Positions 1-42,587 of a stretch of 42,587 nt of DNA are shown piece by piece. Below the pieces are notes generated by a model. That model had not been told where the DNA came from, did no database searches, and was given only the letters and a program-made list of their open reading frames with translations. Position 1 is the first letter of the stretch, and every line of letters starts with the position of its first letter. The stretch is taken from NCBI GenBank assembly GCA_017539165.1, contig JAFYHN010000043.1:1-42587 (forward strand), written 5' to 3'. The position numbers and the translations under genes were made by a program. Source of the stretch: Eubacterium sp. Lineage in GTDB: Bacteria; Bacillota; Clostridia; Lachnospirales; Lachnospiraceae.

Positions 1-71
1 CTCACCTCCACGTGTTCTGTAGTGTGTCAGTCTTATAAGAAGATAATAACAGAAGGAAAATAGATTAGATA

Positions 72-114
72 GCGAAAGAAAAGAGGGTTTCATGACCCCA
101 TCGGTGTCTTTCGC
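72..114 (+). promoter_or_regulatory. Leader hairpin around the first start codon
   Basis: An 8-bp inverted repeat, GCGAAAGA (72-79) and TCTTTCGC (107-114), encloses a smaller GGG/CCC pair (85-87 with 96-98). The ribosome binding site and the ATG at 92 both lie in the loop region. The repeat is seen directly; a role in translation control is inference. No T-tract follows, so it is not a normal terminator. Confidence 0.45.
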
Positions 115-919
115 GGAAAGACGGGTTATAAATATGAAAAATATTATTAAATCAATCGTATATGAAATACTTCACAGCAAATTGCTCCTAAGAATGTATC
201 TGCTTTTTCTGGGACTATATGTCTTTGTCGCCATAATAAATATTGATACAGGAGAAGGAGCAGGAAAAACTAGTGGTATGCTTGCTGATGGGGGGGCTCT
301 TGTATATGAAATACCGATATTCGTCCTGGCGCTGGTGGTCGGAGTGATCTGTGGGGAAGATTATAAGGATAAAGTGGCTAATTATGAAGTCCTTTCCGGA
401 CATTCCAGGAAGAGGATATTTTTAGCAAGAAGCCTCTTTGCGATCATTGCAGCTTCTGTGTCATGTCTCGTGATCAGTTTTATTCCGCTTATTGCCGGAA
501 ATATTTATGCGGGCTGGGGCAATAAGCTTGTTCTTGGAGATGTGGTATCAAGATATCTTCTGCTGATATTTCCTTACATGAGGCTGGCAGCATTTCTGGT
601 TGTGATCACATTTGTTGTAAAGAATCACTATGCGATGATGGCGATAGGTTTCTTTATCATGGAAGCAAGCATAGTTATGGCAGAGCTGACGAACAAGGCA
701 AATGTGTATATCAGCATCTACAATATGAAAATGCTCACAAGTTTTGACAGCTGGAATATATACAATACTGATCCTGTTGAAGGAATCATCGAATACTCGT
801 CATATAACAGTAGTCTGAATTCAGAGATGGTGATAGGAACGATAGTAGTGTCGCTAGCTTTGACAGCGTTTTATCTTTTCCTGGGTTATGCACTTTTCAG
901 ACGTGATGAACTCAGCTAA
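92..919 (+). CDS. ABC-2-like multi-spanning membrane protein
   Basis: Predicted integral membrane protein of 275 residues with about six hydrophobic segments. One lies near the N-terminus, followed by a loop rich in Gly, then a block with pattern EDYKDKVANYEVLSGHSRK, which resembles the region after TM2 in ABC-2 type permeases of the lantibiotic/bacitracin exporter kind. I infer it is the membrane half of an ABC exporter whose ATPase would lie upstream, outside the window. The start is uncertain. ATG 92 has GAGGG four bases upstream but sits inside a hairpin. ATG 134 gives a more typical N-terminus (MKNIIKSIVYE) but has no good Shine-Dalgarno. An S41 peptidase follows 42 bases later and may be co-transcribed. 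Confidence 0.6.
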   Translation: MTPSVSFAERRVINMKNIIKSIVYEILHSKLLLRMYLLFLGLYVFVAIINIDTGEGAGKTSGMLADGGALVYEIPIFVLALVVGVICGEDYKDKVANYEVLSGHSRKRIFLARSLFAIIAASVSCLVISFIPLIAGNIYAGWGNKLVLGDVVSRYLLLIFPYMRLAAFLVVITFVVKNHYAMMAIGFFIMEASIVMAELTNKANVYISIYNMKMLTSFDSWNIYNTDPVEGIIEYSSYNSSLNSEMVIGTIVVSLALTAFYLFLGYALFRRDELS

Positions 920-961
920 AGATGACAAGTAAAATATCATCTGATCGGAAAGGAATAAGAG

Positions 962-2779
962 ATGGATTATATATTAGCAATAATAGAACTGGCCATGATG
1001 GTGCTTCTGTTTATAGTGGCGAAGGTGGCGGTCAAATATGTATCGAATAAATGGCGGCTTCTCTATACTGCGCCTACTTTGGTGATGATCGTCATGCTGC
1101 TATGCGAAGGATTTGATGTTCATTATATAGGCTTCTACGCAGGCGCAGTTCTACAGCTTATAGGGCTTTTTATGGGAAATGATTCTTCTGACAAAAGGTT
1201 TGTCAGGTCTAAGCAGATACTGGTGGGATGTTCTGCTGCACTGATAGTGGTGAGTCTCGTTCTTATATCATTTTCTCGTGGGTATCACAGACTGGTTTTT
1301 TACAGCGATTTTGAGAAGGCATTTAGTGTGATGAAAGAACACTACGTGCTTACTGAGGAGAAGGGGATAAACTGGGATGAGCTTTATGCGAAGTATAAGC
1401 CTCTTTTCAAAGAGGTGGACAGAGACCAGGATCATGTGGAGAATTATAAGCTATGGCGTCAGTTTTGCGGAGAATTCTACGATGGACATGTGGGATATAA
1501 CTTTGCTGATGAGGGTAAAGGCAGAGATGCATTTTGCAGAGCTTACGGGAACGATTACGGCCTTTCACTGGCTAAGCTTTCTACGGGTGAGTATGTCGCA
1601 GTAAATGTAGAGGGCTACGACAATTCTTATACGATAGATAACGATACCCATGACGACATCGGATACTATATGGTGAAAGACAAGTTCATAAGTAAAACTG
1701 CAGAGGTTGACAGACTTACATTGAAGAATGCGGGGATAAAAAACGGAACCGTGATAACTAGATGGAATGGCAGGCCTATTGATGAGTACTTTGAAAAAGT
1801 AAGATACTATATGGAACAGTATCCGGTAAGAGAGAACGAAGAATTCTATCTTCCTATGTATGTTGCCGGTATTGGTGAGGATATGGAATATGGAGAAACA
1901 TATGTTCCGGGAGAGGTTCTTAAAAGTAAGAACGGAACGGTTCATGATACAGCCCCGACTGCATCTGTTACATATTTAAATGAAGCCGGTCAGGAGGAAA
2001 CTGTATCAGCACCGAGTCTCGGAATATATACAATGAGACTTCTTGATACGATAGAAAAGATAGACCAAGGTGTTAATATAACTAATCTCAAATGGCAGAA
2101 GGTAAATGATACTACATACATGATCCGTATAAGTCAGATGATTTACAATCAGGAGACTTACTCAGGAACAGATTATACGGAGATGGAAGAGACTCTCAGG
2201 AAAGAACTTGCAGATCTTAAGTCTCAGGGAGTTAAGAATATTATATTCGATCTTAGATCAAATGGAGGCGGAAGCCCTTACTTTGTTCAGTCAATCGCTA
2301 AGCTCTTTGCTCCTGAAGGTGAACATGTCAGCTACTACTCGGCTGTCATTAACGAAGATACGGCGACATATGAACGTGGAGAAGATGGAAGATATACCAA
2401 GGGTGCGCCGAATATCTATCAGGGTGAAGATCTATGGTCTGATGGAAATGTCATCCTCCTCGTTAATGCTCTGACAGTAAGTGCAGGAGATGATATGACA
2501 TATATGATGGGCGAGTATCCGAATGTTAAAGTAATTGGTTTCACAAGGACTAACAGTTCATGTCAGGCAATACATCAGGAAGACCTTGAAATAGGTGCTC
2601 TTACATTTTCGGCAGTTCCTAATCTTGAAGAAAATGGAGATGTTATGATCGATACTAAAACAGATCATGTGGGAAGAACACCGTTTGATGAGAAGATTCC
2701 TTTTGATCAGGAAGCGATAACGGCGATATTTGACAGTGGAGAAGATTATCTCCTGAAATACACGGCGGACAGCTTCTGA
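962..2779 (+). CDS. Membrane-anchored S41 family peptidase
   Basis: Serine peptidase of the tail-specific protease family (S41), 605 residues. About four hydrophobic segments in the first 105 residues anchor it, and the rest should lie outside the cell. The core shows the S41 strand-turn motif DLRSNGGG (residues 430-437) and a nucleophile region TVSAGDD with Ser507 as the likely catalytic residue. A PDZ-like part would fall at about 235-290 (NAGIKNGTVITRWNGRPIDE). Start ATG 962 follows GGAAAGGAATAAGAG. It lies 42 bases after the ABC-2-like protein, so the pair could form an export and processing unit, but this is inference. The several membrane spans before the protease domain are unusual compared with single-span CtpA/CtpB. 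Confidence 0.82.
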   Translation: MDYILAIIELAMMVLLFIVAKVAVKYVSNKWRLLYTAPTLVMIVMLLCEGFDVHYIGFYAGAVLQLIGLFMGNDSSDKRFVRSKQILVGCSAALIVVSLVLISFSRGYHRLVFYSDFEKAFSVMKEHYVLTEEKGINWDELYAKYKPLFKEVDRDQDHVENYKLWRQFCGEFYDGHVGYNFADEGKGRDAFCRAYGNDYGLSLAKLSTGEYVAVNVEGYDNSYTIDNDTHDDIGYYMVKDKFISKTAEVDRLTLKNAGIKNGTVITRWNGRPIDEYFEKVRYYMEQYPVRENEEFYLPMYVAGIGEDMEYGETYVPGEVLKSKNGTVHDTAPTASVTYLNEAGQEETVSAPSLGIYTMRLLDTIEKIDQGVNITNLKWQKVNDTTYMIRISQMIYNQETYSGTDYTEMEETLRKELADLKSQGVKNIIFDLRSNGGGSPYFVQSIAKLFAPEGEHVSYYSAVINEDTATYERGEDGRYTKGAPNIYQGEDLWSDGNVILLVNALTVSAGDDMTYMMGEYPNVKVIGFTRTNSSCQAIHQEDLEIGALTFSAVPNLEENGDVMIDTKTDHVGRTPFDEKIPFDQEAITAIFDSGEDYLLKYTADSF

Positions 2780-2850
2780 TATATTTCCTCCTTATACTTT
2801 TTGTGCAAATTGACTATTTTTAATTAGTGCTATGGAAATTTTTGTATATA

Positions 2851-2859
2851 TGGTACAAT
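2851..2859 (+). promoter_or_regulatory. Extended -10 promoter for the EF-G-like gene
   Basis: TGG followed by TACAAT (2854-2859) forms a TG-extended -10. There is no good -35 at 17 bp; a TTGACT at 2810 is too far away. It lies about 52 bases upstream of the EF-G-like start. Confidence 0.5.
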
Positions 2860-2911
2860 AGAACATGGTTGGGTTATGCATAATACGTATACTTAAAAGG
2901 AGGTATTTTAT

Positions 2912-4984
2912 ATGAATGTATATACTACAGACAAAATACGTAATGTAGTACTGCTTGGTCATGGAGGCTGTGGTAAGACATCACTTGCTGAGGCTCTGGT
3001 ATATCTTTCAGGACTATCGAATCGTATGGGGACGATTGATGCCGGTAATACAGTAAGTGATTACGACAAAGAAGAGATCAAGAGAAAGATTTCTATAAAA
3101 ACGTCTGTAATACCTATTCCGTGGGAAGAGTATAAGGTAAATATTCTGGATACTCCGGGATTTCATGATTTTATCGGAGAGGCAGAAGAAGCTGTATCGG
3201 TTGCCGATGCTGCAATCATCGTAGTTTCCGGTAAGGCAGGAATCGAGACAGGAACAAAGCGTGCATGGGAGCTTTGTGAGAAGAAGAAACTTCCACGTAT
3301 GGTTTTCGTAACCAACATGGATGATGACAAGGCCAGCTTTAGAGAGGTTGTTCAGAATCTTCAGAATATGTACGGAAAGAGAATAGCTCCTTTCCATCTT
3401 CCTATTCGAGAGAATGAACAGTTCGTGGGATACGTAAATGTAATCCAGCAGAAAGCTAAGAGATGGAATGACAAGGGAACGGTCGACAAGTTTGATGTTC
3501 CTGATTATTCACAGGAGAATCTTACAATCTGCAGAGATGCACTGTTAGAGGCGGTTGCTGAAACAAGTGAAGAATTCATGGACAGATTCTTTGAAGGAGA
3601 TGAGTTCTCTGAGGATGAGATCAGACAGGCACTTCGCGTAGGCGTGTGTGCAGGTGATGTTGTTCCTGTTCTTATGGGTTCAAACAGTATGGCCAGAGGA
3701 ATGTTTACTCTTATGGCTGATATTATAAAATATTTCCCTAGTCCCGACAGATGTAAATGTGCGGGAATAGATACTACAACCAACGAAGTATTTGAAGCGG
3801 ATTATGATTTCTCAAAACCAAAATCTGCTTACATTTTCAAAACCATAGCGGATCCATATATTGGAAAGTATTCGCTTATCAAGGTTAATTCCGGAGTTCT
3901 TAAACCGGAAGATGTTCTGTTCAACTATCACCGCGATACCGATGAGCGACTCGGTAAGCTCTATACCATCCGCGGTAACAAGGTTGAAGAAGTTAAGGAG
4001 CTTCATGCCGGTGATATCGGTGCTCTGGCTAAACTATCAGATAGTCAGACAACAGATTCGCTTTCGACAAGGAAGAATCCGGTAACTTATCTCAGAACTG
4101 CTATTTCCAAGCCTTATGTTTTCAGACGTTATATGGCGAAAAATAAAGGTGATGAGGATAAGATATCCCAGGCTCTTTCAAAACTCTGCATGGAAGACCT
4201 TACTCTTAAGTATGTAAATGACAGCGACAACGGTCAGACTCTTCTGTATGGAATAAGTGCTCAGCACCTTGAGGTAGTACAGAATGTTCTGGCTGAGAAG
4301 TATAAAGTTGATATCGACCTTATGCGTCCTCGTACAAGCTTTAAGGAGACGATAAGGAAGAAGGTTGATACCGAATACAAGTATAAGAAACAGTCCGGTG
4401 GACACGGTCAGTATGGCCATGTAAAGATCATTCTCGAACCATCAGGAGATATGGAAACTCAGTACGTATTCGAGCAGACAGTTGTAGGTGGAGCAGTTCC
4501 TAAGAATTACTTCCCTGCAGTTGAGAAGGGTATCGCAGAATCTGTAAAGAGTGGACCTCTTGCAAAGTATCCGGTAACAGGAGTAAAGGTTACTCTATAC
4601 GATGGAAGTTATCATTCGGTAGACTCTTCGGAGCTTGCATTCAAGGTTGCAACCGAACAGGCATTTAAGAAGGGATTCATGGAGGCAAGCCCGGTACTTC
4701 TGGAGCCTATCGCTTCGCTTAAAGTAGTTGTGCCAAATGAATTCACAGGAGATATCATGGGTGACCTTAATAAGCGTCGTGCACGTGTTCTTGGAATGAA
4801 TCCTATAGATGATGGATATCAGGAGATACTTGCTGATATCCCATATATTGAACTTTTTGAGTACGATACAAGGCTTTACTCGGCAACAAGAGGAAGTGGA
4901 ATATTCTCTTATGAATTTGCAAGATATGAGCAGGCTCCTGATGAAGTTGCTCAGAGAGAGATAGAGAAGAACAAAGAAGAATAA
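2912..4984 (+). CDS. fusA2: Elongation factor G-like GTPase (EF-G paralogue)
   Basis: Translational GTPase of 690 residues, related to EF-G but in the divergent EF-G2/EF-G-like branch. The N-terminal GTPase domain shows G1 GHGGCGKTS (16-24), G3 DTPG (80-83) and G4 TNMD (134-137); canonical EF-G has NKMD in G4. Domains II to V follow, with domain IV QSGGHGQYGHV near 493-503 and a C-terminal RGSGIFSYEFARYE matching the EF-G domain V end. The start has a strong AAAGGAGG. It stands alone between its own promoter and a hairpin, not in the str operon with rpsL/rpsG/tuf, which supports a paralogue rather than the main translocase. Its in vivo role is not known to me. Confidence 0.85.
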   Translation: MNVYTTDKIRNVVLLGHGGCGKTSLAEALVYLSGLSNRMGTIDAGNTVSDYDKEEIKRKISIKTSVIPIPWEEYKVNILDTPGFHDFIGEAEEAVSVADAAIIVVSGKAGIETGTKRAWELCEKKKLPRMVFVTNMDDDKASFREVVQNLQNMYGKRIAPFHLPIRENEQFVGYVNVIQQKAKRWNDKGTVDKFDVPDYSQENLTICRDALLEAVAETSEEFMDRFFEGDEFSEDEIRQALRVGVCAGDVVPVLMGSNSMARGMFTLMADIIKYFPSPDRCKCAGIDTTTNEVFEADYDFSKPKSAYIFKTIADPYIGKYSLIKVNSGVLKPEDVLFNYHRDTDERLGKLYTIRGNKVEEVKELHAGDIGALAKLSDSQTTDSLSTRKNPVTYLRTAISKPYVFRRYMAKNKGDEDKISQALSKLCMEDLTLKYVNDSDNGQTLLYGISAQHLEVVQNVLAEKYKVDIDLMRPRTSFKETIRKKVDTEYKYKKQSGGHGQYGHVKIILEPSGDMETQYVFEQTVVGGAVPKNYFPAVEKGIAESVKSGPLAKYPVTGVKVTLYDGSYHSVDSSELAFKVATEQAFKKGFMEASPVLLEPIASLKVVVPNEFTGDIMGDLNKRRARVLGMNPIDDGYQEILADIPYIELFEYDTRLYSATRGSGIFSYEFARYEQAPDEVAQREIEKNKEE

Positions 4985-5018
4985 TTATCTATCCGCCCGA
5001 AATGTGGGAGAGAGTTTT

Positions 5019-5064
5019 AAGGGGATAGTTCAGTGGCTTATGGCCATTGGATTATCCCTTTTCA
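5019..5064 (+). terminator. Imperfect hairpin terminator after the EF-G-like gene
   Basis: AAGGGGATA pairs roughly with TATCCCTTTT, with an inner CAnTGGC/GCCAnTG stem and a short T-run. It contains mismatches, so strength is uncertain. Confidence 0.5.
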
Positions 5065-5140
5065 AGTTGTTTATCAGGATGTTTTTTTAAAGGAGTTTCC
5101 ACAAAAATATAATAAAGTATTTTTTTTTGATTAATTTTCA

Positions 5141-5149
5141 TGGTATAAT
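5141..5149 (+). promoter_or_regulatory. Extended -10 promoter for the envelope operon
   Basis: TGG followed by consensus TATAAT (5144-5149), about 36 bases before the VanZ-UPF0104 gene. The sequence upstream is T-rich without a clear -35. Confidence 0.6.
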
Positions 5150-5184
5150 CGCTGTTTGTATGATATGAAAGGATTTTTACTCTG

Positions 5185-6759
5185 ATGAAAGGTTTTGTGA
5201 TAGAAATAACGTATAAGGATACTCTTATCTTTATCACAGTTATGTGGATTTTACTCCGAATTCTGTTTGGTATTATAAATCGTAAGGTTGATTTTATTAG
5301 GGAACTCAGACTTCTGACTGTTTATATATGTATAGTAGTTATCGTAAGATATGTATATTTTCCGTTGGAATTAAAGAACGGACATGTAGACACGCTGATA
5401 TTAAATACGGATAAGATATTGCCGTTCATGGTTAATTTTACTCCGATAATTCATATGTTTGATGAATATGATGAATGGTTGATAAATATTCTAGGTAATA
5501 TAGCTATGTTCATTCCTGTAGGTGTATGTTGGCCGTTCTGTTTTAAGAAGCTGGACAAAGTATGGAAGGCTGTTCTGGCGGGTGGTGGATTCTCTCTTTT
5601 TATAGAGATTACCCAGCTTGTATTCTACTCAAGATGCTCGGATATAGATGACCTTATCATGAATACTACAGGGGTATTGATAGGAGCTGTATTATACTTC
5701 TTTGTTCGTGACAGGTTAAAGGGTGAATTAAAGCTTATCAATAAGAACATTATATGGGCTATTCTTTCATCCTTACTTGCAGTATTGACTATCAGGATAA
5801 TGCTTAAACTGAATAAGGATATGTCATTAAGCATGCTGATGAGCACCATTGCTTCATCTGATAAGTTATTTTTTATCATAGGTGCTATAGCTGCTGCATT
5901 ATATGTCTGGTTTGAGGGAGTAGCTATACGTTCTATACTGAAGCATGCGGGATTTAAGCAAGGAATCTTCAAGGGTCTCGTGTACAGTACATCGGATGTT
6001 TATTTCTCAGCTATTACTCCGTCTGCAACTGGTGGACAGCCTGCTAGTGCATTTTTCATGATGAGAGATGGGATTCCTGGAGGAATGGCTACAGCGACAC
6101 TTGTCCTTAATCTTATGATGTACACTATATCAATAGTTGTTCTTGGTGTTATAGCAATCTTTGTAAGTCCAAGGGCTTTTATGGAATTCGGAAAGATCTC
6201 AAAGATTCTGATCCTTGTGGGATTCATAGCACTATCGATATTGTCGCTGTTATTTTTTGTTTTATTAAAAAAAGAAGAAATAATATTTACGCCTCTTTCA
6301 AAAATAGTCAGGTTCTTATATAATAAAGGCATAGTTAAAGAAAAGGATAAGATACTGGTTCGTATCGAGAAAGCTGAAAATGATTACAAGGCCTGCTCAG
6401 ATATGATATCTGGAAGAAAGAGGATTCTTTTCGCTGCATTTATCTGGAATTTCCTTCAGAGGGCTTCACAGATATTGGTGCCTATGTTTATATATCGTTC
6501 TCTTGGTGGAGAGACAGGAAAGATGGCAACTGTATTCTCTAAACAGTGCCTTATAACTATAGGATATAACTTTATTCCTATTCCGGGTGGAATGGGTATA
6601 TCTGATTACCTTATGATCGATGGATTTTACAGGGTTATGGGTGAGCAGATGGCTTACAGTGTTGAACTAATCAGCCGCGGAATAACATTTTATATATGTG
6701 TTACAATAAGCGGTATCATTACTTTGATTGGATATATGATCGGGAGGAAAAAGAAATGA
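5185..6759 (+). CDS. VanZ-like domain fused to a UPF0104/LPG-synthase-like transmembrane domain
   Basis: Integral membrane protein of 524 residues with two fused modules. Residues about 1-175 match VanZ-like proteins: several membrane spans, the block NILGNIAMFIPVGVCWPF, then FIEITQLVF and the DIDDLIMNTTGVLIGA signature. Residues about 185-520 match the UPF0104/YbhN and lysylphosphatidylglycerol synthase N-terminal membrane domain, with the typical TPSATGGQPASAFFM block. The soluble aminoacyl-transferase part of MprF is absent, so it should not aminoacylate lipids; a lipid transport or flippase role is inferred. The start is uncertain: ATG 5185 has GAAAGGA about 12 bases upstream, and GTG 5197 has GAAAGG four bases upstream. 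The 3' end overlaps pssA by ATGA, implying coupled translation. Confidence 0.75.
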   Translation: MKGFVIEITYKDTLIFITVMWILLRILFGIINRKVDFIRELRLLTVYICIVVIVRYVYFPLELKNGHVDTLILNTDKILPFMVNFTPIIHMFDEYDEWLINILGNIAMFIPVGVCWPFCFKKLDKVWKAVLAGGGFSLFIEITQLVFYSRCSDIDDLIMNTTGVLIGAVLYFFVRDRLKGELKLINKNIIWAILSSLLAVLTIRIMLKLNKDMSLSMLMSTIASSDKLFFIIGAIAAALYVWFEGVAIRSILKHAGFKQGIFKGLVYSTSDVYFSAITPSATGGQPASAFFMMRDGIPGGMATATLVLNLMMYTISIVVLGVIAIFVSPRAFMEFGKISKILILVGFIALSILSLLFFVLLKKEEIIFTPLSKIVRFLYNKGIVKEKDKILVRIEKAENDYKACSDMISGRKRILFAAFIWNFLQRASQILVPMFIYRSLGGETGKMATVFSKQCLITIGYNFIPIPGGMGISDYLMIDGFYRVMGEQMAYSVELISRGITFYICVTISGIITLIGYMIGRKKK

Positions 6760-7454
6760 TAGGAGTATATAATTATACCGTTATTCTTACTTATTTGTCG
6801 CTTATATCCGGTGTATTAGGTATAATTATCTCTGTCACAGGTGTAGGACATCCTGAGATAGGAATCTTCTTCCTTATGGTTTCAGGAATACTTGATACAT
6901 TTGATGGAAGGGTTGCAAGAACAAAGAAAGATAGAACTGATTTCGAAAAGAATTTTGGAATTCAGATTGATTCACTGGCAGATCTTGTATGCTTTGGAAT
7001 CCTTCCTGTTTCTATTGGTCTGGCACAGCTTAGGATAAAAGGAATATTTACAGAGGTCGTTCGAAGAAGAGATTATGAGGGACGTTTTTCTGTGCTCGTA
7101 CTGCTTCTTGTGATCGCATTATTCTATATCCTTGCTGCGCTTATCAGACTTGCATTTTTTAATGCAACATGCGATATGAGAGATGAAGAGATGAAAAGAA
7201 CAGGGGTTACTTATTATATAGGACTTCCTGTTACTGCGTCAGCTCTTGTATTCCCACTGGTAATGGTCCTGCATTTCTATAGTAGATGGGATCTTACTAT
7301 ATTTTATTTTATCATCATGCTTGTGATGGCGATAGCATTTGTACTTAATGTCAAAGTTAGAAAGCCTGGTAAGATTGGCGTGGCTGTGATAATAGCTATT
7401 GGAATAGTGGAGTTTGTAGCTAATATAATTGCATTTAATTCATATACGGGATAG
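6756..7454 (+). CDS. pssA: CDP-diacylglycerol--serine O-phosphatidyltransferase
   Basis: Membrane enzyme that makes phosphatidylserine from CDP-diacylglycerol and L-serine, the first committed step to phosphatidylethanolamine. It has 232 residues and about six membrane spans. The CDP-alcohol phosphotransferase signature is intact: Asp47, Asp50-Gly51, Ala54-Arg55, then Gly68, Asp72 and Asp76 (DTFDGRVAR ... GIQIDSLAD). The 12-residue gap between Arg and Gly is longer than in enterobacterial-type motifs and fits clostridial enzymes. ATG 6756 is chosen because GGGAGG lies eight bases upstream and the codon overlaps the preceding stop as ATGA. It is followed 30 bases later by psd, so PE synthesis is encoded as a unit. 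Confidence 0.9.
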   Translation: MIGVYNYTVILTYLSLISGVLGIIISVTGVGHPEIGIFFLMVSGILDTFDGRVARTKKDRTDFEKNFGIQIDSLADLVCFGILPVSIGLAQLRIKGIFTEVVRRRDYEGRFSVLVLLLVIALFYILAALIRLAFFNATCDMRDEEMKRTGVTYYIGLPVTASALVFPLVMVLHFYSRWDLTIFYFIIMLVMAIAFVLNVKVRKPGKIGVAVIIAIGIVEFVANIIAFNSYTG

Positions 7455-7484
7455 TGCCCGGTATTCGTTATAGAGGTTATTGTT

Positions 7485-8294
7485 ATGACGATACTAGATT
7501 TTTTATACAAAACAAAACCAGGAAGAATCCTGCTTCGACCGCTTATAAGTAAGCCGGTGTCGGATCTGTCAGGAATGATCCTGGATTCAAAAATATCAAA
7601 ACTGATTATAGAGCCTTTTGCAAAGAAAAATGAGATTGATAAGGGCTGTTATATTCTGGATAGAGTAGACAGCTTCAATGACTTTTTCTGCAGGAGGATC
7701 AAGCCTGGACTCAGACCAATAGAAATGGATAGCAGTAAAATGATATCACCATGCGATGGTCTTCTGAGTGTTACCAGAATTAGCGGCAGCAGTATCCTGA
7801 ATATAAAACAGAGCAGATTCACTGTCAGCAGACTTCTTCGTGACAGAAAACTCGCTGCAAGTTTTCATGATGGATATGCATTAGTATTCAGACTTTGTGT
7901 GAATCATTATCACAGATATATATTTTTTGATTCAGGGCGTAAATACAGAGACAGAAAGATTAAAGGTGTTTACCATACGGTAAGACCTGTAGCTCTGGAA
8001 GAGTATCCGGTATTTGTCGAGAATAGCAGAGAGTATTCTGTTATCGATACGGAAAACTTCGGTAGATGCGTTCAGATGGAAGTCGGTGCTATGCTGGTGG
8101 GCAGGATAGTTAATAAGTTCTGCGGCGCAAGAAAAGTAAGACGCGGTGAGGAAAAAGGACATTTTGAGTATGGTGGTTCTACGATAATAGTTCTTGTTCC
8201 GAAGGGAAAAGTGAAACTCAGAGATGATATCATGCAGAATGTAGACAAAAACCTTGAGATACCAGTAAGAATGGGCGAGGTTTTAGGTAGTTAA
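7485..8294 (+). CDS. psd: Phosphatidylserine decarboxylase proenzyme
   Basis: Pyruvoyl enzyme that decarboxylates phosphatidylserine to phosphatidylethanolamine at the membrane. It has 269 residues, close to the usual size. The self-cleavage site is visible as Gly230-Gly231-Ser232-Thr233, a GGST version of the LGST motif. Cleavage before Ser232 would give the beta chain and an alpha chain starting with the pyruvoyl group. An N-terminal FNDFFCRRIKPGLRPI block and the SPCDG segment are also typical. The start has AGAGGTT upstream. It is third in the operon, directly after pssA. The next gene starts 18 bases after its stop. Confidence 0.9.
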   Translation: MTILDFLYKTKPGRILLRPLISKPVSDLSGMILDSKISKLIIEPFAKKNEIDKGCYILDRVDSFNDFFCRRIKPGLRPIEMDSSKMISPCDGLLSVTRISGSSILNIKQSRFTVSRLLRDRKLAASFHDGYALVFRLCVNHYHRYIFFDSGRKYRDRKIKGVYHTVRPVALEEYPVFVENSREYSVIDTENFGRCVQMEVGAMLVGRIVNKFCGARKVRRGEEKGHFEYGGSTIIVLVPKGKVKLRDDIMQNVDKNLEIPVRMGEVLGS

Positions 8295-8312
8295 CAGTAT
8301 GTGGAGAGATTT

Positions 8313-9245
8313 ATGGGTAATAATGAATTTGTTAAATGGTTAAAGCATAGGTGGAGACTTATAACAGTAAGAGACGGACTATATTTTAGATTTATATGGA
8401 CTACGGCAATAGCCATAACACTTGTCACAGTACTTGTAAGTGCAGGGCTCACGGCTGCTGAGATAAAAAAAGAAGAAAAGGCTGTCGCTGAAGAGGCTGA
8501 GAGACAGAAAGCCAGTGAAGAGGCTGCGCGTTTAGAAGCTATTGAAAAAGAAATGGAAGCAAAGAAGGCAACAGACACAGATGCGCTTCCATGGAATCTG
8601 ATATATGTAAGTGCGACTCATAAACTTCCAAAAGATTTTAAGGTACCGGAATTTACAGAACTGGTAAATGGTCACCAGGTTGATAGCAGAATATATCCTG
8701 ATCTGCAGAAAATGTTCGATGATGCCAGAGCGGCAGGTTTTTCACCGACGATAACTTCATCTTATATAGAATTCAAGGATCAGGAAGATCAGCTTAAAGA
8801 GAAGATAGACGAACTCGTTGAGGAAGGAAAGACTCAGGAACAGGCTGAGGTGGAAGCTAAGGCGTTTGTAGCTGATTCAGGTACAAACGAGCACGAGACA
8901 GGCCTGGCCATCGATGTTGATGCTGAAGAAGTAGAAGAGGAATCTGAATCAGAAGAAGACGAGGAAGATGAAGAAGTAGACGAAGCAGAAGACGGAGAAA
9001 ACGAGGGAGAAGAAAATACAGAGGAAAAAGGCGATAAGGAAGAAGACGTTCACAAGAAGCTGTGGAAATGGCTTGAGGATAATAGTTATAAATATGGTTT
9101 TATCGTGAGATATCCTGCTAATAAATCTTCTATCACTGGAGTTACTTCAGAAGAGAAGCATCTGAGATATGTTGGTGTCAAGGAAGCTACTGAAATGCAT
9201 AAGAGCGGTATATGCCTTGAAGAGTATCTTGGGGTTACTAAGTAA
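8313..9245 (+). CDS. VanY-like D-alanyl-D-alanine carboxypeptidase (M15B) with acidic insert
   Basis: Membrane-anchored zinc peptidase of 310 residues, expected to trim the terminal D-Ala of peptidoglycan stem peptides. Layout: one membrane span (about 26-48), a charged helical stalk rich in Glu/Ala/Lys (48-87), then the M15B domain. Zinc and catalytic residues are present: SGTNEHETGLAID with His194 and Asp201, and EEKHLRYVG with Glu280 and His283. An almost purely acidic segment (about 204-246) is inserted between these motifs, where VanY relatives run directly into the WL.DNSYKYGFI block. ATG 8313 is preferred over GTG 8301 because GGAGAG lies just upstream of it. It is the last gene of the envelope operon, ending at a strong hairpin. 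Confidence 0.83.
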   Translation: MGNNEFVKWLKHRWRLITVRDGLYFRFIWTTAIAITLVTVLVSAGLTAAEIKKEEKAVAEEAERQKASEEAARLEAIEKEMEAKKATDTDALPWNLIYVSATHKLPKDFKVPEFTELVNGHQVDSRIYPDLQKMFDDARAAGFSPTITSSYIEFKDQEDQLKEKIDELVEEGKTQEQAEVEAKAFVADSGTNEHETGLAIDVDAEEVEEESESEEDEEDEEVDEAEDGENEGEENTEEKGDKEEDVHKKLWKWLEDNSYKYGFIVRYPANKSSITGVTSEEKHLRYVGVKEATEMHKSGICLEEYLGVTK

Positions 9246-9290
9246 AAACTGATTCTGATGTACAGATGATTATTAAATAAGCAAAGAATA

Positions 9291-9320
9291 AGCCGAGAGT
9301 GATGATCACTCTCGGCTTTT
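9291..9320. terminator. Bidirectional terminator between the vanY-like gene and prs
   Basis: Perfect 12-bp stem AGCCGAGAGTGA (9291-9302) and TCACTCTCGGCT (9306-9317) with a 3-base loop and a TTTT tail. A/T-rich flanks on both sides suit the two convergent genes. Confidence 0.9.
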
Positions 9321-9344
9321 ATAATCTTACATACGTATTGATGA

Positions 9345-10553
9345 TTAACCAATTGAAGGTCTGTCATAATTATCTGATATTGTATGTTTTTCTCTATATT
9401 CGTTAAGTCTTGCCTGAATTCTTTCTGTTGGATTGAGAAGCTCGCTGATTGAAGAATCATGATTCATGTGATCGATGATTATTGCGAGATACTTGCTCAT
9501 ATCTGCTGAACTGTACCATTCTCTGTTAAAGAGGTCCGGATTCTGATAGCATACATTTGTAGATATAACTTTATCAATAGTACCCTCTTCATAAGCCTTG
9601 TCAAATACTTCGAGTCCGGCTGTGAAGAGACCAAATGTAGCAAAACAGAATACTCTCTTAGCTTTTCTCTTCTTCAGCTGTCTGCATACGTCAAGCATGC
9701 TTTCTCCGGAAGCTATCATATCATCAACGATGATAACGTCCTTTCCTTCAACTGAATCTCCAAGAAATTCGTGAGCTACGATAGGGTTCTTTCCGTTAAC
9801 GATTCTTGTGTAATCTCTTCTCTTGTAGAACATACCAACGTCAACGCCAAAGTGGTTTGCGAAGTAGATGGCTCTGTGCATAGCTCCCTCATCAGGGCTT
9901 ATAACCATCATATGCTCATTATCGAGCTCAAGATCATTTGTTGACTTTAAGAGACATTTGATAAACTGATAAGTAGGCATCAGGTTCTCGAAACCAACTG
10001 TTGGAATAGCATTCTGTACTCTTGGGTCATGTGCATCAAATGTTATGATATTTGAAACTCCCATGGCAACGAGTTCCTGAAGTGCAAGTGCACAGTCGAG
10101 AGATTCACGGCTGTTTCTCTTGTGCTGTCTGGACTCATACAGAAATGGCATGATAACATTTATTCTATGAGCTTTTCCTGCGCTTGCAGCAATCATTCTT
10201 TTTATGTCTGCATAATGCTCATCAGGTGTCATCGGAACCATTCGACCACCGAGGTTGTATTCGATTCCGGTGTTTGTAACATCTGCAAGGATGTAAAGGT
10301 CAGTTCCTCTTACAGAGTCACGAAGTGTACCTTTAGCTTCTCCGGATGCAAATCTCGGGCAGCATGATTTGAGTAGATAAGAATCCCTGGTGTAACCGTT
10401 AAACAGTAATTGGTCTTTGTTGATGTGTTCGCGTTCGTTGCGCCACTTTACAAGGTATTCATCCACCTTTGCTCCTAATTTTTCGCTGCTTTGGAGAGCG
10501 ATAATTCCGAGCTTTCCGTCAGGTACTGTGATGAGTTTACTTTGATCAGGCAT
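9345..10553 (-). CDS. prs: Ribose-phosphate pyrophosphokinase (long form)
   Basis: Makes PRPP from ribose-5-phosphate and ATP, the precursor of purines, pyrimidines, NAD, His and Trp. It has 402 residues against about 315 for classical Prs. The PRPP-binding loop is clear as VIIVDDMIASGES, and FLYESRQHKR and FDAHDPRVQNAIP match the ATP and catalytic regions. The extra length sits at the N-terminus (before GTDLYILADV) and at the C-terminus (after the YLAIIIDHM block). Its start overlaps the end of the DnaI-like gene by eight bases, so it is the third gene of a dnaD-dnaI-prs operon. Confidence 0.88.
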   Translation of the reverse strand: MPDQSKLITVPDGKLGIIALQSSEKLGAKVDEYLVKWRNEREHINKDQLLFNGYTRDSYLLKSCCPRFASGEAKGTLRDSVRGTDLYILADVTNTGIEYNLGGRMVPMTPDEHYADIKRMIAASAGKAHRINVIMPFLYESRQHKRNSRESLDCALALQELVAMGVSNIITFDAHDPRVQNAIPTVGFENLMPTYQFIKCLLKSTNDLELDNEHMMVISPDEGAMHRAIYFANHFGVDVGMFYKRRDYTRIVNGKNPIVAHEFLGDSVEGKDVIIVDDMIASGESMLDVCRQLKKRKAKRVFCFATFGLFTAGLEVFDKAYEEGTIDKVISTNVCYQNPDLFNREWYSSADMSKYLAIIIDHMNHDSSISELLNPTERIQARLNEYREKHTISDNYDRPSIG

Positions 10554-11553
10554 TGTGGTTTTCCTCCATATTGTTCAGGTGTTTACGGTATCTTATATCA
10601 TCTCCGAAGAGTGGAAACAGAACATAGGATTTCGCAAATCTAGACATTACGCGTTCGGTATATCTGTCCTGAAGCGTTTCAAGATCAAGATTGGTCGTGA
10701 TTATGGTTGAGAGATTGCTGAGCATTCTCTTGTTTATAATCTCGAAGAGCTGAGATCTTGTAAAACTGGACATAACCTCTGTTCCCAGATCGTCAATTAT
10801 CAGTAAGTCGCTGCTGTACAGATAATTGTAAATGGCTTCCAGAGCAGATGATCTTGAATGGGACATTATATAGGTACTTAAAATGTCCTCAAAGAGTTCA
10901 TTTGCTGAAAGATACAGAACAGAATGTCCGTTATCAAGAAGAGCCTTTGCTATGCAGTTGGATAGAAATGTTTTTCCAAGTCCCGTGCTACCGTATATTA
11001 ATATGTTACCATGTTCTTTATCAAAATTATCAACAAAAGTTTTGGCTTTTTTAAGAATATGTGAGGCATTTTCATGAGGAGACCTGCCTCTTTTCGAATC
11101 GGGAACCTTACTGTAGTTATCGAGTGAAAAAGTTGAGAAGTTTTCCCGCTCAAAAATATTCTTCAGATTGGAACGTTTATACAGCTCGGAAATTCTCAGA
11201 TTTCGAACACAGGAGCATACCTTTCCGTCTATTTCTCCCCAGTCTTTGCAGACAGGACAGTTAAATATCGGTTCCAGGTAATCCTCAGGAAAACCATTGC
11301 TTCTGAGAAGTTCCTTCTTCTTGTGGGATAAGCTGCTGAGCTTTTCGCTTAAAGCCTCATCTTTAGGGTTACCCATAAGACGATTCTTAGCCTCTGTTAT
11401 GGCTATATCAGATAGAGAATCATCTATATTTTTGATTTCCGGAATCTTGGAATATATCTCATCAATTCGGCTGTTGTGAAGTGCTTCGTTTCTGGAACGT
11501 ATACGGCTGAGATGAGATACTATATCTATGCTTTCAATTTCTTTTACTATCAT
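10546..11553 (-). CDS. dnaI: DnaI/DnaC-like helicase loader ATPase
   Basis: AAA+ ATPase of 335 residues related to DnaC/DnaI, which loads the replicative helicase onto DNA at origins and restart sites. A probable zinc site CPVCKDWGEIDGKVCSC lies near residue 100, as in the DnaI N-terminal domain. Walker A GSTGLGKTF is near 190 and Walker B LLIIDDLGTE near 250, followed by TRSQLFEIINKR and an arginine-finger type VMSRF. The start ATG at 11553 is preceded by GAAGG inside the end of dnaD, and only two bases separate the two genes. Naming as dnaI rather than dnaC is by context with the DnaD-domain gene. Confidence 0.85.
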   Translation of the reverse strand: MIVKEIESIDIVSHLSRIRSRNEALHNSRIDEIYSKIPEIKNIDDSLSDIAITEAKNRLMGNPKDEALSEKLSSLSHKKKELLRSNGFPEDYLEPIFNCPVCKDWGEIDGKVCSCVRNLRISELYKRSNLKNIFERENFSTFSLDNYSKVPDSKRGRSPHENASHILKKAKTFVDNFDKEHGNILIYGSTGLGKTFLSNCIAKALLDNGHSVLYLSANELFEDILSTYIMSHSRSSALEAIYNYLYSSDLLIIDDLGTEVMSSFTRSQLFEIINKRMLSNLSTIITTNLDLETLQDRYTERVMSRFAKSYVLFPLFGDDIRYRKHLNNMEENHNA

Positions 11554-11555
11554 TA

Positions 11556-12653
11556 CTAACCTTCGTTAAGATAAAACTGTTCAAGCTGTCTGAGCTTATC
11601 TGTTTTTGATTTCTTTGTTTCGGCAGTCTGTCTTGATGCCGGTTTTGAATTCTTAGCATGTGATTCGTCAAGAGCAGCTATATCTGATAAGCTGTGAACG
11701 TTATTCTTATACCATTTCTCAAGGATTCCGTTAACATACGGGAAGTTTGCGTCATGAGGCTTGCTTGTTATAGCTCTGTTGCACGCTTCTATGATTATGG
11801 TATCTGAGAAACCGTAATCTCTGGTCCATGTATCGATGAACTTCTTCTCAACCGGAGCAGGAGAGAAACGGCTTGTTATTCCAAGTGTCTTGAGAATTCT
11901 GCTGTAAAGTGTCAGATATCTTGTTGAATATTCTTCGGCTTCGTCTCTGTTAGAGATACCTTCTTCATACCAGTTCTTAGCTACTTTCTCAATGTAACTG
12001 AAACTGGTCTTTTTAATCTCGGCACAGTATTCAAGAAGATACTCACAGAGATCAAATGAGAATCCAAGCTGATCTTTTATATATATAAGTGAATTAAGTT
12101 CCTTCTGGGCAAGCTCTCTGTTGCAATAAGCTGTAGCTTCATTTATAAGATCGTGAATCTCTGGATCGCGCAGCATGCCAGATAGATCTTCTGGAGAAGG
12201 CTGCTTCTTGCGAGGAGCCTTAAGTGCTTCCGTCTGTACATCTGCAGGTTTTGTTATCTCTTCGATTTCTTTGGATTCTTCTTTCTGAGTGCTCTTTCTT
12301 ACGGACTGAGCAAGAGTGAAGTCAACAACCTTAAGTTCAGAAGTGATATCCATATCAGGTTTCTTAAGCGTCTTAAGGATGATTCCTGTAACCTCTTTTT
12401 TGTCATTATAACTGAGTCTCAGAACGTCCTGCTTGATCCAGTATTTGATGCCACGACATACATCCTTCTCAGTGCAGTTAAGATGGTCTGCAATCTTGCT
12501 GAATGAGATAGGTTCAGCTGCTGCCGAAAGCATCGATAAATACAGGTAAAGCTTAACAAAATCGCCGTTTGCATCTGTCATATAATACTTAATAAAATTG
12601 TTGGAAATACTTGTATAGGAATCCTCTTCTGAGGCGATGTTAATTGTGTCCAT
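11556..12653 (-). CDS. dnaD: DnaD-domain replication initiation protein
   Basis: Primosomal protein of 365 residues with DnaB/DnaD family features, which in Firmicutes acts between DnaA and helicase loading. The N-terminal ~90 residues look like a winged helix (FSKIADHLNCTEKDVCRGIKYW). After a charged linker (about 115-160), a DnaD-type domain carries VAKNWYEEGISNRDEAEEY, and a second copy-like segment ends in FPYVNGILEKWYKNNV, matching the YxxxI..W motif of the family. It is first in the operon, behind a good promoter (12704-12732). Upstream lies a cluster of DnaA-box-like nonamers. It could equally be named dnaB in the Bacillus sense. Confidence 0.8.
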   Translation of the reverse strand: MDTINIASEEDSYTSISNNFIKYYMTDANGDFVKLYLYLSMLSAAAEPISFSKIADHLNCTEKDVCRGIKYWIKQDVLRLSYNDKKEVTGIILKTLKKPDMDITSELKVVDFTLAQSVRKSTQKEESKEIEEITKPADVQTEALKAPRKKQPSPEDLSGMLRDPEIHDLINEATAYCNRELAQKELNSLIYIKDQLGFSFDLCEYLLEYCAEIKKTSFSYIEKVAKNWYEEGISNRDEAEEYSTRYLTLYSRILKTLGITSRFSPAPVEKKFIDTWTRDYGFSDTIIIEACNRAITSKPHDANFPYVNGILEKWYKNNVHSLSDIAALDESHAKNSKPASRQTAETKKSKTDKLRQLEQFYLNEG

Positions 12654-12703
12654 TTAGTTCAAAACCTTCTCTCATAATTTATGCAATTTTTGACTGCTAA
12701 TGC

Positions 12704-12732
12704 ATTGTATCAGAAGAAGGATTTAATTGCAA
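12704..12732 (-). promoter_or_regulatory. dnaD operon promoter
   Basis: On the minus strand TTGCAA (12732-12727), a 17-bp spacer and TACAAT (12709-12704), with TG one base before the -10. It lies about 50 bases upstream of the dnaD start. Confidence 0.72.
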
Positions 12733-12768
12733 ACACACATGTGGCTTCACTGTGCATTATATGTGGTG

Positions 12769-12926
12769 TGTTGAAAATGTTGATGATGTTGATATGTGAC
12801 AAAACATTCTGAGAAGGGTACGAAAAAAGGGACTTTACGGTTTTCGAAAAGTCCCTTGTCCATGTTGATAATTATAACACAATGGTTTACATAATATAAA
12901 AATTCATTTTGTGGATATGTTGATAA
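12769..12926 (-). promoter_or_regulatory. Cluster of six DnaA-box-like nonamers
   Basis: Read on the minus strand, all in the same direction: TTATCAACA (12926-12918), ATATCCACA (12918-12910), TTATCAACA (12871-12863), ATATCAACA (12795-12787), TCATCAACA (12786-12778) and TTTTCAACA (12777-12769). The DnaA consensus is TTATCCACA, and three of the six differ from it at one position. They lie upstream of the dnaD promoter. The motif match is visible; DnaA binding is inference. Confidence 0.55.
12827..12857 (-). terminator. murC terminator
   Basis: Stem AAGGGACTTT (12827-12836) and AAAGTCCCTT (12848-12857). On the minus strand it is followed by a run of six T, fitting termination of murC transcription. 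Confidence 0.8.
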
Positions 12927-12930
12927 CTCA

Positions 12931-14319
12931 CTATTTCAAGAGCTCCATCCCCACACTGTCTATATTTCCGGCTCCCATAGTTATTAACATGTCATTGTTT
13001 TTGCAAGAATTTTTAAAATATTTTTTAATGCTTTCGAAATCTCCGAGATACACTGCGTCACATCCAAGTTTCTGGAGTTTTTCGGCAAGATCTTTTGACG
13101 AGACAGAGCCGTCATCAAGCTCTCTTGCAGCATAAATATCAGCAAGCAGAACGTGGTCGCAAACTGACAGTGCCTCCGCAAATGAATCAAGGTGTGCCTT
13201 TGTTCTTGAATAAGTATGAGGCTGGAATGCAACCCAGAGTTCATTCTTCACAACTGCTTTAGCTACTGCAAGAGAAGCAGCAATCTCAGTTGGATGATGA
13301 GCATAGTCATCGATAATGGTTGCACCTTCTGAAGTAGTTCCCTTGTATTGGAAACGTCTGTCTGCACTATGGCAGAGTCTGAGTCCTTCCTTTATAGTAT
13401 CAAGATCGATACCTATATATTCGGAAGCTGCGATAGCAGATAGTGAGTTGATGGCATTGTGTTCTCCCATAACTGAGAGAGATACTTGTCCTTTGTTTTC
13501 TCCATTTATATATAATGTATAAGTAGGCTGACCGAGTTCGTTAAGAGTGATGTCCTTAGCCTGATATGTATTTCCATCATTTTTTCCGAATGTAATCTTC
13601 GTGATGTTTTTATCCTTTACGGCATCCAGAATCTGATCGGTGTATTGCATGTCTCCATTTACGATCAGAACTCCGCCGTCAACTGTTTTGGTTGCAAAAG
13701 TTGCAAATGAACTTGCGATATTTTCGATATTCTTAAAGAAATCCAGATGATCGTTATCAACATTGAGTATGATACTTGCATATGGTCTGAAATGATGATA
13801 ACTGTTTGTGTATTCACAAGCTTCTGTGACAAAGTAGTCTGATGAACCTACTCGGATATTTCCTCCGATTGCCTCGAGCATTCCTCCTATGGATATAGTA
13901 GGATCTGTATTGGCATTTAGCATGATGTGAGACATCATGGATGTAGTAGTAGTTTTTCCGTGAGTACCGGCAACAGCTACACTGTATTTGTAGTTATCCA
14001 TCAGCTGACCGAGGAACTCTGCTCTGGAGAGAAGAGGTATGTTTCTCTTTTTAACCTCTATGAGTTCTTCGTTGTCTTCGTGGATGGCTGCCGTGTAAAC
14101 TACGAAGCTGATGTCGTCAGTTATGTTAGAGGCAACCTGTCCTATATATACTTTGATTCCGCGTTCTTCCAAAACTTTTGTTGTATCGGATTCTTTCATA
14201 TCTGAACCAGATACTGTGAAACCGGCGTTTTTCAAAATCTCTGCAAGTCCACTCATGCTTATTCCGCCAATGCCTATAAAATGAGCATGTACAGGACTTT
14301 TAAAATCAACTTTATACAT
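12931..14319 (-). CDS. murC: UDP-N-acetylmuramate--L-alanine ligase
   Basis: Cytoplasmic Mur ligase that adds L-Ala to UDP-MurNAc with ATP, the first amino acid of the peptidoglycan stem. It has 462 residues, the normal length. The N-terminal Rossmann-type domain starts HFIGIGGISMSGLAEIL. The ATP loop is VAGTHGKTTTTSM, followed by TEACEYTNSYHHF and LNVDNDHLDFF of the central domain. The C-terminal domain carries IDDYAHHPTEIAASL and FQPHTYSRT, diagnostic of MurC. The start ATG at 14319 has AAGGA six bases upstream. It appears monocistronic, with its own terminator. Confidence 0.95.
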   Translation of the reverse strand: MYKVDFKSPVHAHFIGIGGISMSGLAEILKNAGFTVSGSDMKESDTTKVLEERGIKVYIGQVASNITDDISFVVYTAAIHEDNEELIEVKKRNIPLLSRAEFLGQLMDNYKYSVAVAGTHGKTTTTSMMSHIMLNANTDPTISIGGMLEAIGGNIRVGSSDYFVTEACEYTNSYHHFRPYASIILNVDNDHLDFFKNIENIASSFATFATKTVDGGVLIVNGDMQYTDQILDAVKDKNITKITFGKNDGNTYQAKDITLNELGQPTYTLYINGENKGQVSLSVMGEHNAINSLSAIAASEYIGIDLDTIKEGLRLCHSADRRFQYKGTTSEGATIIDDYAHHPTEIAASLAVAKAVVKNELWVAFQPHTYSRTKAHLDSFAEALSVCDHVLLADIYAARELDDGSVSSKDLAEKLQKLGCDAVYLGDFESIKKYFKNSCKNNDMLITMGAGNIDSVGMELLK

Positions 14320-14341
14320 TGAATATCCTTCTTTCTTATCA

Positions 14342-14363
14342 AGCAGCTGAATTATGCAGCTGC
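14342..14363 (-). promoter_or_regulatory. murC 5' leader hairpin
   Basis: GCAGCTG and CAGCTGC around a 7-base loop, about 25 bases upstream of the murC start. It would form in the murC mRNA leader; function unknown. Confidence 0.4.
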
Positions 14364-14386
14364 CTTATTATATGAATAGCGTCACC

Positions 14387-14395
14387 ATTCTACCA
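14387..14395 (-). promoter_or_regulatory. murC extended -10 promoter
   Basis: Minus strand TGG followed by TAGAAT (14392-14387). The -35 is weak (TTTCAT at 17 bp). Confidence 0.45.
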
Positions 14396-14427
14396 TATTA
14401 ATGTAAAATATGAAAGTCTGTATGAAA

Positions 14428-14444
14428 TAAGTTTAGAAAACTTA
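14428..14444. promoter_or_regulatory. Palindrome between the murC and ilvE promoters
   Basis: TAAGTTT-aga-AAACTTA is a perfect 7-bp inverted repeat 28 bases upstream of the ilvE -35. It resembles a weak CodY box in character (A/T-rich palindrome) but differs from the CodY consensus at five of 15 positions. Confidence 0.35.
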
Positions 14445-14472
14445 ATTATTTTAAAGAAACATATGTTTTTAC

Positions 14473-14501
14473 TTGACATTCTAAATAATGAGGGGTAAAT
14501 T
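14473..14501 (+). promoter_or_regulatory. ilvE promoter
   Basis: Consensus -35 TTGACA (14473-14478), 17-bp spacer, -10 TAAATT (14496-14501). The ilvE ATG is 37 bases downstream. Confidence 0.75.
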
Positions 14502-14537
14502 TGAAGAAGTTAATCATTTTTGAGAGGAGTTGTTATC

Positions 14538-15560
14538 ATGGCAAAGAAGGATATCGATTGGGGTTCTTTAGGCTTTGGATATATGGAGACTGACAAGAGC
14601 TATGTTTCAAATTATAAGAATGGAGCATGGGATGACGGTGTGCTTACAGATAATCACACTATCACAATGAGCGAGTGTGCTTGTGTACTTCATTATTCAC
14701 AGTCATGTTTTGAAGGACTCAAAGCTTATGAAACAGAGGATGGTCATATTGTAACATTCAGACCTGACCTTAATGCACAGAGAATGGTAGATACAGCTAA
14801 GAGACTCGAGATGCCTCCATTCCCTGTAGATAGATTTATAGATGCAGTAGAACAGGTTGTAAAAGCAAATGTAGACTGGGTTCCACCATATGGATCAGGT
14901 GCAACTCTCTACATTCGTCCTTTTATGTTTGGTTCTAATTCAGTTATAGGTGTTAAGCCTGCTGATGAATATCAGTTCAGAATTCTTACTACACCTGTTG
15001 GCCCTTACTTCAAGGGTGGTGCTAAGCCTATCACTATCAGAGTAAGTGATTTCGACAGAGCAGCTCCTCATGGAACAGGACATATCAAAGCTGGACTTAA
15101 CTACGCTATGTCGCTTCATGCTATCGTAGATGCTCATAACAAGGGCTTCGATGAGAATATGTATCTTGATCCTTCATCAAGAACTAAAGTAGAGGAGACA
15201 GGCGGAGCAAACTTTATCTTTATTAAAGGTAACAAGTTTATCACTCCTAAGTCAGACAGTATACTTCCATCAGTAACTCGTCGTTCACTCGAGGTTGTTG
15301 CTGCTCAGTATCTTGGAATGGAAGTTGAAGAGAGAGAAGTATTCCTTGATGAAGTTCCATCATTCGATGAGTGTGGTCTCTGCGGTACAGCTGCAGTTAT
15401 ATCACCTGTTGGAAAGGTTGTTGATCACGGTAAAGAGATCTGCTTCCCAAGTGGAATGGATGAGATGGGTCCTACGACTAAGAAGTTATATGACACACTC
15501 ACAGGCATTCAGATGTGCAGGATAGAAGGACCAGAAGGATGGGTTCGCGTTATCAAGTAA
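14538..15560 (+). CDS. ilvE: Branched-chain amino acid aminotransferase
   Basis: PLP enzyme of fold type IV that interconverts Leu, Ile and Val with their 2-oxo acids. It has 340 residues, in the long IlvE class. Visible family blocks are QSCFEGLKAYE, RPFMFGS, YLDPSSRTKVEETGGANFIF with Lys217 as the likely Schiff-base lysine, ILPSVTRRSLEVV, and the GTAAVISPVG phosphate-binding turn. ATG 14538 is chosen because GAGAGGAG lies eight bases upstream; a TTG at 14520 is also open but lies before that site. It is a single gene between its promoter and a strong terminator. The palindrome upstream may be a control site. Confidence 0.92.
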   Translation: MAKKDIDWGSLGFGYMETDKSYVSNYKNGAWDDGVLTDNHTITMSECACVLHYSQSCFEGLKAYETEDGHIVTFRPDLNAQRMVDTAKRLEMPPFPVDRFIDAVEQVVKANVDWVPPYGSGATLYIRPFMFGSNSVIGVKPADEYQFRILTTPVGPYFKGGAKPITIRVSDFDRAAPHGTGHIKAGLNYAMSLHAIVDAHNKGFDENMYLDPSSRTKVEETGGANFIFIKGNKFITPKSDSILPSVTRRSLEVVAAQYLGMEVEEREVFLDEVPSFDECGLCGTAAVISPVGKVVDHGKEICFPSGMDEMGPTTKKLYDTLTGIQMCRIEGPEGWVRVIK

Positions 15561-15584
15561 TGTGTGATTCAGTATAATATGAAT

Positions 15585-15625
15585 AAAGAAAACCTGACGA
15601 TATCACTTTTAGTCAGGTTTTCTTT
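15585..15625 (+). terminator. ilvE terminator
   Basis: AAAGAAAACCTGAC (15585-15598) pairs perfectly with GTCAGGTTTTCTTT (15612-15625). The T-rich 3' arm serves as the tail. Confidence 0.85.
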
Positions 15626-15626
15626 A

Positions 15627-15635
15627 TGTTATAAT
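15627..15635 (+). promoter_or_regulatory. Extended -10 promoter for the lipoprotein/ABC exporter genes
   Basis: TGT followed by consensus TATAAT (15630-15635), directly after the ilvE terminator. No clear -35. Confidence 0.5.
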
Positions 15636-15699
15636 TGTGTTCTGATAACAGATTATGTGCGAAAAAAGATTCTGTTAAATGGATTACTCGGAGAAAGAT

Positions 15700-16206
15700 A
15701 TGAATAAATGCGAAAAAAAGTTTTTTAAGAATGCGTTCATTTTGATGGCGGTTCTTTTTATGATGTCTCTTACTGGTTGTGGTTCTAGATATAGAACCAT
15801 AAAAAACGAAGGGATGGAGATAACCCTTTCAAAGGATTATCAGAAGGCAACTCTTGCAAATGCCACCTGGTACTATACAAGTCCTGATGGTATAGCTATG
15901 GGAGTCAGATCATTTAAGGAAGATATAGAGAAGAGCGGACTCGAAGCTAATTCTGCACAGGACTATGCAGAGGCTTATATAAGAGCTAACAACATCCCGG
16001 GGAATCCGAAGGTGAATTCCAGAGCTAATTATATGTATTTTGAGTATAACAGAAAGGTTTCTGGAACGGATTACTCTTACCTGACATGCGTGTATGATAA
16101 CAACGATGAGTTCTGGCTTGTTAACTTCGCATGCTATAAAGAGCTTTATAAAGAATATAAAAACGAATTTTTCGAATCGGCAGATTCGGTCGTATTTAAG
16201 GAATAA
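15700..16206 (+). CDS. Small predicted lipoprotein
   Basis: Secreted protein of 168 residues of unknown function. The N-terminus has Lys-rich, hydrophobic and lipobox parts, with LTGC giving Cys27 as the lipidated residue. The mature part (GMEITLSKDYQKATLANATWYYTSPDGIAMGVRSF) resembles small lipoproteins that carry a single alpha/beta surface domain, but I cannot name the family. ATG 15700 is preferred over ATG 15679 since GGAG lies six bases before it. An ABC permease follows after 15 bases, so it may be an accessory subunit or simply co-expressed. Confidence 0.7.
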   Translation: MNKCEKKFFKNAFILMAVLFMMSLTGCGSRYRTIKNEGMEITLSKDYQKATLANATWYYTSPDGIAMGVRSFKEDIEKSGLEANSAQDYAEAYIRANNIPGNPKVNSRANYMYFEYNRKVSGTDYSYLTCVYDNNDEFWLVNFACYKELYKEYKNEFFESADSVVFKE

Positions 16207-16221
16207 GGAGCGCTACCACAT

Positions 16222-16992
16222 ATGGGTAGAGATACATTTGCACAAAATAGATTCATTCTTTCCGAACTTATAAAAAAAGGTATTCGATTAAAATACAGAA
16301 GATCATATCTCGGTATTCTCTGGTCTCTTCTGGAACCTCTGCTCACAATGATAGTTCTGACTATTGTCTTCGGAACACTTATGGGCGAGAAAAGTAAGAG
16401 TTTTCCAGTATATATTTTGTCAGGTAGATTGCTGTATGGATTCTTTTCACAATCTACAACAGCGGCACTTAAGTCTATAAGAGCTAACAGTTCTATTATA
16501 AAGAAGGTTTATGTACCAAAACTTCTTTATCCGGTGTCATCCATACTATTTAATTATATTATATTCTTGATCTCACTTATCGTACTGGCTATTGTATCTA
16601 TGGTGTTGGGAGTATTCCCTACAGTATACCTTGTGCAGGCTGTTCCGGTTCTTTTGGTTCTGCTTTTTCTGAGTATGGGCTGCGGACTGGTGCTCTCTAC
16701 AGTAGGAGTGTTCTTCAGGGATATGGAATATCTCTGGAATGTTGCGCTCATGCTTATAATGTATACTTGTGCGATATTCTATAGAGCAGAGAAACTTCTT
16801 CATAGCAGATGGAGTTTTGTACTTAAGTACAATCCGCTCTTCTGTGTTATAGACAGTTTCAGAAGTGCTCTTTTTGGAAATATGATCAATGTTAAATATT
16901 TCGCATATGCAACTTTCTTCGGACTTGTTATGACAGTGATCGGAGTGGTTGTATTCAGAAAGAACGAAGATAAGTTTATCTTGGAGATATAG
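16222..16992 (+). CDS. Polysaccharide-type ABC-2 transporter permease
   Basis: Membrane subunit of 256 residues with about six spans. The N-terminus (LIKKGIRLKYRRSYLGILWSLLEPL) is the classic start of ABC-2 permeases that export O-antigen, capsule or teichoic acid (Wzm/TagG/KpsM group). AAGGAG lies 11 bases before the ATG. The matching ATPase begins 11 bases after the stop. I infer export of an undecaprenyl-linked glycan, since the partner ATPase is of the KpsT/TagH type and UppP follows. No glycosyltransferase is in the window, so the substrate is unknown. Confidence 0.85.
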   Translation: MGRDTFAQNRFILSELIKKGIRLKYRRSYLGILWSLLEPLLTMIVLTIVFGTLMGEKSKSFPVYILSGRLLYGFFSQSTTAALKSIRANSSIIKKVYVPKLLYPVSSILFNYIIFLISLIVLAIVSMVLGVFPTVYLVQAVPVLLVLLFLSMGCGLVLSTVGVFFRDMEYLWNVALMLIMYTCAIFYRAEKLLHSRWSFVLKYNPLFCVIDSFRSALFGNMINVKYFAYATFFGLVMTVIGVVVFRKNEDKFILEI

Positions 16993-17002
16993 AGGACATA
17001 TT

Positions 17003-17740
17003 ATGCAGGATGCTGTTCTGAAGGTTGATAATGTCAGTATGAAGTTCAACCTTAGTAAAGAAAAACATGATTCTCTCAAGGAATACTTTATAGCTTTAAT
17101 GAAGAATGAGCTTAAGTATAATGAGTTCTGGGCACTGTCAGATGTGTCATTTGAACTTCAAAAGGGAGACCGTTTAGGAATATTAGGATATAATGGAGCC
17201 GGTAAGTCTACTCTTTTGAAAGTTATAGCTGGTGTTTTCAGACCTACAGTTGGAAGTGTTACCCGAGAGGGGGTACTAGCTCCTCTGATAGAGCTGGGGG
17301 CGGGATTTGATCCTCAGTATACCGGACTTGAAAACATATATCTGTATGGAGCGTGTCTCGGATACAGTCATAAGTTTATCGATGAAAAGCTTCAGGAGAT
17401 CATAGATTTTTCTGAGCTGAAAGAATTCATTGATGTTCCACTGAAAAACTATTCATCGGGAATGAAAGCCAGACTTGGATTCGCTATAGCAACGATCGTT
17501 GAACCTGATATGCTTATTCTTGATGAAGTGCTCTCTGTAGGAGATGCAAAGTTCAGAAAGAAGAGTGAAAAAAAACTGATGTCGCTTCTGGATAAAGGTG
17601 TTACGGTATTGTTTGTTTCTCATAATACCGAACAGGTAAGAAGAATATGTAACAAGGCGATAATTCTTGATAAAGGAAAGATTATCTGCTCAGGTGATGT
17701 GGAACACGTAACAGATGAATACGACAAACTATCTCTTTGA
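17003..17740 (+). CDS. Polysaccharide-type ABC transporter ATP-binding protein
   Basis: ATPase subunit of 245 residues in the KpsT/TagH/Wzt family. It shows Walker A GYNGAGKST, the family-typical LIELGAGFDPQYTGLENIYLYG block, signature YSSGMKARLGF, Walker B MLILDEVLSVGD, and the H-loop VSHN. It ends shortly after the nucleotide-binding domain, so it lacks the C-terminal carbohydrate-binding domain of long Wzt proteins. ATG 17003 is chosen because AGAGGA lies six bases upstream and the protein aligns from there; an in-frame upstream ATG at 16949 lies inside the permease gene. Confidence 0.88.
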   Translation: MQDAVLKVDNVSMKFNLSKEKHDSLKEYFIALMKNELKYNEFWALSDVSFELQKGDRLGILGYNGAGKSTLLKVIAGVFRPTVGSVTREGVLAPLIELGAGFDPQYTGLENIYLYGACLGYSHKFIDEKLQEIIDFSELKEFIDVPLKNYSSGMKARLGFAIATIVEPDMLILDEVLSVGDAKFRKKSEKKLMSLLDKGVTVLFVSHNTEQVRRICNKAIILDKGKIICSGDVEHVTDEYDKLSL

Positions 17741-17774
17741 CAGATATTGATTTGTAATGTTATCATAGGTCATG

Positions 17775-17801
17775 AGGTGTCAGAAGTGTCTTTTGACACC
17801 T
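17775..17801. repeat. Inverted repeat upstream of uppP
   Basis: AGGTGTCA (17775-17782) and TGACACCT (17794-17801), with a GTGTC copy in the loop so that GTGTC occurs twice and GACAC once. No T-tract follows, so it could be an operator or an RNA hairpin rather than a terminator. Confidence 0.45.
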
Positions 17802-17823
17802 AAATCATTATACGGGGGTCGTG

Positions 17824-18738
17824 ATGGTTTTTCTTGAATTAATAAAGGTCATATTTTTAGGTATCATAGAGGGTATAACTGAGTGGCTGCCTATAAGCAG
17901 TACCGGACATATGCTTCTGGTGGATGATTTCATCAAATTGAACTCGAAACCTGAATTTAAAGAAATGTTTTTTGTTGTTATCCAGCTTGGTGCTATACTT
18001 GCAGTCATTTATATGTACTGGAGCAGATTGTGGCCTTTTAGAATTGTTAAAGACAACAAAGTGCCAGTCATAATCCATAAAGGTAAAAAGAGAAAAGATG
18101 CCAGATGGAAGAATGAGATCAGGATAGGAAAGGTAGGAATAAGCCGAGCTATCATTCGCATGTGGGTAAAGGTTATAGTAGCCACGATGCCTGCTGCGAT
18201 TGTTGGACTTCTCTTGGATGACTGGATGGAAAAATATGCTCATAACGGACTTGTAATATCAGTTGCGCTTATCGTATACGGAGTTCTCTTTATTCTTGTG
18301 GAAAACAGAAATGAAAGAAGAACTACTAATAAGACTAAGTTCAGTCACCTTACATATATGGATGCACTTGAACTCGGATTGTTTCAGGCGTTGGCTATAG
18401 TTCCGGGAACTTCCAGATCGGGAGCTACGATAGTTGGAGGCCTTACTCTTGGAGTTTCAAGACGTCTTGCAACAGAGTTTTCTTTCTTTATGAGTATACC
18501 GATCATGTTCGGCTGGAGCCTCATAAAGATTATAAAGTTTGGAATGCATTACTCTGCAATGGAGTTTGTAGAACTTATATTCGGAATGTTGGTTGCGTTT
18601 CTTGTATCTGTAGTAGCTATCAAGTTCCTTATGGGATATATAAAGAAGAATAACTTCAAGGTGTTCGGTATATATAGGATAGTTCTCGGACTCCTTGTAA
18701 TGGTTATTTTCATTGTTAAAGGGATAATCGGAAATTAG
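17824..18738 (+). CDS. uppP: Undecaprenyl-diphosphatase
   Basis: Membrane phosphatase of the BacA/UppP family, 304 residues. It recycles undecaprenyl pyrophosphate to the monophosphate carrier used for peptidoglycan and wall glycans. The two family signatures are intact: EGITEWLPISSTGHM (residues 16-30) and PGTSRSGATI (about 196-205). A Lys/Arg-rich loop of roughly 40 residues (KDNKVPVIIHKGKKRKDARWK) lies between spans 2 and 3. ATG 17824 is chosen with GGGGG five bases upstream; GTG 17821 is the alternative. It follows the glycan exporter, consistent with shared lipid-carrier metabolism. Confidence 0.92.
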   Translation: MVFLELIKVIFLGIIEGITEWLPISSTGHMLLVDDFIKLNSKPEFKEMFFVVIQLGAILAVIYMYWSRLWPFRIVKDNKVPVIIHKGKKRKDARWKNEIRIGKVGISRAIIRMWVKVIVATMPAAIVGLLLDDWMEKYAHNGLVISVALIVYGVLFILVENRNERRTTNKTKFSHLTYMDALELGLFQALAIVPGTSRSGATIVGGLTLGVSRRLATEFSFFMSIPIMFGWSLIKIIKFGMHYSAMEFVELIFGMLVAFLVSVVAIKFLMGYIKKNNFKVFGIYRIVLGLLVMVIFIVKGIIGN

Positions 18739-18751
18739 TCGAAAAATTCCC

Positions 18752-18781
18752 TTGACTTCTTTTGTATTACTATGTTATCCT
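18752..18781 (+). promoter_or_regulatory. rpmG-secE-nusG operon promoter
   Basis: -35 TTGACT (18752-18757) and -10 TATCCT (18776-18781), 18-bp spacer. A leader of about 130 bases follows before rpmG. Confidence 0.55.
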
Positions 18782-18788
18782 AACACTT

Positions 18789-18842
18789 GCGTTTCTGTAC
18801 GCACTTCTTTTGGTGTGCATTTTCGGTTATCCCAGCCGGCAC
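18789..18842 (+). promoter_or_regulatory. Structured leader of the rpmG operon
   Basis: Two possible hairpins: GCGT/ACGC (18789-18802), and GTGC...GCAC (18815-18842) with an inner CGG/CCG pair. The remainder to 18905 contains a CCTTAAGG palindrome but no recognised riboswitch. No known ribosomal leader motif was recognised. Confidence 0.3.
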
Positions 18843-18918
18843 TCCTTAAGGTTACCCTATCTACGTGCAGAACAATAGGTTAAATTGTTATAAGTTTAAA
18901 TATTGGAGGTAGAGATCC

Positions 18919-19068
18919 ATGCGCGTTAAGATCACACTTGCATGCGAAGAATGTAAGCAGCGTAATTATAATCTTACAAAGGACAAGAAGTTACATCCAG
19001 ATAGAATGGAAACAAAAAAGTACTGCAAGTTCTGTAAGAAGCACACAATGCACAAAGAAACAAAATAA
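18919..19068 (+). CDS. rpmG: 50S ribosomal protein L33
   Basis: Ribosomal protein of 49 residues. It reads [18 protein letters not shown] and ends with [10 protein letters not shown]. Two Cys pairs, CEEC (residues 9-12) and CKFC (36-39), form the zinc-ribbon (C+) version of L33. GGAGG lies about ten bases upstream of ATG 18919. It is first in an operon with secE, nusG, rplK and rplA, the usual order in Firmicutes. Confidence 0.95.
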
Positions 19069-19086
19069 TTAAGCGAGGTGATTATT

Positions 19087-19290
19087 ATGTCAGAAAAGAA
19101 AGAAGCATCACCTGCTCTTAAAAGAAGCTGGTTTCAAGAATTGAAAGCAGAGTTCGGCAAGATTTCTTGGCCGAAGAGAAACGACCTGTTTAAAGAAGCA
19201 GCAGTTGTTCTTGTATCTGCTATACTCATTGGTGTTATTATTGTAATAATTGACTGGTTGCTCGAAATGGGCCTTCAGTTCATTATGTAG
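19087..19290 (+). CDS. secE: Preprotein translocase subunit SecE
   Basis: Small subunit of the SecYEG channel, 67 residues with one C-terminal membrane span (about 39-60). The conserved cytoplasmic block WFQELKAEFGKISWPKRNDLFKEA is typical, with the KISWP motif. ATG 19087 is preferred over GTG 19078 because GCGAGGTG is then a properly spaced ribosome binding site. nusG follows 11 bases later. Confidence 0.94.
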   Translation: MSEKKEASPALKRSWFQELKAEFGKISWPKRNDLFKEAAVVLVSAILIGVIIVIIDWLLEMGLQFIM

Positions 19291-19301
19291 GCGGTGATAA
19301 T

Positions 19302-19970
19302 ATGACAGATGAAATGAATTTAGAGAGTGAAGTAACTCCTGAGGATATTAATCCGGAAGTGTCAGGCGTTGAAGAAGAGAATGCTTTAGAGACACCTGAA
19401 GAGGAAGTTTCTGAAACTCCACGTAAGAAGTCAGCAAATATAAAACAACAGGGCGACGACGATCCGCACTGGTACGTTGTTCATACTTATTCAGGTTATG
19501 AGAACAAGGTTAAAGCCGACATCGAGAAGACTATTGAGAATAGAAAGCTTCAGGATCAGATGTTCGAAGTAATGGTTCCTGTTACGGACGTTACTGAGGT
19601 CAAAAACGGCGTTAAGAAGACTATGTCCAAGAAGATTTTTCCTGGATATGTTCTTGTGCATATGATAAAGAACGACGTTACCTGGTATGTCGTAAGAAAT
19701 ACCAGAGGAGTTACAGGATTTGTTGGTCCTGGATCTGAACCAGTTCCTCTCACAGAGATTGAGATGAGAAAGCTTGGCGTTAAGACATCAGATATTGTTA
19801 TCGATGTTGAAATAGGTGATACTATTAAAGTTATCGCTGGTGCCTGGGAAGGAACTGTTGGAAAGATTAAGACTATAAGTCGTACAAAGCAGTCTGTAAC
19901 GATCGATATGGATATATTTGGTCGTTCAACAGATGTTGAGATCAGTCTGGATGATATCCAGAAATTATAA
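19302..19970 (+). CDS. nusG: Transcription termination/antitermination protein NusG
   Basis: RNA polymerase-associated factor for pausing and processivity, 222 residues. The NGN domain starts at about residue 56 (HWYVVHTYSGYENKV) and continues through KIFPGYVLVHM and WYVVRNTRGVTGFVG. The KOW domain near 170-205 reads DTIKVIAGAWEGTVGKI. The first ~50 residues are an acidic, low-complexity extension not found in Bacillus or E. coli NusG, which are about 175-180 residues long. GGCGGTG precedes the ATG. The NGN and KOW domains look complete, so function should be normal. Confidence 0.94.
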   Translation: MTDEMNLESEVTPEDINPEVSGVEEENALETPEEEVSETPRKKSANIKQQGDDDPHWYVVHTYSGYENKVKADIEKTIENRKLQDQMFEVMVPVTDVTEVKNGVKKTMSKKIFPGYVLVHMIKNDVTWYVVRNTRGVTGFVGPGSEPVPLTEIEMRKLGVKTSDIVIDVEIGDTIKVIAGAWEGTVGKIKTISRTKQSVTIDMDIFGRSTDVEISLDDIQKL

Positions 19971-19981
19971 TTTATGTTATT

Positions 19982-20026
19982 AACTCTATAAGAGTTGATA
20001 TATAAGTGGAAGGGGAACGACACCCC
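19982..20026 (+). promoter_or_regulatory. rplK leader hairpins
   Basis: AACTCT/AGAGTT (19982-19987, 19991-19996), then GGGG/CCCC (20012-20015, 20023-20026), in the 85-base gap between nusG and rplK. In many bacteria L1 binds the mRNA leader of the L11 operon; whether this is such a site is inference. Confidence 0.3.
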
Positions 20027-20055
20027 GCTACATACCACAAAGGAGGAATAAAAAA

Positions 20056-20481
20056 ATGGCTAAAAAAGTCGAAGGTTACATCAAGTTACAGATACCTGCA
20101 GGTAAAGCAACACCGGCACCTCCGGTTGGTCCTGCTCTTGGTCAGCATGGTGTAAATATCGTTGATTTCACAAAGCAGTTCAACGATAGAACAGCTGATA
20201 AGGGTGATATGATCATTCCTGTAGTTATCACAGTATACGCAGACAGAAGTTTCACATTCATTACCAAGACTCCTCCTGCAGCAGTTCTTATTAAGAAGGC
20301 AGCAGGTATTCAGAAGGCGTCAGGTGAGCCTAACAAGAAGAAGGTAGCTAAGATTACCAAGGCTCAGGTACAGGAAATAGCTGAAATCAAGATGCCAGAT
20401 CTCAATGCAGCATCAATCGAGACAGCTATGAGTATGATAGCAGGTACTGCTCGCTCAATGGGCGTTGAAGTAGTTGACTAA
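20056..20481 (+). CDS. rplK: 50S ribosomal protein L11
   Basis: L11 of the large subunit stalk base, 141 residues. The N-terminal domain has the proline-rich [19 protein letters not shown] motif contacted by factors and thiopeptides. The C-terminal RNA-binding domain includes [18 protein letters not shown] and ends [14 protein letters not shown] strong AAAGGAGG lies upstream. rplA follows after 17 bases. Confidence 0.97.
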
Positions 20482-20498
20482 TTGGGAGGTAATGAATA

Positions 20499-21206
20499 AT
20501 GAAAAAAAGCAAGAGATATGCTGAGGTTATCAAGCTCGTTGATAAGAACAAGCTTTATGACCTTGAAGAGGCTGCAGAGATTATAAAAAAGACGGCAAAT
20601 GCAAAGTTCGATGAAACAATCGAGGCTCATTTGAAGCTTGGTGTTGATGGACGTCATGCAGATCAGCAGGTTCGTGGTGCAGTTGTACTTCCTCACGGAA
20701 CTGGTAAAGAAGTAAAGGTCCTCGTTTTTGCCAAGGGAGATAAGGTTGATCAGGCACTTGCAGCCGGAGCGGATTACGCAGGCGGAGAAGAGCTTGTACC
20801 AAAGATTCAGAATGAAGGATGGCTTGATTTTGATGTTGTTATCGCTACACCTGACATGATGGGTGTTGTTGGACGTCTTGGTCGTGTACTTGGTCCTAAG
20901 GGACTTATGCCAAATCCTAAGGCTGGTACAGTTACTCCTGATGTTGTTAAGGCTATTGAAGATGTTAAGGCTGGTAAGATTGAGTACAGACTTGATAAGG
21001 CAAATATCATCCACGTTCCAGTTGGAAAGGCTTCTTTCTCAGCTGAGCAGATAGCTGATAACTATAAGGCACTTATGGATGCAGTTGTTAAGGCTAAGCC
21101 TTCAAGTGCAAAAGGACAGTACCTTAAGAGCGTTACTATCGCTTCAACAATGGGACCTGGACTTAAACTTAACCCTAATAAGTTCTCAGGACAGGCTGCT
21201 GAGTAA
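20499..21206 (+). CDS. rplA: 50S ribosomal protein L1
   Basis: L1 of the large-subunit stalk, 235 residues, normal length. Typical blocks are [46 protein letters not shown] (the L1 signature) and [15 protein letters not shown] near the end. GGGAGG lies upstream of the ATG. A strong terminator follows directly and the next gene is a response regulator, so rplJ and rplL are not in this operon. Confidence 0.97.
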
Positions 21207-21232
21207 TCGTTTATTTACTCATATATATATTC

Positions 21233-21265
21233 GCGGAACCGAAAAAAGTCGGTTCCGCTTTTTTT
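21233..21265 (+). terminator. rplK-rplA operon terminator
   Basis: GCGGAACCGA (21233-21242) and TCGGTTCCGC (21249-21258), 6-base loop, followed by seven T. Confidence 0.92.
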
Positions 21266-21278
21266 CGTGCTGATTTTC

Positions 21279-21287
21279 TGTTATACT
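21279..21287 (+). promoter_or_regulatory. Extended -10 promoter for the LytTR two-component operon
   Basis: TGT followed by TATACT (21282-21287), shortly after the rplA terminator. Downstream is a 12-bp palindrome ATTAACGTTAAT (21300-21311). Confidence 0.45.
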
Positions 21288-21333
21288 TAATATTTGTATA
21301 TTAACGTTAATTATAGGAGGTGGCGAAAGACAA

Positions 21334-22035
21334 TTGATTGTAGCAGTTTGCGATGACAACAGAGGGTGCAGGCGTGAGATTAAAGCAGAGTGTGAAAAAA
21401 TCCTTAAAAGTAGTGATATAAAGTTTGATATTCATGAATTCAGTAATGTGCGTGCACTTATGAAAGAGCTTTCGAATATTGATATATTGCTTTTGGATAT
21501 AGAGCTCGGAGAAGATAGCGGCATCGAGGTGAAGAATTATATCGAGGAGAATGAACTTGATATAATAATTATTTTTATTTCCGGATATACGGCACATATG
21601 CCGGAATCATTCGGTTTAAATGTTATGGGATTTATAGATAAAACCGATATATCAGGAATGCTTCCTAAGTATATGGAAAAAGCTCTTACCAGAAAGGGCA
21701 ATGTTACTGGCTTCATCGGAACTATAGATGTAAGAAATATTAAGTATATTCAGTCAAATGGTGTATATGTGGATATAGTCAAAAATGACGACACTAAAGT
21801 TTTGTATCGTGCGACAATGAAAGAGATGGAAACAAAACTGACGGGTCTGAATTTTAGCAGGGCGCATAGATCCTATATCATCAATCTAAAGTATGTCAGC
21901 AGGATAGATGCAGGACTGGACGGAAGCAGATATGCCTTTTTGGGAAATGATAAAATAAAGATATCGAAAAGACGGTATCCTTCATTCAGAAAAGAGTTTT
22001 CTGATTTTAGCAGAAAGCGAGCGGGGTATATGTGA
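21334..22035 (+). CDS. LytTR family response regulator (AgrA/ComE-like)
   Basis: DNA-binding response regulator of 233 residues. The receiver domain (1-120) has the acidic pair Asp7-Asp8, phospho-acceptor Asp55 in LLLDIELGEDSG, and a Lys near 98 (GFIDKTD). The LytTR domain (about 130-230) includes DVRNIKYIQSNGVYVDI, FSRAHRSYIINLKYV and KISKRRYP. The only in-frame start that keeps the receiver intact is TTG 21334, with AGGAGG 13 bases upstream, a long spacing. The stop overlaps the kinase start as TGATG. Regulators of this kind usually bind tandem sites about 21-22 bp apart, matching the array at 23350-23428. Confidence 0.9.
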   Translation: MIVAVCDDNRGCRREIKAECEKILKSSDIKFDIHEFSNVRALMKELSNIDILLLDIELGEDSGIEVKNYIEENELDIIIIFISGYTAHMPESFGLNVMGFIDKTDISGMLPKYMEKALTRKGNVTGFIGTIDVRNIKYIQSNGVYVDIVKNDDTKVLYRATMKEMETKLTGLNFSRAHRSYIINLKYVSRIDAGLDGSRYAFLGNDKIKISKRRYPSFRKEFSDFSRKRAGYM

Positions 22036-23297
22036 TGGAGCTTTATTTTGTTTATTTGTGGGGATTGCTTGAGTCACTAAAAATATTCTTGGTGTTCCAT
22101 TTTGTTATGGGATTTCAGCACAGGAAGAATATTTTTGTTTATCTTGTTGTGTTATATCCGACTGTTGCTCTTCCTTGGGCGGCTGTGCATGATCCGACTA
22201 ACTTGCCGATATACAAAGCTATCTGGTTATTTGTTTTTCCAATCATATTCTTCAGTGGTAAGTTAGTTCCCAAAACTGTATTTGCGATGGTAGTGACTAC
22301 GCTTATATCTATATTTGATATAATCGTAATAAATGGTCTGACGATATTAAGAGTTCCAGCTTCTATAATGTCAGATTTAGGAACTGCGATCTCATTTTTG
22401 CTGATTGTGATCATTGCGATGTTGAGCCGCAAATACAATAAAACAGTGAATGAAGCTATAATGTCATTTAAACCGATCATGAATGCTGGAGTATTCATGG
22501 TGTCATTCATTCTTTATATATGGGTTGGAATGCTTGAGATCATGTTTCGGGCAGAAGCTGAAAGCAGACTATCCGAGTTTATATCTGTAATCAGTATCAT
22601 TGTAGCTGCAGTTACGGCATTTCTGGTTACAATGGGACTATACTATATTACCAGAATCAGACAGATGACGGCAATAGATGAATATAAGAGTAAACTTCTG
22701 GATATTAATCAGCAGTATGTAGATGCTTTGATAGAAAGAGAACGAGATCTTAGAGGTTATAGGCATGATTTTAATAACCATATGATTTTGATAAAAAGTA
22801 TTGCTTCTGAGCATAGTGATAGTGAGATAGTCAAATACATAGATAGCATATTTAGTAAATATGAGATTAAAAATGTTATCTCTGTGGGAAATAAGATAGC
22901 GGACTTATTTGTAAATAAAGTTCTGAGCGAGATGTCCGGTGAAGAGGATTTTGTCTGTGATGTAAAAGGGAAGATCCCATCTCAGTTCAGGATGGATAAT
23001 GTAGATATGTGTACGCTTATGTCGAACATCATGGATAATGTTCAGGAGGCGCTTAAAAAGTTTAAAGGAAAAAAGAAACTAAAGATTGAGATATCACATT
23101 ATGAGCAGATGCTTTATATAGACGTAAATAATTCTGCACTGCCGGAGGATAAAGCACTCATGTCATTAAAGAAAGAACCCGGTCATGGATTTGGGGTAAA
23201 AAAAATAAGAGATGTTGTCGAAAGAAATGGAGGAGTGGTCCAATGGGTCTACGATGACAACATGATGTTACTAAAGATTGAACTGCCAATAAGATAA
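22035..23297 (+). CDS. AgrC/ComD-like GHKL sensor histidine kinase
   Basis: Membrane sensor kinase of 420 residues. About six or seven membrane spans fill residues 1-207, then a dimerisation helix with RGYRHDFNNHM holding the phospho-acceptor His244. The ATPase part has the N-box SNIMDNVQEALKKF (330-343) and a glycine-rich GHGFGVKKI near 386-394. This fits the HPK10 class that pairs with LytTR regulators and often senses small peptides. ATG 22035 overlaps the regulator stop. The operon ends at the hairpin 23301-23336. No AgrB-like processing protease is nearby, so an Agr-type cyclic signal is not supported. Confidence 0.9.
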   Translation: MELYFVYLWGLLESLKIFLVFHFVMGFQHRKNIFVYLVVLYPTVALPWAAVHDPTNLPIYKAIWLFVFPIIFFSGKLVPKTVFAMVVTTLISIFDIIVINGLTILRVPASIMSDLGTAISFLLIVIIAMLSRKYNKTVNEAIMSFKPIMNAGVFMVSFILYIWVGMLEIMFRAEAESRLSEFISVISIIVAAVTAFLVTMGLYYITRIRQMTAIDEYKSKLLDINQQYVDALIERERDLRGYRHDFNNHMILIKSIASEHSDSEIVKYIDSIFSKYEIKNVISVGNKIADLFVNKVLSEMSGEEDFVCDVKGKIPSQFRMDNVDMCTLMSNIMDNVQEALKKFKGKKKLKIEISHYEQMLYIDVNNSALPEDKALMSLKKEPGHGFGVKKIRDVVERNGGVVQWVYDDNMMLLKIELPIR

Positions 23298-23300
23298 AAA

Positions 23301-23336
23301 TGGTACAAAGGAGGAGGCCTTTGTATCATTTTTTTT
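23301..23336 (+). terminator. Terminator of the two-component operon
   Basis: TGGTACAAAGG (23301-23311) pairs with CCTTTGTATCA (23318-23328), one G-U pair, 6-base loop, then eight T. Confidence 0.9.
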
Positions 23337-23349
23337 GTCATTATCATTT

Positions 23350-23428
23350 CCCGTTTATAACATTTTTGGAGCCCGTTTATAACATCAAAGAAACCCGCTA
23401 GTAACAAAAATACCCCCGCTTGTAACAA
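23350..23428 (+). repeat. Tandem array of four 14-bp elements, candidate LytTR binding sites
   Basis: CCCGTTTATAACAT at 23350-23363 and 23372-23385, CCCGCTAGTAACAA at 23394-23407, CCCGCTTGTAACAA at 23415-23428. Start-to-start distances are 22, 22 and 21 bp, two helical turns. The shared pattern is CCCG(C/T)TnnTAACA, with A in place of the T in copy 3. The array ends five bases before a -35 element. Known AgrA/ComE sites are direct repeats of similar spacing near promoters, so binding by the adjacent LytTR regulator is likely but inferred. Confidence 0.85.
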
Positions 23429-23433
23429 ATGGG

Positions 23434-23462
23434 TTGATTGTATAAAGTGATAAATATATATT
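23434..23462 (+). promoter_or_regulatory. Promoter behind the repeat array
   Basis: TTGATT (23434-23439), 17-bp spacer, TATATT (23457-23462). It would start transcription about 55 bases before the 19-codon ORF. Confidence 0.6.
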
Positions 23463-23523
23463 GGATATGCGGCAATAAATTGGATATATTGAACAAAAAA
23501 TGATGCGAAAGGAGGTATATATT

Positions 23524-23583
23524 ATGATTTATGGCGATTGCGAAGTAGTAATGGAAATTGTAAAAAGACTTTTTGGTTTATAA
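23524..23583 (+). CDS. 19-residue peptide ORF (candidate signal or leader peptide)
   Basis: The ORF encodes MIYGDCEVVMEIVKRLFGL and ends in TAA. AAAGGAGG (23508-23515) sits eight bases before the ATG, as good a ribosome binding site as any in the window. It lies behind the repeat array and promoter and 66 bases before the VTC-domain gene. The peptide has one Cys (position 6) and a hydrophobic C-terminal half with KR, possibly an amphipathic helix. There is no signal sequence and no AgrD-like tail. Roles that fit are a pheromone, a membrane-active peptide, or a translated leader. I do not recognise a family; being translated is supported only by the start signals and context. Confidence 0.5.
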   Translation: MIYGDCEVVMEIVKRLFGL

Positions 23584-23596
23584 GAAATACGTTATA

Positions 23597-23635
23597 AGAT
23601 GGCACGAATTTATTAGACATAACTGGTCATCTTAA
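23597..23635 (+). promoter_or_regulatory. Inverted repeat between the peptide ORF and the VTC gene
   Basis: TAAGATG and CATCTTA flank a loop of about 25 bases, just before the GGGG ribosome binding site of the VTC gene. It could act as an mRNA hairpin; evidence is modest. Confidence 0.3.
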
Positions 23636-23649
23636 AAGGGGATGAAAAA

Positions 23650-24423
23650 ATGACAAATGGTGGTTTTAAAGAGAGCTTTGCACGAGTTGAGATAAAATAT
23701 TCGGTACCTGCTAACAAGTACAAAGCCCTTCTGGAAAGATTAAGCGAATATATCGAACCGGATGAATATGGAGATACAAGAATATATAACATATATTATG
23801 ATACTCCTGATTATCGGTTGATAAGAAAGTCGCTCAGTAAACCTATATATAAGGAAAAGCTGCGACTGAGAACCTACAAGGTGCCGAATGAAAATACTAG
23901 TGCATTTGTAGAGATTAAAAAGAAGTATGACGGTATTGTATACAAGCGGAGGATAAGTCTTCCGTATGGAGTTGCCAAGTGGCATCTCGATCACAGCATT
24001 CCATTTACGGAGATGAACAATCGTTCAATAATTGGAAAGAGTGCATATACTGATGTCCAGATTGAAAATGAGATCAACAGTATGCTTGATCTTTATAAGG
24101 ATTTAAGACCTGGAATGATGGTGTCATATGACAGACTGGCATTCCGCGGAATAGAAAATCCTGATTTTCGAATAACATTCGACAAGAATATCAGATGGAG
24201 AAACACGGAGCTGGATTTGACGAAAGGAGGCTACGGAAACCCTCTTCTGAGAAATGATGAAAGAATAATGGAAATCAAAATATCGGAAGCTATGCCCATT
24301 GAGATAGCAAGAATTCTCAGTGAGCTACAAATATATAAGACCTCGTATTCAAAATACGGGAATGGCTATATCCAATTGCTAGAAAATGAGAGACATATGA
24401 AAGGAATTAAGAAGTATGCGTGA
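23650..24423 (+). CDS. VTC-domain protein (polyphosphate polymerase domain family)
   Basis: Soluble protein of 257 residues with the VTC triphosphate-tunnel fold. In yeast Vtc4 this domain makes polyphosphate from ATP. Conserved charged strands are visible in order: ARVEIKYSV, YYDTPDYRLIRKSL, KEKLRLRTY, AFVEIKKKYDGIVYKRR, MVSYDRLAF, RITFDKNIRWR and MEIKIS. These supply the Lys, Arg and Glu residues lining the tunnel, so the site looks intact. It overlaps the next gene by eight bases. The domain is often beside DUF4956 membrane proteins in gut Firmicutes. Polyphosphate synthesis is family knowledge; activity here is inferred. Confidence 0.87.
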   Translation: MTNGGFKESFARVEIKYSVPANKYKALLERLSEYIEPDEYGDTRIYNIYYDTPDYRLIRKSLSKPIYKEKLRLRTYKVPNENTSAFVEIKKKYDGIVYKRRISLPYGVAKWHLDHSIPFTEMNNRSIIGKSAYTDVQIENEINSMLDLYKDLRPGMMVSYDRLAFRGIENPDFRITFDKNIRWRNTELDLTKGGYGNPLLRNDERIMEIKISEAMPIEIARILSELQIYKTSYSKYGNGYIQLLENERHMKGIKKYA

Positions 24424-25096
24424 TATTGTTTTAGGCACAATTATTCAAAATGGAAAGATAACATTAGCAAGCTTTGCTGCAGCAACTTGCGTTTCACTTA
24501 TATGTGGACTTGTAATTGCTGGAGCGTACATGATAAAGCATACATACAGTCAGAGTTTTATAATCAGTCTGGTACTGCTGCCCTGTGTAGTACAGATGAT
24601 CATAATGCTTGTAAATGGAAACATAGGAACAGGAGTTGCAGTAGCCGGAGCGTTTGGACTTGTAAGATTCAGATCTGCTGCAGGAAGGGGACAGGAGATA
24701 ACGAGTATATTCCTGACCATGGCCACCGGACTGGCGACCGGTATGGGTTACATTACCCTGGCACTTATCTTTGCGGTATTCATATCAATCATAGATCTGG
24801 TACTTAGACTTATGAATTTCGGTGGCAAGGATGAGGCGTCAAGAAACCTTAAGGTAACTATTCCTGAGGACCTTGATTTCGAAGGAAGATTTACGGAAAT
24901 ATTCGAAAAGTATCTGGACAGAAGTCAGCTTGTTCAGGTAAAGAGCTGTAATATGGGTACTATGTTCAAGCTTGACTATGAAGTTATAATTAAACCAGCA
25001 ATGAGCGTAAAAGAATTCCTTGATGAAATAAGAGAAAAGAACGGAAATCTTGAGATATTACTTTCCAGAGCAGAGGGGCATCCTGATGAGTTATAA
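24416..25096 (+). CDS. DUF4956 family membrane protein
   Basis: Membrane protein of 226 residues with four hydrophobic spans in the first 130 residues and a soluble C-terminal part of about 90. The GAFGLVRFRSAAGRGQEITSIFLTMATGLATGMGYI block is the diagnostic DUF4956 motif. The C-terminal domain resembles the small ferredoxin-like domain of MgtC-type proteins. It overlaps the VTC gene by eight bases and the next gene by 11, so the three are translationally linked. Function is not established; a membrane partner of the VTC protein is the natural inference. Confidence 0.85.
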   Translation: MRDIVLGTIIQNGKITLASFAAATCVSLICGLVIAGAYMIKHTYSQSFIISLVLLPCVVQMIIMLVNGNIGTGVAVAGAFGLVRFRSAAGRGQEITSIFLTMATGLATGMGYITLALIFAVFISIIDLVLRLMNFGGKDEASRNLKVTIPEDLDFEGRFTEIFEKYLDRSQLVQVKSCNMGTMFKLDYEVIIKPAMSVKEFLDEIREKNGNLEILLSRAEGHPDEL

Positions 25097-26438
25097 GAAA
25101 CATTTAAGAAACTTAATGATCGTGGCAACATTTCTTTTGACGGGATGTTCTGTAAATATGGCAGAGGCGACCGGCGGAAATGAGTACTTTACCGATCGTG
25201 ATAGAAATGCTGTTGTTGATGAAAACAAATCTGCTGTTGTGAATTTTATTGGTGACAAAGCAGACATTGATTATCGCGGATTGGACGAATCGACTGCTAA
25301 GGTTTCGACTGGAGATAGTGGTAAGGTATCATTGATGATCAACAAAGAAGGGACATTTATTCTAAAGGGAAATAGTCCTTATGCCGAAATAGTGGTTGAC
25401 ACAGATAATGCATCCAAGGTTGAACTGGTTTTGGATTCGGTGGAGCTCACAAATATAGATGGAGCAGTTTTATTCGTGAAAAAAGCAGACAAAACATTTA
25501 TCAATTGCGCTGCTGACAGTGTGAATAAATTTTCCGATACAGGAGAAAAATATACAGATGAGACGGGTGCGAATGCTGTTATATACAGTAGAGATGATGT
25601 TGTATTCCATGGAAGCGGAAAGCTTGATGTAAACGGTGGTTACAAGTACGGTATCGTGAGTGAGAATGATATCAAGATTCTAGGTATTGAACTATCTGTT
25701 CAAGCAAAAAAAACAGCGATCACAGCAAATGATTCTCTCAGGATATCTGATGGAAAACTTACGTTAGTATCAGGAACTGATGGACTTCATGTTGATGAAG
25801 GATTCTTCTATGAGGAGAATTCCAATATCTCAGTGACCTGTGAAGATGATGCTATCCATGCTACAACTGATCTAACCATAGGTGGTGGAGAACTGAATAT
25901 AACGCGGTGCCGTGAAGGACTTGAGGGACATAATGTTTTAATAAATGGTGGAGATATAATGATAAATGCCATCGATGACACTATGAATGCTTATGGAGAA
26001 GGAGATGAACCCCCTTGCCTCACAGTCAAAGACGGAAACCTTACATTATTATCAGAGGGTGACTGCCTGGATTCAAACGGTGCGGTTATAATAGATGGAG
26101 GTAATCTGATCCTTTCAAGTAAAGCGGAGGATGACGATGGTACTATCGATGCGTTAGGTGGACTCTACATTAATGGAGGTACACTTATAGCAACGGGAAG
26201 ATCAAAGGTGTCAGAGGTTGTAAATGATGGTTCAAGACAGAACTATATATATGCAACTTCGGACAAGGTTATTCCTGCGGGACACAGTCTAAGAATAACT
26301 GATGATAGTTCAAATGAACTCTTGGCTGTAAGTCCAAGTGAAGATTATTCTTCTGTGTTCTTCACGACCAGTGGAATGAAAAAAGGTTCTTACCATGTGA
26401 TCATGGGTGATGATGATGTGGTAACAGAACTAAAATAA
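25086..26438 (+). CDS. Lipoprotein with carbohydrate-binding, DUF4353-type repeats
   Basis: Surface lipoprotein of 450 residues. The signal peptide ends in LLTGC, giving Cys20 as the lipidated residue. The remainder is rich in short beta-strand repeats with turns such as DGLHVDEGF, DDAIHATTDLTIGGGELNI, EGLEGHNVLINGGDI, GDCLDSNGAVIIDGG and DGTIDALGGLYINGG. This is the right-handed beta-helix pattern of DUF4353 (carbohydrate-binding domain-containing) proteins. ATG 25086 is chosen with GAGGGG seven bases upstream; it overlaps the DUF4956 stop by 11 bases. These proteins often occur with VTC/DUF4956 and CotH genes. CotH is not present here. Confidence 0.8.
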   Translation: MSYKKHLRNLMIVATFLLTGCSVNMAEATGGNEYFTDRDRNAVVDENKSAVVNFIGDKADIDYRGLDESTAKVSTGDSGKVSLMINKEGTFILKGNSPYAEIVVDTDNASKVELVLDSVELTNIDGAVLFVKKADKTFINCAADSVNKFSDTGEKYTDETGANAVIYSRDDVVFHGSGKLDVNGGYKYGIVSENDIKILGIELSVQAKKTAITANDSLRISDGKLTLVSGTDGLHVDEGFFYEENSNISVTCEDDAIHATTDLTIGGGELNITRCREGLEGHNVLINGGDIMINAIDDTMNAYGEGDEPPCLTVKDGNLTLLSEGDCLDSNGAVIIDGGNLILSSKAEDDDGTIDALGGLYINGGTLIATGRSKVSEVVNDGSRQNYIYATSDKVIPAGHSLRITDDSSNELLAVSPSEDYSSVFFTTSGMKKGSYHVIMGDDDVVTELK

Positions 26439-26458
26439 AATAGACATTATCCTCTTCG

Positions 26459-26503
26459 GCGTGGATCTTAGGGAACCGGCAACCCTTGGGTCCGCGCTTT
26501 TTT
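26459..26503 (+). terminator. Terminator of the VTC operon
   Basis: GCGTGGATCTTAGGG pairs with CCCTTGGGTCCGCGC, with several G-U pairs and a 9-base loop, followed by six T. Confidence 0.88.
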
Positions 26504-26529
26504 ATACGGATTTTATATCCCTTTTTAAG

Positions 26530-26558
26530 TTGATTTTTATACCCTTACAAGGTAGAAT
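26530..26558 (+). promoter_or_regulatory. Promoter of the ACP operon
   Basis: TTGATT (26530-26535), 17-bp spacer, TAGAAT (26553-26558). The ACP start is about 48 bases downstream. Confidence 0.6.
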
Positions 26559-26606
26559 GAAATTAGTTATACGGAGTTGTTCGTGACTTTTGAAAGGGGT
26601 ATGAAT

Positions 26607-26858
26607 ATGGGGAAAGATGAGGTAAGAGCAGGCCTTAAGGAGCTGATCAGTGAAGTGATGCCTGAGCTGGATGACATAGATATGGATAAGGATATCGTGT
26701 CAGAATACGGCGTCAATTCGATTTCTATCATAAGGCTTATAGTTTCTGCTGAAAAGAAGTTTGATATATCATTTACGGATTATGAGCTTTCACTGGCTGA
26801 GTATCCGACATTTAATGATCTGGCAACTGTAATCATCTCGAAACTTGATAAGAATTAA
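26607..26858 (+). CDS. Acyl/peptidyl carrier protein
   Basis: Carrier protein of 83 residues with a four-helix ACP fold pattern. The phosphopantetheine site is YGVNSISIIRL with Ser38; the usual Asp before the Ser is Asn here. The protein is acidic, as expected. ATG 26607 gives seven bases to the GGGG box; ATG 26601 is also possible but only one base from it. It is not next to fab genes, and the only partner is the gene 13 bases downstream. A specialised carrier in a small thiotemplate-type pathway is inferred. Confidence 0.82.
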   Translation: MGKDEVRAGLKELISEVMPELDDIDMDKDIVSEYGVNSISIIRLIVSAEKKFDISFTDYELSLAEYPTFNDLATVIISKLDKN

Positions 26859-26871
26859 GGGGGTATTACTT

Positions 26872-27939
26872 ATGGCTAGCGGAAAGAAACGACTACCTGT
26901 AACTAGGAATCCTATCATTACTTCCTGGCAGTGGCATGCGACGCTTTTCTCGATCCTGTCAGAAGATGATAATGCTAAGAAATGGATTTACAGCAATTAT
27001 ATACAGCTTAGATGCTATAATATTGAAGAGATATTTACAGGAGATGATATGCTCTTTGCTGATATTATGCCTGGAAGCAGCTCGCTCACCGAGTGTCCGT
27101 ATCTTATAGCATCACTTATGACGAAAGAACAGATATCCAGCTATTGTGGAGATATAATCGATTTTATAATCAAAACTATCGACCTTGGGGGATATGTTTA
27201 TGTTGTTATAGATGAGGCAAAGATCCTCAGTAATCTGGATGTGGGATATAAGTTCCCGCATGAACTGTTTATCTACGGATATGATATAGAGGGTGAAGGA
27301 TTCTATGTTGGCGACTTCACTTTTAAAGACAAATATGCTCATAACAAACTGTCCTTTGAAGATGTCCGAAAAGGCTATGAGGTGATATCGGCCGCTGAGG
27401 ATCATATGTTTAAGGATGATTATAAGGGAACGAGAGGATTATATGTTCTCTTTAAGAATACAAATGAAGTTTATTATGATGTTGATACTACTCTTATCAG
27501 GGATACGCTTCGTGAGTATCTGAATTCCCAGGATACCAAGAATCATTTCCGAATGATGAGAAACCGTTTTAATGACACCACATTTGGAGTCGAAGTGTAT
27601 GACCGTGTTTATGACAGGGTCATGAAACAGCTGGCGAAAGAAGAGAAGGATTTTGATGTCAGAGCATTGCATGTAATGTATGATCATAAGGTTCTTATGT
27701 ACGAGAGAATCAAGTACCTTATGGAAAATGAATACCTGAATTATGATGAAGAGATTCTATCAACCTATGAGGAGGTTGTGAAGAATATACTGGCAGCGAG
27801 AAATCTTCTGATAAAGATTTCTATTAATGATAATATGGAAGATGCTCAGAGATTTAAGAGATATTTCAACATTGCGAAAGAGAAAGAAGTAGCAGTTCTT
27901 CTAGATGTTCTTTCGAGACTTGATCAAAGAGCTAAGTAG
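26872..27939 (+). CDS. ACP-linked protein, possibly BtrH N-terminal-like
   Basis: Cytoplasmic protein of 355 residues of uncertain family. The middle part (GGYVYVVIDEAKI ... FPHELFIYGYDIEGEGFYVGDFTFKDKYAHNKLSFEDVRKGYE) resembles the papain-like N-terminal domain of BtrH, an acyl-ACP transferase, and similar proteins near non-ribosomal peptide synthetases. The nucleophile Cys expected near the N-terminus is not evident: that region reads NPIITSWQWHATLF. The C-terminal ~120 residues are helical. AAGGGGG precedes ATG 26872. Coupling with an ACP supports a role with an ACP-bound acyl or aminoacyl group. This is a weak family call. Confidence 0.5.
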   Translation: MASGKKRLPVTRNPIITSWQWHATLFSILSEDDNAKKWIYSNYIQLRCYNIEEIFTGDDMLFADIMPGSSSLTECPYLIASLMTKEQISSYCGDIIDFIIKTIDLGGYVYVVIDEAKILSNLDVGYKFPHELFIYGYDIEGEGFYVGDFTFKDKYAHNKLSFEDVRKGYEVISAAEDHMFKDDYKGTRGLYVLFKNTNEVYYDVDTTLIRDTLREYLNSQDTKNHFRMMRNRFNDTTFGVEVYDRVYDRVMKQLAKEEKDFDVRALHVMYDHKVLMYERIKYLMENEYLNYDEEILSTYEEVVKNILAARNLLIKISINDNMEDAQRFKRYFNIAKEKEVAVLLDVLSRLDQRAK

Positions 27940-27945
27940 AGACTG

Positions 27946-27973
27946 ACCCGGAGTGAAATGCTCCGGGTTTTCT
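27946..27973 (+). terminator. Terminator of the ACP operon
   Basis: ACCCGGAG (27946-27953) and CTCCGGGT (27961-27968), 7-base loop, then a T-rich tail. Confidence 0.88.
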
Positions 27974-28050
27974 ATCGGAAATTGGTTAGAGGAAACTAAT
28001 ATACATTGTACAAATATAATAAAGATTAGAATTTATGAGACTTTTCTTTG

Positions 28051-28079
28051 TTCACAAGTGCCACATTTTATGTTATTAT
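28051..28079 (+). promoter_or_regulatory. nifJ promoter
   Basis: TTCACA (28051-28056), 17-bp spacer, TATTAT (28074-28079) with TG one base before the -10. A leader of about 110 bases follows. Confidence 0.7.
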
Positions 28080-28133
28080 TTTGGATAGCATTTTGCGCCT
28101 GTTTTTTGTGCGCTTTATTGAAAGTGAGGAAAA

Positions 28134-28184
28134 ATGGACGTGGCAGGTTCAAAGGTCTTGAACCCTATAAAAAGAATAATTTAG
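28134..28184 (+). CDS. 16-codon leader ORF before nifJ
   Basis: The ORF reads MDVAGSKVLNPIKRII and stops at TAG 28182-28184, which overlaps the first bases of the AGGAGG used by nifJ. GTGAGG lies four bases before its ATG. A perfect hairpin GGTTCAA/TTGAACC (28146-28152, 28158-28164) lies inside it. Translation is suggested only by these signals; it could couple ribosome arrival to nifJ or be chance. Confidence 0.35.
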   Translation: MDVAGSKVLNPIKRII

Positions 28185-28198
28185 GAGGAATCACGAAA

Positions 28199-31100
28199 AT
28201 GGCAAGATTCAAAAAGACCATGGATGGTAACGAAGCTGCAGCTCATGCATCGTATATATTTACTGATTGTGCAGCTATCTATCCTATCACTCCTTCATCA
28301 CCTATGGCTGAACATACTGATGAATGGGCAACAGCCGGAAGAAAGAATATCTTCGGCAACACAGTTAAAATTCTTGAGATGGAATCTGAGGCGGGTGCAG
28401 CCGGAACAGTTCACGGTTCACTTGTTGCAGGTGCTATGACATCTACTTACACAGCTTCACAGGGACTTCTTCTTATGATCCCTAACCTTTATAAGGTAGC
28501 AGGTGAGAGACTTCCGGGCGTATTCAATGTATCTGCTCGTTGCGTAGCTTCACATGCTCTTAATATCTTTGGTGATCACTCAGACGTTTACGCTTGTCGT
28601 CAGACAGGTTGTGCAATGCTCTGTGAGTCATCTGTTCAGGAAGTTATGGACCTTACACCAGTTGCATACATGGCAGCTCTTGAAGGAAGACTTCCATTCA
28701 TAAACTTCTTCGATGGTTTCCGTACATCACATGAGATCCAGAAGATCGATTGCTGGTCAAATGAAGACTTCGAAGATATCTTCCCATATGACGCACTTGA
28801 TAAGTTCAGAGCTGAGGCTCTTAATCCAAATCATCCATGCGAGAAGGGATCTGCTCAGAACCCTGACGTATTCTTCCAGACAAGAGAAGCATGCAATCCT
28901 GCTTACAATGATATGCCTGCTATCGTTGAGAAGTACATGGAGAAGATTAACGCTAAGCTTGGTACAGATTATCAGCTCTTCAACTACTACGGAGCTCCAG
29001 ATGCAGAGAAGGTTATCGTTGCTATGGGTTCTGTATGCGATACAATCGAGGAGACAATCGATTACCTCACAGCTAAGGGCGAGAAGGTCGGTGTTGTAAA
29101 GGTTCGTCTTTACAGACCATTCGTTAATGATAAGTTCATCGCAGCTATTCCTAAGACAGCTAAGCAGCTTATCGTTCTTGATAGAACAAAAGAGCCTGGT
29201 TCAATCGCTGAGCCACTTGCACTCGATGTTATGGCAGCTGTACGTGGAACAGAGTTCAAGGATACACCTATCACAAGAGGTCGTTACGGACTTGGTTCTA
29301 AGGATACAACTCCTGCAGAGATCGTTGCTGCATTCAATAATACAGAGAAGGAAGAGTTCACTCTTTCAATCTTCGATGATGTTACAAATCTTTCACTTGA
29401 TTCAGGTGAAGCTCTTGTTACTACACCAGAAGGAACAGTTTGCTGTAAGTTCTGGGGACTCGGTGCTGATGGTACTGTAGGTGCTAACAAGAACTCAATC
29501 AAGATCATTGGTGATAATACAGATAAGTATGTTCAGGCTTACTTTGATTATGATTCAAAGAAGTCAGGTGGTATCACAATGTCACACCTTAGATTTGGTG
29601 ATAAGCCAATCAAGTCAACATACCTCATCCATAAGGCTAATTTCGTAGCTTGCCACAATGCAGCTTACGTAAAGAAGTATCATATGGTTGAAGAGCTTGT
29701 TGATGGTGGTACATTCCTTCTTAACTGCCCATGGTCAGGAGAAGAACTTGATAAGCACCTTCCTGGACAGGTTAAGAAATATATCGCTGACCACAATATC
29801 AACTTCTACACAATCGATGGTGTTAAGCTTGGTATCGAGTCAGGTATGGGACCTACACGTATCAATACAATCCTTCAGTCAGCTTTCTTCAAGCTTACAG
29901 GAATCATTCCTGAGGCAGAAGCTATCGAGCATATGAAGGCTGCTGCTAAGAAGTCATACGGAATGAAGGGTGATGATATTGTTCAGATGAACTGGAAGGC
30001 TATCGACCTTGGTGCTAATGCAGTAGTTAAGGTAGATGTTCCTGATTCATGGAAGAACGGTGTTGATGAAGGTCTTGATTATCCTGCAGCTACACATGGT
30101 ACAAAGGAACAGCAGGATTTCGTAAACGATGTTCAGATCAAGGTTTCAGCTCAGGAAGGAAATACAATTCCTGTATCTGTAGTTGCAAGATACATGGATG
30201 GTTCAACACCATCTGGTACAGCAGCTTACGAGAAGAGAGGTGTTTCTGTATCAGTTCCTGTTTGGACACCAGATAAGTGTGTAGAATGTGGACTTTGTTC
30301 ATATGTATGTCCTCATGCAGCTATCAGAACAGTTGCTCTTACAGAGGACGAAGTTGCTGCAGCTCCTGCTGGCTTCAAGTCAAAGGATGTTACAGGAATG
30401 CCTGAGTACAAGTTCAACATTGCAATTTCTACAATGGACTGTCTTGGATGTGGATCATGTACAAATGTATGTCCTACAAAGTCTATCGAGATGAAGCCTC
30501 TTGATGATGCTCTTAAGGCAGAGCAGAATCTCTTCGACTATGCAATCTCAGTTCCAGATAAGGAAGAAGTTATTGCTAAGTTTGGTGCTGCTACAGTTAA
30601 GGGATCACAGTTCAGACAGCCACTTCTTGAGTTCTCTGGAGCTTGTGCTGGTTGTGGTGAGACACCTTATGCTAAGCTTATTACTCAGCTCTTTGGTGAT
30701 AGAATGTACATCTCAAATGCTACAGGATGTTCATCAATCTGGGGTAACTCTTCACCTTCAACACCTTATACAGTAAATAAGGCAGGTAAGGGACCAGCTT
30801 GGGATAATTCACTCTTTGAAGATAATGCTGAATTTGGTTTCGGTATGTATCTTGCTCAGAAGACTCTTCGTGAGAGCCTTTCAGAGAAGGTTAAGGTTGT
30901 AGCTGAGACAAACGGTGAGGTTAAGGCTGCTGCAGATAAATTCTTCGAGACATATGACTGCACAGAGTGCAACACAGAAGCTGCTGACGCTCTTGTAGCT
31001 GCTCTTGAGAAGGTAGATTCTCCAGAGGCTAAGGCTATTGTTAAGGATAAGGATTTCCTTGCTAAGAAGTCACAGTGGATTTTCGGTGGTGACGGTTGGG

Positions 31101-31723
31101 CATACGATATCGGATTCGGTGGAGTTGACCACGTACTCGCTTCAGGAGAGGATGTAAACATCTTCGTATTCAATACAGAGGTTTACTCAAATACAGGTGG
31201 ACAGTCTTCAAAGGCTACTCCTACAGGAGCTGTTGCACAGTTCGCTGCAGGTGGTAAGGAGATCAAGCAGAAGGATCTTGCTGGAATAGCTATGAGCTAC
31301 GGTTATGTATATGTTGCTCAGGTTTCTATGGGTGCTAACTACAACCAGCTTATCAAGGCTATCAAGGAAGCTGAAAGCTATCATGGACCATCACTCATCA
31401 TCGCTTACGCTCCATGTATCAACCACAGAATCCGTGTTGGTATGAGCAAGGCTATGGCTGAGGAGAAGAAGGCAGTTGATGCTGGATACTGGAATCTGTT
31501 CAGATTCAATCCTGCTGAAGAGAAGAAGTTCAGCCTTGATTCAAAGGCTGCTACAGTTCCTTATCAGGAATTCCTCGCTGGAGAAGCTCGTTACACAGCT
31601 CTTCAGAAGGTTAACAAGGATAAGGCTGACAAGCTCTTCGCAATGGCAGAGGAGAATTCAAAGAAGAGATTTGCTCACCTTCAGGGTCTCGTAGATCTTT
31701 ACGATGGAACTAAGTCAGAGTAA
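28199..31723 (+). CDS. nifJ: Pyruvate:ferredoxin (flavodoxin) oxidoreductase
   Basis: Single-chain homodimeric enzyme of 1174 residues that converts pyruvate and CoA to acetyl-CoA and CO2 while reducing ferredoxin, the main pyruvate-oxidising step of clostridial fermentation. Domain I begins KKTMDGNEAAAHASYIFTD with the YPITPSSPM block. Two [4Fe-4S] motifs are visible: CVECGLCSYVCP (from Cys694) and CLGCGSCTNVCP (from Cys748). The thiamine diphosphate domain starts near GCAGCGETPYAKL (about 817), with GDGWAYDIGFGG and NTEVYSNTGGQSSKATP. Start ATG 28199 has AGGAGG upstream; the frame is open further upstream, but that part is not protein-like. Codon use is strongly biased (CTT, AAG, GGT/GGA, TCA), indicating very high expression. 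Confidence 0.96.
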   Translation: MARFKKTMDGNEAAAHASYIFTDCAAIYPITPSSPMAEHTDEWATAGRKNIFGNTVKILEMESEAGAAGTVHGSLVAGAMTSTYTASQGLLLMIPNLYKVAGERLPGVFNVSARCVASHALNIFGDHSDVYACRQTGCAMLCESSVQEVMDLTPVAYMAALEGRLPFINFFDGFRTSHEIQKIDCWSNEDFEDIFPYDALDKFRAEALNPNHPCEKGSAQNPDVFFQTREACNPAYNDMPAIVEKYMEKINAKLGTDYQLFNYYGAPDAEKVIVAMGSVCDTIEETIDYLTAKGEKVGVVKVRLYRPFVNDKFIAAIPKTAKQLIVLDRTKEPGSIAEPLALDVMAAVRGTEFKDTPITRGRYGLGSKDTTPAEIVAAFNNTEKEEFTLSIFDDVTNLSLDSGEALVTTPEGTVCCKFWGLGADGTVGANKNSIKIIGDNTDKYVQAYFDYDSKKSGGITMSHLRFGDKPIKSTYLIHKANFVACHNAAYVKKYHMVEELVDGGTFLLNCPWSGEELDKHLPGQVKKYIADHNINFYTIDGVKLGIESGMGPTRINTILQSAFFKLTGIIPEAEAIEHMKAAAKKSYGMKGDDIVQMNWKAIDLGANAVVKVDVPDSWKNGVDEGLDYPAATHGTKEQQDFVNDVQIKVSAQEGNTIPVSVVARYMDGSTPSGTAAYEKRGVSVSVPVWTPDKCVECGLCSYVCPHAAIRTVALTEDEVAAAPAGFKSKDVTGMPEYKFNIAISTMDCLGCGSCTNVCPTKSIEMKPLDDALKAEQNLFDYAISVPDKEEVIAKFGAATVKGSQFRQPLLEFSGACAGCGETPYAKLITQLFGDRMYISNATGCSSIWGNSSPSTPYTVNKAGKGPAWDNSLFEDNAEFGFGMYLAQKTLRESLSEKVKVVAETNGEVKAAADKFFETYDCTECNTEAADALVAALEKVDSPEAKAIVKDKDFLAKKSQWIFGGDGWAYDIGFGGVDHVLASGEDVNIFVFNTEVYSNTGGQSSKATPTGAVAQFAAGGKEIKQKDLAGIAMSYGYVYVAQVSMGANYNQLIKAIKEAESYHGPSLIIAYAPCINHRIRVGMSKAMAEEKKAVDAGYWNLFRFNPAEEKKFSLDSKAATVPYQEFLAGEARYTALQKVNKDKADKLFAMAEENSKKRFAHLQGLVDLYDGTKSE

Positions 31724-31754
31724 TTCGATATTTGAATAATTCAATATAAAAATA

Positions 31755-31788
31755 TAGCCCTGAGGTTTATGCCTCAGGGCTAATTTTT
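31755..31788. terminator. Bidirectional terminator after nifJ
   Basis: TAGCCCTGAGG (31755-31765) and CCTCAGGGCTA (31772-31782). TTTTT follows on the plus strand, and an A-rich flank gives a T-run on the minus strand for the convergent gene. Confidence 0.9.
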
Positions 31789-31829
31789 ATGATTTAAAAT
31801 TCATTAGATTAATATATGATTTGATTATA

Positions 31830-33680
31830 TTATTGCTCCAGATGTCCATCCTTAGCAAAGTGATAATTGACGCCGTCTATTGTCTGGTCACCGACAACCA
31901 TTACTCCTGATGAATCTAGATAATACCATGTTTCTCCAAGCTGAAGCCATCCAGTCTTCATATAATAATCCTCACCGAAGTAATAATATCTGTCTTCTAT
32001 TTTTTTCCAGCCTTTATTATATGCTTTACCATCGGTGCAGTAACACCAGTTTGATTGGTACTGAACCCATCCTGTCTTAGCGGTTCCGTTTGATTTGAAG
32101 AAGTAGTAATTACCATTACATTCGTACCATCCTGTCATCATGGAACCCATTGGATGTTTACCGTAATTTTCTTTCAGAAGATAGACCTTTTTGCCATTAC
32201 GTTTAGACCATCCGGTCTTCATTATTCCGTTCTTATCGAATTCAAACCAGTAGCCTTTTATCTTATTCCATCCGGTTTTGTTTTGGCCCTGTTTATCCAC
32301 GAATACCCATTTGAACTTGTTGTAATTTGTGTACCATTTTGCCCAGTTGCTTTTTTTCTTTTTAAGTACCCATTTTTTAGGTGTTCCTGAATATGATATT
32401 GTAGAATTGATTGATATTTTCTTTTCGGTTGTAGTTTTTGTTACTATCCTGGATGTAATTCCGTTTTTAACTCTTCTTGATTCTTCGGTTGTTTCTGAAG
32501 TGTCGGTTTTAAGAACGACGGTTCCTTTCTTTTTTGTTCCGGTTTTCATAGTAAGAGTATCAGTCATATCCTGAACTATCGAATTTGCGGTCTGATCGAC
32601 GGTTCGATACATTTCTTTTCCTTTTTTATCAAGGAATCCATAGAAAGGCGAATAGTCATCTGTACTTGATGTAGATGTTACAACAACTGCAATCTTTGGT
32701 TTTAAAGTTTCGAGAAGTTCCTTGCTTGTGGATCTTACGAAGCCATGGTGACCAATTTTTATAACATCTATTTTTCCGTGATCTTTCTTTATGTACTTAG
32801 CTATCTGCTGCTCTGTTTTTTGGTATACATCTAAATCTGCCATAAGAGCAGTTTTGATTCCGTTTTTTTCTATATAGGTAACTATCGAGTTGGCATTTTC
32901 ATCACTGTTTGAACGAGAGTGGAGATTGTACAGCTGAATGTTGAAGTCTTCAAATCTGAATGAGATGGTATCATCCAGATCTTTACTGCCGTTCTTTTGT
33001 GAAGTTGCACCAAGCTTTTTCATAGTTCTGGAGGTTGGTTTGTCTACCCGAAGCATATTGGAACCCTTTAATGAGTTCTTTGCCTTTTCGAAGTATTTTT
33101 CATTGTTGAAAAGAAACTCTTCGTCAGGATTAGAAATATATCCTTTATATATAAATGTTGTATCCTCATCGATTAAGCTGAATTTTTTGGTTTCTTTTTT
33201 GGTTACAGGCTTGTGAAATATAGTATTCGTAGAAACAAACTCGGTCTCGGAAGTTGTCGTAGTAATTGTCTCAGGCAGTCTTGCTTTAGCGATGTCCGGA
33301 ATTCCGCCATTGTGATCTGAATGGGAGTGTGTCACAAGGATGAAATCAAGATGTGTAACTCCTGCTGCCATAAGGTAGTTTACTACAGCTTTTCCTGAAG
33401 CAGAATCCTGTATCTTTATCCCGTACTGGGTATCACCGGTCTTGTTTGATGCGTCGATAAGACCGAAATGACCATTACTCTCTATAAGAATTGAATCGCT
33501 GCTTTGGGTTGGATCGCCGTTCAGTGTTATATAATGAATACGGTCCTCTGTATGTTCAGGAGGCTGAGACTCATATTCAGTTTCTGTAGGCTGCGCATTA
33601 ACTTGGCTATTAGCTCCGACTGTGATAAGTGAAGTTAAAAGCAGTGCAAGCGTTCTAGTCAAAAAAGTTTTCTTCTTCAT
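31830..33680 (-). CDS. Secreted metallo-beta-lactamase-fold protein with wall-binding repeats
   Basis: Exported protein of 616 residues. The N-terminal signal peptide (KKKTFLTRTLALLLTSLITVGANSQVNA) is followed by a ComEC/Rec2-like metallo-beta-lactamase domain with HSHSDHNGG as the metal motif, later MADLDV and KIGHHG. Residues about 435-616 form about seven choline/glucan-binding type repeats with Trp/Tyr and Gly (TGWNKIKGYWFEFDKNG, TGWYECNGNYYFFKSNG, TGWLQLGETWYYLDSSG). It should sit on the cell surface and act on a phosphoester substrate, perhaps nucleic acid or teichoic acid; this is inference. ATG 33680 is chosen with AAGGA upstream. The 5' end overlaps the glycerate kinase gene by 26 bases. 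Confidence 0.85.
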   Translation of the reverse strand: MKKKTFLTRTLALLLTSLITVGANSQVNAQPTETEYESQPPEHTEDRIHYITLNGDPTQSSDSILIESNGHFGLIDASNKTGDTQYGIKIQDSASGKAVVNYLMAAGVTHLDFILVTHSHSDHNGGIPDIAKARLPETITTTTSETEFVSTNTIFHKPVTKKETKKFSLIDEDTTFIYKGYISNPDEEFLFNNEKYFEKAKNSLKGSNMLRVDKPTSRTMKKLGATSQKNGSKDLDDTISFRFEDFNIQLYNLHSRSNSDENANSIVTYIEKNGIKTALMADLDVYQKTEQQIAKYIKKDHGKIDVIKIGHHGFVRSTSKELLETLKPKIAVVVTSTSSTDDYSPFYGFLDKKGKEMYRTVDQTANSIVQDMTDTLTMKTGTKKKGTVVLKTDTSETTEESRRVKNGITSRIVTKTTTEKKISINSTISYSGTPKKWVLKKKKSNWAKWYTNYNKFKWVFVDKQGQNKTGWNKIKGYWFEFDKNGIMKTGWSKRNGKKVYLLKENYGKHPMGSMMTGWYECNGNYYFFKSNGTAKTGWVQYQSNWCYCTDGKAYNKGWKKIEDRYYYFGEDYYMKTGWLQLGETWYYLDSSGVMVVGDQTIDGVNYHFAKDGHLEQ

Positions 33681-34872
33681 TTTTATCTTCCTTGTCTGAA
33701 TCAATATCATGATTTGAAATATTGCGGATCAAATTGAATATCTGTTCGCATGTTGAAGTAATATTGATTCTTGCGGTTTCTGAATCCATAGATTCTTCGA
33801 GTGTTGATGGTCTTCTTATAATAGGAAAGTATGCATCAACATCCGGAAGTGCTTCGCCATCAAAACCTGGTGAAACGGAACCTACCAGTGCGAAAACCGG
33901 TTTACCGAAAACTTTGGCAATGTGAGCGATGCCGATAGGGGCTTTTCCCATGGCAGTCTGAGCATCCAGGCATCCTTCTCCGGTTACGACAATGTCGGCT
34001 TGACTGATATATTTTTTGAGTCCTGTTTCTTCAATTACTATCTTATTACCAGATTCGAGTTCGCTGCCAAGATAGTATTTGAAAGTGAACCCAAGACCTC
34101 CAGCGGCTCCGCATCCGGGATAGTCCGGATCGATTTCTAATCCGAGTATCTGAGTGGTAAGCTCTGCGAATTCAGACATCCAATTATCCATAAGCTCTAT
34201 TTCTGATTGAAAGAGACCTTTTTGGGGGCCGAATATATGTGATGCTCCGTTCGGTCCGAATAAAGGATTATTAACATCGCATGCTACACGGAATCTGCAT
34301 TCGTGAAGCAGTGGGTTAAACGATTCAGCAGATATAGATCTGATGAATTCAAGATCTCCTCCGGTAAGGTATCCGTTTTCGCCTGTTATTGGCTGGTTGT
34401 GTTCATCATAGAACTTTGCACCCAGAGCCTGGAGCATTCCGATACCAGCATCATTTGTTGCACTGCCACCAAGACCGATTATAAAATTTCTGCATCCTTT
34501 GTTTATGGCATCATTTATCATTTCGCCGACACCATAGGTTGTAGTCTTAATGGGGTCGCGATCTATGTCGGGTATAAGTGTAAGTCCAGCAGCTGCGGCT
34601 ATCTCTATAATGGCAGTTTTGGAAGGGTCAGAAATGATGCCATATCGGGCATCAATCTTATCTCCAAGAGGACCGGTTACTGTGATATCTTCAAAGACAC
34701 CGTTACAGCCCATTGTTACAGCCTGTACAGTTCCTTCACCTCCATCAGCCAGTGGACGAACGTCGTATTCTGCATCGGGGATCGCTCTTAGGAGTCCTTC
34801 TGCGGCTGCATTTCCACATTCAAGTGAAGAGAGTGAGCCCTTCATTGAATCCATAGCAAAAACAACTTTCAT
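33655..34872 (-). CDS. Glycerate kinase
   Basis: Phosphorylates D-glycerate with ATP (GarK/GlxK family), 405 residues against a usual ~380. Family blocks: MKVVFAMDSMKGSLSS at the start, ADGGEGTVQAV, GLGGSATNDAGIGMLQALG, GAAGGLGF, VVTGEGCLDAQT and GKAPIGIA. The last ~20 residues (HDIDSDKEDKNEEENFFD) are an acidic extension created where the gene runs into the start of the next one. ATG 34872 is taken since the family starts there and GGAG lies upstream; a longer reading to 34950 crosses the promoter. Confidence 0.9.
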   Translation of the reverse strand: MKVVFAMDSMKGSLSSLECGNAAAEGLLRAIPDAEYDVRPLADGGEGTVQAVTMGCNGVFEDITVTGPLGDKIDARYGIISDPSKTAIIEIAAAAGLTLIPDIDRDPIKTTTYGVGEMINDAINKGCRNFIIGLGGSATNDAGIGMLQALGAKFYDEHNQPITGENGYLTGGDLEFIRSISAESFNPLLHECRFRVACDVNNPLFGPNGASHIFGPQKGLFQSEIELMDNWMSEFAELTTQILGLEIDPDYPGCGAAGGLGFTFKYYLGSELESGNKIVIEETGLKKYISQADIVVTGEGCLDAQTAMGKAPIGIAHIAKVFGKPVFALVGSVSPGFDGEALPDVDAYFPIIRRPSTLEESMDSETARINITSTCEQIFNLIRNISNHDIDSDKEDKNEEENFFD

Positions 34873-34912
34873 AATAAAAAAATCTCCATTGATATTAATA
34901 AAAAACACAACA

Positions 34913-34941
34913 ATTATACCTAAAAAAGACAGTTTTGTGAA
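34913..34941 (-). promoter_or_regulatory. Glycerate kinase promoter
   Basis: Minus strand TTCACA (34941-34936), 17-bp spacer, consensus TATAAT (34918-34913). Confidence 0.75.
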
Positions 34942-34954
34942 TAGTAACATAAAA

Positions 34955-34980
34955 ATAGGACAGGATCACTCCTGTCCTAT
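34955..34980 (-). terminator. Terminator of the purine permease gene
   Basis: ATAGGACAGGA (34955-34965) and TCCTGTCCTAT (34970-34980), 4-base loop. On the minus strand it is followed by TTTTT. Confidence 0.9.
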
Positions 34981-35005
34981 AAGTTATATATTCTGTTTCG
35001 TATTG

Positions 35006-36373
35006 TTACTGGAAGTTTGTTACAAGTGCTACTATACGAAGTACGAAGAGTATGAAGATTACCATCATAACTGGACTTACATCCTTTGCTTTACCTGTGA
35101 AAAGCTTGATGAGTACCCAGCTGATAACTCCAAACATGATTCCATTTGCAATAGAATATGTAAGTGGCATTGTAAGTGCAGCTATGTATGCACTTGCTGT
35201 ATCAGCAGTATCATCTTCAAAGTTGATTTTCTTTGCACTTGAGAACATAAGCATGCCTACATATATAAGTGCAGGAGCAGTTGCAAAACTTGGAATAGCA
35301 AGGAAGATAGGACTGAGTACGATTGCGATGATGAACATGATTCCTGTTGTGAATGCTGTAAGTCCTGTCTTTCCGCCTTCAGCAACACCTGCTGAGGATT
35401 CAACAAAGCTTGTAACTGTTGAAGTACCGAGGCATGCACCTACAGTAGTACCTATGGCATCTGCCATGAATACCTTTCCTGCTCTTGGAAGTTCACCTTT
35501 CTCATCGAGAAGTCCGGCTTTGTCTGCTACACCGACAACAGTTCCGACAGTATCGAAGAGATCGACAAAGAGGAAGCTGAATACGATCGCGATGAACTGG
35601 ATCAGATGTTCTCCAACCCATTTGAAGTTAAACTTGAATGCTGTGTCTCCAAGTCCTCCAAGGTTAAGACCATTTGAGAAACTTGGGAATACACTGTATA
35701 TTCCAGCATCTATATTAACCTGATACCATCCACAGGCTTCTGCTATCATTCCAAGGATCCATGTTGCGAGGATTCCGATAAGAACTGAGCCTTTTATATT
35801 GTAGTGGCTGAGTATTGCTATGATAACGAATCCAACAAGTGCAAGAACAACTGTTGGTGATGAAAAGCTTCCGAGTGCGATGGTAGTGGAAGGATCGCTT
35901 ACTACGATATTTGCACCTACCAGACCAATGAGTGCAATAAAAAGACCGATGCCAGTTGTGATACCGTATTTAAGATTAGTAGGGATACCGTTTATGATCT
36001 TTTCTCTGAATTTGAAGATAGAGATGATAATGAAGATGATACCTTCGACAAGAACTGCAGTGAGTCCGATGGTAAATGCATTTTCAACGTCACTAAGTTC
36101 TCCGAGACAAACGGTAAATGCGAAATATGCGTTCAGTCCCATACCGGCACTGAGTGCAATAGGATAGTTAGCAAGAAATGCCATAACAAATGTTGCTACA
36201 GCGGATGCAATAGCAGTTGCAAGAAATACACCGCTTGGGTTCATTACATTTCCGAGAATGTTCGGATTGACTGCAAGAATGTAGGCCATTGCAAGGAAGG
36301 TTGTGATACCTGCAACTATCTCTGTTTTGGCGTCGGTACCATGTTCCTTAAGTTTAAAGATTTTCTCTAGCAT
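35006..36373 (-). CDS. NCS2 family adenine/guanine/hypoxanthine permease
   Basis: Purine base:H+ symporter of the AzgA-like NCS2 subgroup (PbuG/PbuO type), 455 residues, about 12-14 membrane segments. Diagnostic blocks: TEIVAGITTFLAMAYILAVNP near the N-terminus, NYPIALSAGMGLNAYFAF, FLFVDLFDTVGTVVGVADKAG and GACLGTSTVTSFVESSAGVAEGGKTGLTA. GGAGG lies upstream of ATG 36373. It has its own promoter and terminator. No purine riboswitch is seen in the 150-base upstream gap. Substrate choice among purines cannot be told from sequence. Confidence 0.92.
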   Translation of the reverse strand: MLEKIFKLKEHGTDAKTEIVAGITTFLAMAYILAVNPNILGNVMNPSGVFLATAIASAVATFVMAFLANYPIALSAGMGLNAYFAFTVCLGELSDVENAFTIGLTAVLVEGIIFIIISIFKFREKIINGIPTNLKYGITTGIGLFIALIGLVGANIVVSDPSTTIALGSFSSPTVVLALVGFVIIAILSHYNIKGSVLIGILATWILGMIAEACGWYQVNIDAGIYSVFPSFSNGLNLGGLGDTAFKFNFKWVGEHLIQFIAIVFSFLFVDLFDTVGTVVGVADKAGLLDEKGELPRAGKVFMADAIGTTVGACLGTSTVTSFVESSAGVAEGGKTGLTAFTTGIMFIIAIVLSPIFLAIPSFATAPALIYVGMLMFSSAKKINFEDDTADTASAYIAALTMPLTYSIANGIMFGVISWVLIKLFTGKAKDVSPVMMVIFILFVLRIVALVTNFQ

Positions 36374-36418
36374 GATAAAATTCCTCCCACGTAGATTGAG
36401 TTTTTTAACGACTTTAAC

Positions 36419-36447
36419 ATTATACTTTATTCGTTTTCCTTTGTGAA
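36419..36447 (-). promoter_or_regulatory. Purine permease promoter
   Basis: Minus strand TTCACA (36447-36442), 17-bp spacer, consensus TATAAT (36424-36419). A small AGTCA/TGACT inverted repeat lies just upstream. Confidence 0.75.
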
Positions 36448-36524
36448 GAGTCAGTTCTTGACTTTCACGGGAAATTATGCAATTATTAGTAAGTTCTAAT
36501 TATAGATAATGAGAGGTTTTTGAG

Positions 36525-37223
36525 ATGCTGTTATCAAGCATATATATGTCAGGTTTTGCAGAGACATTTGAAAAGTGTTTTATAAGAGATGACAGATACA
36601 AACTTTTGTTGGAAGGAATAGGTGTTACTATCAAGATAACACTTCTTGCAGCAGCACTTGGTATGGTCATAGGATTTCTTATCGCGCTCTGTAATCTGTC
36701 TAAGAATAAGGTGCTTAATATAATAGGAAAGGTTTACACAGATATCATCAGAGGAACTCCTTCGGTAACTCAGCTGATGATCGTGTATTTTGTAATATTT
36801 GCAACTGTCGGACTTCCTAAGTGGATCATAGCGGCATTTGCATTCTCTATTAACTCAGGTGCATATGTATCCGAGATCATCAGAGCAGGAATTCTTTCTA
36901 TAGATAAAGGGCAGACTGAAGCAGGAAGATCTCTGGGACTTACTGCGGGTCAGACAATGATGAGTATCATAGTCCCTCAAGCAATAAAGAATATATTCCC
37001 TGCAATGTGTAATGAGTTTATTACTCTTATAAAGGAAACAGCTATAGTAGGTTATGTTGGACTTGTTGATATTCAGAAGGCGGGAGATTTCATAAAGAGT
37101 TCTACATATGAAGCGCTTATGCCGCTTCTGGCTACAGCTGTTATATATTTCGTTATTATTAAGGTACTTACGATATTGCTCGGAAAGATAGAAAAATCTC
37201 TTCGTAAGTCGGATAACAGATAG
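36525..37223 (+). CDS. Polar amino acid ABC transporter permease
   Basis: Inner-membrane subunit of the HisM/ArtQ/GlnP family, 232 residues, about five spans. The N-terminal [20 protein letters not shown] and the EAA loop [20 protein letters not shown] are typical. [19 protein letters not shown] matches the conserved RGTP.L.QL motif. GAGAGG precedes ATG 36525. First gene of a permease-ATPase-binding protein operon; a single permease gene implies a homodimer. Confidence 0.9.
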
Positions 37224-37243
37224 AAATAACGGAGATAAATCAT

Positions 37244-37966
37244 ATGATAAAGGTAAATGAACTTCATAAGAGCTTCAATGGTGTTGAGGTTCTTAAAGGA
37301 ATAAATGAGCATATAGAAGATGGTGAAGTTGTAGTTGTTATCGGTCCGTCGGGTTCCGGTAAGAGTACTTTCTTAAGATGCATCAATCTTCTTGAAAAAC
37401 CGGAAAGCGGTGAGATCTGGATCGATGATGATCAGATAAATGCTAAAAATGTAAATGTAAATCAGATAAGACAGAAGATGGGTATGGTATTCCAGCATTT
37501 TAATCTTTTTCCACATCTGACAGTTAGAAAGAATATCACACTTGCACCTGTCAAACTTAAAAAGATGACTCAGGAGCAGGCTGATGCCAAGGCTCAGGAG
37601 TTGCTTAAGATAGTAGGTCTTGAGGATAAGGCTGATGTGTATCCTAAACAACTTTCAGGTGGACAGCAGCAGAGGATTGCTATAGCAAGATCTCTTGCTA
37701 TGGAACCTGAAATTATGCTTTTTGATGAACCAACATCTGCTCTTGATCCAGAGATGGTAGGAGAGGTTCTGGATGTTATGAAGAATCTGGCTGAGAGTGG
37801 AATGACTATGGTAGTTGTCACTCACGAGATGGGATTCGCAAGAGAAGTTGGAAGCAGGATACTCTTTATGGATGAGGGACAGATCATAGAGCAGGGAACA
37901 CCATCAGAAATATTTGACAATCCTCAGAATGACAGAACGAGAGAATTTCTCAGTAAGGTGTTTTAA
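37244..37966 (+). CDS. Polar amino acid ABC transporter ATP-binding protein
   Basis: ATPase of the GlnQ/ArtP/HisP family, 240 residues, full length. Walker [11 protein letters not shown]-loop [14 protein letters not shown], signature LSGGQQQR, Walker [14 protein letters not shown] and H-loop [12 protein letters not shown] are all present. GGAG lies nine bases upstream. It energises uptake with the permease encoded 20 bases upstream and the lipoprotein encoded downstream. Confidence 0.94.
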
Positions 37967-38004
37967 GGTTACTAAAAGTAACTTGTTATATAAGGAGGAA
38001 TATT

Positions 38005-38937
38005 ATGAAGTTATTTAAGAAGATTCTTGTGGCTGGAGTAGCGGCAGCTATGACACTCTCACTTGGAGCGTGTGGAAATAAGGAAGATGCGGAAGTAGTC
38101 AATGTTGAAATGGAAGAAGTAAGCAATGGTGAAGATGATGTAAATGCTGAAAAACTTACATTTGGAACAAATGCAGAGTTCCCACCATTCGAATACATTT
38201 CAAGCGAAGGTGTTATCGATAATTTTGATGGTATCGATATGGCTATAGCAGATACTATTGCAACTCAGTGTGGATATGAAGCAGAGATCAATAACATGGA
38301 GTTTGATTCACTCCTTCTTGCTCTTCAGAATGGACAGGTCGATGCAGTTATAGCTGGTATGACTATAACAGATGAAAGGAAAGAAGCTGTTGATTTTTCT
38401 GTACCTTACTATAAGGCTACACAGGTAATGATAGCAAAAGATGATTCTGACATTAAGAGTGCCGCAGATATGAAAGGCAAGAAGATCGCAGTTGTTCTCG
38501 GTTATACAGGAGAGGAATGCGTTAAGAAGATGGGTTATGAATATGAGGCATTCAAGAAGGGTTCAGAGACAATCCTTGAGCTTCTTAACGGCAAGTGCGA
38601 TGTAGTAGTTATCGACTCAGCTACAGCAGAAAAGTATATCGGAGACAATGAAGGTCTCAAGATAATAGAAGATCCAAATGCATTCGTTGCAGAAGAGTAT
38701 GGTATAGCTGTAAAGAAGGGTAACAAAGAGCTTCTTGACAAGATCAACACAGCTATTCAGTCTATGATTGATGATGGATCTATCAGTGAGATCGCAGCAG
38801 AGTATCTTGATGAGGATTCGGCTGATGATACTGAAGGAGCAGAAGCAGAAGGTGCAGAAGCTGGAGAAGTGAAGATGGAAGAGATAAATGAAGACGAAAA
38901 TGGCGAAAAGCCGGAAGTAGAAGGATTAGATCAGTAA
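38005..38937 (+). CDS. Amino acid ABC transporter substrate-binding lipoprotein
   Basis: Family 3 extracellular solute-binding protein, 310 residues. The signal peptide ends LGAC, giving Cys23 as lipidated. The binding domain starts LTFGTNAEFPPFEYIS, continues FDGIDMAIADTIA and VIAGMTITDERKEAVDFSVPYYKATQ, all family-typical. The last ~45 residues are acidic (DSADDTEGAEAEGAEAGEVKM...), beyond the normal end near AAEYLDED. Ligand is not readable; cystine, Arg or similar polar amino acids are common. AAGGAGG precedes the ATG. Confidence 0.92.
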   Translation: MKLFKKILVAGVAAAMTLSLGACGNKEDAEVVNVEMEEVSNGEDDVNAEKLTFGTNAEFPPFEYISSEGVIDNFDGIDMAIADTIATQCGYEAEINNMEFDSLLLALQNGQVDAVIAGMTITDERKEAVDFSVPYYKATQVMIAKDDSDIKSAADMKGKKIAVVLGYTGEECVKKMGYEYEAFKKGSETILELLNGKCDVVVIDSATAEKYIGDNEGLKIIEDPNAFVAEEYGIAVKKGNKELLDKINTAIQSMIDDGSISEIAAEYLDEDSADDTEGAEAEGAEAGEVKMEEINEDENGEKPEVEGLDQ

Positions 38938-38940
38938 GAT

Positions 38941-39711
38941 ATGAGAGATGTTTATGCAGTTGTGACCGGTGCGAGCAGTGGCCTGGGTTTTGAATTCGCA
39001 AAACAGTTATCTGCTATGGGCTATAAGATCATATTGGTAGCGAGAAGACGCGGAAAGCTTGAACAGGTTCAGAAAATATTAAAAACCCCAAGCATAGTTT
39101 TTGAAGCGGATCTTGGCAAAACCGAAGAGTGCATACGCCTTATGGAAGAAACAAGAAGTCTGGATATAGAAGTCTTTATCAACAATGCCGGCTTCGGTGA
39201 GTGTGGCAGATTCTATGAAACAGACGCAGCAAAAGAACTGTCCATGATAGATGTAAATGTATCAGCAGTTCATCTTCTTATGAAGCTTATGCTCCAGAGA
39301 CTTAAGTCCAGAGTTAGTGGAGGATACATTCTAAATGTTGCTTCCTCGGCAGGGCTATTCCCTGCGGGACCGTACATGGCTACATATTATGCTACAAAGG
39401 CATATGTTACTAGTCTTACAAGAGCTGTTGCCCGAGAGATGGAAGAGGAACAGAGTGATATCTATATAGGAGCACTTTGTCCGGGACCTGTTGATACGGA
39501 ATTTAATGATGTGGCATCTGTTGAATTCGCATTAAAAGGAATAAGTGCGAAGAAGTGTGTTAAATATGCAATTGATCAGATGTTCAGAAGGCGTGTTATA
39601 ATCATTCCTACTCTTAGGATGAAAGTGGTGTGTATGATCGCAAAGTTCTTCCCGACCAAACAGGTTGTAGCGATGACAGGTAAACAGCAGAGAAGAAAAA
39701 AGAAGATATGA
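38941..39711 (+). CDS. Short-chain dehydrogenase/reductase
   Basis: SDR family oxidoreductase of 256 residues, NAD(P)-dependent. It has the cofactor loop TGASSGLG (residues 9-16), INNAGFGE, the Ser of VASSAGLFPAGPYMATYYATKAYV and the catalytic YxxxK in the same block (Tyr-Ala-Thr-Lys). An Arg-rich region after the first strand (VARRRGKL) suggests NADP(H). It ends with a Lys/Arg-rich tail. It starts three bases after the binding-protein stop with a poor ribosome binding site, so it is likely co-transcribed, but a functional link to amino acid uptake is not evident. Confidence 0.87.
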   Translation: MRDVYAVVTGASSGLGFEFAKQLSAMGYKIILVARRRGKLEQVQKILKTPSIVFEADLGKTEECIRLMEETRSLDIEVFINNAGFGECGRFYETDAAKELSMIDVNVSAVHLLMKLMLQRLKSRVSGGYILNVASSAGLFPAGPYMATYYATKAYVTSLTRAVAREMEEEQSDIYIGALCPGPVDTEFNDVASVEFALKGISAKKCVKYAIDQMFRRRVIIIPTLRMKVVCMIAKFFPTKQVVAMTGKQQRRKKKI

Positions 39712-39726
39712 TCTATAATATTCAAG

Positions 39727-39757
39727 GCGGATCGGAATTATTTCCGGTCCGCTTTTT
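39727..39757 (+). terminator. Terminator after the amino acid transporter operon
   Basis: GCGGATCGGAA (39727-39737) and TTCCGGTCCGC (39742-39752) with one G-U pair, then TTTTT. Confidence 0.9.
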
Positions 39758-39789
39758 CTAATGTGATAAGAGTCGTTTTTTTATATAGT

Positions 39790-39807
39790 ATATGACATTT
39801 GTCATAT
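39790..39807. promoter_or_regulatory. 18-bp palindrome, candidate repressor operator
   Basis: ATATGACA-TT-TGTCATAT is a perfect palindrome seven bases upstream of a TTTACA -35 (39814-39819). It has the shape of a TetR/MarR/GntR-type operator for the ABC exporter downstream. No regulator gene is within the window. Confidence 0.55.
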
Positions 39808-39813
39808 GCATTA

Positions 39814-39841
39814 TTTACATTCTTCACTACCGTAAGATAAA
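39814..39841 (+). promoter_or_regulatory. Possible promoter of the ABC exporter operon
   Basis: TTTACA (39814-39819), 16-bp spacer, GATAAA (39836-39841). About 65 bases before the ATPase start. Confidence 0.4.
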
Positions 39842-39905
39842 TGAATTTGATAAACTCGGTACAGTAAGAGAAAAGAATACACCACAGAAAGTTGAGGAAT
39901 GACAA

Positions 39906-40853
39906 ATGAGTGAAACGGTAGTAAAAATATCAAATCTGGTTAAGAGATATAAGGAGCTTATTGCTCTTGATAATTTCAGTCTTGAGATAAAAAAAGGAGA
40001 AATCTTCGGTCTTCTGGGACCGAATGGTTCGGGTAAGACAACGACGATAAATTGTCTTCTTTCACTTCTTTCGTATGACAAGGGTGAGATTGAGATCTTT
40101 GGTGAGAAGATGAATCCAAACAGAAGAGATCTAAAGAGGAGAATCGGTGTTGTATGTCAGAATGTGGCAGTCTTTGAAGAGCTAACTGTTTATGAGAATA
40201 TAGATTACTTCTGCGGCTTATATATAAAAGATAAGAAAACGAGACAGGAATATGTTGAGGATGCGATCAAGTTTGTAGATCTGGATAACTTCAGAAAGTT
40301 TCATCCTAACAAACTTTCAGGAGGTCTTCTGCGACGCCTTAATATCGCTTGTGGAATAGCACATAAGCCTGATCTCATAATACTTGATGAACCAACAGTT
40401 GCAGTTGATCCACAGTCTAGAAATAAAATCCTTGAAGGAGTTGTGGAACTCAATCAGAAGGGCGCTACGATAATCTATACTTCACACTATATGGAAGAGA
40501 TAGAGCAGATATGTTCCAATATCCTGATTATGGATAAGGGTATGGAGATAGCGTCAGGAACCAGTGAAGAACTTAAGGGCAAGATCAAGAATACTGAAAA
40601 TGTCATCGTAGATATCAAGAAGCTTTCCGAAGATCATATCGAAGCAATCCGAAAGCTTAACCATGTATATGATGTTCAGTATATGAGTGACAAGCTGACT
40701 ATAAAGTGTAATGGTGGTAAGCATAATATCACACATGTGATTGAGTATCTGTCAGAAAATAATGTTTCTTACGACAGAATATATTCGGAACTTCCGACTT
40801 TGAATGATGTATTCCTTGAGATAACAGGAAAAGAACTCAGGGATAATGATTAG
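39906..40853 (+). CDS. ABC exporter ATP-binding protein
   Basis: ATPase of 315 residues in the DrrA/CcmA-like exporter class. Walker A GPNGSGKTT, Q-loop VVCQNVAVFEELTVYENI, signature LSGGLLRRLNIACG, Walker B LIILDEPTVAVDP and an H-loop TSHYMEEIE are present. The C-terminal ~90 residues form the accessory domain common in this class, ending LPTLNDVFLEITGKELRD. GAGGA lies nine bases upstream. Two ABC-2 permeases follow. Substrate is unknown; drugs, peptides or lipids are typical. Confidence 0.92.
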   Translation: MSETVVKISNLVKRYKELIALDNFSLEIKKGEIFGLLGPNGSGKTTTINCLLSLLSYDKGEIEIFGEKMNPNRRDLKRRIGVVCQNVAVFEELTVYENIDYFCGLYIKDKKTRQEYVEDAIKFVDLDNFRKFHPNKLSGGLLRRLNIACGIAHKPDLIILDEPTVAVDPQSRNKILEGVVELNQKGATIIYTSHYMEEIEQICSNILIMDKGMEIASGTSEELKGKIKNTENVIVDIKKLSEDHIEAIRKLNHVYDVQYMSDKLTIKCNGGKHNITHVIEYLSENNVSYDRIYSELPTLNDVFLEITGKELRDND

Positions 40854-40873
40854 AGATTGTAAAGGAGACAGAT

Positions 40874-42280
40874 ATGTTTGGAAGAATTGTATTGGCAAGA
40901 CTTAAGATAGCAACTCGTTCAAAAATTTATTTATTCTGGTGTCTCATCTTTCCTTTGGGACTTGGAACACTGTTCTACTTTGCATTCAGTTCTATATACG
41001 AATCATCAAAGTCAGAACCTATTCCGGTAGTTGTACAGGTGAATGACAGTGCAATAAATGAGTATAAAGTATTACAGGCATTTTCATCTCTGGATAAGGA
41101 TAAACTGGAAGAGAATTTCGTTAATTACAATACTGACAAGGCTATGGCAGAAGCCATGGGAGAGAAGTTTGAAGAAGACCCACCTATGTCGGAAGATGAT
41201 CTGGATGTACTTAATGAAGTGGAAGGTTTTGATGATATGGTAAAAGTTCCGCTCAGTATATTCGATAAGAAATACTTGAAAGAAGACCCGGATAAGATAA
41301 ACAGTTCTGATCTGCCGCTTGTAAAGGTACTCGATGAAGTGGAGTACGATGACGGGACCAAAATCATAAAAAAGGTAGAAGCAAAAGACAGCTCTGATGC
41401 TGAGGAACTTCTAAAGGATGGAGATATATCCGGTATCATTACAATAAATGGTCTCAAAGATATATCACTTCTGGTAAGTGAAGATGGTATAGATCAAAGT
41501 ATTCTTTCTGGAATTCTGAGTGAATATCTCCTTCAGGTTGATCTCACAATAGACAGGATAAATGCTGATCCTGAAGATGGCGAAGATATGGAGGATACAT
41601 TTGATTCATCATCCTACAGTCTTGATTATGTGAATTCAAAAACAGCAGCCGGTGAGAACAGGGATCCATTTGTAACATATTTCTATAATCTACTTGCTAT
41701 GGTGGCTCTCATGGGTTCTATAGCATCTATGAAAGCGGTGGTGAATACACAGGCGAATCAGACTGCAACCGGGTTAAGGATAGATAGTTCTCCAGTCAAT
41801 AAGGTGATACTTGAACTTGCAGATCTTACAGCTATCACATTTGTACAGGTTGTGATCATGGTTATAACAGTTACTTATCTGTTATTTGGACTGAATATAA
41901 AATTCGGAGGAGATGTGGGGCTCATATATCTCACCGCACTTGCTTCATCTGCTGTTGGAACTACACTTGGATATGTGGTTGGTCATATAGGAAGATTCAG
42001 TGATGAGATAAAAGAGGCTATGCTGATGCTGGTTTTCCTTGGAGGAGGATTTCTTTCGGGGCTTATGTATGGTGATATGAAGATCATAATCGAAGAAAAA
42101 TGTCCTATGTTCAATAGGATCAATCCTTCGGCTATCATTTCGGATGCATATATGTCGCTTAATCTTTTTGGACCTGGGAAAATGTATCACAGATCAATGA
42201 TATCAATTCTGGTATTTGTAGTAGTTATGCTGCTGATCGGAGTGGCTTTATCTGGAAGAAAAAGTTATAAGACCTTATAG
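40874..42280 (+). CDS. ABC-2 type exporter permease
   Basis: Permease of 468 residues. One N-terminal span (about 18-40) is followed by a large extracytoplasmic domain (about 40-270) rich in Asp/Glu, then five spans. It has the YhgE/ABC2_membrane_3 arrangement, with VNTQANQTATGLRIDSSPVNKVILELAD before the second half. AAAGGAG precedes the ATG. The gene lies 20 bases after the ATPase and 17 bases before a second permease, so the exporter is probably a heterodimer. Confidence 0.87.
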   Translation: MFGRIVLARLKIATRSKIYLFWCLIFPLGLGTLFYFAFSSIYESSKSEPIPVVVQVNDSAINEYKVLQAFSSLDKDKLEENFVNYNTDKAMAEAMGEKFEEDPPMSEDDLDVLNEVEGFDDMVKVPLSIFDKKYLKEDPDKINSSDLPLVKVLDEVEYDDGTKIIKKVEAKDSSDAEELLKDGDISGIITINGLKDISLLVSEDGIDQSILSGILSEYLLQVDLTIDRINADPEDGEDMEDTFDSSSYSLDYVNSKTAAGENRDPFVTYFYNLLAMVALMGSIASMKAVVNTQANQTATGLRIDSSPVNKVILELADLTAITFVQVVIMVITVTYLLFGLNIKFGGDVGLIYLTALASSAVGTTLGYVVGHIGRFSDEIKEAMLMLVFLGGGFLSGLMYGDMKIIIEEKCPMFNRINPSAIISDAYMSLNLFGPGKMYHRSMISILVFVVVMLLIGVALSGRKSYKTL

Positions 42281-42297
42281 AAACAAGGAGAAGAGTT

Positions 42298-42587
42298 ATG
42301 CATACATATAAAATATTTTTCAAAGTTATGCTTCAGCATAAAATCAGCTTAATAATGTATTTTCTTATCATGGTATTCATGCTCATTGCCTTCACGCAGG
42401 GACAATCGGATCAGTCTATGGGAAGTTTTTCATCCAGTAAGTTTCCTATTATCGTAGTAGATGAGGATGATTCGGAGATATCAGAGGCTCTTGTATCTTA
42501 TCTCGGAGAGATTCACACGTTGAAAGAGGGGACATATACAGATGATCAGATCAAGAGTATGCTTTATTATACAAGTATAGCTGAATA
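42298..42587 (+). CDS. Second ABC-2 exporter permease (partial, runs off the window)
   Basis: Open reading frame with no stop before the window end; 96 residues visible. It begins MHTYKIFFKVMLQHKISLIM, has one N-terminal span, then FPIIVVDEDDSEISEALVSYL, which matches the start of ABC-2 permeases whose extracytoplasmic domain follows TM1. AAGGAG lies seven bases before ATG 42298. It pairs with the upstream permease. Confidence 0.82.
   Translation, partial: MHTYKIFFKVMLQHKISLIMYFLIMVFMLIAFTQGQSDQSMGSFSSSKFPIIVVDEDDSEISEALVSYLGEIHTLKEGTYTDDQIKSMLYYTSIAE

Follow-up and report, generated by a model that had tools for sequence, protein, structure and literature searches.

Four repeats before a VTC-domain operon in a rumen Eubacterium probably form an operator of the neighboring LytTR response regulator

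The window (the whole stretch of DNA analyzed, 42,587 nucleotides of a Eubacterium sp. genome) comes from a rumen bacterium. It contains an array of four short direct repeats that adjoins predicted cell-surface genes. The array follows the genes of a regulator-kinase pair and precedes a predicted operon for VTC-domain, DUF4956 and Cthe_2159-family proteins. The features of the locus, in window coordinates, are as follows.

21334..22035, + strand: response regulator with receiver and LytTR domains (TTG start; Pfam)
22032..23297, + strand: AgrC-like sensor kinase with a GHKL ATPase domain (Pfam HATPase_c_5, 60 bits, cut-off 22)
23296-23333, + strand: terminator-like hairpin of the regulator-kinase operon (sequence search)
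23350-23363, + strand: repeat 1, distal pair (14-mer CCCGTTTATAACAT, 9-mer CCCGTTTAT)
23372-23385, + strand: repeat 2, distal pair, identical to repeat 1 (14-mer CCCGTTTATAACAT, 9-mer CCCGTTTAT)
23394-23407, + strand: repeat 3, conserved promoter-proximal pair (14-mer CCCGCTAGTAACAA, 9-mer CCCGCTAGT)
23415-23428, + strand: repeat 4, conserved promoter-proximal pair (14-mer CCCGCTTGTAACAA, 9-mer CCCGCTTGT)
23434-23462, + strand: predicted promoter TTGATT-17-TATATT (promoter search; same distance in six genomes)
23524-23583, + strand: 19-aa ORF MIYGDCEVVMEIVKRLFGL, behind AGGAGG and after the promoter
23650..24423, + strand: VTC-domain protein (Pfam VTC, 139.1 bits, cut-off 23)
24416..25096, + strand: DUF4956 protein (Pfam DUF4956, 55 bits, cut-off 30.6)
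25086..26438, + strand: Cthe_2159-family carbohydrate-binding protein (Pfam Cthe_2159, 194.6 bits, cut-off 25.8)

The regulator combines a receiver domain that has a phosphoacceptor with a LytTR domain (LytTR, 67.9 bits, cut-off 22.6; Response_reg, 36.8 bits, cut-off 30.2), as expected of a two-component LytTR response regulator. Residues D7, D8, D55 and K103 are invariant in all six orthologs, the window regulator included, and its FSRAHRS segment matches the FhRhHRS motif (PMC4227749) except at the second position. Comparison of the regulator with solved structures gave four matches, all receiver-type (best E 0.0014), so base contacts were not mapped. NCBIfam offered no name for the kinase or the operon proteins. 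The two AgrB matches in the window genome lie on contigs C79 and C95, with none on the regulator's contig (C32). We do not assign the pair to Agr quorum sensing, as no agrB stands beside the kinase and regulator.

All four copies of the 14-mer described in the sequence-only reading were confirmed, at 23350, 23372, 23394 and 23415, with start-to-start distances of 22, 22 and 21 bp and the last copy ending 5 bp before the -35 hexamer. Its placement of the array behind the terminator of the regulator-kinase pair also held, with the terminator-like hairpin preceding repeat 1. Counted from repeat 4, the offsets of the other copies are -21, -43 and -65 bp, which puts them on about the same face of the helix. 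The array exceeds chance, because CCCGYTNRTAACA did not appear even once in 5000 dinucleotide shuffles of 23298-23649. Across the whole 3.2-Mb genome, the motif pattern occurs six times (two matches for its backward control): four times in the array and once each within two unrelated genes, an L,D-transpeptidase-like gene on the opposite strand and a glutamyl-tRNA synthetase-like gene (both named from reading the ORF). Neither the full motif nor any of three pair patterns revealed a second array in this genome.

The predicted promoter consists of TTGATT (23434-23439) and TATATT (23457-23462), separated by 17 bp. The hexamers alone are weak evidence, since 21 promoter-like sites were found against 21.2 in shuffles; the call is supported by the constant position of the hexamers in relatives. 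According to PMC4847170, nearly all LytTR response regulators use 9-11 nt repeats with 11-13 nt spacers and no common consensus. PMC6193735 describes 9-mers for LytTR operons; most of their spacers are 12 bp and some are 11 or 13 bp long, and there is a strong preference for a distance of 10 bp to the -35 that follows. Written as LytTR 9-mers, the array reads CCCGTTTAT-13-CCCGTTTAT-13-CCCGCTAGT-12-CCCGCTTGT-10-(-35). Its spacers of 13, 13 and 12 bp agree with the known layout of ~9 bp repeats with 10-13 bp spacers, and the 10 bp between the repeat-4 9-mer and TTGATT are constant in six genomes. The sequence-only reading did not recognize the motif from AgrA or ComE. This is corrected here: the motif resembles known LytTR repeats, such as the pair ACCGCTTGT-12-ACCGCTTAT that Table 3 of PMC6193735 lists for Staphylococcus carnosus. 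The same source gives the BrsR operator as ACCACTTAT-12-ACCGCTTAT. We did not take motif similarity alone as proof, because LytTR sites share no common consensus.

Among 295 genomes, only G245 and the one containing the window matched a narrow pair pattern (G numbers denote the genomes compared). Orthologs were sought by protein because the relatives' repeats differ from this pattern. A search of 146 related genomes with the regulator matched 33 at E 1e-15 or better. Close orthologs occur in six genomes, the window genome included (G004, 94% identity; G029, 58%; G001, 48%; G027, 45%; G045, 45%), and the next match falls to 34%. Five of these genomes have the VTC operon downstream of the regulator. 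The exception is G001, where the two are on separate contigs and the repeat pair still precedes VTC. The kinase gene lies between regulator and VTC in the window, G004 and G029, and there is none there in G027 and G045. Among eight genomes searched, kinase orthologs were found in G004 (88%) and G029 (53%), the next match being 29% or below, and were absent from G027, G045 and G001. The kinase therefore cannot be needed everywhere. The G004 and G001 genomes are incomplete (58 and 71%). Around more distant regulators (29 loci, L022-L050, flanks of at most 1.5 kb), VTC lies only beside L025 and L026, both orthologs; the 24 loci L027-L050 all lack it within those flanks. No open-access paper linking LytTR with a VTC domain, or DUF4956 with VTC, was found.

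A promoter-proximal pair precedes VTC in every genome in which a regulator ortholog was found (6 of 6). Read from the sequences by hand, its spacing is 21 bp in the window, G004 and G029 and 20 bp in G027, G045 and G001, corresponding to 9-mer spacers of 12 and 11 bp, respectively. In every case, 6 bp separate AACA from the hexamer TTGA.., after which a 17-bp spacer leads to TATATT or TATAGT. A matrix was built from ten sites in the five relatives and excluded those of the window; it ranked the window copies 1-4 among 85,150 positions on both strands (repeat 4 first, repeat 2 second, repeat 1 third with a score tied to that of repeat 2, repeat 3 fourth). We then scored the best pair upstream of VTC at 31 loci: 29 of the 30 loci listed by the search, a paralog in the window genome (L093), and G004 through L055. 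L067 was left out because its contig begins inside the gene. With leave-one-genome-out scoring, the six ortholog genomes reached 16.5-31.2 (weakest G001, 16.5, and G029, 16.9), against 8.5 or less at the 25 other VTC loci, the paralog among them. The weakest positives stand only slightly above the reversed-sequence controls (n=31), which had a top score of 16.0, followed by 3.0. The 6-bp-TTGA arrangement, judged at the best-scoring pair of each locus only, was present in 6/6 ortholog genomes and 0/25 other loci. Because the six genomes all belong to a single group of relatives, they are not independent trials. Two looser pair patterns were noisy: the first matched 39 times across 27 of 61 genomes, compared with 12 matches for its backward control, and the second 26 times across 21 of 61, compared with 9. 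The second also missed the sites in G045 and G001, which have divergent repeats.

Among those matches whose surroundings were inspected, related sites stand elsewhere in the relatives. G029 (Eubacterium ruminantium) contains a second copy of the 162-bp operator-promoter stretch (93% identity) and therefore probably a second target; the copy (L135 8690-10611, G029:C25) precedes genes for a radical-SAM/ABC-ATPase fusion and a membrane protein. G028 has no close regulator ortholog (best 32%) and carries identical TTCGTAACA pairs before two tandem operons (L136 7570-14182, G028:C24) encoding a small secreted protein and transporter-like (FtsX/ABC-like) proteins. By reading, these pairs are followed by AACA-6-TATGCA-17-TACAGT, lacking TTGA. 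The small protein is putatively lactococcin-972-like, but neither Pfam nor NCBIfam matched it. The G028 pairs may be read by a different LytTR protein. An alternative for the window operator, likewise, is binding by another LytTR protein of the cell, alone or in competition, in the way that PlnC and PlnD share their repeats (PMC2714321). Any of the 11 LytTR matches in the window genome might do so. We consider this unlikely, as the pair before VTC tracks the regulator ortholog without exception, its layout is missing from the best pair of the 25 other loci, and the regulator and VTC operon adjoin in all ortholog genomes but one.

In relatives, GTAACA/GTAATA-like boxes about 11 bp apart stand before Amidase_3 genes (L146 and L155; L150 by similarity) and before a choline-binding-repeat gene (L162). 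These boxes look WalR-like. Repeats 3-4 contain GTAACA, and TGTAACA-like boxes before cell-wall genes of relatives, themselves loose pattern matches, could mean that the sites belong to a WalR/OmpR-type regulator instead of a LytTR protein. This is very improbable: the array is spaced at 22, 22 and 21 bp with no 11-bp steps, and both the distance to the -35 and the link to the LytTR gene are conserved.

The sequence-only reading named missing conservation of the array in relatives as a refuting result, and for the proximal pair this did not occur. Four copies were seen in the window genome only; the five relatives have two, including the closest, G004. There, the sequence between terminator and pair is different and longer: roughly 120 additional bp containing short inverted repeats (L055 10005-10125) take the place of repeats 1-2. 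In G029, G027 and G045, the pair closely follows the terminator. The simplest reading is that repeats 1-2 were gained in the window lineage, with their loss in G004 as an alternative. Repeats 1 and 2 are identical 14-mers, which would also suit a neutral tandem duplication with no regulatory role, or else the array could be part of a transcribed RNA element. Either is highly unlikely. The array lies upstream of the predicted promoter, it folds worse than shuffles (z +1.30; 184/200 shuffles at least as stable), no Rfam family reached its gathering score, and repeats 3-4 have counterparts in five relatives. The RNA element was rejected on the folding and Rfam results. Closer to the VTC gene, just 5' of its ribosome site, a hairpin at 23584-23650 was more stable than most shuffles (z -2.66; 5/200 as stable), and G004 has a similar stem before VTC (z -1.74; 10/200).

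The repeats, their geometry and their conservation with the regulator and the VTC operon can be read directly from the DNA. We infer from them, with a probability of roughly 0.8, that the LytTR response regulator whose gene lies immediately upstream uses the array as its operator. The idea that the array is this regulator's target was already part of the sequence-only reading; the LytTR layout speaks for it, as does the pair at ortholog loci, whose arrangement is missing from the best pair of the 25 other VTC loci, and binding itself stays a predicted step. We take the downstream VTC-DUF4956-Cthe_2159 operon, and not the one that encodes the regulator, as the likely target. Words of the CGTAAACG type also occur before the regulator gene of G045 (two copies, L060 9660-9790, minus strand) and G027 (one copy, L059 3790-3830), possibly as an autoregulatory site.

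In the proposed mechanism, the regulator would be phosphorylated, bind the array and activate, rather than repress, the VTC operon, whose genes would be co-transcribed. Repeats 1-2 would probably take a second dimer and add occupancy. The switch-like control that the sequence-only reading suggested for four rather than two sites gained no support: four copies occur in this genome alone among those compared, and LytTR operators with three repeats are already on record (RcoM1, CoxC; PMC11347149). PlnC and PlnD are described as binding cooperatively as dimers (PMC2714321). The opposite sign of control is improbable, with the regulator repressing from its site and either the distal pair or a weak promoter-like match overlapping repeat 1 (TTGTCA 23335, TAACAT ending 23363) being what matters. 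Some LytTR proteins do repress, namely CoxC (PMC11347149) and PlnD (PMC2714321). However, the CoxC sites overlap the -35 (PMC11347149), whereas the window repeats lie upstream of it, as in LytTR activators. Promoter-like matches here are also no commoner than in shuffles. The position 10 bp after repeat 2 holds AAACCC and no -35-like hexamer, so the distal pair lacks its own promoter in that layout.

Among characterized systems, the array is closest in form to the operators of the HdrRM/BrsRM LytTR Regulatory Systems (LRS), which PMC6193735 describes as 9-bp direct repeats like ACCGCTTAT with 11-13 bp spacers, usually 10 bp upstream of the -35. Those operators have two repeats and precede the regulator's own operon; an LRS regulator has no receiver domain, is autoregulated and is paired with a membrane inhibitor encoded after it (PMC6193735). 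In contrast, the window regulator has a receiver domain and is followed by a GHKL kinase, and its four-repeat array precedes VTC, setting the locus apart from the LRS. As two-component LytTR regulators with direct repeats upstream of promoters, PlnC/PlnD and AgrA at P2/P3 are also similar (PMC2714321, PMC4227749), and the pln repeats share the length of 9 bp with 12-bp spacers (PMC2714321). They differ in that their targets belong to peptide quorum sensing (PMC2714321, PMC4227749), the pln repeat has the sequence TACGTTAAT (PMC2714321), and the -35 and -10 of the Agr promoters lie 18 and 20 bp apart, compared with 17 here (PMC4227749). Two repeats per operator are usual but not a strict requirement, as the operators of RcoM1 and CoxC have three (PMC11347149), and we therefore file the four repeats as a copy-number variant. 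The RcoM1/CoxC operators likewise go beyond two LytTR repeats per promoter and space them evenly, although these are 8-bp repeats of different sequence read by CO-responsive regulators (PMC11347149). No four-repeat LytTR operator was found among the open-access literature matches listed; PMC6222199, which deals with an OmpR-family regulator, was set aside.

The 19-aa ORF between promoter and VTC has counterparts of the same length behind AGGAGG in G004 (MIFADCEVIMEIVRRLFNL) and G029 (MILFDSEVIVQLVKFILGL); in the window and G004, the frame could also begin at in-frame starts that make it longer. The window and G004 versions differ at 11 of 60 bases, of which 2, 4 and 5 fall at the first, second and third codon positions, and so small a number does not prove selection for coding. 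In a strict pattern search of 295 genomes, the ORF was found in the window, G004 and G029 only. The same three genomes alone have a close kinase ortholog among the eight searched; neither ORF nor kinase ortholog was found in G001, G027 and G045. The joint presence may reflect a single evolutionary event, and we regard it as a lead for a peptide loop. In such a loop, the peptide would be a signal or membrane-acting modulator of the AgrC-like kinase, working with no adjacent AgrB. The regulator would induce the peptide together with the VTC/DUF4956/carbohydrate-binding surface operon, and the doubled operator would tighten this minimal loop. We consider this scheme unlikely.

Taken as the regulator's operator, the array would be a genuine and largely ordinary control site, unusual mainly for its four predicted docking sites. 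The window and its nearest relative would offer a natural comparison of a four-site with a two-site LytTR operator, and the operator reading would give the VTC-DUF4956-Cthe_2159 operon a testable input.
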